Shown one piece after another: positions 1 through 64,000 of a DNA stretch of 64,000 nt. The DNA comes from Methylomonas sp. LL1. Its GTDB lineage: Bacteria; Pseudomonadota; Gammaproteobacteria; Methylococcales; Methylomonadaceae. A program made the translations under genes and the position numbers. The DNA is taken from NCBI RefSeq assembly GCF_015711015.1, contig NZ_CP064653.1, forward strand, positions 2,108,001-2,172,000, in the 5' to 3' direction. Within the stretch, counting starts at the first letter, position 1. Each line of letters starts with the position of its first letter. Below the pieces are notes generated by a model. The model worked only from the letters and a program-made list of their open reading frames with translations, was not told the origin of the DNA and made no database searches.

Positions 1-77
1 AACATTACAACTTACTGACTAGTAAGTTTATTTTTGGTCAGTACATTATTTTTAGCCAACAATAATAAAGAGGCGTT

Positions 78-467
78 ATGGAAGTTTTATTAATAGGCGC
101 AGTCGCTTGCATGGCTGCACTGATACTATCAGCCTGGCTGATGACATTTGCCCGTTGGTTTCCGATCGAAGGTATCGATGGCAAGTTTTTGGTCGACTAC
201 AAAACCATGATCAGGGCTCATGTCGATTATGCACTGATGGCCTTGTTCAATTTAGGCTTTTACGGTGTCGGCATCGAATTGCCGGTTATTGCTTGTTGGT
301 GCGTGGCAATAGGCGGCTTTGCCAATCCGACGGTTTTCGTGATTGCGGCTTTTGATCCCGATTTCTGGAATAAAACCCAATGGAAAATTTATTCGGCCTT
401 GAGCTTTGTGGTCACGACCATTGGTTTTGTTGGGGTGGGGGTAGCGCTACTGAAACATGCTTTGTAA
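78..467 (+). CDS. Small integral membrane protein, function unknown
   Basis: The 129-residue product has about four hydrophobic stretches (near residues 3-25, 50-70, 72-92 and 105-127), so it is very probably an inner-membrane protein. I do not recognise the family. The ATG is preceded by an aaagagg Shine-Dalgarno sequence at a good distance, which supports the start. No signal peptide cleavage site or catalytic motif is visible. It stands alone, with about 260 bp of non-coding sequence downstream before an insertion sequence, so its context does not suggest a role. Confidence 0.7.
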   Translation: MEVLLIGAVACMAALILSAWLMTFARWFPIEGIDGKFLVDYKTMIRAHVDYALMALFNLGFYGVGIELPVIACWCVAIGGFANPTVFVIAAFDPDFWNKTQWKIYSALSFVVTTIGFVGVGVALLKHAL

Positions 468-590
468 CTAATGAATGTGATAAGGGGGCCGCGCCGGAAG
501 CATCCATCTTCGTGGACGGAAAATCGCTTTCCGGCAGCATCCGGGCTCCGCGGGAACAAGCTGGACAGCCGATAGGCGTGAATGATTGCA

Positions 591-622
591 TAGCGCCACC
601 TTGGGCACAGTAGGTGGCGCTA
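591..622. repeat. Perfect 11-bp inverted repeat (hairpin)
   Basis: tagcgccacct at 591-601 pairs perfectly with aggtggcgcta at 612-622, leaving a 10-nt loop. No T-run follows on either side, so it is more like an intergenic palindromic repeat than a classical terminator. It lies in the otherwise empty 468-727 gap. Confidence 0.5.
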
Positions 623-727
623 CCGGGGCGTATCATTTTAACGACGGGCCGTACCGGTATTAGATCAATAGTCGCGTTGGCGACTCATCTGTGTATGATT
701 ATGCTCTTTGAGAATTGGGACAAAGCC

Positions 728-1917
728 CAGGGCAATCGCGCTATGTAGCTTCTGTCCCAAAAAGTAACTTGAAGCGATAGTTGTCGTTTAGACAGGCCCG
801 CAGTTTACGGCGCTTCAAGCTATCTTTAGTTGGACCGTTGTTCCTGAGCAGATTCAAGGCCATCCGTCGCATCAATGCCAGATTTTCGGCGGAATGATCA
901 GTTCTGGCTCGATTGGCGTCTTCGCCAAATTGCACATCCAACACCCAGTGCTGTGAGTTTTCAATCGCCCAATGTTGTCGGACACCTTTGGCAAAGCGCG
1001 ACAAATCGGTAAATGAGCACAAATAGTAACGATGCTCGACCGAGGTTTTATCGCCGATGATGCGCGTTGATTCAACCCTTCCAACGGCTTGTAGTCCGGC
1101 CCAGTCTGGCTTTTGCGTCAGCCAATCAATCTGGGTACTCAAGCTATAGCGGCGTATTTCGATGCGCCCGTGACTTTTGTCGATCGTTTCATGGATGGGT
1201 AATCGACTTTGGGCATTTTCCGTATCCAGCCAGAGTCGAACGTCTTCGCAAAGCAAGGCGTGATTATCCTTGAGAGCCAACACATAATCGGCTTGCGCCG
1301 CGACGATGGTTTGGGTAATGGCTTTTTGGCAGCCCATGGCATCAATCGAGATCAAGGCGCCTTGAATATCCAACATCGACAACAAATCCGGAATGGCCGT
1401 GATTTCGTTAGTTTTTTCGCCGACCGCTTGCTGCGCTAATACCCAGCGCGCTTCAGCGGCAAAAGCACTCATCAAATGCACGGCTTTATCCCCTTCACGA
1501 CTGCCGCGCAGGGTTTTACCATCCAAACAAACTTGCTGACCCGAAAGGCTGGGCAAGGCCGCCCGCACCCAACACTGAAAGGCATCCGCAAAGGCTTTGG
1601 GATTCAATCGCCCAAATACATCGCTCAAGGTATCGTGCGAGGGAATGCCGTTCGGTAGTGCCAGAAATGTCCTAAGCCAATCTTCTTTTTCTTCGGCAAA
1701 CTCTTCCATGCCTACCCAGTCTTCAATGCCACTCAACACCGCGCACAATACAATCATGACAATATCGCCGAGGTTGTGCAGCTTGTTTTTGGTTTCGCGC
1801 CGCGGGTCTTCAAGATTAGCCAAATAGGGCATTGGATCAGGTAACATCTGCGTTTTGGGGCAAATCACTATATTAAACGATAGGATCGGGCAAGTGCTAC
1901 ATAGCGCGATTGCCCTG
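728..1917 (-). mobile_element. Complete ISAs1-family insertion sequence
   Basis: A 22-bp perfect terminal inverted repeat (728-749 and 1896-1917, outer ends cagggcaatcgcg) bounds a 1190-bp element with one transposase gene. The 10-bp sequence ggacaaagcc occurs directly on both sides (718-727 and 1918-1927) and is the target-site duplication. CAGGG ends, 8-10 bp duplications and about 1.2 kb length are normal for ISAs1. The intact ends and transposase suggest a recent, possibly still active insertion. Confidence 0.93.
741..1868 (-). CDS. ISAs1-family transposase
   Basis: This 375-residue DDE transposase would cut and insert its own element. An N-terminal helical domain (about residues 10-95) is followed by the catalytic core: the first Asp in CLDGKTLRGS, the second in ISIDAMGCQ, and the Glu in the HWAIENSQHWVLDVQF segment, in the order and spacing of the ISAs1 (H-repeat-associated) family. 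The length is normal and there is no frameshift. The stop codon lies inside the terminal inverted repeat (728-749), so the gene runs to the very edge of the element. No other gene is carried. Confidence 0.95.
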   Translation of the reverse strand: MICPKTQMLPDPMPYLANLEDPRRETKNKLHNLGDIVMIVLCAVLSGIEDWVGMEEFAEEKEDWLRTFLALPNGIPSHDTLSDVFGRLNPKAFADAFQCWVRAALPSLSGQQVCLDGKTLRGSREGDKAVHLMSAFAAEARWVLAQQAVGEKTNEITAIPDLLSMLDIQGALISIDAMGCQKAITQTIVAAQADYVLALKDNHALLCEDVRLWLDTENAQSRLPIHETIDKSHGRIEIRRYSLSTQIDWLTQKPDWAGLQAVGRVESTRIIGDKTSVEHRYYLCSFTDLSRFAKGVRQHWAIENSQHWVLDVQFGEDANRARTDHSAENLALMRRMALNLLRNNGPTKDSLKRRKLRACLNDNYRFKLLFGTEAT

Positions 1918-2045
1918 GGACAAAGCCATGATCATTGGTAAAATGAAACTCAATCCGTTCCGAAGCCAATTACGCCGGCCGCACCCATTGCAGTTGCTTC
2001 CGGTGCAGACTTCGGTTCACTTTTCGCCGCAATCTTAGAGACTGA

Positions 2046-2813
2046 ATGCGGCACGAATTCGACATTCTTTCACCTGATGGCAATCTGATCGATATTCATT
2101 GCCATCGGCAGACACCAGCCGGCCATGTGCAAATCGTCAGCCTGGATACGATGGAATTTGCCGCTGGCCCATGGACTCCATCACCGGATCTCATCGCGCC
2201 ATCCAACAACGAGTCGGCCGCGAAAACCTTACTGGTTGATCATGAATCCCGCCGGTATTTTAGTCTCGGCATCCACCCCTGGTTCATCGAACGTCAGGAT
2301 AGGAATCTGGCTTTGCAAACCTTGGCCAACGCCAGCCAGAACCCCAAGCTGCTGGCAATAGGCGAATGCGGATTGGATAAATGCATCGCCACGCCGATGA
2401 GCCTACAGATCGAAGTATTTACTCGGCAAATCGAATGCGCCGAACATATCGGCAAGCCGCTGATCATTCATTGCGTGAAGGCGTTTAATGAATTGATTCA
2501 AATAAAAAAAAACTGTAAAGCAGGGCCGGCATGGATAATTCACGGTTTCAACGCCAATCCGGTGCTGGCCGAGCAGCTGATAAATCAAGGCTGTTATCTG
2601 TCCTTGGGCAGGGCCTTACTAAATCCTCGCGGCAAGGCCGGCCAAGTGCTAACTAGGATGCCTCTCGATCGTTTGTTTCTGGAAACCGACGCCGCCGAGG
2701 ATACACAAATTGGTGCAATCTATGCCGCGGCGGCTAAAATTGTCGGCCTTGACATCGCAACCCTGCAAGAACAAATCCACGGCAATTTTAAAAGAGTATT
2801 TCTAAATGACTGA
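2046..2813 (+). CDS. TatD-family metal-dependent hydrolase
   Basis: The 255-residue protein belongs to the TatD group of metal-dependent hydrolases (amidohydrolase-like TIM barrel), several of which are DNA 3'-exonucleases. Visible metal or catalytic positions are the HCH of IDIHCHRQ near the N-terminus, the Glu of GECGLD, His in IIHCVKA and in WIIHGFN, and Asp in LFLETDA. It is divergent from classic tatD, with a shorter metal loop, so the exact substrate is uncertain. The stop overlaps the tcdA start by 8 bp, implying translational coupling. The start chosen is the first ATG after the IS-flanking region. Confidence 0.85.
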   Translation: MRHEFDILSPDGNLIDIHCHRQTPAGHVQIVSLDTMEFAAGPWTPSPDLIAPSNNESAAKTLLVDHESRRYFSLGIHPWFIERQDRNLALQTLANASQNPKLLAIGECGLDKCIATPMSLQIEVFTRQIECAEHIGKPLIIHCVKAFNELIQIKKNCKAGPAWIIHGFNANPVLAEQLINQGCYLSLGRALLNPRGKAGQVLTRMPLDRLFLETDAAEDTQIGAIYAAAAKIVGLDIATLQEQIHGNFKRVFLND

Positions 2814-3612
2814 TTTAAGCTGGCTATCCCGCACCGAACTGCTGATCGGCAAGGCCAAACTGGACAAACTACAAGCATCGCATGTACTGGTGGTGGGCAT
2901 GGGCGGGGTCGGTTCGTTCGCCGCCGAATTCATCTGCCGGGCCGGTGTCGGCCAAATGACCATCGTCGACGGCGACGTGGTCGATCCCAGCAACCGTAAT
3001 CGGCAACTGCCGGCGCTGGCCACCACGCATGGGCAATCGAAAGCCGATGTAATGGGCGAGCGTTTATTAGCGATCAACCCCGATTTAAAACTGACCATCA
3101 GGCACGAATTCATCACCCCCGATAGCGCCGATGACCTGTTGAGCCGGCATTACGATTACGTGGTCGACGCCATCGACAGCCTGACGCCCAAAATTACATT
3201 GATTCGCGCCGCCAAGTCCCGCAAGATGAAAATCATCAGCTCGATGGGCGCCGGCGGCAAGCTCGATCCCACCCACTTAAAAGTGGTGGATATTTCCAAG
3301 ACTTATAACTGCCCGTTCGCCCAGTTCATCCGGATACGCCTACGCAAACATGGCATCAGTCGCGGCGTCAAAGTGGTGTTTTCACCGGAAGTGGTGAACA
3401 AGGATTCGCTGATGTTTACCGACGGCAGCAATTACAAAAAATCCGCCTATGGCACGATTTCCTATTTGCCGGCGGCATTCGGCGGAGTCTGCGCCTCGGT
3501 GGTGATCCGTAATTTAATTCATGACCCGGCGACACACCACGCGTCAGATTCGCTTCCCACTTCCTCCGGCGAACCCGCGACTAGCGAATATTCGGAACAA
3601 CATCATGAGTAA
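2806..3612 (+). CDS. tcdA: tRNA threonylcarbamoyladenosine dehydratase
   Basis: TcdA (formerly CsdL/YgdL) is a ThiF/E1-like enzyme that uses ATP to cyclise t6A37 in ANN-reading tRNAs to ct6A. The 268-residue protein shows the adenylate-binding loop VVGMGGVGS at about residues 29-37, the downstream VDGDVVDPSNRNRQ segment typical of E1-like enzymes, and the family VDAIDSLTPK motif. There is no obvious cysteine-desulfurase partner next to it. It overlaps the TatD-like gene upstream and the small gene downstream, each by 8 bp, so the three probably form one operon. Confidence 0.92.
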   Translation: MTDLSWLSRTELLIGKAKLDKLQASHVLVVGMGGVGSFAAEFICRAGVGQMTIVDGDVVDPSNRNRQLPALATTHGQSKADVMGERLLAINPDLKLTIRHEFITPDSADDLLSRHYDYVVDAIDSLTPKITLIRAAKSRKMKIISSMGAGGKLDPTHLKVVDISKTYNCPFAQFIRIRLRKHGISRGVKVVFSPEVVNKDSLMFTDGSNYKKSAYGTISYLPAAFGGVCASVVIRNLIHDPATHHASDSLPTSSGEPATSEYSEQHHE

Positions 3613-3949
3613 ACCTAACACCCCACTACATTCCGGACCGATTCAGCTAAATCTGATCAATAGCACGCGTTTACAAACATTGCGAAATCAATCCAGCGGC
3701 GCCGGTCAAGATCCGCATCGACAGTCCGCATTCAAAAATGTCGGCCATCCGGATCATGAAGAAGACGCTCAAACCGCAAGGTTACGGCAACGCATCGATC
3801 AGCGAGTCATTGAAATACTGTCGCAATTACCGGCGGGCAAACAACGCAGTTTGTTCAAGCTCCGCTTCGGCCTGGAGTTAGATGAACTGAAGCAGTTGCC
3901 TATCCGACAAGCCGCCGAGATTTTGAAAATCAAACCCGACCGGCCATGA
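3605..3949 (+). CDS. Small hypothetical protein, 114 residues
   Basis: I do not recognise this family. The ATG at 3605 overlaps the tcdA stop by 8 bp, the same arrangement as at the previous gene junction, which is why I prefer it to an upstream start at 3521. The N-terminal half is polar and probably disordered, rich in Asn, Gln and Ser. The C-terminal half is helical and charged (RQRIDQRVIEILSQLPAGKQ) and ends in a Lys/Arg-Pro tail. No membrane segment or signal is visible. It is probably cytoplasmic and co-expressed with tcdA. Confidence 0.6.
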   Translation: MSKPNTPLHSGPIQLNLINSTRLQTLRNQSSGAGQDPHRQSAFKNVGHPDHEEDAQTARLRQRIDQRVIEILSQLPAGKQRSLFKLRFGLELDELKQLPIRQAAEILKIKPDRP

Positions 3950-4107
3950 CCGCGAGTCGTCCCAAATATAACCCTCCACGACTTTCTCCAAAGCAGCCTC
4001 ATTCGTTTACCCCTGTGCGGTTAAAAGCCCGACAACGCAAACTGCCGCCATCACAACAAAACATCACTCAAAATTTTTTCAATTTAGCTTAATTTAATTT
4101 TATTTTC

Positions 4108-4138
4108 TTGACTTAGATCACAGAACAGGCTCTATAAT
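4108..4138 (+). promoter_or_regulatory. Putative promoter, with an FNR/CRP-like site, for the CBM48 operon
   Basis: TTGACT at 4108-4113 and TATAAT at 4133-4138 are good -35 and -10 hexamers, but 19 bp apart, which is long. The -35 overlaps ttgacttagatcac (4108-4121), which matches the FNR/ANR palindrome TTGAT-N4-ATCAA at 8 of 10 positions. The region is strongly AT-rich and lies about 70 bp before the first gene of the operon. Binding is an inference from sequence only. Confidence 0.45.
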
Positions 4139-4206
4139 CTAACCCAAAGAATCCGCCGCCATTTGCCGCTAGCGGCCCCTCCTTTCTATAGAACGTGGAT
4201 ATTGCA

Positions 4207-5268
4207 ATGAAACCAATATCGATCAACAAAGAAAGCCAATATGTCTTCAATCACTGCACCAAGTATCTAGCCAGAAGTAACGACGATCCCCGGCATAACT
4301 TCGGCCAGTTTACCGATAATGATCCGGCTGCAAAAATCTGTGAATCCTGGCGTTTCCCGATTATCGACAGCTATAGCGATGGCATTGATTTTGAAGTGGG
4401 ATACGGATTTAATGCGGTGACCTTTATTTATCCTGACTTCGACAAATCAGTCGGCAAAGTCGCTGTAATCGGCGATTTTGCCAATTTATACGAGCCGCTG
4501 CCGCTAAGCCGGGTTGGAGACAGCTGCTACCATGCCTTGACCCTGGTCATTCCGAAGGGCCGGGTGCATAACTACCAATTTCTGGTGGATGGCAACATCA
4601 GGCTGGACCCCATCAATCCGCAAACCGCCACCCTGGAAAACGGTAAGACTTGGTCGCGCTTTTTCACCGAATCCTGCACCGTCCCGCTTTCCTTCGAACG
4701 TTGGGAAATGGTATTGCTGGACCGGTTGACCGACCATATTCTGCCTTTTCGCACCGCCGAGGGCGAAAATTTTCTGACTCGCTTTTATGAGTCGCTGGAT
4801 AGATCGGCCAAGAACACCCAATTTGCCCATGCTTACCGCCTTGATCAATCCGTCGGCGCCGTCAATTTTATCGACAAGCTGCTGGCCCGCTCGGAACGGC
4901 ATTTTCTGGATGATTATCATATTTGCCTCGACATCATCGACAACGTACTACGCATGCGTAACCCGGTCACCGAAATTGCGGCGATGCCGAGAGACATGTT
5001 TGTCGATATTTACAACGACATGGCATCGGGCGTCGTCCCGGGCTGGAATTATGCCCGCTATTCCGACCCGCGTTTTTTTCTGAAACTATTGCGACGCCAC
5101 ACCCTTACCGGCGCTTTTGCCCATCCTAAATACGGCGGCAACAGCGCCGCATCCGGTTGGGCTTATCTGGCTGAACGCTACAGCGACCCCGTCACCGGCA
5201 CAACGTTATTCGATTGGCGACGCGCCATTGAAAAACCGCTGGGCGACGCGCCTGATTATCACGGCTAG
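4207..5268 (+). CDS. CBM48 domain fused to a gluconate 2-dehydrogenase subunit 3-like domain
   Basis: The 353-residue protein has two parts. Residues about 65-155 resemble a CBM48/AMPK-beta glycogen-binding domain (AVIGDFANLYEPLPL, then YHALTLVIPKGRVHNYQF, then VDGNIRLDPINP). Residues about 165-353 resemble the gluconate 2-dehydrogenase subunit 3 family, the small subunit of GMC-type sugar dehydrogenases, with the signature GAFAHPKYGGN then GWAYLAERY. No Tat or Sec signal is visible, although the family is usually exported. The GMC catalytic subunit starts 28 bp downstream, so a two-subunit enzyme is likely. An alternative GTG at 4195 would add four residues. I infer that the CBM48 brings the enzyme to an alpha-glucan. 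Confidence 0.8.
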   Translation: MKPISINKESQYVFNHCTKYLARSNDDPRHNFGQFTDNDPAAKICESWRFPIIDSYSDGIDFEVGYGFNAVTFIYPDFDKSVGKVAVIGDFANLYEPLPLSRVGDSCYHALTLVIPKGRVHNYQFLVDGNIRLDPINPQTATLENGKTWSRFFTESCTVPLSFERWEMVLLDRLTDHILPFRTAEGENFLTRFYESLDRSAKNTQFAHAYRLDQSVGAVNFIDKLLARSERHFLDDYHICLDIIDNVLRMRNPVTEIAAMPRDMFVDIYNDMASGVVPGWNYARYSDPRFFLKLLRRHTLTGAFAHPKYGGNSAASGWAYLAERYSDPVTGTTLFDWRRAIEKPLGDAPDYHG

Positions 5269-5296
5269 ACTCTCAACACATCACCGAGGTGTAACG

Positions 5297-7111
5297 ATGG
5301 AAGAAGAATTTGACGTCATCATAATCGGCAGTGGCGCGGGCGGGGCTCCGGTGGCGCACACCTTGGTCAACGCCGGCAAGTCCGTATTGATTTTGGAAAA
5401 AGGCCCATTGTTCTTAGCGCAATACCAAGACAGCTCCGGACTCTCGGATTTTAAACGGGACGAATTGTTTGCGACCGGTTCCGAAAAACGTATCACCCTT
5501 GCCGGCGTCGCCAACCAAGGCGAATCGTATTTCTCCAGCCATGTCGAACCGGACCTGAATGACGAACCGCACATCTATCAAAGCTTCGACGGTCAAGACC
5601 GGGCGACGCTAGAAGGCTATACCGCGCAGGTAGTCGGCGGCGGCACTCAGCTTTATGGCGCGGTGTCCCTGCGTTTCACCGAAACCGATTTTCGTTTGGG
5701 CAGTTTTAACCGCAACCGTGCCGATATTCTGAACGATCCCAACGACGACATCCGTCGGGAAGCGCCGGATTGGCCCATCACTTACGCTGATTTAGAGCCT
5801 TACTACACCAAAACCGAAGCTCTGATCGGCATCAACGGCACCCGGCAAAACCAGAAAAAGTTTTTCTCGGCCGATAATTATCAAACACCCTATCCGCCGA
5901 ATCCAATCAGCCAATACGTGGAAATCGGCATGGATGCCCTATCGTTGCCGCGCTATCGAACTCCATTGGCCGTGATTACCCAGGATCACGCCCCCAGTGG
6001 CCGTAAGATGGAAACCCAATTATCCCAGCCCGCCAAAACCGGCTATGTCAATCGCTACGGCGATCCGATGGGCTATAAATCCAACACCTGGGTTGCGTTA
6101 TTGAGCCCGATCAAAAGCAAGGACAATTTCGAAATACGCTGCAATTGCGTGGTGACTCATGTCGAGAATCAGGGCAGCCGCGTAAACCGGGTGTTGTATC
6201 GCGATCCATGCGGCGAACAGAAAGCCGTGAAAGGCAAGGTTGTGGTCATTGCCTGCTCGGCGATCGAGTCAATCCGCTTGCTAATGTTGACGGCACGCGA
6301 AAATTCGGATTTTGCCGCTCGCATCAATCCGAATGGTCTGTTGGGCAAGTATTTTTTGACCCACTGTTTTGGCGGCGCAGAAACAGTCATGCCGGAGCGG
6401 TTCGATAAGTCCATTTCTCTGGACAGTGACTGGGCCACCGATGCCTTTGCCACCGAAGAGTTCATCCTCGACCAAGGCTTATGGGCCGGCGGCGCGGTGT
6501 ATAACAATACCTCCGACCAAGCCCTGCCGATTTCCCTGGCGCGCACCCACGGCAGTCAGGATATCGATACTATCTGGAAAGCATTTGTCGAAGATACTCG
6601 GTTGACCGGTGCCGAAATGATGAAATTTTTTGACACTGATTTTGGCACTCGTTTATCGGTCAGTTTCATGGCCAATCAGGTGCCGTTAATAACCAATCGA
6701 ATCGAACTGCATCCTAGCGTGGTCGACAAATGGAATCGGCCCTGTGCCCATATCATCAAGGACTGGCATGTGCATGATAAATACATGATGGATACCTTGG
6801 CCGAGCAATGCCGAAAAATACTGGCCTTCGGCGGCGATAACGGCATGGGTAATTACAAGGTCGAAGGATTCGGCGGCGTCTACATGGCCGAAAACGCCCG
6901 CGCCCGCATCGCCAATCACATCCTTGGCGGCGCGCGTTTCGGCACCTCGCAGGCCAATTCGGTGCTGGATCCGGATTGCCGGGCCTGGGGATTCGACAAT
7001 CTGTATGTCACGGACGGCTCGTTCATGCCGACTTCGGGCAGCGCAAATCCGACTCATACTATTCAGGCCAACGCTTTCCGCGTGGCGGATAAAATTCTTG
7101 AGGTGATCTAA
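5297..7111 (+). CDS. GMC-family flavin oxidoreductase (sugar dehydrogenase-like)
   Basis: The 604-residue FAD enzyme is the probable catalytic subunit partnering the preceding gene. The N-terminus has the dinucleotide fold VIIIGSGAGGAPVAHTL with its acidic strand end LILEKG. The C-terminus has the GMC signature: NHILGGARFGTS, then DNLYVTDGSFMPT, then NPTHTIQANAFRVAD. The closest described relatives oxidise gluconate, 2-ketogluconate, fructose or glucoside hydroxyls. The substrate here cannot be read from sequence. There is no signal peptide. I chose the ATG at 5297 because it follows a ggtg-type ribosome site and the fold begins immediately; an upstream in-frame ATG at 5117 would overlap the previous gene by 150 bp. 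Confidence 0.88.
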   Translation: MEEEFDVIIIGSGAGGAPVAHTLVNAGKSVLILEKGPLFLAQYQDSSGLSDFKRDELFATGSEKRITLAGVANQGESYFSSHVEPDLNDEPHIYQSFDGQDRATLEGYTAQVVGGGTQLYGAVSLRFTETDFRLGSFNRNRADILNDPNDDIRREAPDWPITYADLEPYYTKTEALIGINGTRQNQKKFFSADNYQTPYPPNPISQYVEIGMDALSLPRYRTPLAVITQDHAPSGRKMETQLSQPAKTGYVNRYGDPMGYKSNTWVALLSPIKSKDNFEIRCNCVVTHVENQGSRVNRVLYRDPCGEQKAVKGKVVVIACSAIESIRLLMLTARENSDFAARINPNGLLGKYFLTHCFGGAETVMPERFDKSISLDSDWATDAFATEEFILDQGLWAGGAVYNNTSDQALPISLARTHGSQDIDTIWKAFVEDTRLTGAEMMKFFDTDFGTRLSVSFMANQVPLITNRIELHPSVVDKWNRPCAHIIKDWHVHDKYMMDTLAEQCRKILAFGGDNGMGNYKVEGFGGVYMAENARARIANHILGGARFGTSQANSVLDPDCRAWGFDNLYVTDGSFMPTSGSANPTHTIQANAFRVADKILEVI

Positions 7112-8248
7112 ATGGATTCCCGATTCAATAAAATTTTTACCGATCCTGAAAACAGCATTTTTAGGGTCGTATTTTTTCCCGATCGTATCTACCATGCCCA
7201 ATACCTGAATGCCACCCGCAGCCTGCGTTATCGCTATAACGTCCAGGAAGTGCGTAGCGTTGTGGATATCACGATTTTGAAGGGCGAAGTATATTTTGAC
7301 GGTCTGTTTTATAGTAATTTTTTACGAATCGAGTACCGAGGCAGTCGCCTGGTCGAGTTGGCCAGGGAAAACAACCGCTTCCTACGCGATGAATTATTGG
7401 CATTCGTCCGGCTATTGCCAACTGACGCCGGCTTGAATGCGGAAGCGACGGTGAAGCTGCATTACTGTCCTTGGATAGCTGCCTATCAAGCAGAAATCTG
7501 GCAAACTCTGGAAGCGCCGGAAAACAACCAACATGATTTTCAAATATTGGATTTGATGGGAAAAAACAAAGACATCACCCGGATTTCGGCATTCAACCCG
7601 GCATTGGAGGACATCAAAGGATTGAAGCGCATCGAAATCGCCTTCCGCGAGAACGACAGAGACTTACCGTTCGGCTACCCGATCAACAACCCGGTTTGGG
7701 ACAACAATTACCAACGATCCCATCAGCAACCGAACGTCACGACTCCCAGCAGTGATGCCAATACGGTCAGCGACATGAATTATTTAATCGATTTCCAACG
7801 CGGCTGGTTCCTGCAAGCGGACGACGTAGCCCCGGTGCGCTACCGTAATGCATTGATGGAGGAGGATAATCCGGATCGTGCCAATGACAACATCATCGAA
7901 ATGCGCTGGATATTGCAACGGGAGTTAGGCGGAAATCTGGTATTTTTCCACGAAGTCACCATTCCGCCCGGCAAAACCGAAGGGACTCACCAACATATTG
8001 GCAGCGAGGAACTCTACTACATCGTATCCGGTGAAGGCATAGCCTACATGGGCGAAAATGACGACCCGGCCCTGACGAATTTACCGACAGTGGAGCGCTC
8101 GATATTCGGACTGGACAAGCGGAACTGTAAAGAAATTCAGATCAAACCCGGCAGCGTGATTTTCACCAAAAGCGGCGGCATCCACGGCATCCGCAATCCG
8201 GGTAGCAAACCGCTTAAATTTGTCGCTTTTCTTTACCAAAGCAGCTAA
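7112..8248 (+). CDS. Cupin-domain protein (first of a pair)
   Basis: The ATG directly abuts the GMC gene stop codon, so translation is coupled. The N-terminal two thirds of this 378-residue protein have no motif I recognise. The C-terminal about 120 residues form a cupin with both conserved motifs: PPGKTEGTHQHIGSEELYY followed by VSGEGIAYMG, and PGSVIFTKSGGIHGIRNPG. The His, His, Glu and second-motif His positions are all present, so it should bind a metal. Possible roles are a sugar-binding or isomerising partner of the oxidoreductase, or a dioxygenase. The function is unproven. It is similar in plan to the next gene. Confidence 0.8.
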   Translation: MDSRFNKIFTDPENSIFRVVFFPDRIYHAQYLNATRSLRYRYNVQEVRSVVDITILKGEVYFDGLFYSNFLRIEYRGSRLVELARENNRFLRDELLAFVRLLPTDAGLNAEATVKLHYCPWIAAYQAEIWQTLEAPENNQHDFQILDLMGKNKDITRISAFNPALEDIKGLKRIEIAFRENDRDLPFGYPINNPVWDNNYQRSHQQPNVTTPSSDANTVSDMNYLIDFQRGWFLQADDVAPVRYRNALMEEDNPDRANDNIIEMRWILQRELGGNLVFFHEVTIPPGKTEGTHQHIGSEELYYIVSGEGIAYMGENDDPALTNLPTVERSIFGLDKRNCKEIQIKPGSVIFTKSGGIHGIRNPGSKPLKFVAFLYQSS

Positions 8249-8282
8249 GCCAACACACCTACCCTAACGCGGATCACCGACC

Positions 8283-9533
8283 ATGCAAATTCTTCATACA
8301 GACAGCATATTCCAAGTCCCTCCCGGCACCAGCCCCGACTACAATCGCGGCAATTCGCTGCTGAAATTGATGGGCTTAATGGAAAGAACGCAATTGGCGG
8401 CGGAACGAGAGTTCTATCTGACCGAACATTTGCAATACTTATTTCCCTACGACTTCCTGGAACTCTATGGTCCGGCCGGTTCGGACGGCAATATAACCGC
8501 TCCGGAACAGCAAGATAATAAGGAAGACTTCCAAAAACAAAATATTCGCGATTTTCGCGCCACCGATACCTCGCTGCTCAGAGGCTGGGTTGCCGTCGGC
8601 GATACCGTCATTCCCTTCGTTCGTATCAGTTACCGCAGCGGTCCCGATTCGCTGCTGTCGCAAGCAGCCAATCATAACCTCGGCGCCAATATCAAGCTGT
8701 ACCTGCGCGTTGGCAATCTCCAGACCAGCCAATACATTGTGGTTCCCTATAACGAAGTAAGCGACTCCTACGCAGTTGAATTATGGGGCTTTTCCGGACC
8801 CAATTTGCGGAACTTGTTGGACGCAAAGGGAAGGGACGCGTTCGACCGCGGCGAATTGATAGCCCGTGGCGATTTAATCAAGGGAACGCTGGCCGACTTT
8901 AACCGGAATGGCCTGGATAACCGGAATATGTTCGATGTCAGCCCCGACAATTCCATGCATCCGATCAAACCCTTGCATCTCGAACTGGCATGGACCAGCA
9001 ACGACGAAAGCGCATGGGACTCAAAATCCGGGGCCAATTATCAATACGAATTCAGCATGATTCTGCGCGGCTGGGACAACTTTTTAGGAGTCGGCATCAG
9101 CCCGAATCCGCATGGTGGAGTCGGTTTTCTGGAATTTAGGAACTTGCTGTCGAACTATTTCGCTTATTCAAACAGCAGGGAATTGGAACGAAAGCTTGAA
9201 CCCTGGAACTTCGACGCGCACGGGCGTAAGGACCACAACAATATCACCGAAAAATTCATGGCGGTTGATTACATGGACCTACATATCATGAAACCCAATT
9301 GCGGGATTGGCTTACATCGGCACCGGGATAATCAGGAAATCTTCCTAATGATGGAAGGTTCCGGCTTTATGGTCGTCGGCGACTGGGCCAAACCGGACAA
9401 CCGGGAACGTTGTTTTGAAATCAGAACCCTTAGGGCCGGCCATTTTGCCATGTTGAAAGGCGGCAATTTACACGGTTTGATGAACCCGAGCGATGAAGAT
9501 CTTTCGTTATTCATGTTCGGGGGTTATGACTAG
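8283..9533 (+). CDS. Cupin-domain protein (second of a pair)
   Basis: This 416-residue protein repeats the plan of its upstream neighbour: a long N-terminal region without known motifs, then a C-terminal cupin. Motif 1 is MKPNCGIGLHRHRDNQEIFL with MMEGSGFMVVG. Motif 2 is LRAGHFAMLKGGNLHGLMNPS. All four expected metal ligands (His, His, Glu, His) are present. The gene lies 34 bp after the first cupin, in the same operon as the CBM48/GMC pair and the amylase. Two tandem cupins with large unknown N-terminal domains are unusual beside a GMC dehydrogenase. Duplication followed by divergence is the simplest explanation. Confidence 0.8.
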   Translation: MQILHTDSIFQVPPGTSPDYNRGNSLLKLMGLMERTQLAAEREFYLTEHLQYLFPYDFLELYGPAGSDGNITAPEQQDNKEDFQKQNIRDFRATDTSLLRGWVAVGDTVIPFVRISYRSGPDSLLSQAANHNLGANIKLYLRVGNLQTSQYIVVPYNEVSDSYAVELWGFSGPNLRNLLDAKGRDAFDRGELIARGDLIKGTLADFNRNGLDNRNMFDVSPDNSMHPIKPLHLELAWTSNDESAWDSKSGANYQYEFSMILRGWDNFLGVGISPNPHGGVGFLEFRNLLSNYFAYSNSRELERKLEPWNFDAHGRKDHNNITEKFMAVDYMDLHIMKPNCGIGLHRHRDNQEIFLMMEGSGFMVVGDWAKPDNRERCFEIRTLRAGHFAMLKGGNLHGLMNPSDEDLSLFMFGGYD

Positions 9534-9602
9534 CCAATCGCGGCTAGCTCGTCCCCTATCCTCCCTTTTGCCATGGCACGAGGGACTGAAATGGAGAATA
9601 TC

Positions 9603-11546
9603 ATGCAAAAATCAATTTATTTTTGGTTGCTCGGACTCCTTTTCATCAGTCACGGCGTCCTAGCCAACCCTTGGAATGGCAAGGTGGTGTTCCAGGGCTT
9701 TTGGTGGGGGGCCGAGAATCAAAACTACCCTCAGGATTGGTACACCTACCTGGCCAAACTCGCCCCCCGCTTACGCGATATGGGCTTTGACGGTATCTGG
9801 ATTCCGTCGCCCAGCAAAGGCTGGCAAGGCAGTAATGATATGGGCTATGGCATCTACGATCATTACGATCTGGGCGACAAGAATCAAAAAAACACGGTCG
9901 CCACCCGTTTTGGCAGTAAAGACAGTTTGCTACGCTTTATTGCCGTCGCTCATGCAAACGGCCTGGATGTCTATCCCGACGTTGTGCTGAACCATGTCAT
10001 CGGCGGAGACTTTGACACCAATGCCCCCGGCGATAAATATAAAAAATTTCGCTTAGTCGGCTATGCGGGCCAGCAAAGCGGACGCTGGCCCAAGGACCAT
10101 TGGAATTTCCATCCCAATCCCGATCACGACTGTAACAGTGGCGACATTTGCGGCACCTTGCTCGGTGCGGACATCTGTTTTCTTGGCAACCAACAGGGTG
10201 GCGGCGGCAACGGTCAATATATGCTGGATAAAGCCAGGGAATGGCTAGTTTGGTTCAAAAAACAGACGGATGCCGACGGATTCCGCCTGGATGCCGTCAA
10301 GCATTTTCCGGCCTTTGTGGTCGAGGATGTCCTTTATAACGCCATGGGGCCAGGCAACAACTATTTCTGTGCCGGTGAGTTTGTTTCGGGCGCCAACCAA
10401 CTGGATCAATGGGCCGACGCTACCCAAAACCGATGCGGCACCTTCGACTTTTCCTTACGCAACGGTCTGGCGGCCATGGTCGATGGCGGCGGTTTTTTTG
10501 ATATGAGTTCCCTACCCGATATGCAGCAAAAAAACCGTTTAAAAACCTCGCCTTTCCTGAATAATCATGACACCTGGAAGGGCGCGTTCTGGGATTCGGC
10601 CACCACTTCGTCCACTCAACATGATGACAGAAGCGGCGATTGGCGCCAAAGCAACGATGAAATTTTACCGACTATCGACCCGGACAACCCGAGGTCGCAA
10701 ATCGCCTATGCCGCTGCGTTTTCAGTAGACGGCAGTCCAACCGTCTATTTCGAGGACTTGTTCGTCAATTACGGCCCCAATCGTTTCAAAGCCGACCCTG
10801 CGGCGATAGCAGCACGCGATTATCTGGTCAACATCATCTGGGCGCATCAAAAACTGGATTTTAAAGACGCCGCCTACAAGGTCCGCTATCGCAACTCGGC
10901 GGACTTGCTGGTGATCGAGCGCAGTGGCAAGGCCTTGATAGGCTTAAACGACAGCGGCACCGAGACGCTAAACGCCTGGGTGCAAACGGATTTCGGCACA
11001 CAAGTTACCCTGCATAATTACACTGCTTCCGACAGTGGCGACCTCCGCACCAACCAGGATGGCTGGGTTCAAGTCAGTGTTCCGCCGATGAGCTACGCCA
11101 TTTGGGCGCCAACCGGTGTTGTAGGCGGCTTTGCTCCAGCCTCGCGCCGAACTACGCAGGAATTCCAAATGGATGATGATTTGGGCGATTCCAGCCCGAA
11201 TTCACCCGGTTATGGCGGAAAATTATGCAGCGGTGGTTTGCGTACTGGTGGCGCGGTATGGGCCGCGGCAAATACTAATATTAAGGTAGAGCTATATACA
11301 GAGAGCCAACAAAATGCCGAAATTTCTGTCTTCCTACCCGACAATAACGGTCAACCACAAACCACTCAAGGCAGCCAAACCCAGCAAGGCAATGCCACCA
11401 ATTCCAGCCCGTTAACGTTGGCATTTAATACGGATCGCGAGGGCTATCACCGAATATCTGCCCACTTAAGTGGGAGCAATTCAGCCTGCGTGAAGGGATT
11501 TTTAAAAGTCAACTATCAAGCCCCCTCCACCTCGGATAAGTTTTGA
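9603..11546 (+). CDS. Secreted alpha-amylase (GH13)
   Basis: The enzyme would hydrolyse internal alpha-1,4 bonds of starch or glycogen outside the cytoplasm. A Sec signal peptide (residues 1-21, ending HGVLA before NPW) precedes the barrel. GH13 regions are all visible: DVVLNH (126-131), GFRLDAVKH with nucleophile Asp230, CAGEFV with acid Glu259, and NNHDT with Asp323. The C-terminal roughly 130 residues form an extra beta-rich domain of unknown type, rich in Asn, Gln and Ser. I chose this start because ggag sits six bases before the ATG and the signal peptide starts there. It is the last gene of the CBM48/GMC/cupin operon. Confidence 0.93.
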   Translation: MQKSIYFWLLGLLFISHGVLANPWNGKVVFQGFWWGAENQNYPQDWYTYLAKLAPRLRDMGFDGIWIPSPSKGWQGSNDMGYGIYDHYDLGDKNQKNTVATRFGSKDSLLRFIAVAHANGLDVYPDVVLNHVIGGDFDTNAPGDKYKKFRLVGYAGQQSGRWPKDHWNFHPNPDHDCNSGDICGTLLGADICFLGNQQGGGGNGQYMLDKAREWLVWFKKQTDADGFRLDAVKHFPAFVVEDVLYNAMGPGNNYFCAGEFVSGANQLDQWADATQNRCGTFDFSLRNGLAAMVDGGGFFDMSSLPDMQQKNRLKTSPFLNNHDTWKGAFWDSATTSSTQHDDRSGDWRQSNDEILPTIDPDNPRSQIAYAAAFSVDGSPTVYFEDLFVNYGPNRFKADPAAIAARDYLVNIIWAHQKLDFKDAAYKVRYRNSADLLVIERSGKALIGLNDSGTETLNAWVQTDFGTQVTLHNYTASDSGDLRTNQDGWVQVSVPPMSYAIWAPTGVVGGFAPASRRTTQEFQMDDDLGDSSPNSPGYGGKLCSGGLRTGGAVWAAANTNIKVELYTESQQNAEISVFLPDNNGQPQTTQGSQTQQGNATNSSPLTLAFNTDREGYHRISAHLSGSNSACVKGFLKVNYQAPSTSDKF

Positions 11547-11626
11547 TTACCAGCCCAAACCCTTTTCTTAAGCCGCGCCGAGATTGTGAATTAACGACGT
11601 ATATCCCCAAATTCGGCAACTGAACA

Positions 11627-11664
11627 GGCTGTTCGCTTAATACGCCCGTATGAAGCGAACAACC
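11627..11664. repeat. Hairpin after the amylase gene
   Basis: gttcgctt (11631-11638) pairs with aagcgaac (11653-11660), and the stem extends outward with one mismatch. No T-run follows, so it may be a weak terminator or only a structured repeat. Confidence 0.35.
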
Positions 11665-11752
11665 AAACTGGCTTATAATGTCACGCTTGCCGACTAACCG
11701 GCTTATTTAATAACGGTCTCGTTACCCCCATGCCAATTTCAAACCCCAACCA

Positions 11753-12667
11753 ATGTATACCGTAGAACCCAATCAGGATTATCGCGATCAAAGCCTGCGC
11801 CACAATACCGAACTTTCCAGAGAAGAACTCAAGTCCGATGCCACCAAACATTATGATGAGTGCTATCGGGACTATCTGTTCGCCTGGTGCAACCGGGACA
11901 ATTTAGCGCTGCATTATGGTTATTGGGATGAAACCAAACCTTACGACCAGCATCGGGCCTTATTGAACAAAAACCAGGTTTTATATGAAAAAGCCGGCAT
12001 TCAACCCGGCGATAAAGTCTTGGATGCGGGTTGCGGTATTGGCGGCAGCAGCATCTGGATGGCCAAACACTATCATAATCAAGTGACCGGCATCACCATC
12101 AGCGCCAAGCAAGCCGACTATGCCGGCCAGCATGCGCGCAGGCATGGAGTTTCGGAATTGGTCAACTTTGAAGTGGCCGATTTTTGCCAAACACCTTTTG
12201 CCGATGAAAGTTTCGATGCCGTCTGGGCCTTGGAAAGCTCGTGCCACGCCTTGAATAAAGCCGACTTTTTACGGGAAGCCTGGCGGGTATTGAAAACGGG
12301 TGGGCGTTTGGTTGTATGTGACGGATTTTTACTGCAACGCCAGTTTAACGAACAACAATGGCGAGCCGTGGTAACCTGTTTGAATGGTTGGGCGGTACCT
12401 AACCTGTGTTCGCGAGATGAATTTACCCAACTTCTGCAGACACAAGCTTTTCAATCGATTCAATGCCACGACATCACCGATCAGACTCTGCCGTCCGCCG
12501 ATTATATGTACAAAGTCGCCAAACGCTTACAGCCTGTGCAGAAATTCAGCCAGTGGCTAGGATTGCGTACCCAGGCGCAAACTGCTAACTATCTGGTTGG
12601 ATTGGCACAGCATCAATTATTCAGTGAAAAATTGACCGAATATTTGATATTCACCGCGCGGAAGTAA
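11753..12667 (+). CDS. SAM-dependent methyltransferase
   Basis: This 304-residue class I methyltransferase has the SAM-binding motif VLDAGCGIGGSS at about residues 89-100, then VTGITIS, a motif II-like FDAVWALES and motif III LKTGGRLVVCDG. The overall pattern (HYGYWD segment before motif I, long C-terminal lid) resembles tocopherol and sarcosine/dimethylglycine methyltransferases that act on small molecules. The acceptor is not predictable here. It is monocistronic, about 200 bp after the amylase operon, with a TATAAT at 11674 as a possible -10 and a strong terminator immediately after. Confidence 0.85.
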   Translation: MYTVEPNQDYRDQSLRHNTELSREELKSDATKHYDECYRDYLFAWCNRDNLALHYGYWDETKPYDQHRALLNKNQVLYEKAGIQPGDKVLDAGCGIGGSSIWMAKHYHNQVTGITISAKQADYAGQHARRHGVSELVNFEVADFCQTPFADESFDAVWALESSCHALNKADFLREAWRVLKTGGRLVVCDGFLLQRQFNEQQWRAVVTCLNGWAVPNLCSRDEFTQLLQTQAFQSIQCHDITDQTLPSADYMYKVAKRLQPVQKFSQWLGLRTQAQTANYLVGLAQHQLFSEKLTEYLIFTARK

Positions 12668-12672
12668 TACTC

Positions 12673-12711
12673 AAAATACCCCGCGCGCCCTTAAGCTGCG
12701 GGGTATTTTTT
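12673..12711 (+). terminator. Rho-independent terminator after the methyltransferase
   Basis: aaaataccccgc (12673-12684) pairs perfectly with gcggggtatttt (12698-12709) and a T-run closes it. The A-run on the other side could also let it work for the opposite strand. Confidence 0.9.
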
Positions 12712-12737
12712 AATGCTTCCAACCGGACCGAGCGGGC

Positions 12738-12770
12738 AAAAAAAAGCCCATCATGAGTAGATGGGCTTTT
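12738..12770 (-). terminator. Rho-independent terminator of the rRNA operon
   Basis: Read on the minus strand, aaaagcccatc and gatgggctttt (12742-12752 and 12760-12770) form an 11-bp stem with a 7-nt loop followed by eight T residues. It sits about 10 bp beyond the 5S 3' end. Confidence 0.9.
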
Positions 12771-12780
12771 AAATTTAAGA

Positions 12781-12898
12781 GCTTGGCGATGTCCTACTTT
12801 CACATGGCAACCTGCCACACTATCATCGGCGCTAAGCGGTTTCACTTCCGAGTTCGGGATGGGATCGGGTGGTTCACGCTCGCTATGTTCACCAAGCA
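12781..12898 (-). rRNA. rrf: 5S ribosomal RNA
   Basis: The reverse complement begins TGCTTGGTGAACATAGCG and contains the conserved CCCATCCCGAACTCGGAAG and CGCCGATGATAGTGTGG segments. The two ends (TGCTTGG and CCAAGC) pair as helix I. The end positions are accurate to a few bases. Confidence 0.95.
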
Positions 12899-13122
12899 AA
12901 CTGGTTTGGCTGGATCTATTATCCAACCGTCATGCACAGGTTAGGTTCATGGCCTCATTGGGCTTTGTTCCCTTAGGCTTTTCTCTCGCGTGCTCACTTT
13001 TGATGGGTGTTCACCGCGGCTTTTGCCTTGACCTGTTTTTCATGGAAATCTGTATCGAGTTTTTCGTTCTCAGTTGCTTATCAGCTATTGTCGTCTGACC
13101 TACCCAAACGCATTGGGTGTTA

Positions 13123-16021
<2,899 letters not shown>

Positions 16022-16382
16022 ATAACCCGAATACGTCTGCTGTCACTCGGCTTTGGATTTTCATCTTTGGCTTCGTTAGGCTTACTTATCTAAGTTATTT
16101 GTCAGCTGACATGTTCGCTGATGTTTTGCTTGAGAACGCTTTGCCGTTTGTTTTTTAGCGCTTGTTTTGCAACAATTGCCACCACAAACTGCAACTCGTT
16201 TTAATCGCGATCTTGGCAGATCGTGATTTTTGTTACAGATTTCCACATTGTTAAAGAGCTATTGATACGAATACCAATGCTATGCAGTCTTTATCGGATC
16301 GATAAAACCGCATAGCGCTGATGTTCCTACAAGCTTCAAACCGACAACACCTTTTACTCTCACCTCGCCACATCATGACAAA
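16022..16382 (-). other. tRNA-Ala to 23S spacer with boxA
   Basis: The spacer of about 360 bp holds GCTCTTTAACAAT on the minus strand (16247-16259), a good match to the rRNA antitermination boxA, and sequence that pairs around the 23S ends for RNase III processing. I see no gene in it. Confidence 0.7.
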
Positions 16383-16458
16383 TGGTGGAGCCAGGGAGGA
16401 TCGAACTCCCGACCTCCTGCGTGCAAGGCAGGCGCTCTCCCAGCTGAGCTATGGCCCC
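16383..16458 (-). tRNA. tRNA-Ala (anticodon TGC)
   Basis: The reverse complement starts GGGGCCATAGCTCAGCTGGG and ends TGGCTCCACCA. The anticodon loop is CTTGCAC, giving TGC. CCA is encoded. All arms pair, and it has the usual position between tRNA-Ile and 23S. Confidence 0.98.
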
Positions 16459-16494
16459 TAATCAGATCAAAGACGATTGCCTTTTTTCGTTAGT

Positions 16495-16571
<77 letters not shown>

Positions 16572-16631
16572 AGGTGTGTCTTTCAATCGAAATAATTTGT
16601 TGTGAGTACGTGAATCGGTGTTCCGTCTTTG

Positions 16632-18165
<1,534 letters not shown>

Positions 18166-18314
18166 AATTTTAACTTGATACTAAATAAGATTAGTATCCA
18201 ATCTTGGCTCGACTGCAGAACATCTCTTCTTGCGAATTGACGTGGATTCTGTGTCGACTATTTCTGACAGAAACAGGTCGATCCACATACCCACACAAAT
18301 TATTTCGATTTAAG

Positions 18315-18328
18315 TTTTTAAAGAGCCA
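18315..18328 (-). promoter_or_regulatory. rRNA leader boxA antitermination signal
   Basis: The minus strand reads TGGCTCTTTAAAAA, close to the bacterial boxA (TGCTCTTTAACAA) that loads NusB/S10. It is placed in the leader between the promoter and 16S. Confidence 0.6.
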
Positions 18329-18355
18329 GGACGTTTCGTCCTGTTGAGCCGATGC

Positions 18356-18383
18356 ATTATACAGCGATTTAAATCGTTGTCAA
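18356..18383 (-). promoter_or_regulatory. rRNA operon promoter
   Basis: On the minus strand TTGACA (18378-18383) and TATAAT (18356-18361) are both perfect consensus hexamers with a 16-bp spacer. An A/T-rich stretch upstream (18384-18400) could serve as an UP element. It lies about 190 bp before 16S. Confidence 0.9.
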
Positions 18384-18578
18384 ATTTATTTTTTCAGGTC
18401 TTTCGCAAAAACCAACAACCCAAAAATAAAACATAAACCCAACACTAAAAAACACTTACCGCATCAACCAGGGCGCCTTCAACTTCGTTTCCCGTCAACC
18501 CTGATGAGCCGCCCATTTTACATCGTTTTTCCTACTCGTCAAGCAATTATTTCAATTTTATTACAAAACAAACTTGTC

Positions 18579-18614
18579 ATGGAGTCTCAACGAGCTGAAA
18601 TCGCTGGACTCCAT
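18579..18614 (-). terminator. Putative terminator after the truncated globin gene
   Basis: atggagtc at the outside pairs with gactccat, with further partial pairing inside. The following minus-strand sequence is T-rich but interrupted. It lies just after the globin stop and before the rRNA promoter. Confidence 0.4.
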
Positions 18615-18624
18615 AAGCATCACA

Positions 18625-19005
18625 CTATTTACCCAGGACCTCGCCCCTAACCGATTCCACCAATGCGGCAGCTTCTCCGATCAAATCGGCGGGCACATTC
18701 AATTCCTGTAACGTTGCGCCAAAATGCTCCATCACAATGTCAAAATGGCTATCGTTCAATCCCATATTGACCAAACGGGCATGCCCGTCGCGCAATGAGC
18801 GCCCCGTATACTCATTCGGACCACCAAAAGCCACCGTCATAAAGGCTTTCAGATGCTCCACTTGTTTTGACATATCGGTTTTATCGAAAAAACGATTGAT
18901 ACGATAGTCATCGAGCACTTTGTGATAGAAAACATCCACGGCCGCATTGACTGCCGCTTCACCACCCAACCGCTCATATAGTGAGACTTTTTGTTCTTCG
19001 CTCAT
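18625..19005 (-). CDS. Group 1 truncated hemoglobin
   Basis: The 126-residue haem protein binds oxygen or nitric oxide in the cytoplasm; family members detoxify NO or handle oxygen. The N-terminal YERLGGEAAVNAAVDVFYHKV is the typical truncated-globin start (helices A/B), with FF at the distal end of the following segment. The proximal His is in RDGHARLVNMGLNDSHFDIV. The length fits group I (trHbN-type). It is about 150 bp downstream of serS on the same strand and may have its own promoter in that gap. The symbol glbN is often used, but the subgroup was not verified here. Confidence 0.92.
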   Translation of the reverse strand: MSEEQKVSLYERLGGEAAVNAAVDVFYHKVLDDYRINRFFDKTDMSKQVEHLKAFMTVAFGGPNEYTGRSLRDGHARLVNMGLNDSHFDIVMEHFGATLQELNVPADLIGEAAALVESVRGEVLGK

Positions 19006-19158
19006 AGCACCCTCATATAATTTTTAATTATGTTTCGATTGCCAATAAACCGACAAACCATTTGATTTGCACAAGGCTTATCCAATCGATAAGGATGATA
19101 CTGCATTATAGTTTCGATCCAAAACCGGATTAACATCATCCAGTTAGATTTATTTATC

Positions 19159-20430
19159 CTATCGGATGCATTCCACGCCGCCCATGTATTGACGCAACGC
19201 CACCGGCACCGTGATCGAGCCGTCTTCGTTCTGGTAGTTTTCCATAATTGCAATCAAGGTTCTGCCCGCGGCCAGACCGGAGCCGTTTAAGGTATGAACC
19301 AACTCAGGCTTACCCGTTTCGGGACTACGCCAACGCGCCTGCAACCGGCGAGCCTGAAAGTCCTTGAAATTACTGCACGACGAAATCTCCCGGTATTTCT
19401 GCTGCCCCGGCAACCAGACTTCCAGATCATAGGTTTTTGATGATGAAAAGCCGGTATCGCCCGCGCACAACAACACTTTTCGATACGGCAGATTCAGCTT
19501 TTTCAGAATCGCTTCCGCATGCCCCGTTAACTCTTCATGCGCTTGCGCCGATAGTTCGGGCGTAACGATTTGAACCAGTTCGACTTTTTCAAATTGATGC
19601 TGACGAATCATGCCACGCACGTCGCTACCATAAGCCCCCGCCTCGCTGCGGAAACAAGGTGAATGACAGACGTATTTCAACGGCATTTGCTTGGCATCGA
19701 CGATCACATCGCGAACTATGTTGGTAACCGGCACTTCGGCGGTCGGAATCAGATAAAAAGTCGGATCGTTTTTAACCGTAAACAAATCCGCTTCGAACTT
19801 AGGCAGTTGCCCGGTCCCTCGCAAGCTTTCCGCGTTGGCCATGAACGGCACATAGGTTTCCTGATAACCGTGCTCATTAATATGAGTATCCAGCATCAAC
19901 TGAATGATAGCCCGTTGCAGGGTAGCCAACTTACCAGCCAACACCACGAAGCGTGCTCCGGCGATTTTTGCGCCCAATTCAAAATTCATACCCAAGGGTT
20001 CGCCCAAATCCACATGATCTTTTGGGGTAAAATCAAATTCCGGCAATTCACCCCAGCGACCGATTTCGACATTATCCGCTTCGCTTTTACCGGCCGGCAC
20101 CGATTCGTCCAAAATATTCGGCACCCCTTCCATGATCGCATTCAATTCCGACTGAATCTCGGCCAACTCGGTTTCTGCGGCTTTCAATTGATCGCCTAAA
20201 TCCTGCACTTGATCCAGCAGAGGCTGAATATCTTCGCCCTTGGCTTTGGCCTGACCAATCGCTTTTGAGCGGGTATTGCGCTCGTTTTGCAAATCCTGAG
20301 TTCTAACTTGAATATCCTTACGGCGGCTTTCCAGTGCCATATAGCTGTCGGCATCGAATTCAATACCACGTCTTTTGAGTTGCTGTTGAACCAATTCCAG
20401 TTCACTTCTGAATAAACGGGGGTCTAACAT
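19159..20430 (-). CDS. serS: Seryl-tRNA synthetase
   Basis: SerS charges tRNA-Ser with serine using ATP. The 423-residue protein has the N-terminal coiled-coil arm (about residues 30-105, with heptad Leu and charged residues) that grips the long tRNA-Ser arm. The class II core follows: TAEVPVTN, motif 2 [10 protein letters not shown] and motif 3 [18 protein letters not shown]. It ends in the normal short tail. orn lies upstream on the same strand, 143 bp away. Everything looks complete. Confidence 0.98.
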
Positions 20431-20573
20431 GAGTATGTGTTACCTGAAGTAAGAGATTATGAACAGAATGACGCGCTGATTGTTTGCATCATGTAACTTG
20501 AACGGTATATCGAACTCCGCCGCAACCCTGTTGGATTAAAGATTCCGGCTAGCCGAGTTCAATACCGCTAATT

Positions 20574-21119
20574 TTAAAATTTGAAAAAATGCTCTCGATA
20601 ATATTTCAGCTCGCCGATGGATTCCAAAATATCGTCCAGGGCCTTATGCGAGGCTTTTTTACTGAAACCGTCCTTGATTTGTGGCGCCCAGCGGCTGGCC
20701 AATTCCTTGACAGTGGACACATCCAGGTTGCGGTAATGAAAAAACGCTTCCAAGTTTGGCATGTGTCGATATAGAAAACGCCTATCCTGACAAATACTGT
20801 TGCCGCAAATCGGTGACGCATTGGCAGGCAGCCATTGCCGCAAAAACTCCAAGGTTAGTGTTTCGGCACCGGCTTCGTTAATGCTTGAATCCTTCACACG
20901 CTGGATCAAACCGGATTCACCATGGTGTTTCTGATTCCAGTCATCCATCGCCGCCAAAACCGCGTCCGATTGATGCACGGCCAACACCGGCCCCTCCGCC
21001 AGGATATTCAGGTTTTTATCGGTGACGACCGTGGCAATTTCGATAATCAAATCCTTGTCCGGATCGAGTCCGGTCATTTCCAGATCGATCCAAATAAGAT
21101 TGTCAGCGTCCTGAGCCAT
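20574..21119 (-). CDS. orn: Oligoribonuclease
   Basis: Orn degrades 2-5 nt RNAs, including pGpG from c-di-GMP breakdown, to mononucleotides in the cytoplasm. The 181-residue DEDDh exonuclease shows IDLEMTGLD (first Asp/Glu), a second-motif Asp in MDDWN, and the [12 protein letters not shown] motif with the catalytic His and last Asp. I chose the internal ATG at 21119 ([12 protein letters not shown]) because it matches the usual Orn start; the longer frame adds 14 residues of unlikely sequence. The pGpG link may be relevant to the LapD system at 51618. Confidence 0.96.
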
Positions 21120-21208
21120 TTTTAATTCCGTGATTATTAATGTTGCGGCAAATTGTAGCATTAGCTACCCTGTACCGCTAATTGTTAACCCCCCACCTTC
21201 CCGCATCA

Positions 21209-22459
21209 ATGAACACCTTTACAGTCATTTTTTTATTCGCGTTAATTCTTTCGTACGGCATTCAATTCTGGCTATCCGCCCGGCAAAAATCCTACGTGGC
21301 CGGACATCGCGAGCAAGTGCCACAAGCCTTCAAGGATAGAGTACCGTTATCCGCCCACCAAAAAGCCGCCGATTACACCATCGAAAAAAGCAAACTCGGC
21401 GACATCGACAGTGGCTTCGGCATGCTGTTTTTGCTGTTGATCACGCTGGGTGGCGGCATTAGCCTGGTTTTCGATTTTTGGTCAACTTTCGAATTATCCG
21501 CGATGGTGGCCGATATTTTTGCGGTAGCCAGCATTTTTCTGCTGATGACAATCATCGAGATTCCATTCAGCCTCTACCAAACCTTTGTCATCGAAGACAA
21601 ATACGGTTTCAACAAGAACACCCTGCCGCAATTTGCCAAGGACCAGTTAATCTCGCTCAGCCTGACGCTAGCCATCGGCCTGCCGATTTTAGCCCTCATT
21701 CTATGGGTAATGGACAGCATAGGCGGCCTCTGGTGGCTGTATGCCTGGGCCATCATCATGGGCTTTTCGTTGTTGATGAGTTGGTTGTTTCCCACCGTGA
21801 TCGCCCCACTCTTTAACAAATTTACCCCAATGCAGGACGGCAGCCTGAAAGACCGGATTAAAAGCTTGCTGGAACGCTGCGGCTTCAATAGCCAGGGAAT
21901 CTTCATCATGGACGGTTCGCGCCGTTCCGGTCACGGCAACGCCTATTTCACCGGCCTGGGTAACAACAAACGCATCGTGTTTTTCGACACTTTGGTCAAC
22001 TCGCTGGATGAAGAGGAACTGGAAGCGGTACTGGCGCACGAACTGGGCCATTTCAAATGCAAGCATGTGATCAAGATGCTGATCGCCTCTTCCGTGATGA
22101 CCTTGATCAGCTTCGCGGTTTTAGGCTGGTTGATCACGCAAGACTGGTTTTTCGACGGCCTTGGTGTCAGCACCCACTCCAACGCGGCAGCCTTATTGTT
22201 GTTCATGCTGGTGTCGCCGGTGTTTACCACCTTCATGCATCCGATCAGCGCTTATTTCCAGCGCAAATTCGAATTCGAAGCCGACGAATTCGCCACCCGC
22301 CACGCCCAAGGCAGCAAAATGATCAGCGGTTTGGTCAAACTTTACGAGGAAAACGCCAGCACCCTGACTCCCGATCCGCTTTATTCCGCGTTTCATTACA
22401 GCCATCCGCCAGCGGCGATTCGCATCGCGCATATCGAAGAAAAAATGCAGTCCGCCTGA
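21209..22459 (+). CDS. M48-family membrane metalloprotease (Ste24/CAAX prenyl protease-like)
   Basis: The 416-residue zinc protease sits in the inner membrane and probably cleaves membrane or envelope proteins. Several hydrophobic helices (residues about 3-22, 70-90, 105-125, 150-185 and 290-340) surround the zinc motif VLAHELGHFKCKH. A downstream FEFEADEFA supplies the third ligand. The long N-terminal helix set resembles the Ste24 group rather than HtpX. The ATG at 21209 begins directly with a transmembrane segment and is preferred to one nine codons earlier. The stop overlaps the rsgA start (ATGA), so the two are co-translated. Confidence 0.88.
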   Translation: MNTFTVIFLFALILSYGIQFWLSARQKSYVAGHREQVPQAFKDRVPLSAHQKAADYTIEKSKLGDIDSGFGMLFLLLITLGGGISLVFDFWSTFELSAMVADIFAVASIFLLMTIIEIPFSLYQTFVIEDKYGFNKNTLPQFAKDQLISLSLTLAIGLPILALILWVMDSIGGLWWLYAWAIIMGFSLLMSWLFPTVIAPLFNKFTPMQDGSLKDRIKSLLERCGFNSQGIFIMDGSRRSGHGNAYFTGLGNNKRIVFFDTLVNSLDEEELEAVLAHELGHFKCKHVIKMLIASSVMTLISFAVLGWLITQDWFFDGLGVSTHSNAAALLLFMLVSPVFTTFMHPISAYFQRKFEFEADEFATRHAQGSKMISGLVKLYEENASTLTPDPLYSAFHYSHPPAAIRIAHIEEKMQSA

Positions 22460-23349
22460 TGGCATCGCTCAGCGAAGGATTGGTTATCGCCCATCTCGGC
22501 AAGGGTATCGCCGTCGAACTGGGCGACCAGATCATACTCTGCCAGACCCTGCGAAAACTGGATACGGTAGTAGTCGGCGACAGGGTGATGATTTCGCAGC
22601 CCTCGCCCGATCAAGGACGCATCGAACAATTGTTACCCCGGCGTTCCGTGCTGCAACGCCCCAGCCGAGGCGAACAAATCAGGCCGGTGGCGGCCAATCT
22701 CGATACGATTTTCGTGGTGTTCGCCGCCGAGCCGGATTGCGATTTCCTATTGCTGGATCAGTATCTGGCCATCTGCGAAAACTGCAATATCGATGCCGCA
22801 CTGGTGTTCAACAAGATCGATCTGCCCCACCGCGAATCGGTCGAACTGGAGTTGAAAAACTACCAAGCTTTGAATTATCGCTTATATAGAGTCAGCGCGA
22901 ACCAGCGACTCGGTATCGACGATATAAAACAGGACTTGCGCGGACAGACCAGTATGTTTGCCGGCCAATCCGGGGTAGGAAAATCCTCGTTGACCAATAC
23001 GCTGCTGCCGGACAAAACCCTTAAAATCAACAGCGTCTCCGAAACCACCCGCCACGGCCGCCATACCACCACCGCCGCCACACTCTATCATTTACCCGGC
23101 GGCGGCGATTTGATCGACAGCCCCGGCGTGGCGATTTTCGGTTTGGCGGGTTTATCGGAAGCGCAACTGGCCTGGGGCTACCGCGAGTTTCATCCCTTTA
23201 TAGGCAAATGCCGATTTAACGACTGCCGCCATCTCAACGACAAGGACTGCGCCGTGCGCGAGGCTGCTGAAAACGGCTCGATTCCGTTCAGCCGTTATCA
23301 GCGTTTTCTGAAGCTCCGCGAGAAAATGCCACCTGCCAACCGTAACTAA
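22459..23349 (+). CDS. rsgA: Small ribosomal subunit biogenesis GTPase RsgA
   Basis: RsgA binds the 30S subunit and uses GTP hydrolysis to help its late maturation. The 296-residue protein has an N-terminal OB fold, then the circularly permuted GTPase order: NKIDLP (G4) before GQSGVGKSSL (G1) and DSPGV (G3). The C-terminal zinc site is CRFNDCRHLNDKDC. The start overlaps the preceding protease stop by one base. The first residues are slightly shorter than in enterobacterial RsgA. An upstream in-frame extension to 22057 lies inside the protease gene and is rejected. Confidence 0.96.
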   Translation: MASLSEGLVIAHLGKGIAVELGDQIILCQTLRKLDTVVVGDRVMISQPSPDQGRIEQLLPRRSVLQRPSRGEQIRPVAANLDTIFVVFAAEPDCDFLLLDQYLAICENCNIDAALVFNKIDLPHRESVELELKNYQALNYRLYRVSANQRLGIDDIKQDLRGQTSMFAGQSGVGKSSLTNTLLPDKTLKINSVSETTRHGRHTTTAATLYHLPGGGDLIDSPGVAIFGLAGLSEAQLAWGYREFHPFIGKCRFNDCRHLNDKDCAVREAAENGSIPFSRYQRFLKLREKMPPANRN

Positions 23350-23540
23350 TCGGTGTTTTCTCTAATCTGGACGGAGAACCCCGTCCGGCACGGCTACCGG
23401 ATTTATCGCTGAATTTAGCCTTAATCGCCGAGTGTTGCGATGCGCGGGAACAGGGGAAAACGATATTGCAAGCATCTGGAACGCCTTTGGCGTCTGTCTC
23501 ATGCGGTCACTATTAAACCTAGCGTGAAACGCTGCCGAGA

Positions 23541-23879
23541 TCAGCCCGGCGGCCAAGTCATGCGTCTGCCGCCCAGCACATGTAAATGCAGATGATGCAC
23601 GGTCTGCCCGCCATCGTCGTTGCAATTAAACACAGTGCGGTAACCGCTTTCGGCATAACCTTGTTGCTCGGCGATTTTGGCGGCGGTTTGCAGCAATTGC
23701 CCGCCCAGCAAGGCATCGTCCAGCCCGTTCAAATTAGCCACATGCCGCTTGGGTACGATCAACACATGCATCGGCGCCTGCGGGTGAATATCCCGAAAGG
23801 CCAACACTTGGTCGTCTTCAAAAACCACATCCGGCTTGATCTCGCCGCTTACCATTTTGCAAAACAGACAGTCTGTCAT
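23541..23879 (-). CDS. hinT: HIT-family nucleotide-binding hydrolase (HinT-like)
   Basis: The 112-residue protein is a purine nucleoside phosphoramidase of the histidine triad family. CLFCKMVSGEI at the N-terminus and the triad HHLHLHVLGG near the C-terminus are diagnostic. The C-terminal tail RRMTWPPG matches the HinT type. It is divergent from purD, with about 185 bp between the starts, so the two may share a control region. Confidence 0.95.
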   Translation of the reverse strand: MTDCLFCKMVSGEIKPDVVFEDDQVLAFRDIHPQAPMHVLIVPKRHVANLNGLDDALLGGQLLQTAAKIAEQQGYAESGYRTVFNCNDDGGQTVHHLHLHVLGGRRMTWPPG

Positions 23880-24064
23880 TGCGCTGCTCCTTGTGTTTGT
23901 AAATTGCTGATTTCTTGTTTCAAGGGATTTGCCGCACCAACGGCCATCTTCCGAAACCGCACGCTACCACGAGCGATGCACAAAATCCAACCCGAGCAGC
24001 CAAATGCCGTTAAAATTTGCCGGAAAACTTTAGCCCATTCATCCACATAAGGTTCTGTCCCAAT

Positions 24065-25339
24065 ATGAGAATTCTGATCGTCGGCAGCGGCGGCCGTGAG
24101 CACGCACTGGCCTGGAAGGCCAAACAATCCCCGAAAGTCACCCAGGTATTCGTCGCCCCCGGCAATGCCGGCACCGCGCTGGAAGCGGACATCGAAAACG
24201 TCGCCATCCAGGTTGAAGACATCGACGGCCTGTTGAATTTCGCCCAGGCCCGCGACATCGCCTTGACCATCATCGGCCCTGAAGTACCGCTGGTCAAAGG
24301 CATCGTCGATGCGTTTAGCGCTGCCGGCCTGGCTTGCTTCGGACCGACCGCGCAAGCCGCGCAACTGGAAGGCTCGAAATCGTTCTGCAAGGATTTCATG
24401 GCCCGCCACAGCATTCCCACCGCCGATTATGAAACTTTTACCGATACCGAACAGGCGATTGCCTATATCCAACGCAAGGGCGCGCCCATCGTGGTCAAAG
24501 CCGACGGTCTGGCGGCCGGTAAAGGCGTGATCGTGGCCCAAACCGAACAACAAGCGATAGACGCCGTGCAAGACATGCTGTCCGGCAACAGCTTCGGCGA
24601 AGCCGGCCATCGCGTCGTGATCGAAGAATTTCTGGCCGGCGAGGAAGCCAGCTTCATCGTCATCGCCGACGGTCTGCACGCCTTGCCGATGGCCACTTCG
24701 CAGGATCACAAGGCCCGCGACAACGGCGACCAAGGACCCAACACCGGCGGCATGGGTGCGTACTCCCCTGCCCCCATCGTCACGCCGGAAATTCATCAAC
24801 GGGTGATGGACGAAGTCATCTATCCAACCCTGAAAGGCATGCGCGATGACGGCAACGAATACACCGGTTTCCTGTACGCCGGTTTGATGATAGGCAAAAA
24901 CGGCAGCATCAAAGTTCTGGAATACAACTGCCGCTTCGGCGACCCGGAAACCCAGCCTATCATGATGCGCTTGAAAAGCGATCTGGTAGAACTATGCCAA
25001 GCGGCTTTAAATAAAACCCTGGACCAGATCGGCACCGAATGGGACGAACGACCCGCCTTGGGCGTGGTGATGGCGGCCGGCGGCTATCCGGACGAATACG
25101 CCAAGGGCCACGTTATCAGCGGCTTACCAAGCGGCGACAGCGAAGACGGCAAAATCTTTCATGCCGGCACCCGCCAACAAGATGGCCACATCGTCACCGC
25201 CGGCGGCCGGGTGTTATGCGCTTGCGCGCTAGGCGAAACGATAGCCGAAGCCCAACAAAAAGCCTATCAGCTTTGTAAACCCATCGATTGGCAGGACGTT
25301 TATTACCGCACCGACATTGGCTTCAAGGCAATCGGCTAA
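24065..25339 (+). CDS. purD: Phosphoribosylamine-glycine ligase
   Basis: PurD (GAR synthetase) joins glycine to phosphoribosylamine with ATP, the second step of purine synthesis. The 424-residue protein shows the N-terminal MRILIVGSGGREHALAWK, the ATP-grasp segment PIVVKADGLAAGKGVIV, and the conserved GPNTGGMGAYSPAP and EYNCRFGDPETQ motifs. The start at 24065 matches the family N-terminus exactly. purH, its usual neighbour, is absent here. Confidence 0.98.
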   Translation: MRILIVGSGGREHALAWKAKQSPKVTQVFVAPGNAGTALEADIENVAIQVEDIDGLLNFAQARDIALTIIGPEVPLVKGIVDAFSAAGLACFGPTAQAAQLEGSKSFCKDFMARHSIPTADYETFTDTEQAIAYIQRKGAPIVVKADGLAAGKGVIVAQTEQQAIDAVQDMLSGNSFGEAGHRVVIEEFLAGEEASFIVIADGLHALPMATSQDHKARDNGDQGPNTGGMGAYSPAPIVTPEIHQRVMDEVIYPTLKGMRDDGNEYTGFLYAGLMIGKNGSIKVLEYNCRFGDPETQPIMMRLKSDLVELCQAALNKTLDQIGTEWDERPALGVVMAAGGYPDEYAKGHVISGLPSGDSEDGKIFHAGTRQQDGHIVTAGGRVLCACALGETIAEAQQKAYQLCKPIDWQDVYYRTDIGFKAIG

Positions 25340-26032
25340 TCTGGTTGTTGGAATTCGGCCCGCAATCACTACTCAACCACGGAGATACGGAGCATAAAAC
25401 CTCCGTGCTTCAGTGGTGAAAAATGGTCAATCTAACGCTCATGAAGTCTATGCATCGCCCAGAATACCCTGGGTACTGTTGCTTGCCGGACAGAACACCG
25501 TGAATACTTCAGTATAGGCTCGACGGAGGCATCCCTGCCGCCAACGCCTGTCCAACAAGTTACAGTATCCTCCCAATTATTTACTTTCAGAGCAACCTCA
25601 CTCTGCCGAACCTCTGCCCGATAATCATTGCTATTGCGCCGCCCTAACGCAGTGCGATTGAGTAAACCTCTAGCTCTTGGACGCGGGCTAGACATGCCTT
25701 TAAGCCGGTTCTCCAACAAAATGCAATCCTGTAGCTTTTACATCAATCCGTACATACTTTTGTCACAATTGTTATAGCCATGACAATGGCTTTCGGCGTG
25801 CCAATTCATTTTTACCACAAATTACAAGGTTTTAATGCACGCAACAATCCAGGCATAAATGTTGCGCTATTAACAACCGACCCATGACGGCTCCGCCATA
25901 ACCCTGGGCCGAATAATAATATAGCGCGCCCTATTCGGTGTTCGAGTATCGGCAGCGCCGTACCGAAAAGCCACGGCAGTCGATTCCGGCTCGTCGCTTC
26001 ACAGGTCGCAAACGCCAACGCCAGGAGATTTC
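25340..26032. other. Intergenic region before the hydrogenase operon
   Basis: The gap of about 690 bp holds a short hairpin (ccacggag paired with ctccgtg near 25380-25413) and a minus-strand open frame (25432-25719) whose rare-Trp, Arg-rich translation looks non-coding. I see no convincing gene. The hydrogenase promoter should lie in the last 250 bp. Confidence 0.6.
25787..25802 (+). promoter_or_regulatory. Possible sigma-54 promoter of the hup operon
   Basis: tggctttcggcgtgcc keeps the invariant GG and GC of the sigma-54 -24/-12 element, exactly 10 bp apart, with TGGC and TGC preserved but the middle poorly matched. It lies about 230 bp before hupS. Uptake hydrogenases are often controlled by NtrC-type activators such as HoxA or HupR, but none is encoded in this window. 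Confidence 0.3.
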
Positions 26033-27124
26033 ATGACCGAAACCTTTTACGATGTGATGCGCCGGCAAGGCATCACCCGCCGCAGTTTTCTAAAGTTTTG
26101 CAGCTTGACGGCCGCCTCGCTCGGCCTGAGTCCGGCCTTTGCGCCCAAGATCGCCCATGCCATGGAAACCAAACCACGCATCCCGGTGCTGTGGCTACAT
26201 GGCCTGGAATGCACCTGTTGCTCGGAATCGTTCATCCGCTCCGGCCACCCGCTGGCTAAAGACGTGATTTTGTCGATGCTGTCGCTGGATTACGACGACA
26301 CCATCATGGCCGCCGCCGGCCACAATGCCGAAGCCATCGTCGACGAGATCGTCGAAAAATACAAAGGCAATTACATTTTGGCCGTGGAAGGCAACCCGCC
26401 GCTAGCCGAAGACGGCATGTATTGCATCATCGGCGGCAAGCCTTTCGTCGAACAACTCAAGTATGCCGCCGAAAGCTGCAAGGCCATCATTTCCTGGGGT
26501 TCCTGCGCCTCCTGGGGTTGCGTGCAGGCTGCCAAGCCCAATCCGACCCGCGCCACGCCGGTGCATAAAGTACCCGGTCTGGCCGACAAACCCATCATTA
26601 AAGTGCCCGGTTGCCCGCCGATCGCCGAAGTGATGACCGCCGTGGTGGCTTACTTATTGACCTTCGACAAACTGCCTACCCTGGATAAACAAGGCCGGCC
26701 GCAGATGTTCTACAGCCAGCGCATCCACGACAAATGCTATCGGCGGCCGCATTTCGACGCCGGCCAGTTCGTCGAGCACTGGGACGACGAAGCCGCCCGC
26801 CAAGGCCATTGTCTTTACAAAATGGGCTGCAAGGGGCCGACCACTTACAACGCTTGTTCTACGGTGCGCTGGAACGAAGGCACCTCGTTTCCGATTCAGG
26901 CTGGCCACGGCTGTATCGGCTGCTCGGAAGACGGTTTCTGGGATAAAGGCAGCTTTTACGAGCGCCTCACCGACATCAATCAATTCGGCATCGAAGCCAA
27001 CGCCGACGTGGTCGGAGGTACCGCTGCCGCCGTGGTGGGCGCCAGCATCGCCGCGCATGCCGGTTTGACGGCCTTGAATCGCGCCAAACAATCCGGTGAC
27101 AAACATCCAGGAGCAGAACAATAA
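26033..27124 (+). CDS. hupS: [NiFe] uptake hydrogenase small subunit, oxygen-tolerant type
   Basis: The small subunit carries electrons through three iron-sulfur clusters to the cytochrome b partner. A Tat signal (RRSFLKF at residues 16-22, cleavage near AHA-ME) exports the folded complex to the periplasmic side. The segment [10 protein letters not shown] (Cys60, 62, 63) and WGSCASWGC (Cys158, 163) contain the two extra cysteines that, in oxygen-tolerant group 1d enzymes such as E. coli Hyd-1, form a [4Fe-3S] proximal cluster. A C-terminal hydrophobic segment ([15 protein letters not shown]) would anchor it in the membrane. The 363-residue length is normal. The stop overlaps the hupL start (TAATG). 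Confidence 0.97.
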
Positions 27125-28920
27125 TGACAGTCCGAAACACCCCCAACGGTTTTCATTTGAACGATGCCGGCCGCCGCGTGGTGGTCGACCCGGTCACCCG
27201 CATCGAAGGCCACATGCGTTGTGAAGTCAACATCGACGAAGACAACATCATCCGCAACGCCATCTCCAGCGGCACCATGTGGCGCGGACTGGAAGTGATC
27301 CTGAAAGGCCGCGACCCGCGCGATGCCTGGGCTTTCGTGCAACGTATCTGCGGCGTCTGCACCGGCACCCACGCCCTGACTTCGGTGCGGGCGGTTGAAG
27401 ATGCACTAAAGATCAAGATTCCGGAAAACGCCAATTCGATCCGCAACCTGATGCAGCTCAGCCTGCAGGTGCAGGATCATCTGGTGCATTTCTATCATCT
27501 GCATGCACTGGATTGGGTGAATCCGGTCAACGCCTTGAAGGCCGATCCGGCCGCTACCTCGGCCTTGCAGCAATCGATTTCTCCGCACAATCCCAAATCC
27601 TCGCCCGGCTATTTCCGCGATACCCAAAACCGGCTGAAAAAATTCGTCGAATCCGGTCAATTGGGCCCGTTCAAGAACGGTTACTGGACCAATCCGGCCT
27701 ATCTGTTACCTCCGGAAGCGGATTTGATGGCGGTCACGCATTATCTGGAAGCGCTGGATTTTCAAAAAGACATCATGAAAATCCGCACCATTTTCGGCGG
27801 CAAGGACCCGCACCCGAACTGGCTGGTCGGCGGCGTGCCTTGCGCGATAAACATTGACGGGGTTGGCGCCAACGGCGCCATCAACATGGAGCGACTGAAT
27901 CTGGTGTCGTCGCTAATCGACCGCACTATAGACTTTATCGACCAAGTTTATATCCCGGATTTACTGGCCATCGCCCAATTCTACAAAGGCTGGCTTTACG
28001 GCGGCGGCATCTCGGGGCAAAGTTTGTTGGCTTATGGCGACATTCCGGACAATGCCAACGACTATTCGGCGGCTAACCTGCTGATGCCGCGCGGTGCCAT
28101 CATCAACGGCGATTTAAGCAAGGTGCACGAAGTGGACTTGACCGATCCCGAACAGATCAAGGAATTCGTGCCGCACTCCTGGTACAAGTACCCGGATGAG
28201 GCAATCGGTCTGCACCCCTGGGACGGCATTACCGAACCCAATTACAAAATCGGCCCCAACACCAAGGGCGACCGCACCCATATTCAGGAACTGGACGAAG
28301 GCGCCAAATATTCCTGGATCAAAGCCCCGCGCTGGCGCGGCCATGCCATGGAAGTCGGGCCGCTGGCGCGTTATGTGGTCGGCTATGCGCAAGGCAACAA
28401 GGAAATCACCGAGCAAATCAACTTCGTGTTGAAAACCCTGGACGTACCGGTCAGCGCACTGTTCTCAACCTTGGGCAGAACCGCAGCCCGCGGCCTGGAA
28501 GCGCAATGGGCTGCCGGCAAGATGCGCTATTTCATGGACAAGATGATCGCCAACATCAAGGCCGGCGACCTGGCTACCGCCAACGTCGAACGTTGGGATC
28601 CGGACACCTGGCCGAGCAGCGTCAAGGGCGTCGGTTTTACCGAAGCCCCGCGCGGCGCGCTGGGTCATTGGCTGAAAATAGAAGATACCAAAATCGCCAA
28701 TTACCAATGCGTGGTGCCGACCACCTGGAACGGTTCGCCGCGCGACGAGCAAGGCAACATCGGCGCCTTCGAAGCAGCCTTGATGAACACCAAAGTCGAG
28801 CGTCCCGAGGAACCGGTGGAAATTTTGCGCACACTGCACAGTTTCGACCCTTGTCTGGCCTGCTCGACCCATGTGATGAGTCCGGACGGTACGGAATTGA
28901 CTACCGTTAAAGTGAGATAA
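27124..28920 (+). CDS. hupL: [NiFe] uptake hydrogenase large subunit
   Basis: The large subunit carries the NiFe active site that splits hydrogen. In this 598-residue protein the N-terminal ligand motif [10 protein letters not shown] (Cys76, Cys79) and C-terminal [10 protein letters not shown] (Cys577, Cys580) are intact. The C-terminal peptide after His583 is the one removed by the HupD protease once the metal centre is assembled. It has no signal of its own and is exported with HupS. The length and both motif sets match group 1 enzymes. It is directly coupled to hupS. Confidence 0.98.
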
Positions 28921-29007
28921 ACCAATGTAGGGCGCATTGCGTACCTTACGGTTCTGGTAATCGAATGTAGGGGCGAATTCATTCGCCCTGCTTCTTAGGA
29001 GAACAAC
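28921..29007. repeat. Short repeat-like spacer between hupL and the small membrane gene
   Basis: The 87-bp spacer contains a hairpin (agggcga with tcgccct around 28969-28990) and an atgtaggg direct repeat, like other interspersed palindromes in this window. A ttaggag ribosome site precedes the next ATG. Confidence 0.45.
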
Positions 29008-29232
29008 ATGTACAAATATTTAACAATAGCCACCTTGTTATTATCTTTCGGCAAAGCCGAAGCCCACAGCCATCCCGGCATCGATGCCTTGACGCACAGC
29101 CTGGAACATATGCTGACCGCTTACTCGGCCTGGTTGCCGTATCTGTTTACAGCCGGTTTATCGATTGCGGCGGCCGCACTGCTGCGTAGCCTTTGGCTGC
29201 GCGCCAAAGCGCCGGATCGGAGCGCAAAATGA
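29008..29232 (+). CDS. Small signal-peptide membrane protein of the hup operon
   Basis: I cannot assign this 74-residue protein to a family. A signal-like start (MYKYLTIATLLLSFGKAEA) is followed by a His-rich stretch (HSHPGIDALTHSLEHM), then a transmembrane segment (about residues 43-66) and a short basic tail. It overlaps hupC by ATGA and has a ttaggag ribosome site, so it is translated in the operon. The histidines face the periplasm, which would allow a role in metal handling or in linking HupSL to its cytochrome. This is a guess from position and topology. Confidence 0.7.
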   Translation: MYKYLTIATLLLSFGKAEAHSHPGIDALTHSLEHMLTAYSAWLPYLFTAGLSIAAAALLRSLWLRAKAPDRSAK

Positions 29233-29924
29233 GCGCGCCGCTTGCTCCGGTTTACGTTTACGAACTGCCGGTTCGGCTCTGGCACGGCGTCAATGCGCTG
29301 GCAATCACCGTGCTGGCCGTGACCGGCTATTTGATCGCCGATCCCTTAGCCTCGCCGGCCGGCGAGGCCTCCGAACATTTTTTGATGGGCTATATCCGTT
29401 TCGCCCATTTCGCCGCCGGCTATCTGCTGGCGATAGGCTTGCTGGGGCGCTTGTATTGGGCCTATGCCGGTAACGAGCATGCTCGGCAAATCTTTCTGCC
29501 GCCGCTGCTGAGCGCGCATTTCTGGGACGGCGTGCGTCAGGAAATCCTCTGGTACGCCTTTCTGGCCAAGGCACCGCGGCATTACATCGGCCACAACCCG
29601 CTGGCGATATTGGCGATGCATTTCGTGTTGGTGTGGGGCACGCTGTTCATGATCCTCACCGGCTTTGCCCTGTACGGCGAAGGCACCGGCCAAGGCAGTT
29701 GGCAATGGGTTTTGTTCAGCAGTTGGCTGCTGCCGCTGTTCGGCGACAGCCAAAGCGTGCACAGCTGGCATCATCTGGTGATGTGGGCCATCGTCTGTTT
29801 CGTGCTGATCCATATCTATGTAGCGGTGCGCGAGGATAAGTTGTCCGGTCAAAGCATGTTGTCGACCATCGCCAACGGCTGGCGCACCTTTAAAGACGAC
29901 AAGCCGGTAGACGATGCGCATTAA
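29229..29924 (+). CDS. hupC: [NiFe] hydrogenase cytochrome b subunit
   Basis: HupC (HyaC) anchors the hydrogenase dimer and passes electrons to the quinone pool. The 231-residue protein has four membrane helices, with haem-ligand histidines in VRLWHGVNALAI, in IRFAHFAAGYL, and in HSWHHLVMWAIVCFVLIHIY, matching the HyaC/HupC family. The ATG at 29229 overlaps the upstream stop as ATGA and begins with the family start MSAPLAPVYVYELPVRLWH; an upstream start at 29193 is less likely. Confidence 0.96.
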   Translation: MSAPLAPVYVYELPVRLWHGVNALAITVLAVTGYLIADPLASPAGEASEHFLMGYIRFAHFAAGYLLAIGLLGRLYWAYAGNEHARQIFLPPLLSAHFWDGVRQEILWYAFLAKAPRHYIGHNPLAILAMHFVLVWGTLFMILTGFALYGEGTGQGSWQWVLFSSWLLPLFGDSQSVHSWHHLVMWAIVCFVLIHIYVAVREDKLSGQSMLSTIANGWRTFKDDKPVDDAH

Positions 29925-30011
29925 ACGTTGCATTTTTGACGATACCCTCTAGGGCACAAGTGCGCCTCCTAACGTCGGCACATCCTATATGATTCCGCTT
30001 GCAATGATTTT

Positions 30012-30695
30012 ATGACTTCATCGCCTCAAATCCTATTGCTCGGCATCGGCAACGTCCTCTGGGCCGACGAAGGCTTTGGCGTACGTGTCGTCGAACATCT
30101 GCAAAAACACTACCGCTTCCCGGATAACGTAACGGTGCTGGACGGCGGTACCCAGGGCATGTATCTGGTCGAACACGTGCGGGCCGCCGAAGTATTGGTG
30201 GTATTCGATGCGGTCGATTACGGCCTGCCGCCGGCCACCCTCAAACGGGTCGAAAACGACGATGTGCCCAATTTCCTTGGCGCCAAAAAAATCAGTCTGC
30301 ATCAAACTGGTTTTCAAGAGGTATTGGCAACCGCGCAAATGCTCGGCCAATACCCAAAACATCTGCTGTTGATCGGCGTGCAGCCGGAAGAACTGGACGA
30401 TTACGGCGGCAGCCTGCGGGCCAGCGTCAAGGCACAAATCCAACCGGCGATAGACATGGCTTTAAGCTATCTGCAAAACTTCGGCATCGTCCCCGCCGCT
30501 ACCGGCGCCGCTATCGACTTGGCCGATCCTGCCCTGGACATGCAGCGTTACGAACGAGAGCGTCCCTCCTCCGCTCAAGCCTGCCGCATCGGCGACCAGC
30601 GCATCCTGGCCTCCGGCCTGTTTGAAGCGCGTCCGCCGCAAACATCCGATCAGCCCAGCCTGCGGGTCGATGTGGATTATCGAGGCAAATACTGA
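30012..30695 (+). CDS. hupD: Hydrogenase maturation endopeptidase
   Basis: HupD (HyaD) removes the C-terminal peptide of HupL after nickel is inserted. The 227-residue protein has ILLLGIGNVLWADEGFG at the start (nickel-binding Glu/Asp), VFDAVDYG in the middle and the His of SLHQTGFQEVL, the three metal-binding positions of the family. It is about 50 residues longer than E. coli HyaD, with a charged C-terminal tail (about residue 185 on) of no clear function. The stop overlaps the next gene by one base. Confidence 0.95.
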   Translation: MTSSPQILLLGIGNVLWADEGFGVRVVEHLQKHYRFPDNVTVLDGGTQGMYLVEHVRAAEVLVVFDAVDYGLPPATLKRVENDDVPNFLGAKKISLHQTGFQEVLATAQMLGQYPKHLLLIGVQPEELDDYGGSLRASVKAQIQPAIDMALSYLQNFGIVPAATGAAIDLADPALDMQRYERERPSSAQACRIGDQRILASGLFEARPPQTSDQPSLRVDVDYRGKY

Positions 30696-30991
30696 TGTGC
30701 ATTGGCATACCGATGCAAGTCATCGAGCCGCGCGGCGAATCGGCTCTATGCGCTTACCGGGGCCAAACCAGCTTGATCGACATGATGCTGGTCGGCGAAC
30801 AACCCGCCGGCACCTGGCTGCTGGTTTTTCTGGACGCGGCGCGGGAAGTCATCGACGCCGAAAAAGCCCGGCAAATCGCCGACGCCCTGGAAGCCATGCG
30901 CTTGGCAATGCAGGGTGAAACCGCCTTCGACCATTTGTTCGCCGATCTGGCCGATCGTAAACCCGAACTACCGGAGTTTTTAAGATCATGA
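30695..30991 (+). CDS. hupF: HypC/HupF-family hydrogenase chaperone
   Basis: The 98-residue protein has the HypC-family start MCIGIPMQVIE, whose Cys2 binds the Fe(CN)2CO unit, and the GTWLLVFLDAAREVID segment. HupF is the HypC paralogue of the hup cluster, thought to protect HupL during assembly at high oxygen. A second family member (hypC) lies at 43282, so the two roles are separate here. It overlaps both neighbours by a few bases. Confidence 0.93.
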   Translation: MCIGIPMQVIEPRGESALCAYRGQTSLIDMMLVGEQPAGTWLLVFLDAAREVIDAEKARQIADALEAMRLAMQGETAFDHLFADLADRKPELPEFLRS

Positions 30992-31407
30992 GCACAGTCA
31001 TTCTGAACCAGCCACAAACCCTGCACGGCCTGCCGCTGCTGGACGCCGACAATTACGAGATGTTCGTGCACCGTCATGACAATGTGGTGCTGTTTTTCCG
31101 CAACGACCCGCTGATGTTTCCGGAAAGCCACGACGTGGCGGTGATATTACCGGAATTGTTGAAGGTGTTTGCCGACCGGCTGCAGGGTGCCGTAATCGCC
31201 CAGACCATCGAACGCGAACTACAGGCCCGCTTTCGCTTCACCAGCTGGCCATCGTTGGTGTTTTTACGGCGCGGCGAATATTTGGGCGTGATCACCGGCA
31301 TACAGGATTGGGGGGAATACGGACAGGAGTTTGCCCGCATACTGGCTTTACAACCTCAGCAACCGCCGGGGTTTGATTTGGGGAAGGTTTGTGGGGGGCA
31401 TGCCTAG
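30988..31407 (+). CDS. hupG: Hydrogenase maturation thioredoxin-like protein HupG/HyaE
   Basis: This 139-residue protein has a thioredoxin fold without the CxxC active site (DNVVLFFRNDPLMFPESHDVAVILPEL, broken here by family consensus, is the central region). HyaE/HupG binds the Tat signal of the small subunit and delays export until it is ready. ATGA overlap with hupF. It is the last gene before the first inserted island, so its own stop is followed by about 200 bp of non-hydrogenase DNA. Confidence 0.9.
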   Translation: MSTVILNQPQTLHGLPLLDADNYEMFVHRHDNVVLFFRNDPLMFPESHDVAVILPELLKVFADRLQGAVIAQTIERELQARFRFTSWPSLVFLRRGEYLGVITGIQDWGEYGQEFARILALQPQQPPGFDLGKVCGGHA

Positions 31408-31714
31408 TTTGGTTTTATTTGGCTAAAGCCGTTTGATATAAACCAATGGATATTGGTTATCCAGAAGATTAATCCCCTCTCCTGCTGAACGACTGCATGG
31501 ATGCCACCACTAAAGGGTGGTCTATGGACAGAGGTAGTGCAACGTCTGGAACAGTTGCCGAGAGGGCTGGCTAGGGTGAGGAGAATCTAAACTTCATCTG
31601 CTCTTTAACAATTTGGTGTCGCTATCGCGACGAATATGCGGTTGGACGTATACTATCGACGTCAAGCCAATTCTCGCTTGACGCAATGTTTTACGCAACA
31701 GGAGTATCGCCGAC
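31408..31714. other. Junction between hupG and the first inserted island
   Basis: About 300 bp without a gene. It contains a GC-rich direct-repeat-like tract (31480-31585), a boxA-like element (31599-31613), and the left island terminus starting at 31611. The promoter for the toxin-antitoxin pair should lie in the last 100 bp. Confidence 0.5.
31599..31613 (+). promoter_or_regulatory. boxA-like antitermination sequence
   Basis: tgctctttaacaatt matches the rRNA boxA consensus. Thirteen bases (gctctttaacaat) are identical to the boxA in the tRNA-Ala/23S spacer of this window (16247-16259, minus strand). It sits directly at the left end of the island, upstream of the toxin-antitoxin pair. Function inside a non-rRNA operon is inferred only. 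Confidence 0.45.
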
Positions 31715-31939
31715 ATGAATCTCGCTCAACTGGAAGCCGAAATATTTTCCTTACCACTTCAAGACCGGGCTGCTTTGGCACAACGTCTGTTATTGAGCCT
31801 CGAAGAAGTTTCCGAGTCGGAATTCGAGCAGTTTTGGGGCGAAGAATCGGCGCGTCGAGTGGCTGAATACGACGCAGGCAAAGTGCAATCTGTTCCCGGT
31901 TCAGCGGTTGCCGAGAAAGCCCGAGCATTGCTACGGTGA
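31715..31939 (+). CDS. Addiction-module antitoxin (TIGR02574-like)
   Basis: The 74-residue protein resembles the small alpha-helical antitoxins of the putative addiction-module family: an N-terminal helix LEAEIFSLPLQDRAALAQRLLLSLEE, an acidic middle, and a C-terminal EYDAGKVQSVPGSAVAEKARALL. It has no DNA-binding domain that I recognise. It overlaps the toxin gene at a GTGA junction. The pair at 44678/44887 is a related copy. It should neutralise the next protein by direct binding. Confidence 0.82.
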   Translation: MNLAQLEAEIFSLPLQDRAALAQRLLLSLEEVSESEFEQFWGEESARRVAEYDAGKVQSVPGSAVAEKARALLR

Positions 31940-32232
31940 ATTACGAGTTTGTTCCCGAAGCGGAAGCTGAATATCTGGCAGCGATTCGGTTTTATCAAGA
32001 TCAACAAAATCGACTGGGTGCGTTGCTAATCGACGACTTCGAAAGAGCAATAACCTTAATTATTCAAAAACCGGAAACTTGGCGGCTGGTTCATCCATCA
32101 GGAATCCGCCGCCTTGGCCTGTCGCGCTTTCCATATTCGGTGTTTTATCGAAGCGCTTCCGGTCGCATCTTGGTTACCGCGTTTGCTCATCATCGGCGTA
32201 GACCAGATTACTGGTTGGCTCGGGTTAAATAA
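31936..32232 (+). CDS. RelE/ParE-family toxin
   Basis: The 98-residue protein starts with GTG at the antitoxin stop. RelE/ParE proteins either cut mRNA at the ribosome or block gyrase. The typical pattern is present: an N-terminal AEAEYLAAIRFYQDQQNRLG helix, VHPSGIRRLGLSRFPYSVFYR strands, and C-terminal AFAHHRRRPDYWLARVK. The related toxin at 44887 shares FPY, F/LY and the R(K)PDYWL ending. It is probably ParE-like rather than RelE-like, but that cannot be settled by eye. Confidence 0.88.
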   Translation: MNYEFVPEAEAEYLAAIRFYQDQQNRLGALLIDDFERAITLIIQKPETWRLVHPSGIRRLGLSRFPYSVFYRSASGRILVTAFAHHRRRPDYWLARVK

Positions 32233-32234
32233 GA

Positions 32235-32379
32235 TGTCGCAATTGTGACGGATTATTTGTATATCGGTTTTCGGACCGACAGCCGAGATACTTTCTTTTG
32301 CGGCATCCTTGCCGCTCCCTTATCAGGATATTCTCGCCAAAAGCTGCGATGTTCGGGGCGGAATAACGGGAACAACCCC
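32235..32379 (+). repeat. Interspersed repeat, degraded copy A1
   Basis: It begins tgtcgcaattgtgacgg and contains the repeat core gagatactttcttttgcgg and ctcgccaaaagctgcgatg, but lacks the central part of the full copy at 37855. Forward orientation. It lies between the toxin gene and the AT-rich unknown gene. Confidence 0.75.
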
Positions 32380-32519
32380 ATCGCGAGATGAAAGGCTGTT
32401 AGATGATTTTGAAGGCTAGGATTGTAATTGTGTTGTAGGCTGCCGACGATGGAGGACACATCGCTCGCGACCGATGCGCGTCACTCCGTTCAGCACATCC
32501 TACCGTAATTGGAATTTTT

Positions 32520-33362
32520 ATGCGAAAACTTAAAATAGAACAATGCCTTGAAAACATTCAAGCCACCTACCATGAACCAAGCATTTGCTGGGAGCAAGAA
32601 TGCGCTGAATTTTTGCTAAATGAAAATAGCCCTAATACCGGCCGGTTAATAGTTTGGAAAGATGATGTCCCACCTGAATTAATTGGTATAGAGATAGGTG
32701 ATCTAAAACTCAAAATTGATCAGTTCTTGCTAGCCATGCAAATCATGGATAACCCCAGAATGAGAAAAGGAGATGAGCCTACTATTAATTACCGCTCAAG
32801 CGATGGGAAAGAATTTAGTATTCCAACTAGGTGTCCACAAGAACTATTGAATGTTATCGAAATGCATGAACGTGGCGAGCCATATGGACGTATTTTAGGA
32901 GGAGGCTTCAATTCTACCCTCCAAGCTAAGGTAATAATGAGTCCAGTATCTTTACCCAAAACTTTCCCACAGACTTGCTTGGAATTTCAAAGGCTAATCG
33001 GAATTTTCAGCGAGGCCGAGTATTTCTCCGGCCCTTATCTGGTTGAGCATCAATTAAGAAATTATTTTTTAATAATGGAAGAATGCTGTGATACTAATAA
33101 AGGGAGGGGTGTTTCTAAGCCAGATTTTTATAATGATGTAAAGATGGCCAGAGATTTTGTATCTCATGCTATTATCGATTATCCTAATCCCAGGTCTTTT
33201 TTAGAAAAAAATTTTCCTGAATCCATAATTCATGAAAATGGCAACACATACGCCAAATTTGATAGAAGCAAAGATTCTCATATCAATTTTATTCGGATAT
33301 ACAGGGATAAAGCCTATCTTTGGGTAAAGGACTGTTTGAAAAATTTAAGCCATCTAGGGTAG
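32520..33362 (+). CDS. AT-rich unknown protein, island cargo
   Basis: I do not recognise this 280-residue cytoplasmic protein. Its base composition is clearly more A/T-rich than the flanking hydrogenase genes and its codon use differs (frequent AAT, ATA, TTA), indicating recent transfer. There is no signal or membrane segment. The C-terminal half has MARDFVSHAIIDYPNPRSFLE and a DRSKDSHINFIRIYRDKAYLWVK region. It is enclosed by oppositely oriented copies of one repeat, like a cassette. A defence or nucleic-acid role is possible only from its context; nothing in the sequence proves one. Confidence 0.75.
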   Translation: MRKLKIEQCLENIQATYHEPSICWEQECAEFLLNENSPNTGRLIVWKDDVPPELIGIEIGDLKLKIDQFLLAMQIMDNPRMRKGDEPTINYRSSDGKEFSIPTRCPQELLNVIEMHERGEPYGRILGGGFNSTLQAKVIMSPVSLPKTFPQTCLEFQRLIGIFSEAEYFSGPYLVEHQLRNYFLIMEECCDTNKGRGVSKPDFYNDVKMARDFVSHAIIDYPNPRSFLEKNFPESIIHENGNTYAKFDRSKDSHINFIRIYRDKAYLWVKDCLKNLSHLG

Positions 33363-33379
33363 GCATTTTGCCCACCCTT

Positions 33380-33470
33380 TACGACATTAATCTCTCGGAT
33401 TCCAAATAATTTTCGATTGCCACATTTCCCCGCGTGGGCACGAAAAGCGTGTGCCCACCCTACATTTATC
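33380..33470. repeat. Palindromic repeat after the unknown gene
   Basis: gtgggcac and gtgcccac around 33435-33460 form a hairpin of the type gtgggcacgaaaagcgtgtg, followed by ccctac. A related short form (tttgcccaccc) occurs a little upstream. It looks like a dispersed genome repeat rather than a gene. Confidence 0.45.
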
Positions 33471-33488
33471 CAAGTTTCCGCCGAATTT

Positions 33489-33760
33489 CGGGACGGGTTT
33501 CCTCCCGTTATACCGCGCCGAGCACCGGAGGTTTTGAGCGGATCAGCCCGCAGGGGCGATGCAGGGATGCATCGCATTTTACGTAGGGGCTGGGAGGCCC
33601 CTTCGGAAAACCCCGTTCAAAAACTTCGGCGCGCAGGATCAACGCGGAATCCGGGTCGCCTTTTCTTTGGATACTTTCTTTTGGCGACGCAAAAGAAAGT
33701 ATCTCGCCCGTCGGTGCGAGAACCGACTTCAAAAAACATCCTCGCGATAGATAGCGACAC
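33489..33760 (-). repeat. Interspersed repeat, full copy B1
   Basis: This is a reverse-orientation copy of the element at 37855. It contains the hairpin gatactttcttttgg then caaaagaaagtatc, the tcgcccgtcggtgcgagaac segment, and the terminal gatagcgacaccaaat that forms the right end of island 1. It also holds the uninterrupted sequence gatcagcccgcaggggcgat, which in copy B2 is split by an IS110 element. Confidence 0.8.
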
Positions 33761-33801
33761 CAAATAAAACAAACACCTAAACATAAACAAACACCCAAAA
33801 C

Positions 33802-34647
33802 ATGACCTCAATATCCCTCCCCATTTTCGGCCAAGGCAGTCAACCCGCCGAGGAAGACGGCGTCGAGCTGGAATATCTGGCGATGCCGGAAGAAATGACC
33901 ACCTACCGGATGCCGCAGATTTCGGTCGATTTGAACGCAGCGGATTTGGTGCAAGCCAAGACCGTGCTGCAGCAGCTCGAACAGGATTTGGCGGCTTACC
34001 CGACAGGCAACGCTACCATCGACCTGATCGGCCTGGATCAGACCAACCGCCGTTTCGTCGACGAACTACTCGGCGAAGGCGAGGTCAGCGTGATTTGCGG
34101 CGGCGCGCACCAACTGCGCATCCAGGAATCGGTGCTGGCCGGGGTTTGGCGCTCGCAGCAAAGCGACGGCCAACGCCTGCTCGCCGACGTGTTGGAGGTC
34201 GGCATCATGCCGCAAAGCGTCGCCCAAACGGCCTTCGCCGCTGCCGCCGAGCAAATCGATAGCGACATGAGCGCGCTGCCGGACGGGGTGATGAACGCGC
34301 CGCCGTTGCTGGCCGAGCTGAATGCCAAAATCGCCGCCTACCGGCCCGGCGACGAGGCCCATATCATCAACCTGAGCCTACTGCCGCAAACCGAGCAGGA
34401 TCTGGCGTTTCTGGAGCAACGTCTGGGACAAGGCACGGTGACGATCTTGTCGCGCGGTTACGGCAATTGCCGGATCAGCGCCACCGGCAGCCGTAACGTC
34501 TGGTGGGTGCGTTATTTCAATTCGCAGGATACTTTGATCCTCAACACGCTGGAAGTCAGCGAAGTGCCGAGTGTGGCTTGCGCCTCGCCGGAGGACATTG
34601 CCGACAGCCACCAGCGTTTGCGGGAAATTTTGCAGGTGTATTTGTGA
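33802..34647 (+). CDS. hupH: Hydrogenase expression/formation protein HupH (HyaF)
   Basis: The 281-residue protein belongs to the HupH/HyaF family needed for making active oxygen-tolerant hydrogenase. The family signature is visible in the C-terminal segment GTVTILSRGYGNCRISATGS and in NVWWVRYFNSQDTLILNTLEV. The N-terminal AEEDGVELEYLAMPEEM and the twice repeated IDLIGLDQTN / HIINLSLLPQT parts are also typical. This gene resumes the hydrogenase operon after island 1. A GTGA junction couples it to hupI. Confidence 0.95.
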   Translation: MTSISLPIFGQGSQPAEEDGVELEYLAMPEEMTTYRMPQISVDLNAADLVQAKTVLQQLEQDLAAYPTGNATIDLIGLDQTNRRFVDELLGEGEVSVICGGAHQLRIQESVLAGVWRSQQSDGQRLLADVLEVGIMPQSVAQTAFAAAAEQIDSDMSALPDGVMNAPPLLAELNAKIAAYRPGDEAHIINLSLLPQTEQDLAFLEQRLGQGTVTILSRGYGNCRISATGSRNVWWVRYFNSQDTLILNTLEVSEVPSVACASPEDIADSHQRLREILQVYL

Positions 34648-34865
34648 GCGAGGCGTTTTTTGCCGGCGCCTACGGTGTCGATGACTCGCGCCTGCCACCC
34701 AATGCCAAACTGGAATGCAAAATCTGCTGGCATGTTTACGACCCGGCCGAGGGTGACGAAGTCTGGCAAGTAGCGCCAGGTACCGCGTTTGCCGAGCTGC
34801 CGGATTTCTGGAGCTGCCCGCAATGCGGCGCGCCGAAACGCGACTTTCTGGTGATGGACGCCTGA
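34644..34865 (+). CDS. hupI: Rubredoxin HupI
   Basis: The 73-residue iron-sulfur electron carrier has both cysteine pairs: CKICWHVYDPAEGD and FWSCPQCGAPKRDF. HupI-type rubredoxins in hydrogenase clusters protect or reduce the maturing enzyme in air. I chose the GTG at 34644, which overlaps the hupH stop (GTGA) and starts about 25 residues before the first cysteine pair. An upstream frame from 34503 lies inside hupH. Confidence 0.95.
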   Translation: MSEAFFAGAYGVDDSRLPPNAKLECKICWHVYDPAEGDEVWQVAPGTAFAELPDFWSCPQCGAPKRDFLVMDA

Positions 34866-34867
34866 GC

Positions 34868-35329
34868 ATGCAATGGCTGGATGGCGCCCAAATCGAACAG
34901 GCGCTGGAACAAACCTTCAACCAGATTCTGACGACGCGAATGCTCGGCATGCCCTTGCTCAACCCGGCCCTTGCGGTGCGGGCGCTCGGTTTCGGCCGGG
35001 TTAACCGCGACTGGCTGGGGGTATTGATCACGCCATGGTGCATGAATCTGCTAATGTTACCGACAACGGACTCCGATTGGATAACACAGCCGCCCGGCAA
35101 CAAATTCGAGCAAGCGTTTCCTTACGGCAGTTTCGAATTTACCGTGGCGTGCGAGGCGCAACTCGGCACTTACGCGCAATGTTCGCTGTTCTCGCCGATG
35201 TTTCAATTTGCAGATCAGGCCGCCGCCGTGACCGCCGGACTGTCGGCTTTGCAAGCGTTGCTAAGCCACCCGGCGCCACGCGCGGTCAGCCGGCGCGACA
35301 TGCTGCGCGGCCAGTTCGGCGGTCGCTGA
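34868..35329 (+). CDS. hupJ: [NiFe] hydrogenase assembly chaperone HupJ/HybE
   Basis: The 153-residue protein fits the HybE/HupJ family: LLNPALAVRALGFGRVNRDW, GVLITPWCMNLLMLP and FPYGSFEFTVACEAQLGTY, then CSLFSPMFQFAD. It is thought to prevent early export of the small or large subunit. The ATG at 34868 follows the hupI stop by two bases. In some genomes it is fused to the rubredoxin; here the two are separate genes, three codons apart at most. Confidence 0.93.
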   Translation: MQWLDGAQIEQALEQTFNQILTTRMLGMPLLNPALAVRALGFGRVNRDWLGVLITPWCMNLLMLPTTDSDWITQPPGNKFEQAFPYGSFEFTVACEAQLGTYAQCSLFSPMFQFADQAAAVTAGLSALQALLSHPAPRAVSRRDMLRGQFGGR

Positions 35330-36499
35330 GTGACGGCGGTCGGGGAAATTCAGCTGGAATTGACGCATCGTGGCGGGCAAGCCAGCGCGGCGCGCATCGT
35401 CTCGACCCGACCGCAAGCGGCGGCGCAGGTGTTGCTCGGCAAAACGCCCGAACAGCTGTTGAGCACAGTGCCGCTACTGTTTTCGCTCTGCGGCAACGCC
35501 CAGTCTTATGCCGCGTTGCTGGCCTGCCGCGCCGCGCTGGGCTTGGATGCGGAGCCGGAGGCCGATGCCGCGCGGGAATGTTTGCTGAAATTGGAAACCG
35601 TGCGCGAACACGCCTGGCGGATATTGCTCGATTGGCCCGGCCTGCTCGGCCGCCAACCGGATAAAGCCGCCGTCGCCGCCTTGCTGAAACTGACCACTCG
35701 TTTCAAGCCGTGTTTGTTTGGCGACAGCGAGGCGTTTAAGCTGGATAGCCATTTGCAAATCGACTCGGACCGGCTGGCCGGCTTGCTGGCGGAATTGAAC
35801 GAATTGCTCAATCAAACGATTTTCGATGGCGGCATGCGGGCCTTTCATGCCATCGCCGACGAAACGCAATTGACTGGCTGGCTAGTGGGTAACACTGCCT
35901 TGTCCGCCGACTTATTGCATGGCTTGTATCGGCTGGATTGGCAGGCGGTTGGCCGCAACGACATCGGCTGTCTGCCGGCATTGGACAACCCAAGCTTGCT
36001 GGCGCACTTACAAACACAGGATTTATCGGCCTTCTGCCGCGCCCCGCAGTGGCAAGGCCAATGCCATGAATCGACGCCGCTTGGCCGGCAGCAATCGCAG
36101 CCTTTAATCGCCGCACTACAAAACCGTTACGGCAACGGTTTGCTGGCGCGATTCGCGGCGGTTCTGTGGGAGGTAGCGGACATTACGCTAAGGCTGGAGC
36201 GATTCGGCGAAACCGAATTTATGCCGGCATCGGCTTATGGCGGCGACGGCATCGGTCTGGCGCAAGTGCCGGCGGCGCGTGGTTTATTGGTTCATCGTCT
36301 GGTATTGCGGGATGGCCGGGTGTACGATTACCGAATCGTCGCCCCTACCGAATGGAATTTTCATCCCGCCGGCGTAGTCGCACAAGGCCTAAAAGCCTTG
36401 CGCGCGGTCGACGCGGATAGTTTGCGGCGGCAGGCGAAATGGCTGATCAATGCGGTCGATCCCTGCGTGGCCTATAGTTTGATATTGAATGAAAGGTAG
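35330..36499 (+). CDS. hupK: HupK, a scaffold protein derived from the hydrogenase large subunit
   Basis: HupK/HoxV is a relative of the large subunit that has lost the full active site and helps carry the Fe(CN)2CO group. The 389-residue protein starts with GTG at the hupJ stop. Its C-terminus DPCVAYSLILNER is a damaged version of HupL's [10 protein letters not shown]: the first Cys stays, the second is Tyr and the final His is lost. The N-terminal RxCGVC motif is reduced to the LFSLCGNAQSYAALLACRAAL region. The middle (about 200-330) still resembles HupL. Confidence 0.9.
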   Translation: MTAVGEIQLELTHRGGQASAARIVSTRPQAAAQVLLGKTPEQLLSTVPLLFSLCGNAQSYAALLACRAALGLDAEPEADAARECLLKLETVREHAWRILLDWPGLLGRQPDKAAVAALLKLTTRFKPCLFGDSEAFKLDSHLQIDSDRLAGLLAELNELLNQTIFDGGMRAFHAIADETQLTGWLVGNTALSADLLHGLYRLDWQAVGRNDIGCLPALDNPSLLAHLQTQDLSAFCRAPQWQGQCHESTPLGRQQSQPLIAALQNRYGNGLLARFAAVLWEVADITLRLERFGETEFMPASAYGGDGIGLAQVPAARGLLVHRLVLRDGRVYDYRIVAPTEWNFHPAGVVAQGLKALRAVDADSLRRQAKWLINAVDPCVAYSLILNER

Positions 36500-36502
36500 G
36501 TT

Positions 36503-36545
36503 ACGCAGCGCGTACCATCGATAGCTTCAAAGGTACGCGCTGCGT
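36503..36545. repeat. Palindromic repeat between hupK and hypA
   Basis: acgcagcgcgtacc (36503-36516) pairs perfectly with ggtacgcgctgcgt (36532-36545), a 14-bp stem with a 15-nt loop, and no T-run. It resembles a dispersed palindromic element that moderates transcript stability rather than a terminator. Confidence 0.6.
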
Positions 36546-36580
36546 ACCCTACGGCTGAAATAGTTTGACTGGTAACCATC

Positions 36581-36922
36581 ATGCACGAAATGTCGCTCTG
36601 CGAGAGCGTATTACAAATCATCGAACATCAAGCCCAAACCCAGCATTACCGCAAGGTGACAGCCGTGTGGCTGGAGATCGGCGCCTTATCCGGCGTCGAG
36701 CCGGAGGCAATGCGTTTCAGCTTTGAAGTGGTGATGCAAGGCTCGCTGGCCGAAGCGGCCAGACTGGAAATTATCGAGCTGCCGGGCATTGCCTGGTGCA
36801 TGCCCTGCGGCCGGGAAGTACCGGTGCAACAGCTATACGACGAATGCCCGCACTGCGGCAGCCATCAATTACAGATCGTCGGCGGCGATCAAATGCGAAT
36901 CAAGGAACTGGAGGTAGAATAA
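36581..36922 (+). CDS. hypA: Hydrogenase nickel-incorporation protein HypA
   Basis: HypA delivers nickel to HupL with HypB. The 113-residue protein has the nickel-binding MHEMSL N-terminus (His2) and the zinc site [21 protein letters not shown]. Complete and of normal length. It overlaps hypB at TAATG. hypA starts 81 bp after hupK, separated by the palindromic repeat. Confidence 0.97.
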
Positions 36923-37749
36923 TGTGCGGCATCTGCGGCTGCGGCGAGGGACATGTCCACTCGCACGACGAACAACACGATCATGAGCATCCTCACGATC
37001 ACCAGCACGGCCATGAACACGGTCATCACCACCATCATGAACACGGCCCCGAACATGCGCATGCTCCCGGCCTGACCCAGGCCCGCATGGTGCAAATCGA
37101 GCAGGACATCCTGGCCAAAAACAACCGTTATGCCGACGAAAACCGTTGTTATTTCGCCGATCGCGGCATGCTGGCCTTGAATCTGGTCTCCAGCCCCGGC
37201 TCCGGCAAAACCACCCTGCTGACCGAAACCATCACCCGATTGAAGGGCGAACTGGACATCGCGGTCATCGAAGGCGACCAGCAAACCGCCCGCGACGCCG
37301 ACCGCATCCGCGCCACCGGCGTGGCGGCGGTACAAATCAACACCGGCAAGGGCTGCCATCTCGATGCCCACCGTGTCGGCCATGCGCTGGAAAGCCTGAA
37401 TTTGCCCAACCACAGCCTGCTGTTCATCGAAAACGTCGGCAACTTGGTCTGCCCGTCGGCCTTCGATTTGGGCGAGGCGCACAAGGTGGTGATCCTGTCA
37501 GTCACCGAGGGCGAGGACAAACCGATCAAATACCCGGACATGTTCCATGCCGCCGATTTGATGATCCTGAACAAAACCGACCTGTTGCCGTATCTGGATT
37601 TCGACGTCGAGCAATGCATCCGTTATGCGAAACAGGTTAATCCGCGTATCAAGGTATTGTCCTTATCGGCCAAGACCGGGGAAGGCATGGAGAGTTGGTT
37701 GAAGTGGTTGAAAGCGGAGTTGGAGTTGCAGCGGATTGATTATGCTTGA
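36922..37749 (+). CDS. hypB: Hydrogenase nickel-incorporation GTPase HypB
   Basis: HypB is a GTPase that stores and inserts nickel. The 275-residue protein starts [10 protein letters not shown], then has a run of about 20 histidines mixed with Asp and Glu (residues about 12-46) that can store nickel. The GTPase domain follows: [21 protein letters not shown] and NKTDLLPY. It is the last gene before island 2. An upstream in-frame start at 36796 lies in hypA and is rejected. Confidence 0.98.
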
Positions 37750-37854
37750 TGGGTTATTGGTGATAGCTCGATTTGCTATCGGCGGCTAGTGATTCAGTTA
37801 CCTTTCCCTGTGGGAGAGGGCGAATATAATTGGTCGTGGTGGTTCGGTATTTTG

Positions 37855-38120
37855 TGTCGCTGTCACGACGGATGGTTTTGAAGTCGGTTCTCGGACCGAC
37901 AGCCGAGATACTTTCTTTTGCGTTGCCAAAAGAAAGTATCCAAAGAAAAGGCAACCCGGATTCCGCCTTTATCCTGCGCTTCTCGCTTTTGTCGAGGGTT
38001 TTCGGAAGGGGCTCCCAGCCCCTCCGAAAACGAGCGGCATCCCTGCCGCTCCCCTATCGGTCTATTCTCGCCAAAAGCTGCGATGCTCGGGGCGGAATAA
38101 CGGGAGCAAACCCTATCCCG
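37855..38120 (+). repeat. Interspersed repeat, full copy A2
   Basis: About 266 bp. From the left it has tgtcgctgtcacgacgg, gaagtcggttctcggaccga, the hairpin gagatactttcttttgcg with caaaagaaagtatc, a palindrome ggggctcccagcccc, and an end cgggcggaataacggga-like segment. B1 (33489) and B2 (41017/42396) are inverted relatives. It codes for nothing I can see, and fills most of 37750-38236. Confidence 0.8.
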
Positions 38121-39388
38121 TTATCGATGGTAATTCAATAATTTTGTATATCGGTTAAGCTAATCTGTATTGCCCGCGATGCGCTTCACTTTGTTCATCC
38201 TACCAAGCTGAAATATTTTAATTACGGTTAAATCTGATGTCATATAGCGAAATTCGAGAATCGACAAAAGTTATGTTACTCGACAAAGTTCGAAAGCATG
38301 ACTATGGCAAGTATTTGCTCAAGTCGAGTATTGCCAAAGTCCGTGGATTCACGGGTGAAGACATAACTTTTGAGTTTCCCGTTACCGCATTAATTGGACC
38401 AAATGGTAGCGGAAAATCTTCAGTTCTCGGAGCTGCGGGTTGCGCTTACAAACGGATAAAACCTGGCTTATTTTTCCCAAAGAGTGCTATTGGCGACGAG
38501 TCTATGTCTGAATGGCGAATTGAATATGAGGTTGTTGATAAAGATATTAATCAACGACAGACCGTAAAAAGGAGCAGTACATTTAGACAATCCAAGTGGG
38601 TTCGCGGTGAAGTTCTAGATCGCGATGTATTGTTTTTTGGAATTGAAAGAACAGTCCCAGCTGGCGAGAAACCACGCTTCAAGAAACTAATGCGCTCCAC
38701 ATATCATCATCAGGGTACTCTTTCAGACTTACCCCAAACAGTCGCACAGCAAATCGAGCATATTCTTGGTAAGTCAGTTGAAGGATTTAAAGTCACCGAT
38801 GTAGGTCATGATGATGATTTTTTTATTGGACGTAACGGAGAAAATCAGTATTCAGAATTCCATTTCGGAGCTGGAGAGTCATCAATTATCCGAATGATTA
38901 CTGAAATCGAAGCTGCACCAATTAATAGCCTAATTCTTATTGAAGAGATCGAAAATGGGCTTCACCCAGTTGCGACCCGGAGAATGGTGGAATATTTGAT
39001 TGATGCGGCCGAAAGGCGATCAATACAAGCTATTTTCACAACACATAGTGATTATGCACTATCTCCGTTACCAAATGAGGCGATCTGGGCTTGCATTGAT
39101 GGGAGGCTAAGACAGGGCAAGTTAAATGTTGAAGCTCTTCGGGCAGTTGCAGGAAGAGTGGATAAAAAACTCGCCATATTTGTTGAAGACGAGTTTGCAA
39201 AGTGCTGGGTAAATGCAATTCTACGTGAGAAGCTTGGAAATGATTACGAACAAGTTGAAGTTCATGCTGTTGCAGGCGACGGTAATGCTGTAACCACACA
39301 TTGTGCGCACATGGCTAACCCTTCTATGATGTGGCTACACTAAACCGGACACACTTTTTAAAATAACCTGAAAAAGCGTGAATCCAAA

Positions 39389-39685
39389 ATGAGCCAAGAA
39401 AAACCCAATACCTATACAGCCGAATTCAGAGCCTCAGCCGTCAAGTTGGCGAATGAATCCGATAAACCGATCAGCCAGGTAGCCCAGGATCTTGGCATTA
39501 ACGTCAATACCTTGCATACCTGGATAGGAAAATACAGTCGCCCCAAAGACAGCAATAAAGCGGTCCGTACCGATGAACATCTGTACGATGAACTCAAGCG
39601 CCTTAAGAAGGAAGTGGCCCGATTGACCGAGGAGCGCGATTTACTAAAAAAGGCAGCGGCGTACTTCGCCAAGGAACAAAGATGA
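39389..39685 (+). CDS. IS3 transposase subunit OrfA
   Basis: The 98-residue DNA-binding subunit has a helix-turn-helix ([19 protein letters not shown]) and a leucine-zipper-like [21 protein letters not shown], which binds the IS ends. The run aaaaaag at about 39645-39651 is a good slippery site. A -1 shift there joins OrfA to OrfB (orfB is in the -1 frame), the usual way IS3 elements make the active fusion transposase. orfB also overlaps it by ATGA. Confidence 0.93.
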
Positions 39686-40545
39686 AGTACGCCTGGATCA
39701 AGCAGCATGCAGAGGACTTTGCGGTAGATACCCTGTGCCGGTTCATGAGGGTATCCCGAAGCGCCTACTACGACTGGCTGAAGCAAGGCCCCTCTGCGGG
39801 CGAACAAGACGATGCCGCCCTATCCGAGATGATCCAAAGCACCTTTGGCAAAAGCCGGGCAACCTACGGTACGCGCCGTCTCAAAGCCGCCTTATCCGCT
39901 CAGAACCGAACCGTCAGCCGCCGCCGTATCGGTCGTTTGATGCGGGAAGCGGGGTTGGCCTGTAAAACCAAGCGCAAATTCAAAGCCACGACGAATTCGA
40001 AGCATCATCAACCGGTTGCGTCCAATCACCTGGATCGGCAATTTGCCGTGGAAAAGCCCAATCAAGTTTATGCCGGCGACATCACCTATATCCATACGCA
40101 GGAGGGCTGGCTGTATCTGGCCGTGGTGATTGATCTCTATTCCCGGCAAGTCGTGGGCTGGTCTATGGCCGAACATATGCGGACCAAACTGGTGAACGAT
40201 GCGCTACTGATGGCGGTTTGGAAGCGCAAGCCCGAGAAAGGCTTGCTATGGCATACCGATCGCGGCAGCCAATATGCATCGGACAGCCATCGAGCCTTAT
40301 TAACGCAACACGGCATCCGGCAAAGCATGAGTCGTAAGGGAAACTGCTGGGATAATGCCGTCTCGGAAAGTTTCTTTCATACCCTGAAAATCGAGTTGAT
40401 ACATCACCAGACCTATCGAACCCGATCCGAGGCCAGGCAGGCCGTATTCGAATATATCGAAGTGTTTTATAACCGCGAGCGACTTCATTCCGCCAATGGC
40501 TACTTGTCGCCCGTTGACTACGAATTGCAGCTTAAAGCTGCTTAG
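39682..40545 (+). CDS. IS3 transposase catalytic subunit OrfB
   Basis: The 287-residue integrase-like DDE enzyme has the helical start, then catalytic Asp in [13 protein letters not shown], Asp in [12 protein letters not shown] and Glu in [16 protein letters not shown], the standard DD(35)E of IS3. It ends normally with [19 protein letters not shown]. No frameshift or stop interrupts it, so the element could still be mobile. Confidence 0.96.
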
Positions 40546-41016
40546 CTGTGTGTCCGGAAAAGTGTTGACACATCACTATTACTTTTCGATCACTTTGCGT
40601 AATTGACGGAGACTCCAGACAGACAGAACAAAGTGATACTGGAATTTTTCGCCTTCCCGGCTCTCAACCAGAACTGACAATATTTGAAAACGCTCAAATG
40701 CGTTTGGAAACTGATCTTGCCATTCTCACTGTGTCATGCCAACGTGCTCCCGAAGCGCAAGACTTAGTTCGCCGTTCAATGGATGAAGTAATTCGGACTA
40801 ATCGTGATCCACACCTGCTCTTTAATCAGTTAGGAATTAAGATTGGTTTTGTCCCTGAGGAAATTGTTCGAGGGGCATTTTTAGCACTTTGGGTACGTAC
40901 TAACGAAGCGTTTTGCACAACGCTTGAATTGACAGTTCGTAAACTCATTCAGGAAAGCTAATAGACATTGTAGCTCCAACAATATTGATACTTGGCGTTG
41001 TATTTCATGATTATTC

Positions 41017-41070
41017 TCTCCCGTTATGCCGCGCCGAGCACCGGAGGTTTTGGCGGGATCAGCCCATAGA
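41017..41070 (-). repeat. Interspersed repeat copy B2, first part
   Basis: ctctcccgttatgccgcgcc then gagcaccggaggttttggcg match copy B1 (33495 on) up to gatcagccc. The copy is cut here by the IS110 element and continues at 42396. Confidence 0.8.
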
Positions 41071-41106
41071 TACTCTGTTCCAAGTCAACAAAATTCCATC
41101 ACTTTT

Positions 41107-42144
41107 TCACTCAGCGATGATGGGTGTCGGAATGACATAAAACCGTGTGTTATCGAACGGCTGGTCGTGCTTTAGCATGCCATGGATCGCATGCAGTAAT
41201 TTACGCATCACTGCGCAGACGGCCTGTAAAGGTTTCTTGCCGTTGTCGACCAAGTGCTGGAAATAAGCGCTGACATGGGGATCATGCTGTTTGGCGCTCA
41301 AGGCCGGCATATACAATGCCGAGCGAATATGCCGGTTACCCGCCTTGGACAGCCGCATTTTCTTATGTACGCTTTTGCCGGATTCAAAGGCTTTGGGATC
41401 GAGCCCGGCAAACTTGACCCATTCGCGATGCGACAGGTTGGGTGGCAATAACAGCAGTTCGCCCATCAAAGCAATGGCGCTGGTTTGGGCAATGCCTTTG
41501 ATGCCGGTCAGCAACTCAAAAACACGCTTGAGTTCCGGGTGCTGGTTGATCAAGGTCATCGCTTCGGCGGCCAAGGTATCGATGCGTTTTTCCAATTGAC
41601 TGATCGCCAGCTTGGCATCGCGCAGCAACGCCTTTGGAGTTTCCTGAGTCGCACTCAGTGCATGCAGATGGTTTTTCGCGGCAGCTTTCTGACCGGTCAG
41701 CGCATCAATGCGGCGGGCAAACCCGCGCAAAGCCAGGGTCTGATTCGATGGCCGGGTCCAGGCGACAAAGTCCATGCGCTCGACGTATTCGGCCAGGGTA
41801 TTGGCATCAACGGCATCGGTTTTGCTGTTTCTCATCAACACCTTGGCGAAGTTATGCGAGGCCTTGGGATTGACGACCATCACGGGAATACCGGCGTCAT
41901 GCAACGCAATTGCCAGGTCGAAATGGTAAATGCCGGTGGCTTCCAGGCAGACTTTGATGCCCGGCAGCTTGATCAGCTTGTTGACCAAGCGGGCACGGTC
42001 AGAGCGGGTATTGGCATATTTTTGTGGATCGAACGACTTGCCGTTCTTGCGGATCACCAGCACCAATTCATCGGCTCCGACATCCACGCCGGCAAACAGG
42101 CGGTGGATAGATTCAGCGATGGCATTGATTGGGAGGTTCGTCAT
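41107..42144 (-). CDS. IS110-family transposase (RuvC-like DEDD recombinase)
   Basis: The 345-residue protein has a RuvC-like N-terminal domain with the acidic residues in FAGVDVGADELVL, in KVCLEATGIYHF, and in RNSKTDAVDANTLAEYV. A coiled-coil middle leads to the C-terminal Transposase_20 domain (LLTGIKGIAQTSAIALMGEL then GLDPKAFESGKSVHKK) with its catalytic serine region. This class recombines DNA under guidance of a bridge RNA. The gene is intact. Confidence 0.96.
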   Translation of the reverse strand: MTNLPINAIAESIHRLFAGVDVGADELVLVIRKNGKSFDPQKYANTRSDRARLVNKLIKLPGIKVCLEATGIYHFDLAIALHDAGIPVMVVNPKASHNFAKVLMRNSKTDAVDANTLAEYVERMDFVAWTRPSNQTLALRGFARRIDALTGQKAAAKNHLHALSATQETPKALLRDAKLAISQLEKRIDTLAAEAMTLINQHPELKRVFELLTGIKGIAQTSAIALMGELLLLPPNLSHREWVKFAGLDPKAFESGKSVHKKMRLSKAGNRHIRSALYMPALSAKQHDPHVSAYFQHLVDNGKKPLQAVCAVMRKLLHAIHGMLKHDQPFDNTRFYVIPTPIIAE

Positions 42145-42395
42145 AATCGTTTTTTAATTCAGTTAAAGGTTAAGTACACTATTCACCGGTTCCCGACCCT
42201 GCGCATGCACCTACCTTCCTTGTGTATGCAGGCTCTAAGCCTCGGATACTCCACGGTATGGGTGAATAGGGCGGGGGCCAATCTACAGCACAGGCTCTGG
42301 TATTTACCAGTCCTCAGGGGCGAACGGCCTCCCAATGAACGATGACAGCTTAATCGGTTCTTCTAGGCTATCGGTTGTTAAAATTCATCATACAA
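42145..42395 (-). ncRNA. Probable bridge-RNA region of the IS110 element
   Basis: In IS110-subgroup elements the long non-coding end upstream of the transposase encodes the structured bridge RNA that pairs with target and donor DNA. This 251-bp stretch is in the right place, has no gene, and contains several hairpin-forming tracts (near 42225-42320). I did not fold it or locate the guide loops, so the call rests on position and family knowledge. Confidence 0.5.
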
Positions 42396-42598
42396 GGGGC
42401 GATGCAGGGATGCATCGCGTTGCTTGCAGGGGCTGGGACGCCCCTTCAAGCAACCCCTGCCAAAACTGAGGAGCACAGGATCAAGCGGCATCCGGGTCGC
42501 CTTTTCTTTGGATACTTTCTTTTGGCGAAGCAAAAGAAAGTATCCCGCCCGCCGGTGCGGGAACCGGCATTAAAAAAATCAGTCGCATAGCGACACAA
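42396..42598 (-). repeat. Interspersed repeat copy B2, second part
   Basis: It continues copy B2 after the IS110: aggggcgatgcagggatgca, then the palindrome around aggggctgggacgcccctt, the hairpin gatactttcttttggcg with caaaagaaagtatc, and the end gcatagcgacacaa that is the right terminus of island 2. Confidence 0.8.
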
Positions 42599-42637
42599 CA
42601 TTACTCGACGCTTTGATAAAACGTAATAGGTAAACAG

Positions 42638-42844
42638 ATGAACATAGCAGAACGTATTTACGAAACCGTCAAGACCATGCCCGACCAAACTGCCTGCGAA
42701 GTCTTGAGTTTTGCGGAAAATCTAAAGGCCAAACAAGTAGAAGAGGAACAAACGCGCCGGGAAAACGCCTTGGCTACACTGGCCAAATATCGAGGTCGTT
42801 TCAAGGCGGAAAAATTCGAGCGCAACGATTGCTATGACCGCTAG
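42638..42844 (+). CDS. VapB-like antitoxin
   Basis: The 68-residue charged, helical protein (IAERIYETVKTMPDQTACEVLSF start, then EEEQTRRENALATLAKYRG) resembles the small DUF2281-like antitoxins found before PIN toxins. Its stop overlaps the toxin start by 11 bp. It lies outside island 2's right end, before hypC. The promoter is probably in the short gap from 42600. Confidence 0.75.
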   Translation: MNIAERIYETVKTMPDQTACEVLSFAENLKAKQVEEEQTRRENALATLAKYRGRFKAEKFERNDCYDR

Positions 42845-43232
42845 AATATTTGCCGACACTAATTTGTTTGTTTATGCCGAGTCGCAAGATCAGAGCAAAT
42901 CGGAACAAGCGATTGACATCATTCAACACTCGCCGGTCATCAGTACTCAAGTCATCAACGAAACGGTTAGCGTCTTAACTAGAAAATACGGTTTTACATT
43001 GCCGGAAGCGCATGAAATTGCATCAAGCTTATTGGATCTGTGCGAGATTGTCGCAGTCGATGCGTTTACTGTTCGCAAAGCCATTGATTTGGCAGCACGT
43101 TACTCACTATCGCATTGGGACAGCCTGATAGTCGCTGCTGCGTTATTAGCGAATTGCAACATTCTTTACTCGGAAGATATGCAAGACGGACAAGTATTTG
43201 ATAATCGCTTGACAGTGATTAATCCTTTTTAG
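42834..43232 (+). CDS. PIN-domain (VapC-like) toxin
   Basis: The 132-residue predicted ribonuclease has the PIN acidic residues: Asp in IFADTNLFVYAES, Glu in QVINETVSVL, Asp in SHWDSLIVAAALLANC and SEDMQDGQ at the end. Members cut tRNA or rRNA and stop growth when free of antitoxin. Complete and in frame. It is followed by hypC after 50 bp on the same strand, so hydrogenase transcripts may read through it. Confidence 0.9.
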   Translation: MTARIFADTNLFVYAESQDQSKSEQAIDIIQHSPVISTQVINETVSVLTRKYGFTLPEAHEIASSLLDLCEIVAVDAFTVRKAIDLAARYSLSHWDSLIVAAALLANCNILYSEDMQDGQVFDNRLTVINPF

Positions 43233-43281
43233 CGTCATCGGCGCTATTTCGAACAACATCAGTAAAATTAAAGACAAACTT

Positions 43282-43515
43282 ATGTGCTTAGCCCTCCCCG
43301 CTCAAATCCTGCAAATCCATTCCGACAACACCGGAATGGCCACCGTTTCCGTTGACGGCGTCAAGGTCGAAGTTTCGCTGGCGCTGGTCGACGACGTCCA
43401 AATCGGCGACTACGTGCTGGTTCACGTCGGCTATGCGCTGAACAAGATCGATGAAGACGAAGCCATCAAGACCCTGGCCCTGTTCGCCGAAGCCGGCCTG
43501 ACGGCGACGCCATGA
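43282..43515 (+). CDS. hypC: Hydrogenase maturation chaperone HypC
   Basis: HypC and HypD assemble the Fe(CN)2CO group. The 77-residue protein starts MCLALPAQI with the essential Cys2 and continues with the beta-barrel GDYVLVHVGYALNKID. It is the second HypC-family member of the locus (the other is hupF). The stop overlaps hypD (ATGA). It restarts the hydrogenase operon after island 2. Confidence 0.97.
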   Translation: MCLALPAQILQIHSDNTGMATVSVDGVKVEVSLALVDDVQIGDYVLVHVGYALNKIDEDEAIKTLALFAEAGLTATP

Positions 43516-44645
43516 AATACATCGACGAATTCCGCCGGCACGATCTGGCTAAACAATTGGCCCAGGCCATCGCTCAAACCGTCCATCCCGAGCGGCATTA
43601 CCGCTTGATGGAGTTTTGCGGCGGCCACACCCACGCGATTTTCCGCTACGGCGTGCAGGATTTGATGCCGGCCAATGTCGAGTTCATCCATGGCCCCGGC
43701 TGTCCGGTCTGCGTGCTGCCGACCGGCCGTATCGACAACGCGATTCAATTGGTCGAACAACACGACGTCATCCTCTGCACTTACGCCGACTTGGTGCGGG
43801 TGCCCGCTACTGGGCGCAACAGCCTGTTGAAAGCCAAGGCCGGCGGTGCCGATATTCGCATGGTCTATTCCACCCAGGACGTTTTGAAAATCGCCCGCGA
43901 CAACTCTGATCGGCAAGTGGTGTTTTTCGCCATCGGTTTCGAAACCACCACCCCGCCGACCGCCGTGGCGATCAAGCAGGCTCGGGCCGAAGAGCTAAAA
44001 AACCTTACGGTATTCTGCAACCACGTGCTGACGCCGGCGGCGATGCAGGCGATTCTCGATGCGCCGGTGCCGGTGGCCATAGATGCCTTTTTAGGCCCGT
44101 CGCATGTCAGCAGCGTAATCGGCAGCCGGCCTTACGAAGTATTCGCCGAACAATACGGCAAACCCATCGTCATCGCCGGCTTCGAACCGTTGGATGTAAT
44201 GCAATCGGCATTGATGCTGATCCGCCAACTCAACGATGGCCGGCATGAAGTGGAAAACGAATACAGCCGCGCGGTGACGCGCGACGGCAACCAAAAAGCC
44301 CAAGCCTTGGTCAACGAGGTATTGGAACTGCGTCCAGAGTTCGAATGGCGCGGCTTGGGTTTGATTCCGAATAGCGCTTTAAAGCTCAAGGCCGCTTATG
44401 CGGAGTTCGACGCCGAACAGCGTTTCGACATGCCCGCCATTCAGGCCAGCGATGTCAAAGGTTGCGAATGCCCGGCCATTTTGCGCGGCGCCAAAAAGCC
44501 GCAAGACTGCAAACTACTGGGCACGGTCTGTACCCCGGAAAACCCGATGGGTTCCTGCATGGTGTCGTCGGAAGGTGCTTGCGCGGCGTATTGGTCGTAT
44601 GGTCGCTTGAGAGGCAATATCGCCACCTCTGTCGAATCACCGTAA
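43512..44645 (+). CDS. hypD: Hydrogenase maturation protein HypD
   Basis: HypD is an iron-sulfur protein on which cyanide and carbonyl ligands are attached to iron. The 377-residue protein keeps the conserved CGGHTHAIFRYG and PGCPVCVLP motifs. The [4Fe-4S] cysteines are in CECPAILRGAKKPQDCKLLG, CTPENPMGSC and EGACAAYW. The start overlaps the hypC stop. The next gene is not hypE but a toxin-antitoxin pair. Confidence 0.98.
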   Translation: MKYIDEFRRHDLAKQLAQAIAQTVHPERHYRLMEFCGGHTHAIFRYGVQDLMPANVEFIHGPGCPVCVLPTGRIDNAIQLVEQHDVILCTYADLVRVPATGRNSLLKAKAGGADIRMVYSTQDVLKIARDNSDRQVVFFAIGFETTTPPTAVAIKQARAEELKNLTVFCNHVLTPAAMQAILDAPVPVAIDAFLGPSHVSSVIGSRPYEVFAEQYGKPIVIAGFEPLDVMQSALMLIRQLNDGRHEVENEYSRAVTRDGNQKAQALVNEVLELRPEFEWRGLGLIPNSALKLKAAYAEFDAEQRFDMPAIQASDVKGCECPAILRGAKKPQDCKLLGTVCTPENPMGSCMVSSEGACAAYWSYGRLRGNIATSVESP

Positions 44646-44677
44646 AATGCATTGCATAATCATCACGGAGTCGGCCC

Positions 44678-44890
44678 ATGCCCAGTAGCCAAGAAATTTA
44701 TCAACAGCTCAGTCAGCTACCAGCGCTGGAAAAGTTGCAGTTGGCGGAATTGTTGCTGGCGGATTTGGATGTTCCGGATGCGGAAATTGATAGCCATTGG
44801 CGTCAGGAAGCGGCTAAGCGCTGGCAAGCCTATCGGGATGGAAAACTAAAGACGGTCGGATACGATGCGGTGATGCGGAAATATAAATGA
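44678..44890 (+). CDS. Addiction-module antitoxin, second TIGR02574-like copy
   Basis: The 70-residue protein has an N-terminal QEIYQQLSQLPALEKLQLAE helix and the typical acidic-to-basic C-terminus WRQEAAKRWQAYRDGKLKTV. It is similar in build to the antitoxin at 31715 but not identical. Overlap with the toxin is ATGA. It lies only 32 bp after hypD, so it is probably carried on the hyp transcript. Confidence 0.82.
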   Translation: MPSSQEIYQQLSQLPALEKLQLAELLLADLDVPDAEIDSHWRQEAAKRWQAYRDGKLKTVGYDAVMRKYK

Positions 44891-45183
44891 AGGTTGAGTT
44901 TCTGGAGGCCGCCCAAGCCGAACTGGATCAGGCATTTGAATGGTATGAAACGCAACAAACTAATCTGGACAGACAATTTATAACCGAATTTGAAGCGACA
45001 ATCAGACGAATCATTCGTTATCCGCTCGCTTACATCTCAATCGATCAGCAATTAAGGCGCTGTTTAATCAAGCGTTTCCCTTATGCGATTTTATACGGCA
45101 TTGACGCCGACACGCTGGGTATCGTTGCCATAGCCCACTGTCATCGAAAACCGGACTATTGGCTGAAAAGAATCGCAAGCTAA
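44887..45183 (+). CDS. RelE/ParE-family toxin, second copy
   Basis: The 98-residue toxin matches the one at 31936 in length and in key segments: an N-terminal QAELDQAFEWYETQQTNLD helix, CLIKRFPYAILYGID, and the ending HCHRKPDYWLKRIAS. The two pairs look like diverged paralogues or independent captures of the same family. hypE starts about 50 bp later with GTG. Confidence 0.9.
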   Translation: MKVEFLEAAQAELDQAFEWYETQQTNLDRQFITEFEATIRRIIRYPLAYISIDQQLRRCLIKRFPYAILYGIDADTLGIVAIAHCHRKPDYWLKRIAS

Positions 45184-45235
45184 CTCTCATTCAGACACTT
45201 AACCCAAAGAAACGCGACAACACAGAGCCCTTTCC

Positions 45236-46279
45236 GTGACCAAAAAATTCACTTCAAGCTTAAATTTAAAATCCGGCCACGTCGACCTCAGCCACGGCGG
45301 CGGCGGCCGCGCCATGGCGCAATTGATCGACGAATTGTTCCTCAAGCATTTCGATAACGATTTGCTGCGCCAGCATAACGATCAGGCCTTGTTCAGCGTG
45401 CCGGCCGGCCGTTTTGTGATCAGCACCGACGGTCACGTGATTTCGCCGCTGTTCTTTCCAGGCGGCGACATCGGTTCGCTGGCGGTACACGGCACCGTCA
45501 ACGATGTCGCCATGTCCGGCGCCAAGCCTTTGTATCTGGCAGCCGGTTTTATTCTGGAAGAAGGCTTGCCGCTGGCCGATCTGGAACGCATCGTCATCAG
45601 CATGGCCGCCGCCGCCCAAAAGGCCGGCACGCCCATCGTCACCGGCGATACCAAGGTGGTGGAACGCGGCAAGGGTGACGGGGTGTTCATTACCACCACC
45701 GGGGTGGGCATCGTGCCGGAAGGGGTGACGATCTCCGGCGACCGCGCCAAACCGGGGCATGCGATTCTGGTCAGTGGTTCGATGGGTGATCACGGCGTGG
45801 CCATTATGGCCGGGCGGGAACACTTGGAGTTCGAGACCAGTATCGTCTCCGATTCGGCGGCTTTGCACGAATTGGTCGCCGCCATGGTGGCGGCCGCGGG
45901 CAGTGAAATCCATTGCCTGCGCGACCCGACTCGCGGCGGCTTGGCCACCGCCTTGAACGAACTGGCCCGGCAATCCGGGGTTGGCATGGTGATAGACGAA
46001 GCCAGAATTCCGATGAAAGCGCAAGTCAAGGCTGCCTGCGAAATTCTGGGCTTGGACCCGCTGTACGTCGCTAACGAAGGCAAGCTGGTATGCATCTGCT
46101 CCGCCATTGCCGCCGAACAACTTTTACATGTCATGCAAGCCCACCCGCTGGGCCGCGACGCCGCCATCATCGGCGAAGTGATAGCCGATGCGCACGGCTT
46201 CGTGCAAATGCGCACGGCCTTCGGCGGCAGCCGCATCGTCGACTGGCCGGTGGGCGAACAGTTGCCGCGCATCTGCTGA
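45236..46279 (+). CDS. hypE: Hydrogenase maturation protein HypE
   Basis: HypE carries the thiocarboxamide that becomes cyanide, on the terminal Cys. The 347-residue protein starts with GTG (45236), keeps the GGGGRAMAQLI N-terminal motif, ATP-binding GGDIGSLAVHGTVNDVAMSG, and the C-terminal PRIC ending essential for carbamoyl transfer from HypF. The stop overlaps the hypF start by ATGA. The GTG start follows the toxin by about 50 bp. Confidence 0.97.
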   Translation: MTKKFTSSLNLKSGHVDLSHGGGGRAMAQLIDELFLKHFDNDLLRQHNDQALFSVPAGRFVISTDGHVISPLFFPGGDIGSLAVHGTVNDVAMSGAKPLYLAAGFILEEGLPLADLERIVISMAAAAQKAGTPIVTGDTKVVERGKGDGVFITTTGVGIVPEGVTISGDRAKPGHAILVSGSMGDHGVAIMAGREHLEFETSIVSDSAALHELVAAMVAAAGSEIHCLRDPTRGGLATALNELARQSGVGMVIDEARIPMKAQVKAACEILGLDPLYVANEGKLVCICSAIAAEQLLHVMQAHPLGRDAAIIGEVIADAHGFVQMRTAFGGSRIVDWPVGEQLPRIC

Positions 46280-48600
46280 TGCCGGGCAAAACCATCCGGG
46301 CGCGCGGCGTGGTGCAGGGCGTCGGCTTTAGGCCGATGATCTGGCATCTGGCCCGTCAGCACGGTTTGCGCGGCGAAGTGTGGAACGACGGCCAGGGCGT
46401 GTTGATTCATGCCTTTGGCAGTGAAACCGATCTGGACGCCTTCATCAGGCAAATCCCGCAGCAGCTGCCGCCGCTGGCCAAACTGGAAAGTCTGGAGGTA
46501 TCGGCCTTGGCCCAATGGCCCGATTATGCGGATTTTCGCATTGCCGACAGCCGCCTGGACGGCGTGCAAACCCCCATCGCCGCCGATGCCGCCACCTGTC
46601 CCGCCTGTCTGGCCGACATCGCCGACCCCAATAACCGCCGTTACCGCTACCCGTTCAGCAACTGCACCCATTGCGGGCCGCGCCTGTCCATCGTCCAGCG
46701 TGTGCCTTACGACCGCGGCAACACCAGTATGGCGGCATTTCCCATGTGCCCGGCCTGCCAACGCGAGTACGCCGATCCGGCCGACCGCCGCTTTCATGCC
46801 CAGGCCAACTGCTGCCCGGCTTGCGGCCCAAATTTGTGGCTGGAAGATAGCGAGGGCCGGTTAGCCGGCATACCAGATCCGATCGAGCACACAGTCGACC
46901 TGCTGCGCCAGGGCTACATCGTCGCCATCAAAGGCCTGGGCGGGTTTCACCTGGCCTGCAACGCCGCCGATAATGCTGCCGTGGACAAGCTGCGGCAACG
47001 CAAACGCCGTTACGCCAAACCATTCGCGTTGATGGCCAAAGACCTTGCGGCGATTCGCCGGCATGCCGCCGTCAGCGATTTGGAAGGGTGGGCCTTGCAG
47101 GATAAGGCCGCGCCGATTGTATTGCTGCGTGCCGCGGGCGAACGGCTGGCCGCCGGCATTGCCCCCGGTGACGACAGGCTGGGTTTCATGCTGCCCTACA
47201 CACCGCTGCACAGTTTGTTGCTGCAAGCGTTGGAGATGCCGCTGGTGATGACGTCCGGTAATCTCAGCGACGAACCGCAATGCACCGAAAATGCCGAGGC
47301 CAGGCGCAAAATGGCCGGCATCGCCGATTATTGGCTACTGCATGACAGAGATATTGTGAATCGTCTGGACGACTCGGTAGTACGCGAGATGGACGGCGAA
47401 ATACGGCTATTGCGCCGGGCGCGCGGTTACAGCCCGGAAGCGCTGACCTTGCCGCCCGGTTTTGAAGCGGCGGACGGCGTTCTGGCCATGGGCGCGGAAT
47501 TAAAGAACAGTTTCTGTCTAGTCAAAGCCGGCCAGGCTATCGTTTCGCAACACATCGGCGACCTGGAAAGCGCAAGCGTGCAACTGGATTATCGGCAACT
47601 GATCGGACTGTACCAACAGCTATACGGCTTTCAAACCACGCATATTGCCGTGGACCGGCACCCCGGCTATTTATCCAGCCAATACGGCCAAGCGTTGGTC
47701 GACGCCGACCATTGCCAGCTGGTCGATGTGCATCATCACCACGCTCATCTGGCCGCCTGTCTGGCCGAACACGGCATTGCCTTGCAAACCAAACCGGTGC
47801 TGGCCGCCATTTTCGACGGTCTGGGTATGGGCGACGACGAGGCATTATGGGGCGGTGAATTTTTGCTGGGCGATTATCGGCATTGCAGCCGGCTCGGCCA
47901 TTTGCAGGCCATCGCCCTGCCCGGCGGTAATCAGGCCATGCGCGAACCCTGGCGCAATACCTATGCGCAATTGCGGCATTATTTCGATTGGCCGGCGTTG
48001 CAGCGGGATTATCCAGACTTGGCCGTCGTGCAATTACTGGCCGCCAAGCCGCTGGCTACCTTGGATAACATGATAGGCAAAAACCTCAATTCGCCGCTGT
48101 GCAGTTCCTGCGGCCGTTGGTTCGATGCCTTTGCCGCCGCGCTGGGTTTGCATACCGAAGCAATCGACTACGAAGGTCAGGCCGCCATCGCACTGGAAAC
48201 TTTGGCGACGCCTGGTTTTGCGCAGCAGCAGGCTTATCCCGATGCCTGGACGATGGAAACCACTAACGGCATGGCGATTTTAAGCTGGCGGGGGCTTTGG
48301 CTGGCGGTGCTGAACGATCTGAAACACGGCATCGAAAAAGCCGTCATCGCCGCCCGCATTCACCACAGCCTGATCGACGCCAGCGTCTCGCTACTGCTGC
48401 AACTCAGCGCCCAAACCGGCACGGACTGTATCGTCCTCAGCGGCGGCGTGTTTCAAAACCGCTTATTATTGGAAGGCGTCGGCCGAGCATTGCGCGCTGC
48501 GGGAAAAACCGTGCTGGCGCCGCAACGTTATCCGATGAACGACGGCGGGCTGGCCTTGGGACAGGCAGCGATTGCCGCAGCAAAATCGTTGGGTTCATAG
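46279..48600 (+). CDS. hypF: Carbamoyltransferase HypF
   Basis: HypF makes the cyanide precursor from carbamoyl phosphate and passes it to HypE. The 773-residue protein has all parts: the N-terminal acylphosphatase domain (RARGVVQGVGFRPMIW), two zinc fingers (CPACLADI then CTHCGPRL; CPACQREY then CCPACGP), the YrdC domain (GYIVAIKGLGGFHLACNA) and the Kae1-like C-terminus (VDVHHHHAHLAAC and the GGVFQN loop). The start at 46279 overlaps hypE. It closes the hydrogenase locus, converging on mobA. Confidence 0.98.
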   Translation: MPGKTIRARGVVQGVGFRPMIWHLARQHGLRGEVWNDGQGVLIHAFGSETDLDAFIRQIPQQLPPLAKLESLEVSALAQWPDYADFRIADSRLDGVQTPIAADAATCPACLADIADPNNRRYRYPFSNCTHCGPRLSIVQRVPYDRGNTSMAAFPMCPACQREYADPADRRFHAQANCCPACGPNLWLEDSEGRLAGIPDPIEHTVDLLRQGYIVAIKGLGGFHLACNAADNAAVDKLRQRKRRYAKPFALMAKDLAAIRRHAAVSDLEGWALQDKAAPIVLLRAAGERLAAGIAPGDDRLGFMLPYTPLHSLLLQALEMPLVMTSGNLSDEPQCTENAEARRKMAGIADYWLLHDRDIVNRLDDSVVREMDGEIRLLRRARGYSPEALTLPPGFEAADGVLAMGAELKNSFCLVKAGQAIVSQHIGDLESASVQLDYRQLIGLYQQLYGFQTTHIAVDRHPGYLSSQYGQALVDADHCQLVDVHHHHAHLAACLAEHGIALQTKPVLAAIFDGLGMGDDEALWGGEFLLGDYRHCSRLGHLQAIALPGGNQAMREPWRNTYAQLRHYFDWPALQRDYPDLAVVQLLAAKPLATLDNMIGKNLNSPLCSSCGRWFDAFAAALGLHTEAIDYEGQAAIALETLATPGFAQQQAYPDAWTMETTNGMAILSWRGLWLAVLNDLKHGIEKAVIAARIHHSLIDASVSLLLQLSAQTGTDCIVLSGGVFQNRLLLEGVGRALRAAGKTVLAPQRYPMNDGGLALGQAAIAAAKSLGS

Positions 48601-48616
48601 GCCGAACAAATTTGCT

Positions 48617-49210
48617 CTACAAGCGTACTCTCCGTTCCAGGTCGGCCAATTCTTCGGCGGTATTGATATTGGCAAATATCTCCGGCATGGCGCTGAAATC
48701 GACCTTGAGCAATCGCTGCCGCTCGAACCAGCTTTGTAATTTGCGTTCGCCTCGCCCAAGATAATCCTGTAAATCGGCTTGCAGGCTGGTTCTGATTGCC
48801 GCAAATACCGGATGCAGACGATAGCCATCGAAGGCCACGGCGATATCGAATTCGTCCGTCAAAGCCGTCAGCAAGCGCTGCGCATGCGCGGTTGTCAACA
48901 ACGGAGAATCGCAAGGCATCACCAACAACAGCGGGTTTTGCGCCGCCCGCATCGCCGCCAGCATGCCGGCCAACGGGCCGTCGAAATCGGCGTTGCCGTC
49001 TTCGAGCACCGCATAACCGAATTGGCGATACCGTGCTTGATTGCGATTGGCGCTGATCAACAATTGGTCGACCAGCGGCGCCATGGCCGCCAGCGCGTAA
49101 GCCACCAACGGCTTGTTATCGAATAACAGCAAACCTTTGTCCTGTCCTGCCATGCGTCTGGCCATGCCGCCCGCCAATACCACGCCGCTGACTTTGTTTT
49201 GCTCGCGCAT
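48617..49210 (-). CDS. mobA: Molybdenum cofactor guanylyltransferase
   Basis: MobA attaches GMP to molybdopterin to make the guanine dinucleotide form used by several molybdoenzymes. The 197-residue protein has the nucleotide-binding start VVLAGGMARRMAGQDKGLL, LLVMPCDSPLL, and an NTAEELADLE C-terminus. It is on the opposite strand to hypF and converges on it with 16 bp between. No molybdoenzyme gene is in the window. Confidence 0.95.
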   Translation of the reverse strand: MREQNKVSGVVLAGGMARRMAGQDKGLLLFDNKPLVAYALAAMAPLVDQLLISANRNQARYRQFGYAVLEDGNADFDGPLAGMLAAMRAAQNPLLLVMPCDSPLLTTAHAQRLLTALTDEFDIAVAFDGYRLHPVFAAIRTSLQADLQDYLGRGERKLQSWFERQRLLKVDFSAMPEIFANINTAEELADLERRVRL

Positions 49211-49227
49211 AATGATAAGCTTTTGTG

Positions 49228-49698
49228 ATGTTAAGAAAAGTCGTCATTTTCGCAAGCCTGCCGCTGATTGCAAGCTGCGCCGCTCCGGTCGGTCAGGACA
49301 ATGTCAGCCGCGAACAGCTGGATTTCTATCAGGTGGAAACCGCGAAACCCTACGACGAGGTGCTGGCGGAACTGGAAATTGCCATCGCCGAACACAATTT
49401 TCGCATCACCGGCCATAGCCGAGTCGGCAAAGTGATCCGCGATCGCGGCGCCAAGGATTTTCCGGAATACGACACCGTACAGTTTTGTAATCTGACCCTG
49501 GCTAAAACCGTGCTGGAAATTACCCCGCACGCCATTGGCTACATGCCTTGCAATGTCGTAACCTATCAATTTGCCGGCAAAACCATCATCAGAACCCATT
49601 TGTTGCCGGAAGATGGCGACAATCCGGAACTGAACAAATTCGCTGCCACGATGAACCCACAACTCAAACAGATTGTTGATTTCGCCGCCGAACAATAA
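49228..49698 (+). CDS. DUF302-like lipoprotein
   Basis: The 156-residue protein begins MLRKVVIFASLPLIASC, a short signal with a lipobox (LIASC, lipidated Cys). The mature part, PYDEVLAELEIAIAEHNFRITGHSRVGKV to TVLEITPHAIGYMPCNVV, looks like a DUF302 fold. An adjacent GTG at 49225 is one codon earlier; I prefer the ATG. It is divergent from mobA, and the next lipoprotein follows after 27 bp, so both are probably co-transcribed. The function is unknown. Confidence 0.8.
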   Translation: MLRKVVIFASLPLIASCAAPVGQDNVSREQLDFYQVETAKPYDEVLAELEIAIAEHNFRITGHSRVGKVIRDRGAKDFPEYDTVQFCNLTLAKTVLEITPHAIGYMPCNVVTYQFAGKTIIRTHLLPEDGDNPELNKFAATMNPQLKQIVDFAAEQ

Positions 49699-49725
49699 TT
49701 TTTATCACTTAATCTATACAACACC

Positions 49726-50112
49726 ATGAAACAGACCTTACTACTCACTGCTTTATTCATTGCATTAACCGGTTGCGCCACCACGCAGGAAGCCACTTCC
49801 GAAGCCGCCGCCGAACCGGCTATTTTGATCAATGATTATCCCACCCGCGACCGGGTCGATTATGTACTGGAATGCGTCGCCAAGCACGGCGGCCTCAGCT
49901 ACATCAATCAATACGCCTGCGGCTGTAAAATCGACAAAATCGCCGAACAGCTGAGCTTTGCCGAATACGAGTCCGCCCGCACCTTCGTGCAAATGCAAAA
50001 AACACCGGGCGAAGCCGGCGCGCCGTTCCGCGATCCGGAACATTCCAAAGACTTGCGTTCCAAGCTAAAAGACGCCGATGCGGCAGCCGAAAAAGCTTGT
50101 TTCGTCAAGTAA
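49726..50112 (+). CDS. Small Cys-rich lipoprotein
   Basis: The 128-residue protein has a signal peptide and lipobox (MKQTLLLTALFIALTGC), then an Ala/Glu-rich linker. A conserved-looking globular part has five cysteines besides the lipidated one if the last residue is counted (VLECVAKHGG, QYACGCKID and AEKACFVK), perhaps forming disulfides in the periplasm. I do not recognise the family. It is 27 bp after the DUF302 lipoprotein gene. Confidence 0.7.
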   Translation: MKQTLLLTALFIALTGCATTQEATSEAAAEPAILINDYPTRDRVDYVLECVAKHGGLSYINQYACGCKIDKIAEQLSFAEYESARTFVQMQKTPGEAGAPFRDPEHSKDLRSKLKDADAAAEKACFVK

Positions 50113-50202
50113 AGTCCTATCGTTTTTAACCGAAACATCCTGATTTGATTCCGGTGCAAGCCGGAATCAGCCAAAGCAACGCTTGCGAATGAAGCTATCA
50201 GG

Positions 50203-50760
50203 ATGAAACCTAATATTCCGAGCATGCTGAATCCATTCTCCGCCTTGCAATATCCCAAATCCAAACTGTTGATACTGGCGCTACTGACGCTGAACGCCGG
50301 CATCTATGCCGTTGTCGACACCCTGACCAGTACTATCGACGCCGTGACTTGGTTGATATTACTGGTGATTTACGAACTGGAAACCAACAGCAACAGTTTG
50401 CCGCTTTCGGAAGCGATGCTGCACAGAATACGCACGGGACTAATCGCGGTGATTGTGGGTGTGTTTTTCAGCTATCTGCGCGGTAGCGAGTGGCTGGATG
50501 TATGCAACTCGCTGCTTTGGTTTGCATTGATCGCGGTCATGGAGCTGGAAGTGCGGCGGCCGGATATTGTGATGCGGCATGCCAGCCTGTGCTGGCTGCT
50601 AACCCTAGCCATTTTTGCCGGCCTGATCGCGATGGCCGGCATCTGGCTTTGGCAACAAGCCTGGCTGGACGCCTACGATGCCGTATTATGGATAACGGCA
50701 TTCGGCTTGATCGAGGTGGATATTTTCCACTTCTTGCAGCGCAAACAACCGGCCGTTTGA
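50203..50760 (+). CDS. Multi-spanning membrane protein, unknown
   Basis: The 185-residue protein has about five hydrophobic helices (near residues 20-38, 44-60, 78-96, 100-118 and 128-150) with a short cytoplasmic tail. It carries no enzymatic motif. The repeating pattern ...DTLTSTIDAVTWLILLVIYELE / LDVCNSLLWFALIAVMELE / LDAYDAVLWITAFGLIEVD shows three copies of a W/L-rich helix ending in ELE or EVD, suggesting an internal triplication. Confidence 0.65.
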   Translation: MKPNIPSMLNPFSALQYPKSKLLILALLTLNAGIYAVVDTLTSTIDAVTWLILLVIYELETNSNSLPLSEAMLHRIRTGLIAVIVGVFFSYLRGSEWLDVCNSLLWFALIAVMELEVRRPDIVMRHASLCWLLTLAIFAGLIAMAGIWLWQQAWLDAYDAVLWITAFGLIEVDIFHFLQRKQPAV

Positions 50761-50950
50761 GATTTGCCGGCATCAAGCCCGTACCGGACACACGGAACTG
50801 AACTGATTTGCAAGCTGCGCCAGCTAAACCCAAAAGTCTGCCATATCGCGGGGCACAAGCGCGGGCCATCCAGTACCCTGGATTTGGATGGCAAGCTTCG
50901 ACGAAATTACGACTGACGGGATCTGGCTTCGCAATAGCCGATGCAGTTTG

Positions 50951-51616
50951 CTAATCAGGAAGTGGTATCGCCAGCGCCCTTTGTTTGAGGTCTTGCCAAA
51001 GGCTGAGACTATCGGAACTGCCGACAGGGCTGCCTGCCGCCGTGTTTTTTGTTAACCATAAGCTGGTTCCATTGAAGCTATAAATAGGCAATAAGTCATG
51101 GCGTTGGGCCGCGGATTGAATCAATGGCACAAGATTATCCAAGATCAACGGCGTTACTTGTGGTGATTCGTAATAAGTCAGCACCATGTGAGCCTGATTG
51201 AGTTCCAGCGCCTTTACATAGGTGATTCGCAGCTTGCTTTCGTCAACGCCCATTTCCACCAAGGTGAAATATTTGGCAATCGAATAGTCTTCACAATCGC
51301 CGGCCCCTTTTAACAAAAACTCGATGGGCGTTGCCCAGTAATCGGATGCGTTCCACAAAATACTGTCATCAATGAATGCAGTGTTTTGATTAAAAAAATC
51401 ATTCACTTTCCGCAGTTTTTCCTGGTCTGTGAGTCCCGCATTTGCATTGATAAGATTTGCCCAAGTAACTAGGCGTTGACGCGCCGCCAAACCAAATTGT
51501 CTTTCGATTTTGTCCAGCACCGCTATTTCGAAATCCAAAACGGATGCCGTGGCGTCACTGAACAGCATGGCTGCCGTTACGATAATAACGGGACACAAGC
51601 GAGTCAAAAACCCCAC
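50951..51616 (-). CDS. lapG: Periplasmic transglutaminase-like protease LapG
   Basis: LapG cuts LapA-type adhesins to release cells from surfaces. The 221-residue protein has a signal peptide (about 1-24) and the BTLCP-family triad: Cys in GAGDCEDYSIAKYF, His in QAHMVLTYY and Asp in ILDNLVPL. A calcium-dependent fold is expected from the family. The stop lies 190 bp from the membrane gene upstream on the other strand. lapD follows on the same strand with a one-base gap (51616/51618), so the two are one operon. Confidence 0.93.
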   Translation of the reverse strand: MGFLTRLCPVIIVTAAMLFSDATASVLDFEIAVLDKIERQFGLAARQRLVTWANLINANAGLTDQEKLRKVNDFFNQNTAFIDDSILWNASDYWATPIEFLLKGAGDCEDYSIAKYFTLVEMGVDESKLRITYVKALELNQAHMVLTYYESPQVTPLILDNLVPLIQSAAQRHDLLPIYSFNGTSLWLTKNTAAGSPVGSSDSLSLWQDLKQRALAIPLPD

Positions 51617-51617
51617 G

Positions 51618-53522
51618 TTAGCCGTTGGCGCCTAGGATGCCAATGGTTTTTAAGGTATGTAAGTCGTCAACATCGTTTACCTCCTCGGCCAGAATTTTGC
51701 TGTCTATTAAACTGGCGAGGGTTTGCAAAGTTTGCACGAAATCCTGTTTTTGTTGGCTATGGCTGATACCGGTTGTCAACTTTAAAGCCAGCCGAATGTA
51801 ATCCGGTCTGAGTTTTTTCAAAATAGCCGACCCTAACGACAAGCTTTCAAAGCGCTTGATCATGACTTTGCTACCCCATTGATGCACCAGATCAATAAAC
51901 TCCAGATAGGTTTCAATGTCTTTACTGACTGCGTAAGCCGACAAACTAAAGACCAGCCGTTTGGCGGATGCGGGATTTTGATCGATCTGCCGGGTTAGCC
52001 AGAGACGAAAATGGGCGTCTTTAATCGATTGAGTCGATAAGTTTAGCGCCAAGGCTTGGGGCTCAAGTTTATCGCGGAGATGATTCAGAACCTGACTGAA
52101 TACACCCTTATCGAGATCAATGATTTTTCCAGTGTTTTCCGCAATTGCGATGAAGGGGGCTATTGCAACAGGCATAGCCTGACGGTCGAATATTTCAATA
52201 ACAGCTTCCTCGATCAACAGTTTTGCTGATTGCACGTCCTTTATCCGATTTTTATAGACAACCGAATAACGCCGGTTTTCGACACATTCCGAAACCAGTT
52301 CAGTCCATTCGGTCATATCGCGAGCGGCGTCTGCGCTTTTCCGAATGAAATGGCGATTGGGGCCAATCAGTTTAGCCTGCTCGTAAGCCTCATAAACAGT
52401 CGCCAAGATGTTTTCCAAGCTACTGATCGAGTGAATGGGAACTACACCTATATGAACCAGATCAGGATGCTGATAAGCCTGTCCTAACTCGGAAAATTGC
52501 CTGCCGAGCCGTAGAACCAGGTTTTCGATCTGATCCGGGTGACTGTTTGTCACAAGCAGCGCAAACTCGGCCCCATGGAATCGATAGGCTTTTGCCGAAT
52601 ATTCGGTTTGCTGATCGGTTACGTTCCGTAAGATTTCAGCGAAATTCCGCAAGTAGTTGTCAATAGTTTGGCTATCTTTCAGTTTGGCTAATTCGCTCAA
52701 GCTATCAAATTTAAGCAATACGCAGAAAGCATCGTCGTTGTTGGGGCTTGTGTGATTAAAGTCGGTTTCAAACACCGATTTTTTGAACAATCCGGTTAGC
52801 TCGTCACGCAATAAACCGCTGCCAATGCTTTCCAATTGATTATTCAGGGCGGTAAACATGGTTTGAATTTTTTGGGACATCACGTTCATCGATTTGGCAA
52901 CGTTTCTGACTTCGCTGGTCCATGGCAAGTTATCAATCGTGACAAAGTGGCCATTAGCCAATGCAAGCGCCATTTGATCAATTTTGATCAACGAGGCCAA
53001 GGTGATACGCAATGCAAGCGATAACAGCACGATCGAGGCAATAAAAGCGGCTAACGAGTAATAAAAAGTGGTTTTAGCCTGTGCATAGAGCTTTAGATAG
53101 GCATAGTTAACGTTGACAGTCACGTAAACAACGCCTCTGATTTGCCAGTCGGAACTGATTTCACTGCTTGCCGTTGCGGAACTCATAGGCAAATATTCGA
53201 TGAACCAGTCAGGTACACCCTCTATTTTTTGATCATTCCCGAGCAATACTAAATCGATACCCTTATTGTCGACTAGCCGGATTTCCTTGTAATAGCCCAT
53301 GTCGAAAATGGCATTGATCATGGCTTTTATACCGTGATCGCTTGGATCGGTGATATAAGGTGCTAACGATAGCCCTAATGAGGTAGCGGTATCTTGGGCA
53401 TGGATTTTGGCCTCACCTTGCAGATACTCTCTGATGTTGTTAACGCTAAGGATAAAATTAAGGCTAAAAATCAGCAAAAATAGGGCAGATATCAGGGTTA
53501 GGAGTTGCTTAGATAAAGACAT
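51618..53522 (-). CDS. lapD: c-di-GMP receptor LapD
   Basis: LapD senses c-di-GMP in the cytoplasm and holds LapG in the periplasm. The 634-residue protein has a first transmembrane segment (about 7-28), a LapD/MoxY periplasmic domain, a second transmembrane segment (about 150-175), HAMP, GGDEF and EAL parts. The GGDEF motif is degenerate (FHGAEFALLV) and the EAL motif is not intact (IEEAVIEIF), so it should bind but not make or break c-di-GMP. The likely adhesin target is not in this window. Confidence 0.93.
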   Translation of the reverse strand: MSLSKQLLTLISALFLLIFSLNFILSVNNIREYLQGEAKIHAQDTATSLGLSLAPYITDPSDHGIKAMINAIFDMGYYKEIRLVDNKGIDLVLLGNDQKIEGVPDWFIEYLPMSSATASSEISSDWQIRGVVYVTVNVNYAYLKLYAQAKTTFYYSLAAFIASIVLLSLALRITLASLIKIDQMALALANGHFVTIDNLPWTSEVRNVAKSMNVMSQKIQTMFTALNNQLESIGSGLLRDELTGLFKKSVFETDFNHTSPNNDDAFCVLLKFDSLSELAKLKDSQTIDNYLRNFAEILRNVTDQQTEYSAKAYRFHGAEFALLVTNSHPDQIENLVLRLGRQFSELGQAYQHPDLVHIGVVPIHSISSLENILATVYEAYEQAKLIGPNRHFIRKSADAARDMTEWTELVSECVENRRYSVVYKNRIKDVQSAKLLIEEAVIEIFDRQAMPVAIAPFIAIAENTGKIIDLDKGVFSQVLNHLRDKLEPQALALNLSTQSIKDAHFRLWLTRQIDQNPASAKRLVFSLSAYAVSKDIETYLEFIDLVHQWGSKVMIKRFESLSLGSAILKKLRPDYIRLALKLTTGISHSQQKQDFVQTLQTLASLIDSKILAEEVNDVDDLHTLKTIGILGANG

Positions 53523-53792
53523 AAGTTGGAACCTCTAATAATTTACCCGTTCATATGCCAACAAGCTCGGTGCAAATCAGTAAACCTTTGATTTTTCGCG
53601 GTATTTTTCGCATTAATTGTGTCGAGGAGCAATTTTTTGAGATTCCCATAAAAGTTTCCATGCCGAAGGCTATTTTTACAAGCAATGGAATTTTGCAATA
53701 GACATCTAATATTCAACAATCAATCCGAATTACTATTTTACTTGAAGATAACTTTGAAAGCCGGCTGACAATCGCTAACCAGGGAGATAGCA
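53523..53792. other. Divergent intergenic region between lapD and the metzincin gene
   Basis: The 270-bp A/T-rich gap must hold promoters for both directions. I see no sharp consensus and no gene in it. A gggaga ribosome site precedes the metzincin ATG. Confidence 0.4.
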
Positions 53793-56093
53793 ATGAAAAC
53801 AACATACACATTATTGGCATCCGCAGTGCTAATCGCGCTGCAGGGCTGCGCGGCGACGCCCGATGAAACCGCGTCGCTTGAATCCGATCTGAGTAAATCC
53901 CTCCCGCCCGCCGCGGCCGGCATTGCCGCGGAACCGCTTTATTACTCTTCCGCCGATGCCGCAGCCAAAGCACTATTGGGTTATAACTATGGCTTAGTAA
54001 ATTTACCTGATGGTGGAGTGCAGGCGTTTGTTTCCGGCTTAGCCGGTTCCGGCACGGATAATGTTGCTCCACCGAACCAGAGAATGACTCAAGTAACCTC
54101 TAATACTATTTTGGCGGAACTTTCCCAAGAAGAAAAAGAAATGCCGTTTCCGCGGATAAGCTTGAAGGAGAAAGTAAATGGTCAAGCGGCTATCGATGCA
54201 CTGGGGGACAATCTTGACGAAGTTGCAAGGTCATATGATATGTCACCGGAACGATTAGAAGAGATTCTGCGTACGGATTCAACTGCCTGGATAGATCAGA
54301 GCGGTCGATTGCTTTATATCGACTCCCATACTGAAATACCTACGGACGCAGTGCAAGAGGCCACTACTGCCGTTAATGGAACCGGCAACACAGCTACCAC
54401 AGCAGCAACCGCCGATCCTTTTGCATTGCACAGCAAACCAGGCTCAAATCGATTGATTTACCTGGATTTCAATGGCCATAGCGCCACCAATACTGCTTGG
54501 TATTCAGGCACCTTGACCGCTCAGGCTTATGATATCGATGGCAATCCTGGGGTGTTTAGCGAGACTGAATTGAATAATATTCGTGAAATTTGGCGACGTG
54601 TCGCGGAAGATTATGCCCCGTTCGACGTGGACGTCACGACTCAAGAACCTCCATTGACGGCCTTGCAACGCACCAACAGCAGTGACATTCAATATGGTAC
54701 GCGCGCGGTAATTACCCGCTCCATGCCGCAACTTTGCAGCCAATCTTGCGGCGGTGTCGCTTATGTAAACGTGTTTTCTTTTTATTCTTCCTCAACGCCC
54801 GACCGCTATCAGCCTGCCTGGGCTTTTTTCGATAAGTTGGGCAATGGTAACCCAAAGTACGTGGCCGAAGCAGTATCCCATGAAGTTGGCCACAATTTGA
54901 ATCTCAATCATGATGGTAACGCAACTACTGGTTATTACTCAGGCCATGGCAGTGACGCTACCGGTTGGGCGCCTATCATGGGCGTTGGTTACTATAAACC
55001 CGTAACGCAATGGAGCAAGGGAGAGTATTCCGGCGCTAACAACAAACAAGATGATGTCGCGGTGATTCATGCGGCGGGTGCGGCCATACGCGCGGATGAT
55101 TATTCCAATACGATTACCTCCGCCGCGCCGCTAGCAGGCAGCGCGGGAGCCGTTGCACAGTCCGGTATCATTGAGCGAGACACGGATGTTGATACATTCT
55201 CATTTCTGACCGGCGGCGGAAATGTGCAATTCACTGTTACGCCTGACTCAGTTGCGGCAAACCTGGATGTATTGCTGAAAATATTGGATGTATCGGGTAA
55301 TCTAGTTACTCAGATCAATCCGGTTGATGGTTTAAATGCAACACTCAGTACCACGCTGGCTGCCGGACAGTTCTTTCTGCAAGTCGAAGGGGTGGGCAAG
55401 GGAGACTTGGTCACTGGTTATTCTGATTACGGTAGTCTTGGCCAGTATCAAATCACCGGTTCCTATGCGGAAGGTGTGGCGACTTTATCGCCGCCCACGG
55501 CCGGTTTATCGGTTACACCCTTAACGGGAGATGCGCCTTTGAATGTTACCTTGAATGGCAGCAGTTCCAGTGATAGCGACGGTTCCATCACGGCCTACAA
55601 TTGGAATTTTGGGGACGGCACCTCGGCCAGTGGCAGCGCGACCACCAGTCATCTGTATCAGACTGCGGGCAACTACACTGCAACCTTGACAGTCACCGAT
55701 AATAGCGGCCTGACCGGTAGCGCTTCACAATCGATTCAGGTTGCTCAAGCACCCATCAAGGGCATGAAATCCAGTGGCACGAAAGTTACCCGTAAGATCA
55801 GCGGCAGCAATTCTCAATGCGTCGCGACTACAACCATCAAATACGGCGAGGCTATTATGCCCGGCGCCACGGTTAAAGGCTTCTGGCTGGGTTCGTCTAC
55901 CAGCGGCAACAAAACCGTCCGCTATTTGGCTACGGCTAATGCAGTCACCGCAAAAAATGGCACGGTAACCTTCAATAGTCGTAATGCGCCTAAAAACTCT
56001 AAGGGCACATGCGCATTTACCATCATGAGTGTATCGAAAAAAGGTTATACCTATGATGGCAGTGGCTCGGTTTCCTCAAGTTTCAGCTGGTAA
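53793..56093 (+). CDS. Zinc metalloprotease (metzincin) with PKD domain, predicted lipoprotein
   Basis: The 766-residue exported protein has a signal with LQGC as a possible lipobox (Cys19), an Ala/Pro-rich linker containing SLPPAAAGIAAE, a long pro-region, then the protease domain with SHEVGHNLNLNHDG (His363, Glu364, His367, His373) of the HExxHxxxxxH class. After it come a pre-peptidase-type beta domain (GIIERDTDVDTFSF to ANLDVLLKILDV), a PKD domain (AGLSVTPLTGDAPLNVTLNG then YNWNFGDGTSAS), and a final about 110-residue domain of unknown type. The target is unknown. It is divergent from the lap operon. Confidence 0.85.
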   Translation: MKTTYTLLASAVLIALQGCAATPDETASLESDLSKSLPPAAAGIAAEPLYYSSADAAAKALLGYNYGLVNLPDGGVQAFVSGLAGSGTDNVAPPNQRMTQVTSNTILAELSQEEKEMPFPRISLKEKVNGQAAIDALGDNLDEVARSYDMSPERLEEILRTDSTAWIDQSGRLLYIDSHTEIPTDAVQEATTAVNGTGNTATTAATADPFALHSKPGSNRLIYLDFNGHSATNTAWYSGTLTAQAYDIDGNPGVFSETELNNIREIWRRVAEDYAPFDVDVTTQEPPLTALQRTNSSDIQYGTRAVITRSMPQLCSQSCGGVAYVNVFSFYSSSTPDRYQPAWAFFDKLGNGNPKYVAEAVSHEVGHNLNLNHDGNATTGYYSGHGSDATGWAPIMGVGYYKPVTQWSKGEYSGANNKQDDVAVIHAAGAAIRADDYSNTITSAAPLAGSAGAVAQSGIIERDTDVDTFSFLTGGGNVQFTVTPDSVAANLDVLLKILDVSGNLVTQINPVDGLNATLSTTLAAGQFFLQVEGVGKGDLVTGYSDYGSLGQYQITGSYAEGVATLSPPTAGLSVTPLTGDAPLNVTLNGSSSSDSDGSITAYNWNFGDGTSASGSATTSHLYQTAGNYTATLTVTDNSGLTGSASQSIQVAQAPIKGMKSSGTKVTRKISGSNSQCVATTTIKYGEAIMPGATVKGFWLGSSTSGNKTVRYLATANAVTAKNGTVTFNSRNAPKNSKGTCAFTIMSVSKKGYTYDGSGSVSSSFSW

Positions 56094-56174
56094 TTGAGAG
56101 CTAGGCGACCATCGGCATTGCCTGCCAGGGCAATCCGATGGTTGCCGACACCACTTCAAAAAAGATCAACGACA

Positions 56175-56807
56175 TCAACTCAACAAGGGCTTAATTGCGT
56201 TAAAGAGTGCTAGCCTATCCCGCAAACCGGCCGTGCCTCCATTAATTTTTTTGGTAATAATAGTGAAATCTTCCAAGTCGTTATCATTGGTTTCATCATC
56301 AGCCAAGGCATTGAGTCCGTGACCATACCAATAATAAGCCGCACTCATCGCCGCCCAGTTTGGCGACAACAATAAGTCTGGGTCATTGATAAGATCGATA
56401 CCCAATGCCTTGCCGACATCTAAATAATTGCTTCTACCTGTAATTTGAATCAGACCTCGTCCTCTATAGCGGAAACCATCTCCCGATTCCGCGGGTCCAT
56501 TTCCCATACGGTTGGCATACACAAAATTGGCGAGTTTTTCTTCGTTTCTGATATAGGGGGTTGCGCTGGCTTGGGTTGGGAAACGTTTAGGCCAAACGGC
56601 CATCAATCGGGCAGCTGTTTTATAATATAAACTTTCTATCAGTCTATTGAATTGACTGGACTCGTGTCCGGTTTGAGCTAAAAAACATGCCATCCGCCCA
56701 GGCGAATTAATTTCGAACTTTTCCATGGCGGAATTTAGCACTTGAGCCCATTGCTCAGGTGCCTTACAAAGTGGCAATGCGGCTTTAAGTGATGCAGAGG
56801 TAATCAT
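56175..56807 (-). CDS. GH19-type lysozyme/endolysin-like glycosidase
   Basis: The 210-residue protein resembles phage-type GH19 enzymes that cut peptidoglycan (or chitin). The catalytic Glu49 lies in LAQTGHESSQFNRL, and the second acid in GNGPAESGDGFRYRGRGLIQ with the following ITGRSNY. No signal peptide is present. It would need an export route, such as a phage-like holin or a secretion system. It is the last gene of the minus-strand cluster with the hydrolase, membrane and phospholipase D-like genes. Confidence 0.88.
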   Translation of the reverse strand: MITSASLKAALPLCKAPEQWAQVLNSAMEKFEINSPGRMACFLAQTGHESSQFNRLIESLYYKTAARLMAVWPKRFPTQASATPYIRNEEKLANFVYANRMGNGPAESGDGFRYRGRGLIQITGRSNYLDVGKALGIDLINDPDLLLSPNWAAMSAAYYWYGHGLNALADDETNDNDLEDFTIITKKINGGTAGLRDRLALFNAIKPLLS

Positions 56808-56975
56808 TTTTTATCTCCACTGTTCGAAGTTTGAATATATTCAGGCTGAATAGTAAGAAATACGCTGCCTATGGCGTTATAAACCTCAAAAAAGCCATAC
56901 CTTCTCGTTGACGGAATAATTACATTCAATATTTTTATGTAGCGAACTGCATATCACTGACTGCGCTTCCCGAGT

Positions 56976-57992
56976 TCAGATTAATTTGAATTTGTTGGCA
57001 TGCGGCACATAATAACGCGACAATTTTTCCGACTCGGAACTCTCGCCCTGCAATATGGCGATCATGTCGGTGACAACTTTATCGTTATAAACATGGTACG
57101 AGTGATAGTCATCGCTGGTTAGGCCGAACACCACGCTACTGGCATCCACTAGAACCACTTTTGCCGGGATTTGATGAGGTCTGCTTGGCCCATCGTGACC
57201 GAGCCTATCGGGGTTACCTTTGGCGTAATCACTGATGGTTAGCGCCAGATCGCTATTATTAAAATAGGCGGTAATCCGTTGGGCTAAATCAGGCAACAAG
57301 GCCAATTTATGCTCGTGCTCAAAGCTGTCGTTGTCTTCATCGGCTGCCGTCAGAATGATATTATCAAAGATACGAGACAAGGATTTGCCACCGGCAATTT
57401 TCTTGGCCTGCTGTAAGGCATGACGTAATACATAGTTGCCCATGCTATGGGCAATCAGATTCACTTTTTGCCGGCAAGCCTCGTCGGTCGAGGTTCCTCT
57501 TAAGAAGCCGGCCAATTTCATCAGTCCTCGAGCAAAGGCGTAACCGGAAGCTTCGGCATCATGCCTGTCGTTAACATAGCCACTCAGGCTGCCACCCGAA
57601 GATAAAGACACAATCCCGCCGTCCGAAGGCCAGGAAAACACAAAGATATTGGGTGTGTACTTGCCGCCCGACAAGGCATGATACCGATCATACATCCGGC
57701 CCGCCGACTCCAACGCCTCTTTGAATGACACATTGAAGCCGTGAATGAAAACCAAGGAATCGGCTTCATCGATCTTCATCTTGCCCCGCAACTCTTGAAG
57801 TAATGCCAAGGATCCGGCCTTTTCGTTATTGGGCAGCACTTCAATCGTTGCCGGTTCGAGTTTACCTGCCTTAACTTCCGCTTGACCAAACCGGAGGTCG
57901 CCCAATCCTTCCTTGGAAAAACGTCCGTCAAAACCGGTCGGTTTGGTTTTATGGTTAGGATTGCGATTGGTTGCAAAATAAATGGTCGCCAT
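56976..57992 (-). CDS. Alpha/beta hydrolase (DUF900-like)
   Basis: The 338-residue protein has the DUF900-type alpha/beta fold: a front part MATIYFATNRNPNHKTKP, the oxyanion region DSLVFIHGFNVSFKEAL, nucleophile elbow LIAHSMGNYVLR and a late Asp/His (TAADEDNDSFEHEH; DDYHSYHVYND). It is most likely an esterase or lipase. No signal peptide is seen. It is about 40 bp from the next gene on the same strand and probably co-expressed. Confidence 0.85.
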   Translation of the reverse strand: MATIYFATNRNPNHKTKPTGFDGRFSKEGLGDLRFGQAEVKAGKLEPATIEVLPNNEKAGSLALLQELRGKMKIDEADSLVFIHGFNVSFKEALESAGRMYDRYHALSGGKYTPNIFVFSWPSDGGIVSLSSGGSLSGYVNDRHDAEASGYAFARGLMKLAGFLRGTSTDEACRQKVNLIAHSMGNYVLRHALQQAKKIAGGKSLSRIFDNIILTAADEDNDSFEHEHKLALLPDLAQRITAYFNNSDLALTISDYAKGNPDRLGHDGPSRPHQIPAKVVLVDASSVVFGLTSDDYHSYHVYNDKVVTDMIAILQGESSESEKLSRYYVPHANKFKLI

Positions 57993-58033
57993 AATTGCCT
58001 CGGTATTTGGTATCGGTGATGGTTACAAGTCGC

Positions 58034-59104
58034 CTAATTCGGTGGAAAACCAACCTCTGTTGATGCATCGGTTTTTCCTGCCATTGCCGGAGCAGGCGAA
58101 GTCTCCGGTTGATTGATTTTGGGCGCGAGATAACTGATCTGGCTCAAGCCCATCAAAGCAACTAGCTCCCATGGAACATCCCATAAATCGCCCTCCAGAA
58201 TGCTTTTGGTCACGAACAACAACAGCGTAAACAGAGTCCAAAACACCATTTGTGCCCGCGTCATCGACAAGTTTCCCTGTCCTCTAACCGAATAATCGAC
58301 GACCAAATCCGATAGTCTGGGCTGGCGATTAACCCACGCCTCGCCTTCCGCGGGAACATCCAAGGCTTTGGCAGCCTTTTCACCTTGAGCATAACTAATG
58401 CCACCGGTTGCCAAGGATAAGCCCATCAACGCAATCAGCGATTCGGGAATCGTAGGCACCTGCAGACGCATCAAGCCATACGCCATCACCATGCAACCGA
58501 TGGCCAAGGTCCATAACATGACTTGTGCGCGGGATAGCGATAAAGCCCCGTCATTACCGCAGATAAATTGAATAGGCTGTTTGTTGCCGAGCTTTGCCAG
58601 ACCGATCAATACCGACAACAACAGAAAAACCAACAAACACGGAATAACAAAAGCCGGCACGGTATTGGACAAATACACCTCGCGACCGCCGATCGCGACT
58701 TGTTGGTTATTCAGTTCGTCCTGCCAGATCAAGGTCGGCGTCAATCGCACCACCGTTTTGTAAAACGGCACGGGGTAATGGCTCAGATCAAACAACAACA
58801 GCGTCCCGGTTAACGCAATCTTGGCCTCATTCACCACCTGTTCGACGGTTTGATGCCGGGCAACGAGCATGGGCTCAATAAAGCGCTGTTCGTCGGGCCG
58901 CTTGGGACTGATCACATGGCTGGCGGTCAATACCAGCCTGGGCTTCATACTGTCGGCAATATCCTGGGAAATAAACACCCGGATCGGATGCGACTTGAGT
59001 TGCCCATCCGCCATAAACAAGTCCACCGGAACCGACTCCGCATGCAGCAAACTCAAAGGCATTAGCGATAACAGGCTGATGAAAACCAGCAACGTCTTAC
59101 GCAT
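58034..59104 (-). CDS. Membrane protein with an internal duplication, unknown
   Basis: The 356-residue protein has a signal peptide (MRKTLLVFISLLSLMPLSLLH), a soluble domain of about 120 residues (LFMADGQLKSHPIRVFISQD), and five membrane helices. The last two thirds contain two copies of one unit: LSLSRAQVMLWTLAIG ... PESLIALMGLSLATGGISYA and LSMTRAQMVFWTLFTL ... PWELVALMGLSQISYLA. I do not recognise the family. Position suggests it serves export, immunity or a pore for the surrounding enzymes. Confidence 0.7.
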   Translation of the reverse strand: MRKTLLVFISLLSLMPLSLLHAESVPVDLFMADGQLKSHPIRVFISQDIADSMKPRLVLTASHVISPKRPDEQRFIEPMLVARHQTVEQVVNEAKIALTGTLLLFDLSHYPVPFYKTVVRLTPTLIWQDELNNQQVAIGGREVYLSNTVPAFVIPCLLVFLLLSVLIGLAKLGNKQPIQFICGNDGALSLSRAQVMLWTLAIGCMVMAYGLMRLQVPTIPESLIALMGLSLATGGISYAQGEKAAKALDVPAEGEAWVNRQPRLSDLVVDYSVRGQGNLSMTRAQMVFWTLFTLLLFVTKSILEGDLWDVPWELVALMGLSQISYLAPKINQPETSPAPAMAGKTDASTEVGFPPN

Positions 59105-59127
59105 AGCTCCCCCTGAAGCCGGACTTA

Positions 59128-61374
59128 CTAGAGTTGGTAAGGAAACAAATTGATTAAGGCATTAAGCGCCGGATTCATGGCATTGGCCGAATCGATGGCC
59201 TTGGCCATATCCCACAACTTGACCGAAGACGTGTACATGTCCGAACGATCAATCAACGCTTGCCCCCAGGCGCGCACGACTTCATTCAATTCGTCGTCCA
59301 AGTAATAGCGTTGGCTCTCGTGCTGCAAAAAACCGTTGGCATGCAGATTATTGCTGGTATCGCTAACATACCATTTGTCGTCGTAAGCCACTTTGGCATG
59401 AAGAGTGCCACCGCCTATCCCATCCCATTTCTTTTTCATGAAAATCCGCAGCGAACCAGTGGCATCCGGCATTGCTTGAATCTCATCAAGTAAATGCGCG
59501 GCATATTTGACGATAGCCCCGCTGATTTGCGGCACATCGATGGTTTGCGGCGAGTTGGTGACAATATTGACAATACGGCCATCGCGTACCGCCCGCTTGA
59601 TGGCTTCCAGTGTCGGATCCAGATTGGCGCCGGGAACCGGCGGCAACACGTAGGCCTGAATCAAGGTAAAGCTGAAGCCGGATATTTCCAGGCCGCTCAA
59701 CACTCCGATCAGGCCATTGAAGGTTGAATCCGGCCCCGGCATGTCATGCGTGGCCAAGCCGATGATGTCACCCTGCTTCGATGGCGTCGCATAGTGTATA
59801 TCCTCGCGAACGATGTTCGGGCGCATGTGCATTTTGGCTTGCTGAAGCCACATATCATCCTCGGCGCGCTGCAACGACTGCGCCAGTTTGCCGGCAATTT
59901 TGAATTCGGCATCCATCCAGTCAAAGAAATAATCGCCATGAATATTACGGCCACCGACTATCGCCGAGGCATCGGCACCATAGCCGTTGGCAATAGCGGA
60001 TTTGGAATGATTGGAATCACCCGGGGTGCCACGTTCATCGTTATTGAAAAAGCACAGCGTGACGTTGGGATGAGCCGCCAACTCGGCCAACAGGCCACCG
60101 AGCACGACATGACTATCAGGATCAACCAACACCACTCCGGGATCGCGAAACGCCACGGTTCTATCGACGGTCATGTGGATTTCACCACCCGCATCGGCCA
60201 ATTCTTTTAGCTTTGCCGCCAGCCTGGGGCCCAAACCATAGTTATCGACCGGCTTGTTGGCGTAATGCTTCCAGACCGTGTAATCGTAGGTTACCGACTG
60301 GCCCGACTCGGCTAACGTTATTAATCGGTCGATGTCCGCCAACCGGGCGGCAAATGCATCGTTGCCTTCGGGCATGAAATCGACCCGATTGCCCCAAACA
60401 AATTCCGGCTTGGAAAACCCTGCTTCGGGTTGGACCAATTCGGCAAACTTGGCCAGCACATTCATGCGGATAATCTCATCGCGTTTATAGAAACCATCAC
60501 GCTGGAACAACTCGATTTGCTTATCTTCGCTGTAATACATCGGCTCCTGCGGGTTAATAGCCAAGGTTTTGCGCAGCTTGTTGAGCGATACCAGTTTGTC
60601 GTTGACTTCCTTGGCGATCTGATTCGGCGATTTGTAATAACGCCCGTCGCTAGTGGTGGCTTTCTGATTCAGCAACAATTCGCTGAGTATGGTCGCACGC
60701 AAATTATCGGCCATGATTTCATTGCGAATTTTATTGGCCTCGATTTGTTCGGGAGTCGCCGGCGTACCGTCTTTGTTTTGCGTAATAGGCAGGGAGGCAT
60801 TGACGAAATCTTCCGAAAATTGCGGCAACTGACCGGCATTGTTGATTCTCACCATATCGTTGCCGATTTGCGAACGATCGCCGGTGGTCAAAGCCAATTG
60901 CAAGTGGCTAGGCGGAATATCGTATTTCTCACCGGCTCGAGACAAGCGCTCCACGGTTTCCGCCCTTTGCTGAGTTTTACGGATTTGTTCGTCACTGACC
61001 GGCGTGGCATTTTGCAAATCCACTCCAGGCTTGGCGGTAAACCTGTACCATTGGTTCGGTAAACCCGGCTGTTCCGGATTGAGCTCCAAATAAAACGAAC
61101 GTGAATCCGATTTGGAGGCGTACACCTGATAATCATAGCCATTTGGTCCGCCAAGTTGATCCCTGATTTCGCGATTGGGATTCAAACCGACCGCCTTGAA
61201 GGCATCCTTTTTTAGTAAACCGGAGGCATCGTTTGGCTTTTGCGCGCCGAAACGCTCGGGCGGCAACACATACCTATCCTTCATGTTCAACCCGAGTAAA
61301 GCCATGGCAATATCGGCTTCCGTTAAGGTATGGCCCCCGAGGACTGATCCAGCGCCAAGTGTGTTGTTACCCAT
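59128..61374 (-). CDS. Phospholipase D-like protein
   Basis: The 748-residue protein has two PLD half-sites: HSKSAIANGYGAD (His456, Lys458) with IVGGRNIHGDYFFDW, and LHAKVAYDDKWYVSDTSNN (His659, Lys661, Asn675/676). Family enzymes cleave phosphodiesters, usually of phospholipids. The N-terminal about 350 residues are a separate region without recognised motifs, with Gln/Asn-rich helical parts. No signal peptide. I chose the ATG at 61374 (MGNNTLGAGSVLGG), since the earlier ATG adds a stretch that looks non-coding. It is the first gene of a minus-strand cluster. Confidence 0.87.
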   Translation of the reverse strand: MGNNTLGAGSVLGGHTLTEADIAMALLGLNMKDRYVLPPERFGAQKPNDASGLLKKDAFKAVGLNPNREIRDQLGGPNGYDYQVYASKSDSRSFYLELNPEQPGLPNQWYRFTAKPGVDLQNATPVSDEQIRKTQQRAETVERLSRAGEKYDIPPSHLQLALTTGDRSQIGNDMVRINNAGQLPQFSEDFVNASLPITQNKDGTPATPEQIEANKIRNEIMADNLRATILSELLLNQKATTSDGRYYKSPNQIAKEVNDKLVSLNKLRKTLAINPQEPMYYSEDKQIELFQRDGFYKRDEIIRMNVLAKFAELVQPEAGFSKPEFVWGNRVDFMPEGNDAFAARLADIDRLITLAESGQSVTYDYTVWKHYANKPVDNYGLGPRLAAKLKELADAGGEIHMTVDRTVAFRDPGVVLVDPDSHVVLGGLLAELAAHPNVTLCFFNNDERGTPGDSNHSKSAIANGYGADASAIVGGRNIHGDYFFDWMDAEFKIAGKLAQSLQRAEDDMWLQQAKMHMRPNIVREDIHYATPSKQGDIIGLATHDMPGPDSTFNGLIGVLSGLEISGFSFTLIQAYVLPPVPGANLDPTLEAIKRAVRDGRIVNIVTNSPQTIDVPQISGAIVKYAAHLLDEIQAMPDATGSLRIFMKKKWDGIGGGTLHAKVAYDDKWYVSDTSNNLHANGFLQHESQRYYLDDELNEVVRAWGQALIDRSDMYTSSVKLWDMAKAIDSANAMNPALNALINLFPYQL

Positions 61375-61629
61375 ATAAACCTCTCCTCGAATCAAGATGA
61401 TAATTGGCAAAAACCCAGTAACATTCGAGCATCAGAACCGCGTAAATGTGAATGGCTTCACACAATAATAGTAAAATAATCGTATTTCTCAAGTGATGAG
61501 AGACTTTATTTCACATGCTGAAAGCCCCGATACGGGCCATTTTGTACCGATTTTTCTAGGCGCCCAAATCAGCCTCATTTTATTCGCGGCCCGTCCCTGG
61601 CAGAATCAGATCAGTCCCTAAATACGAGC
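61375..61629. other. Gap between rfbD and the phospholipase D cluster
   Basis: About 255 bp containing the likely promoter of the minus-strand cluster. It is A/T-rich around 61455-61500. No gene is visible. Confidence 0.4.
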
Positions 61630-62526
61630 CTATTTCTCCAATATTTCCGCCAACATTCGATCAACCCCGACTTGCCAGTCAGGCAAGTGCAAACCGAAGC
61701 TGCCGGTAAGTTTGGCGGTACTCAACCTTGAATTAAGCGGACGTTGCGCCGGCGTAGGGTATTGCGATGTTGGAATCGCCTGTAACGCATTTTCCGGCAG
61801 TTTGAGCTGAACGCCGGAGTGTCGCGCGACATCCAGCACATGATCGGCATAATCAAACCAGCTGGTTTCGCCACCAGCCACCAAATGATACAAACCGGAC
61901 AGGTCATTGCGACTGATCGCAACACGGATGGCGTGCGCCGTGACGTCCGCCAGCAACTCCGCGCCGGTGGGGGCACCGGCTTGGTCGCTGATCACCGACA
62001 ACTGCTCCCGCTCTCTGGCCAGTCTGAGCATGGTTTTGGCAAAATTATTGCCTCGCGCGGCGTAGACCCAACTGGTACGAAAAATCAGATGCAGGCATCC
62101 CGATTGCCGTATCGCCAACTCACCCGCCAACTTGGTTTTTCCGTAAACACTCAAGGGGTTGACTGCATCGTCTTCGCGCCAAGGCGTTTCGCCGCTGCCG
62201 TCGAACACATAATCGGTGGAATAATGCACCAGCCAGGCACCCTGGCGCTTGGCGGCTTCGGCCAATGCGGCCGGTGCGTCGGCGTTGATCACCCGAGCCA
62301 ACTCGGTTTCGCTCTCGGCCTTGTCGACCGCGGTATAAGCGGCCGCATTGACGATCACATCCGGCTTGAAATCATCCACGGTTTTGGCGATGCCCTCAGG
62401 ATTTGCCAAATCGCCGCATTCCGGTTGACTGTGGCGATCCAAGGCCAGCAAATTGCCTAACGGTGCCAAGCTACGTTGCAATTCCCAACCGACTTGGCCG
62501 TTTTTACCCAACAACAGAATTTTCAC
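61630..62526 (-). CDS. rfbD: dTDP-4-dehydrorhamnose reductase
   Basis: RfbD makes dTDP-L-rhamnose, a precursor for surface polysaccharides. The 298-residue short-chain reductase-like protein has MKILLLGKNGQVGWELQRSL (NADPH site), VHYSTDYVFDG and the YGKTKLAGE catalytic Tyr/Lys. It is 67 bp downstream of rfbB. rfbA and rfbC are not in the window. Confidence 0.95.
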   Translation of the reverse strand: MKILLLGKNGQVGWELQRSLAPLGNLLALDRHSQPECGDLANPEGIAKTVDDFKPDVIVNAAAYTAVDKAESETELARVINADAPAALAEAAKRQGAWLVHYSTDYVFDGSGETPWREDDAVNPLSVYGKTKLAGELAIRQSGCLHLIFRTSWVYAARGNNFAKTMLRLAREREQLSVISDQAGAPTGAELLADVTAHAIRVAISRNDLSGLYHLVAGGETSWFDYADHVLDVARHSGVQLKLPENALQAIPTSQYPTPAQRPLNSRLSTAKLTGSFGLHLPDWQVGVDRMLAEILEK

Positions 62527-62593
62527 AATAAACCGCCCCCGTCAGCCGCCACCTGGGTGACTAGGCCATGCAAATCCGCGCCGCAGCCATTGA

Positions 62594-63664
62594 TCATGCA
62601 CTGCGCCCCGCATAGTTTTTTTCCAGCCAGGATTGATAATCGCCCGACAGCACATTATTGACCCAGCCCTGATGATCCAGATACCACTGCACGGTTTTGC
62701 GGATACCGGTTTCGAAGGTTTCCGCCGGTTTCCAGCCCAACTCGCGCTCGAGCTTGCCGGCATCGATCGCATAGCGTCTATCATGACCGGGACGGTCGGT
62801 GACATAGGTAATTTGCTCGGCATAGGATTTGCCGTCCGCGCGCGGGCTGAGTTGGTCCAGAATCACGCACAGGATATTGACCACATCCAGGTTGGCCTTT
62901 TCGTTCCAGCCGCCCACGTTGTAAACCTCACCGACACGACCGGATTGCAGCACGCAACGGATTGCGCTGCAATGGTCCTTCACATACAGCCAGTCGCGTA
63001 TCTGTTGCCCATCGCCATAGATCGGCAAGGCTTTACCGGCCAGCGCGTTTTGGATGCAAAGTGGAATCAGCTTTTCCGGGAAATGATACGGTCCGTAATT
63101 GTTGGAACAATTGGTGGTCAAGACCGGCAGGCCGTAAGTGTGATGATACGAGCGCACCAAATGATCGCTGGCGGCCTTGCTGGCCGAATATGGGCTGTTA
63201 GGCTGATATTGATGGGTTTCCGAGAACGGCGGATCGGTCTTTTCCAGTGAACCGTACACTTCGTCGGTTGATACATGCAGGAATCGAAAAGCCTGCTTGG
63301 CTTCCGGTTCCAGGCCATTCCAATAACTGCGTACCGCTTCAAGCAAGCGGAAGCTGCCGAGGATATTGGTCTGAATAAAATCTTCCGGGCCGTGGATGGA
63401 ACGGTCGACATGCGATTCGGCGGCGAAATTCACCACCGCCCGAATATTGTGCCGCCGCAGCAAGCTCAAACCCAAATCATAATCGCCGATATCGCCCTTG
63501 ACGAAGATATGCCGTGCATCGTTTTGCAGCGTGGCAAGATTTTCCAGATTGCCGGCATAGGTCAGGTTATCCAGATTCACCACCGGTTCATCGTTTTGCG
63601 CCAACCAGTCCAGAACAAAATTACTGCCGATAAATCCGGCGCCACCAGTCACTAAAATTGTCAT
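62594..63664 (-). CDS. rfbB: dTDP-glucose 4,6-dehydratase
   Basis: RfbB converts dTDP-glucose to the 4-keto-6-deoxy sugar, the step before the epimerase and RfbD. The 356-residue protein has [27 protein letters not shown] and the [11 protein letters not shown] active site, then [13 protein letters not shown] and the family [13 protein letters not shown]-terminus. It lies 123 bp after the histidine-kinase end on the same strand. Confidence 0.97.
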
Positions 63665-63787
63665 AAGCCTATAATTTAAAAGTGTAGTGCCGCCAAAAAC
63701 CCAATTTCAGTCGGCTGATCAAGAAAAAAGAACGGGTATATTAACCCATGCGCCACGCTTGGCATGCTAAAAACATTCCGAATATTA

Positions 63788-64000
63788 TCAAGGTAAAAAC
63801 AGGCAAAACCGCGCGCCGCCCAGCCGGCTGCGATTATCGATACGGATGAATCCGCTTTTGTTTTTATTCTTATGAAAACCGGCAATCGCCGCCACGAAAT
63901 ACAATCCGAGACCGGTATTGCCGCTGACCCAATCCAGATCGGACGGATTTGAGAAGTCGGCATTCAGTAAATGTTCGGGATAGCCGTGCCCATCATCCTC
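63788..64000 (-). CDS. Histidine kinase C-terminal fragment (runs off the window)
   Basis: The last 70 residues of a sensor kinase can be read up to the window edge: EDDGHGYPEHLL (G1/N-box region), then WVSGNTGLGLYFVAAIAG (the GxGLGL G2 loop) and SRLGGARFCLFLP at the end. This is the ATP-binding HATPase domain. The rest, including the sensor and dimerisation parts, lies beyond 64000. The neighbouring rhamnose genes do not show what it senses. Confidence 0.85.
   Translation of the reverse strand, partial: EDDGHGYPEHLLNADFSNPSDLDWVSGNTGLGLYFVAAIAGFHKNKNKSGFIRIDNRSRLGGARFCLFLP

Follow-up and report, generated by a model that had tools for sequence, protein, structure and literature searches.

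A gene for a protein that fuses a CBM48-type domain to a Gluconate_2-dh3 (SU3) domain, a GMC flavoenzyme gene and two cupin genes form a conserved unit whose gene order is shared by 21 cassettes across four phyla. On balance we favour, with modest confidence, a putative mobile, cytoplasmic cassette that would process alpha-glucan (glycogen/starch), or malto-oligosaccharides derived from it, by oxidation.

A conserved four-gene cassette in a Methylomonas genome and beyond

In the window, by which we mean the whole 64,000-nucleotide stretch analysed, the cassette lies on the + strand. The SU3-CBM48 fusion, whose CBM48-type domain is AMPK-beta CBM-like (4207..5268, 353 amino acids), is followed by the GMC flavoprotein oxidoreductase (5297..7111, 604 amino acids), cupin A (7112..8248, 378 amino acids, an N-terminal part and a C-terminal Cupin_2 domain) and cupin B (8283..9533, 416 amino acids, a remote homologue of cupin A). 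A secreted GH13 alpha-amylase (9573..11546, + strand) then occupies the place held elsewhere by GlgX or a CBM48-GH13 enzyme. All five ORFs reported between 4207 and 11546 by an earlier note on this DNA were found at their coordinates, and the gaps between them are, in order, 28, 0, 34 and 39 bp. A simple scan counted 9 promoter-like sites (10.4 expected) and 16 terminator-like sites (11.0 expected); cupin B and the amylase had no + strand terminator-like site between them, one + strand site lay past the downstream methyltransferase gene (12687), and the other five fell within the five cassette ORFs.

The five genes seem to have come in as a single insert. The block is missing at the corresponding place in four congeners, and the 3' end of a small host ORF on its left (3521..3949, + strand) was apparently displaced by it. 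A stretch resembling this displaced end (11648..11685, + strand) marks an approximate right boundary, which rests on weak short matches and reading by eye. The flanking methyltransferase (11753..12667, + strand) was rejected as a sixth member: it is a core gene of the genus, matched in 37/37 genus genomes (36 of these matches at E 1e-91 or better), and it also adjoins the empty site. A role in anti-phage defence was set aside as well, PADLOC having returned just two generic matches.

Cassette hosts are some cyanobacteria, actinobacteria and proteobacteria and one planctomycete, and one of the 21 copies is plasmid-borne. The four-gene order held in 15/15 SU3-CBM48 loci fetched from named genomes and in 4/4 additional full-length loci that a separate search with cupin B turned up. 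Every full-length relative of SU3-CBM48 or cupin B that we found had the other three genes, in one case over two contigs: the contig of L014 ends within cupin A, and a second contig from that genome carries the remainder. The named-genome scan used two short N-terminal peptide patterns, which relatives lacking them escape, and the phylum and class searches scored the best few candidates per genome. Two cassettes, L036 and L037, are near-identical. Outside the cassette count stand weak partial cupin matches in three planctomycete and two gammaproteobacterial genomes, a cassette remnant in G194, and distant GMC matches on 669 other plasmids, the best among those listed having 30% identity. We regard the cassette as rare, patchy and horizontally mobile.

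Several GH13 enzymes accompany the cassette

The window amylase has a GH13 domain and carries DGFRLD and AGEF motifs, together with an NNHD motif read by eye; we take the three to hold the catalytic Asp/Glu/Asp of GH13. Among 37 genus genomes it occurs only in the window's own, and no tblastn match at E 1e-4 was found in 15 fetched genome loci. The secreted amylase of the earlier note's operon proved not to be a constant fifth gene, and other GH13 types hold that place elsewhere: GlgX in actinobacteria, where 6/6 genes (L013, L015-L018 and L021) exceeded the GlgX cut-off of TIGR02100, and two GlgB/TreZ-like types in other hosts. Four GH13 sequence types are thus associated with the four-gene cassette, which upholds the broader claim that the oxidoreductase pair is linked to alpha-glucan enzymes.

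Across the 21 cassettes, a GH13 gene lay directly downstream in 13 and upstream in 2, was reduced to remnants in 3 and went undetected in the fetched stretch in 3. The earlier note would have counted a widespread GMC pair free of amylase and cupins against its reading, and the outcome is halfway: a pair without cupins was never seen in the cassettes found, but those last six have only GH13 remnants or no detected GH13. Downstream gaps ran from -1 to 89 bp in 11 measured cases besides the window. Another gene separates GH13 from the cassette in L009; the GH13 of L013 is short with an odd C-terminus and is perhaps frameshifted, and the start position of the L017 gene is provisional. A genome search gave only 1-7 CBM_48 matches per genome, a low count in that it missed some Streptomyces cassette copies. 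No remnant of a CBM48-GH13 gene was found in the window, where the sole match (E 3e-5) fell in the amylase. Of all the evidence, it is this recurrent pairing with GH13 that points most strongly to an alpha-glucan-related substrate.

A CBM48-type domain joined to a flavoenzyme helper subunit

Pfam searches of the fusion protein returned Gluconate_2-dh3 (PF13618) at residues 170-319 (E 3.3e-6, 27.9 bits against a cut-off of 23.4) and AMPK1_CBM at residues 83-141 (E 9.6e-6, 26.2 bits, slightly below the 26.8-bit cut-off). Both families were matched, at E up to 0.01, in 16/16 aligned sequences, made up of the window copy plus 15 relatives. An AlphaFold2 model of the fusion had a mean pLDDT of 62.6, with ten-residue blocks of 73-91 across residues 71-150, and its top Foldseek match was the cyclodextrin complex of the AMPK-beta CBM (4yee; 88 columns, rmsd 1.9, TM by target 0.88, E 7e-6). 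A beta-sandwich CBM48 fold is accordingly present in the predicted structure. The earlier note had placed a CBM48 in residues 65-155, joined to an SU3 domain, and would have withdrawn it had a domain search come back empty there; the Pfam matches and the 4yee match bear out the fusion, and domain search and structure model both locate the CBM48 in that range. No SU3-type subunit was among the PDB profile matches or the best 50 of 1,175 Foldseek matches, and the SU3 half is a provisional assignment from Pfam alone; its gene adjoins the GMC gene in 21/21 cassettes.

The residues that we take to contact glycogen in AMPK are Trp100, Lys126 and Trp133. The window CBM48 has Tyr, Gln and Ile at these positions, and its glycogen binding is uncertain because Tyr and Ile replace the two contact tryptophans. 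Over 19 sequences, the Trp100 position holds Tyr, His or Phe in 18, the Lys126 position holds Lys in 15, Arg in 2 and Gln in 2, and the Trp133 position is aromatic or His in just 8; L043 has all three contact residues changed, whereas L013 retains Trp at the Trp133 position. Judged from these replacements, glycogen binding by the domain may be weak or lost.

The flavoenzyme and its cupin neighbours

The partner of SU3-CBM48 proved to be a GMC oxidoreductase, as the earlier note had it: it matches GMC_oxred_C at E 1.1e-21 (Pfam) and has the FAD motif, GMC_oxred_N/C and a His-Asn pair, with His541/Asn584 invariant in 16/16 sequences. By phmmer it is nearer FAD-glucose dehydrogenase (6e-30) than pyranose oxidase (1e-10). 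Its closest solved relative is glucose dehydrogenase (PDB 8hdd/6a2u); pyranose oxidase is also among its PDB matches, and its match to the pyranose oxidase NCBIfam, at 58 bits, is far below the 545-bit cut-off. Since Gln118, within a GGGTQ motif in 16/16 sequences, stands at the position in question, the enzyme lacks the His that links FAD covalently in pyranose oxidase. In FAD-glucose dehydrogenase and gluconate dehydrogenase complexes, the GMC subunit has an Fe-S cysteine motif, and there is a Tat/Sec signal and a cytochrome c subunit, features that were not found here. The cysteine motif is missing from the aligned GMC region in 16/16 sequences (a single Cys in 5/16), and no cytochrome gene is annotated in the L043 cassette or present among the window's five genes. 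Cys 284, 320, 505 and 561 are invariant in the alignment and could conceivably mark another metal or redox centre.

Cupin A matched Cupin_2 at E 5.4e-12 (Pfam), its N-terminal part giving no convincing Pfam match; cupin B matched at E 1.1e-5, slightly under the cut-off, and 15/15 members of its alignment, window copy included, matched at E up to 1. Invariant residues are His293, His295, Glu299/Glu300 and His358 in cupin A (14 sequences, set without L014 and without L010, in which cupin A is split into two ORFs) and His345, His347, Glu352 and His397 in cupin B (15 sequences, set without L014). Both cupins thus carry an HxH, E, H ligand set, and metal binding is predicted for each. Against the PDB, the cupin A profile matched small cupin proteins; the cupin B profile matched nothing below E 1.1 and its single-sequence query nothing at all. 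The cupin B model was poor (mean pLDDT 61) and had no Foldseek PDB match under E 0.001. Its weak beta-sandwich matches were set aside, and we draw no link from it to sugar dehydratases. Aldos-2-ulose dehydratase, which dehydrates a 2-keto sugar, is a beta-propeller plus dicupin, and proteins of 378 and 416 amino acids are too short to accommodate the propeller.

Cellular compartment

By a crude hydropathy measure, applied in place of a signal-peptide predictor, none of the four proteins carries a clear export signal in 19 translated cassettes (the set without L010 and L014), which supports the earlier suggestion of a cytoplasmic oxidoreductase pair. Peak hydropathy reached 1.68 for GMC and 1.89 for cupin B (L043), against 2.12 for the amylase, and an early RR is present in the SU3 protein of L012 and the GMC of L013. 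The GlgX or CBM48-GH13 partners elsewhere have no obvious signal and therefore favour a cytoplasmic glucan. The window amylase has a signal-like, hydrophobic N-terminus; in the window, the GH13 enzyme is secreted and the oxidoreductase pair seemingly is not.

Proposed pathway and alternatives

We infer the following chemistry. A GH13 enzyme would trim or debranch the glucan. SU3-CBM48 would chaperone and dock GMC, its CBM48 either bringing the flavoenzyme to the glucan or serving as a rigid spacer. GMC would oxidise a hydroxyl of a glucosyl unit, most likely at C2 or C3, passing electrons to O2 or to a soluble or quinone acceptor, a choice we propose since periplasmic relatives have a cysteine motif and a cytochrome c partner that are not seen here. 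The two metal cupins would then dehydrate, eliminate or isomerise the keto-sugar, yielding a cleaved or anhydro product. Points that count against this reading are the replaced glycogen contacts, the three cassettes in which GH13 went undetected, the secreted window amylase beside a seemingly unexported pair, the poor cupin B model and the four invariant GMC cysteines. Storage glucans are broken down by phosphorolysis, hydrolysis and a lyase route. Tentatively, the cassette may add a further one, in which a CBM48-docked flavoenzyme oxidises glucosyl units of the polymer or dextrin inside the cell, the cupins release an anhydro- or keto-sugar, and GlgX, GlgB-like or amylase feeders have been repeatedly recruited.

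The flavoenzyme might instead act on glucose or maltose released by GH13, the CBM48-like domain being structural only and the product a dehydrated keto-sugar of the cortalcerone/ascopyrone kind that might serve as a chemical weapon or antioxidant, in the manner of the fungal route through pyranose oxidase and aldos-2-ulose dehydratase. The degenerate contact residues in the window and L043, the pyranose oxidase matches in NCBIfam and the PDB, the downstream cupin pair and a rare, patchy, mobile distribution as in secondary metabolism all fit such a small-molecule pathway. We nonetheless find it rather doubtful, given the phmmer proximity to FAD-glucose dehydrogenase, the Gln at the flavin-linking His position, and cupins too short for a beta-propeller, a fold for which the search, run on a poor model, gave no match.

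FAD-glucose dehydrogenase with its SU3-type gamma subunit oxidises C1 to a lactone, and the closest solved relative and the SU3-type partner would suit C1 oxidation of malto-oligosaccharide reducing ends, with cupins that bind or hydrolyse the product. This is unlikely: the cysteine motif, a clear signal peptide and a cytochrome gene in the L043 cassette are all missing, and lactone hydrolysis does not require two conserved metal cupins. It is more improbable still that the GH13 neighbours are incidental, the cassettes landing near polysaccharide genes and the true substrate being another alcohol. The six cassettes with remnants or no detected GH13, the extra gene in L009 and the differing, exported window amylase speak for it, but four separate GH13 types at such short downstream gaps, in genomes with just 1-7 CBM_48 matches, speak against it.

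Relation to known systems and significance

The reading we prefer, oxidative processing of alpha-glucan, has partial counterparts. FAD-dependent glucose dehydrogenase combines a GMC alpha subunit, an SU3-type gamma subunit and cytochrome c, and gluconate 2-dehydrogenase and glucoside 3-dehydrogenase have a related GMC/SU3-type make-up. The cassette shares the GMC catalytic subunit and SU3-type partner, but its SU3 is fused to CBM48, two cupins and GH13 stand alongside, and the matching cysteine motif, clear signal peptide and cytochrome gene are absent. The fungal route of pyranose 2-oxidase and aldos-2-ulose dehydratase is not known to have an SU3/CBM48 partner, unlike the cassette; both would share the logic of a GMC enzyme oxidising a sugar that a cupin-type enzyme then dehydrates, although the N-terminal part of the cassette cupins differs from the dehydratase in having no Pfam match. 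The CBM48 fold is shared with AMPK-beta, SEX4 and feruloyl esterase, whereas the carrier here is an oxidoreductase subunit with the Trp contacts mostly replaced. OPOx has a GIHW motif with covalent FAD (PMC11650716), where the cassette GMC has Gln118. GlycDH with AtOGE/PuCGE couples glycoside C3-oxidation to beta-elimination, mainly on flavonoid beta-O- and C-glucosides (PMC10628242), and resembles the proposed oxidation and metal-dependent elimination; its eliminases are TIM barrels with Mn2+, whereas the cassette has cupins.

Among the paper titles listed, we recognised none describing the cassette, and the cassette suggests an undescribed oxidative use of stored glucose polymers. The five genes form a testable set, available in several named strains, and may offer new sugar-oxidising biocatalysts. 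If the reading is true, carbohydrate-targeting domains can ride on flavoenzyme helper subunits, and some cyanobacteria, actinobacteria, proteobacteria and a planctomycete would share an undescribed oxidative branch of glycogen/maltodextrin metabolism.

Results

The earlier note had proposed an operon of five genes, and all five ORFs lie on the forward strand at the positions it assigned. A protein joining a CBM48-type domain to a Gluconate_2-dh3 (SU3) domain (SU3-CBM48; 4207-5268, ORF and Pfam) is followed by a GMC oxidoreductase (5297-7111), cupin A (7112-8248), cupin B (8283-9533) and a GH13 amylase (9573-11546); successive genes are 28, 0, 34 and 39 bp apart. By crude hydropathy the amylase has an export signal and none is clear on the other four proteins (the cassette), in line with the note's picture of an unexported oxidoreductase pair beside a secreted amylase. 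Upstream, at 4108-4138, a TTGACT and a TATAAT element are visible by eye 19 bases apart, a spacing beyond the 18-base maximum of the promoter scan, which does not report them; the region also contains, again by eye, a TTGAC-N4-ATCAC palindrome that is presumably CRP/FNR-like.

In SU3-CBM48, residues 83-141 match Pfam AMPK1_CBM at 0.6 bit below the gathering score, and residues 170-319 match Gluconate_2-dh3; all 16 aligned sequences, the window copy among them, match both. The AlphaFold2 model (20 input sequences, mean pLDDT 62.6) has the AMPK-beta glycogen-binding domain as its best PDB match. Judged by these profile matches and the predicted fold, the CBM48-type domain that the note had recognized is real. 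The SU3 half is a Pfam-only assignment, and no SU3-type subunit appeared in the PDB profile search or among the Foldseek matches listed. At the positions of the AMPK glycogen contacts Trp100, Lys126 and Trp133, the window copy has Tyr, Gln and Ile, and the Microvirga copy Thr, Arg and Ser; across 19 sequences, an aromatic residue or His occupies the first position 18 times and the third 8 times, and Lys the second 15 times. The domain may be structural in role.

In the GMC protein, His541/Asn584, the His-Asn pair of GMC oxidoreductases, is invariant (16/16 sequences), and Gln stands where the flavin-linking His would be. The CCG...C motif of FAD-glucose dehydrogenase, which binds an Fe-S cluster, has no counterpart in the 16 aligned GMC sequences, five of which carry a single Cys there; elsewhere, cysteines 284, 320, 505 and 561 are invariant. 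Both cupins keep the HxH, E and H ligands and are remote homologues of each other (hhalign probability 96%, E 2.9e-9).

Named genomes were scanned for two short peptide patterns of the SU3-CBM48 alignment and then by tblastn, which gave 15 loci: 4 in Nostoc, 2 in Nitrosospira, 5 in Streptomyces and 1 each in Streptosporangiaceae, Solirubrobacteraceae, Planctomycetaceae and Methylomonas lenta. GMC and then cupin A directly follow in all 15, and cupin B is on the same contig in 14; the contig of the remaining locus, L014, stops within cupin A, with the remainder on another contig of that genome. A separate cupin B search added four genomes with a full-length copy (three from the Nostoc-phylum sample, one from the Streptomyces-phylum sample), all with the four genes complete, and a locus, L040, with one truncated cupin B fragment and no other cassette gene within 18 kb. 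Among 72,556 plasmids, only pMVF16-5 of Microvirga sp. VF16 carries the cassette. Including the window, the cassettes total 21 and span four phyla (Pseudomonadota, Cyanobacteriota, Actinomycetota and Planctomycetota). The 19 that were translated, all but L014 (two contigs) and L010 (cupin A as two ORFs), are free of internal stops in every gene. In L010, from Nostoc indistinguendum, where the split cupin A lies at 12929-14071, the adjoining GH13 gene is also a remnant, and the cassette is possibly decaying. All four Nostoc loci (L007-L010) have a GT4 gene 5' of the cassette; that of L007, the one tested, also matches a starch-synthase domain.

A GH13 gene lies directly 3' on the same strand in 13 of the 21 cassettes (L012, L041, L013, L015, L016, L017, L018, L021, L020, L038, L039, L043 and the window); the gaps measured in 11 of these, the window not among them, range from -1 to 89 bp. 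Two have a full-length GH13 gene 5' (L008, ~1.8 kb away; L009, ~1.2 kb, another gene between), three have remnants, 3' in L011 and 5' in L007 and L010, and in three (L019, L036, L037) none was detected with the queries used. These enzymes fall into type A (Nostoc, Nitrosospira, L038; 55-91% identity), type B (L020, L043; 50%), type C (L013, L015-L018, L021, L039; 52-92%) and type D, the window amylase, which had no tblastn match at E 1e-4 across the 15 fetched genome loci. Types A and B share ~30% identity over most of their length and match GlgB and TreZ models below cut-offs (three proteins tested); type C shares 22-32% with either, often over partial length, and exceeds the GlgX cut-off in all six members tested (L013, L015-L018 and L021). 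The M. lenta remnant resembles L020. Since cassette genomes have only 1-7 CBM_48 matches each, we estimate that the gene immediately following would be a CBM48-GH13 by chance at about one locus in a thousand. Many of the cases from Streptomyces and Nostoc are mutually dependent, and separate pairings number an estimated four or so.

Searches for full-length cupin B found it in 4 genomes among 339 cyanobacteria (plus 1 remnant), 2 among 346 actinomycetes, 1 among 246 planctomycetes (plus 3 weak partial matches) and 1 among 321 gammaproteobacteria (plus 2 weak partial matches), counts that take in the centre genome and so hold 3, 1, 0 and 0 new finds. Of 151 relatives, counting the window's genome, two have SU3-CBM48, namely that genome and M. 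lenta; the window amylase is present in 1 of 37 Methylomonas genomes, its own. Four congeners group TatD, ThiF, a small ORF and a methyltransferase, the last two directly adjoining. Because the window's small ORF (3521-3949, +) ends prematurely at 3949 and a stretch like its tail lies at ~11648-11685 (+; 13-16-base matches, E 0.003-0.05, plus by-eye reading), this host ORF appears split by the cassette, and the five genes are most likely a single insertion into a core locus that adjoins an rrn operon. M. lenta has its cassette at another site and none at the corresponding one. An ISAs1-like transposase ORF (741-1868, -), recognized by eye, lies close to the insert, and the complete rrn operon (12781-18165, -; 5S, LSU, tRNA-Ala, tRNA-Ile, SSU) directly follows the methyltransferase. 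Elsewhere, 26033-48600 encodes NiFe hydrogenase small and large subunits, then HypB/CobW-like, HypD and HypF proteins, with an AAA_21 ATPase ORF among them (38237-39343); a 760-aa ORF (59128-61410, -; TTG start) has no Pfam match at E 1e-5.

Discussion

The component families are already known; for the four-gene unit, we found no description among the papers listed by searches of an open-access library. The GMC/SU3 pair lacks features that define periplasmic FAD-GDH type complexes, as the GMC protein lacks ones that define pyranose oxidase, so we class the cassette as neither; it may work similarly to either. We regard it as a GMC/SU3-type variant in a gene set that is apparently undescribed. 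Evidence against the reading proposed below comes from the changed CBM48 contact positions, from the 3 of 21 cassettes in which no GH13 gene was detected and from the window's secreted amylase. This amylase is odd next to a seemingly cytoplasmic oxidoreductase pair, and may supply imported maltodextrin or merely have replaced a lost CBM48-GH13.

Because the CCG...C motif is absent and the four proteins have no clear export signal, the GMC enzyme probably does not use the usual Fe-S and cytochrome route of electron exit; its electrons would pass to O2, or to a soluble or quinone acceptor. Metal cupins catalyse eliminations and sugar isomerisations, as in DMSP lyases, aldos-2-ulose dehydratase and KduI. 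The most economical reading, in which we infer both step order and products, is that the GMC enzyme would oxidise a glucosyl unit to a keto-glucosyl unit, which would then undergo elimination or rearrangement catalysed by the cupins.
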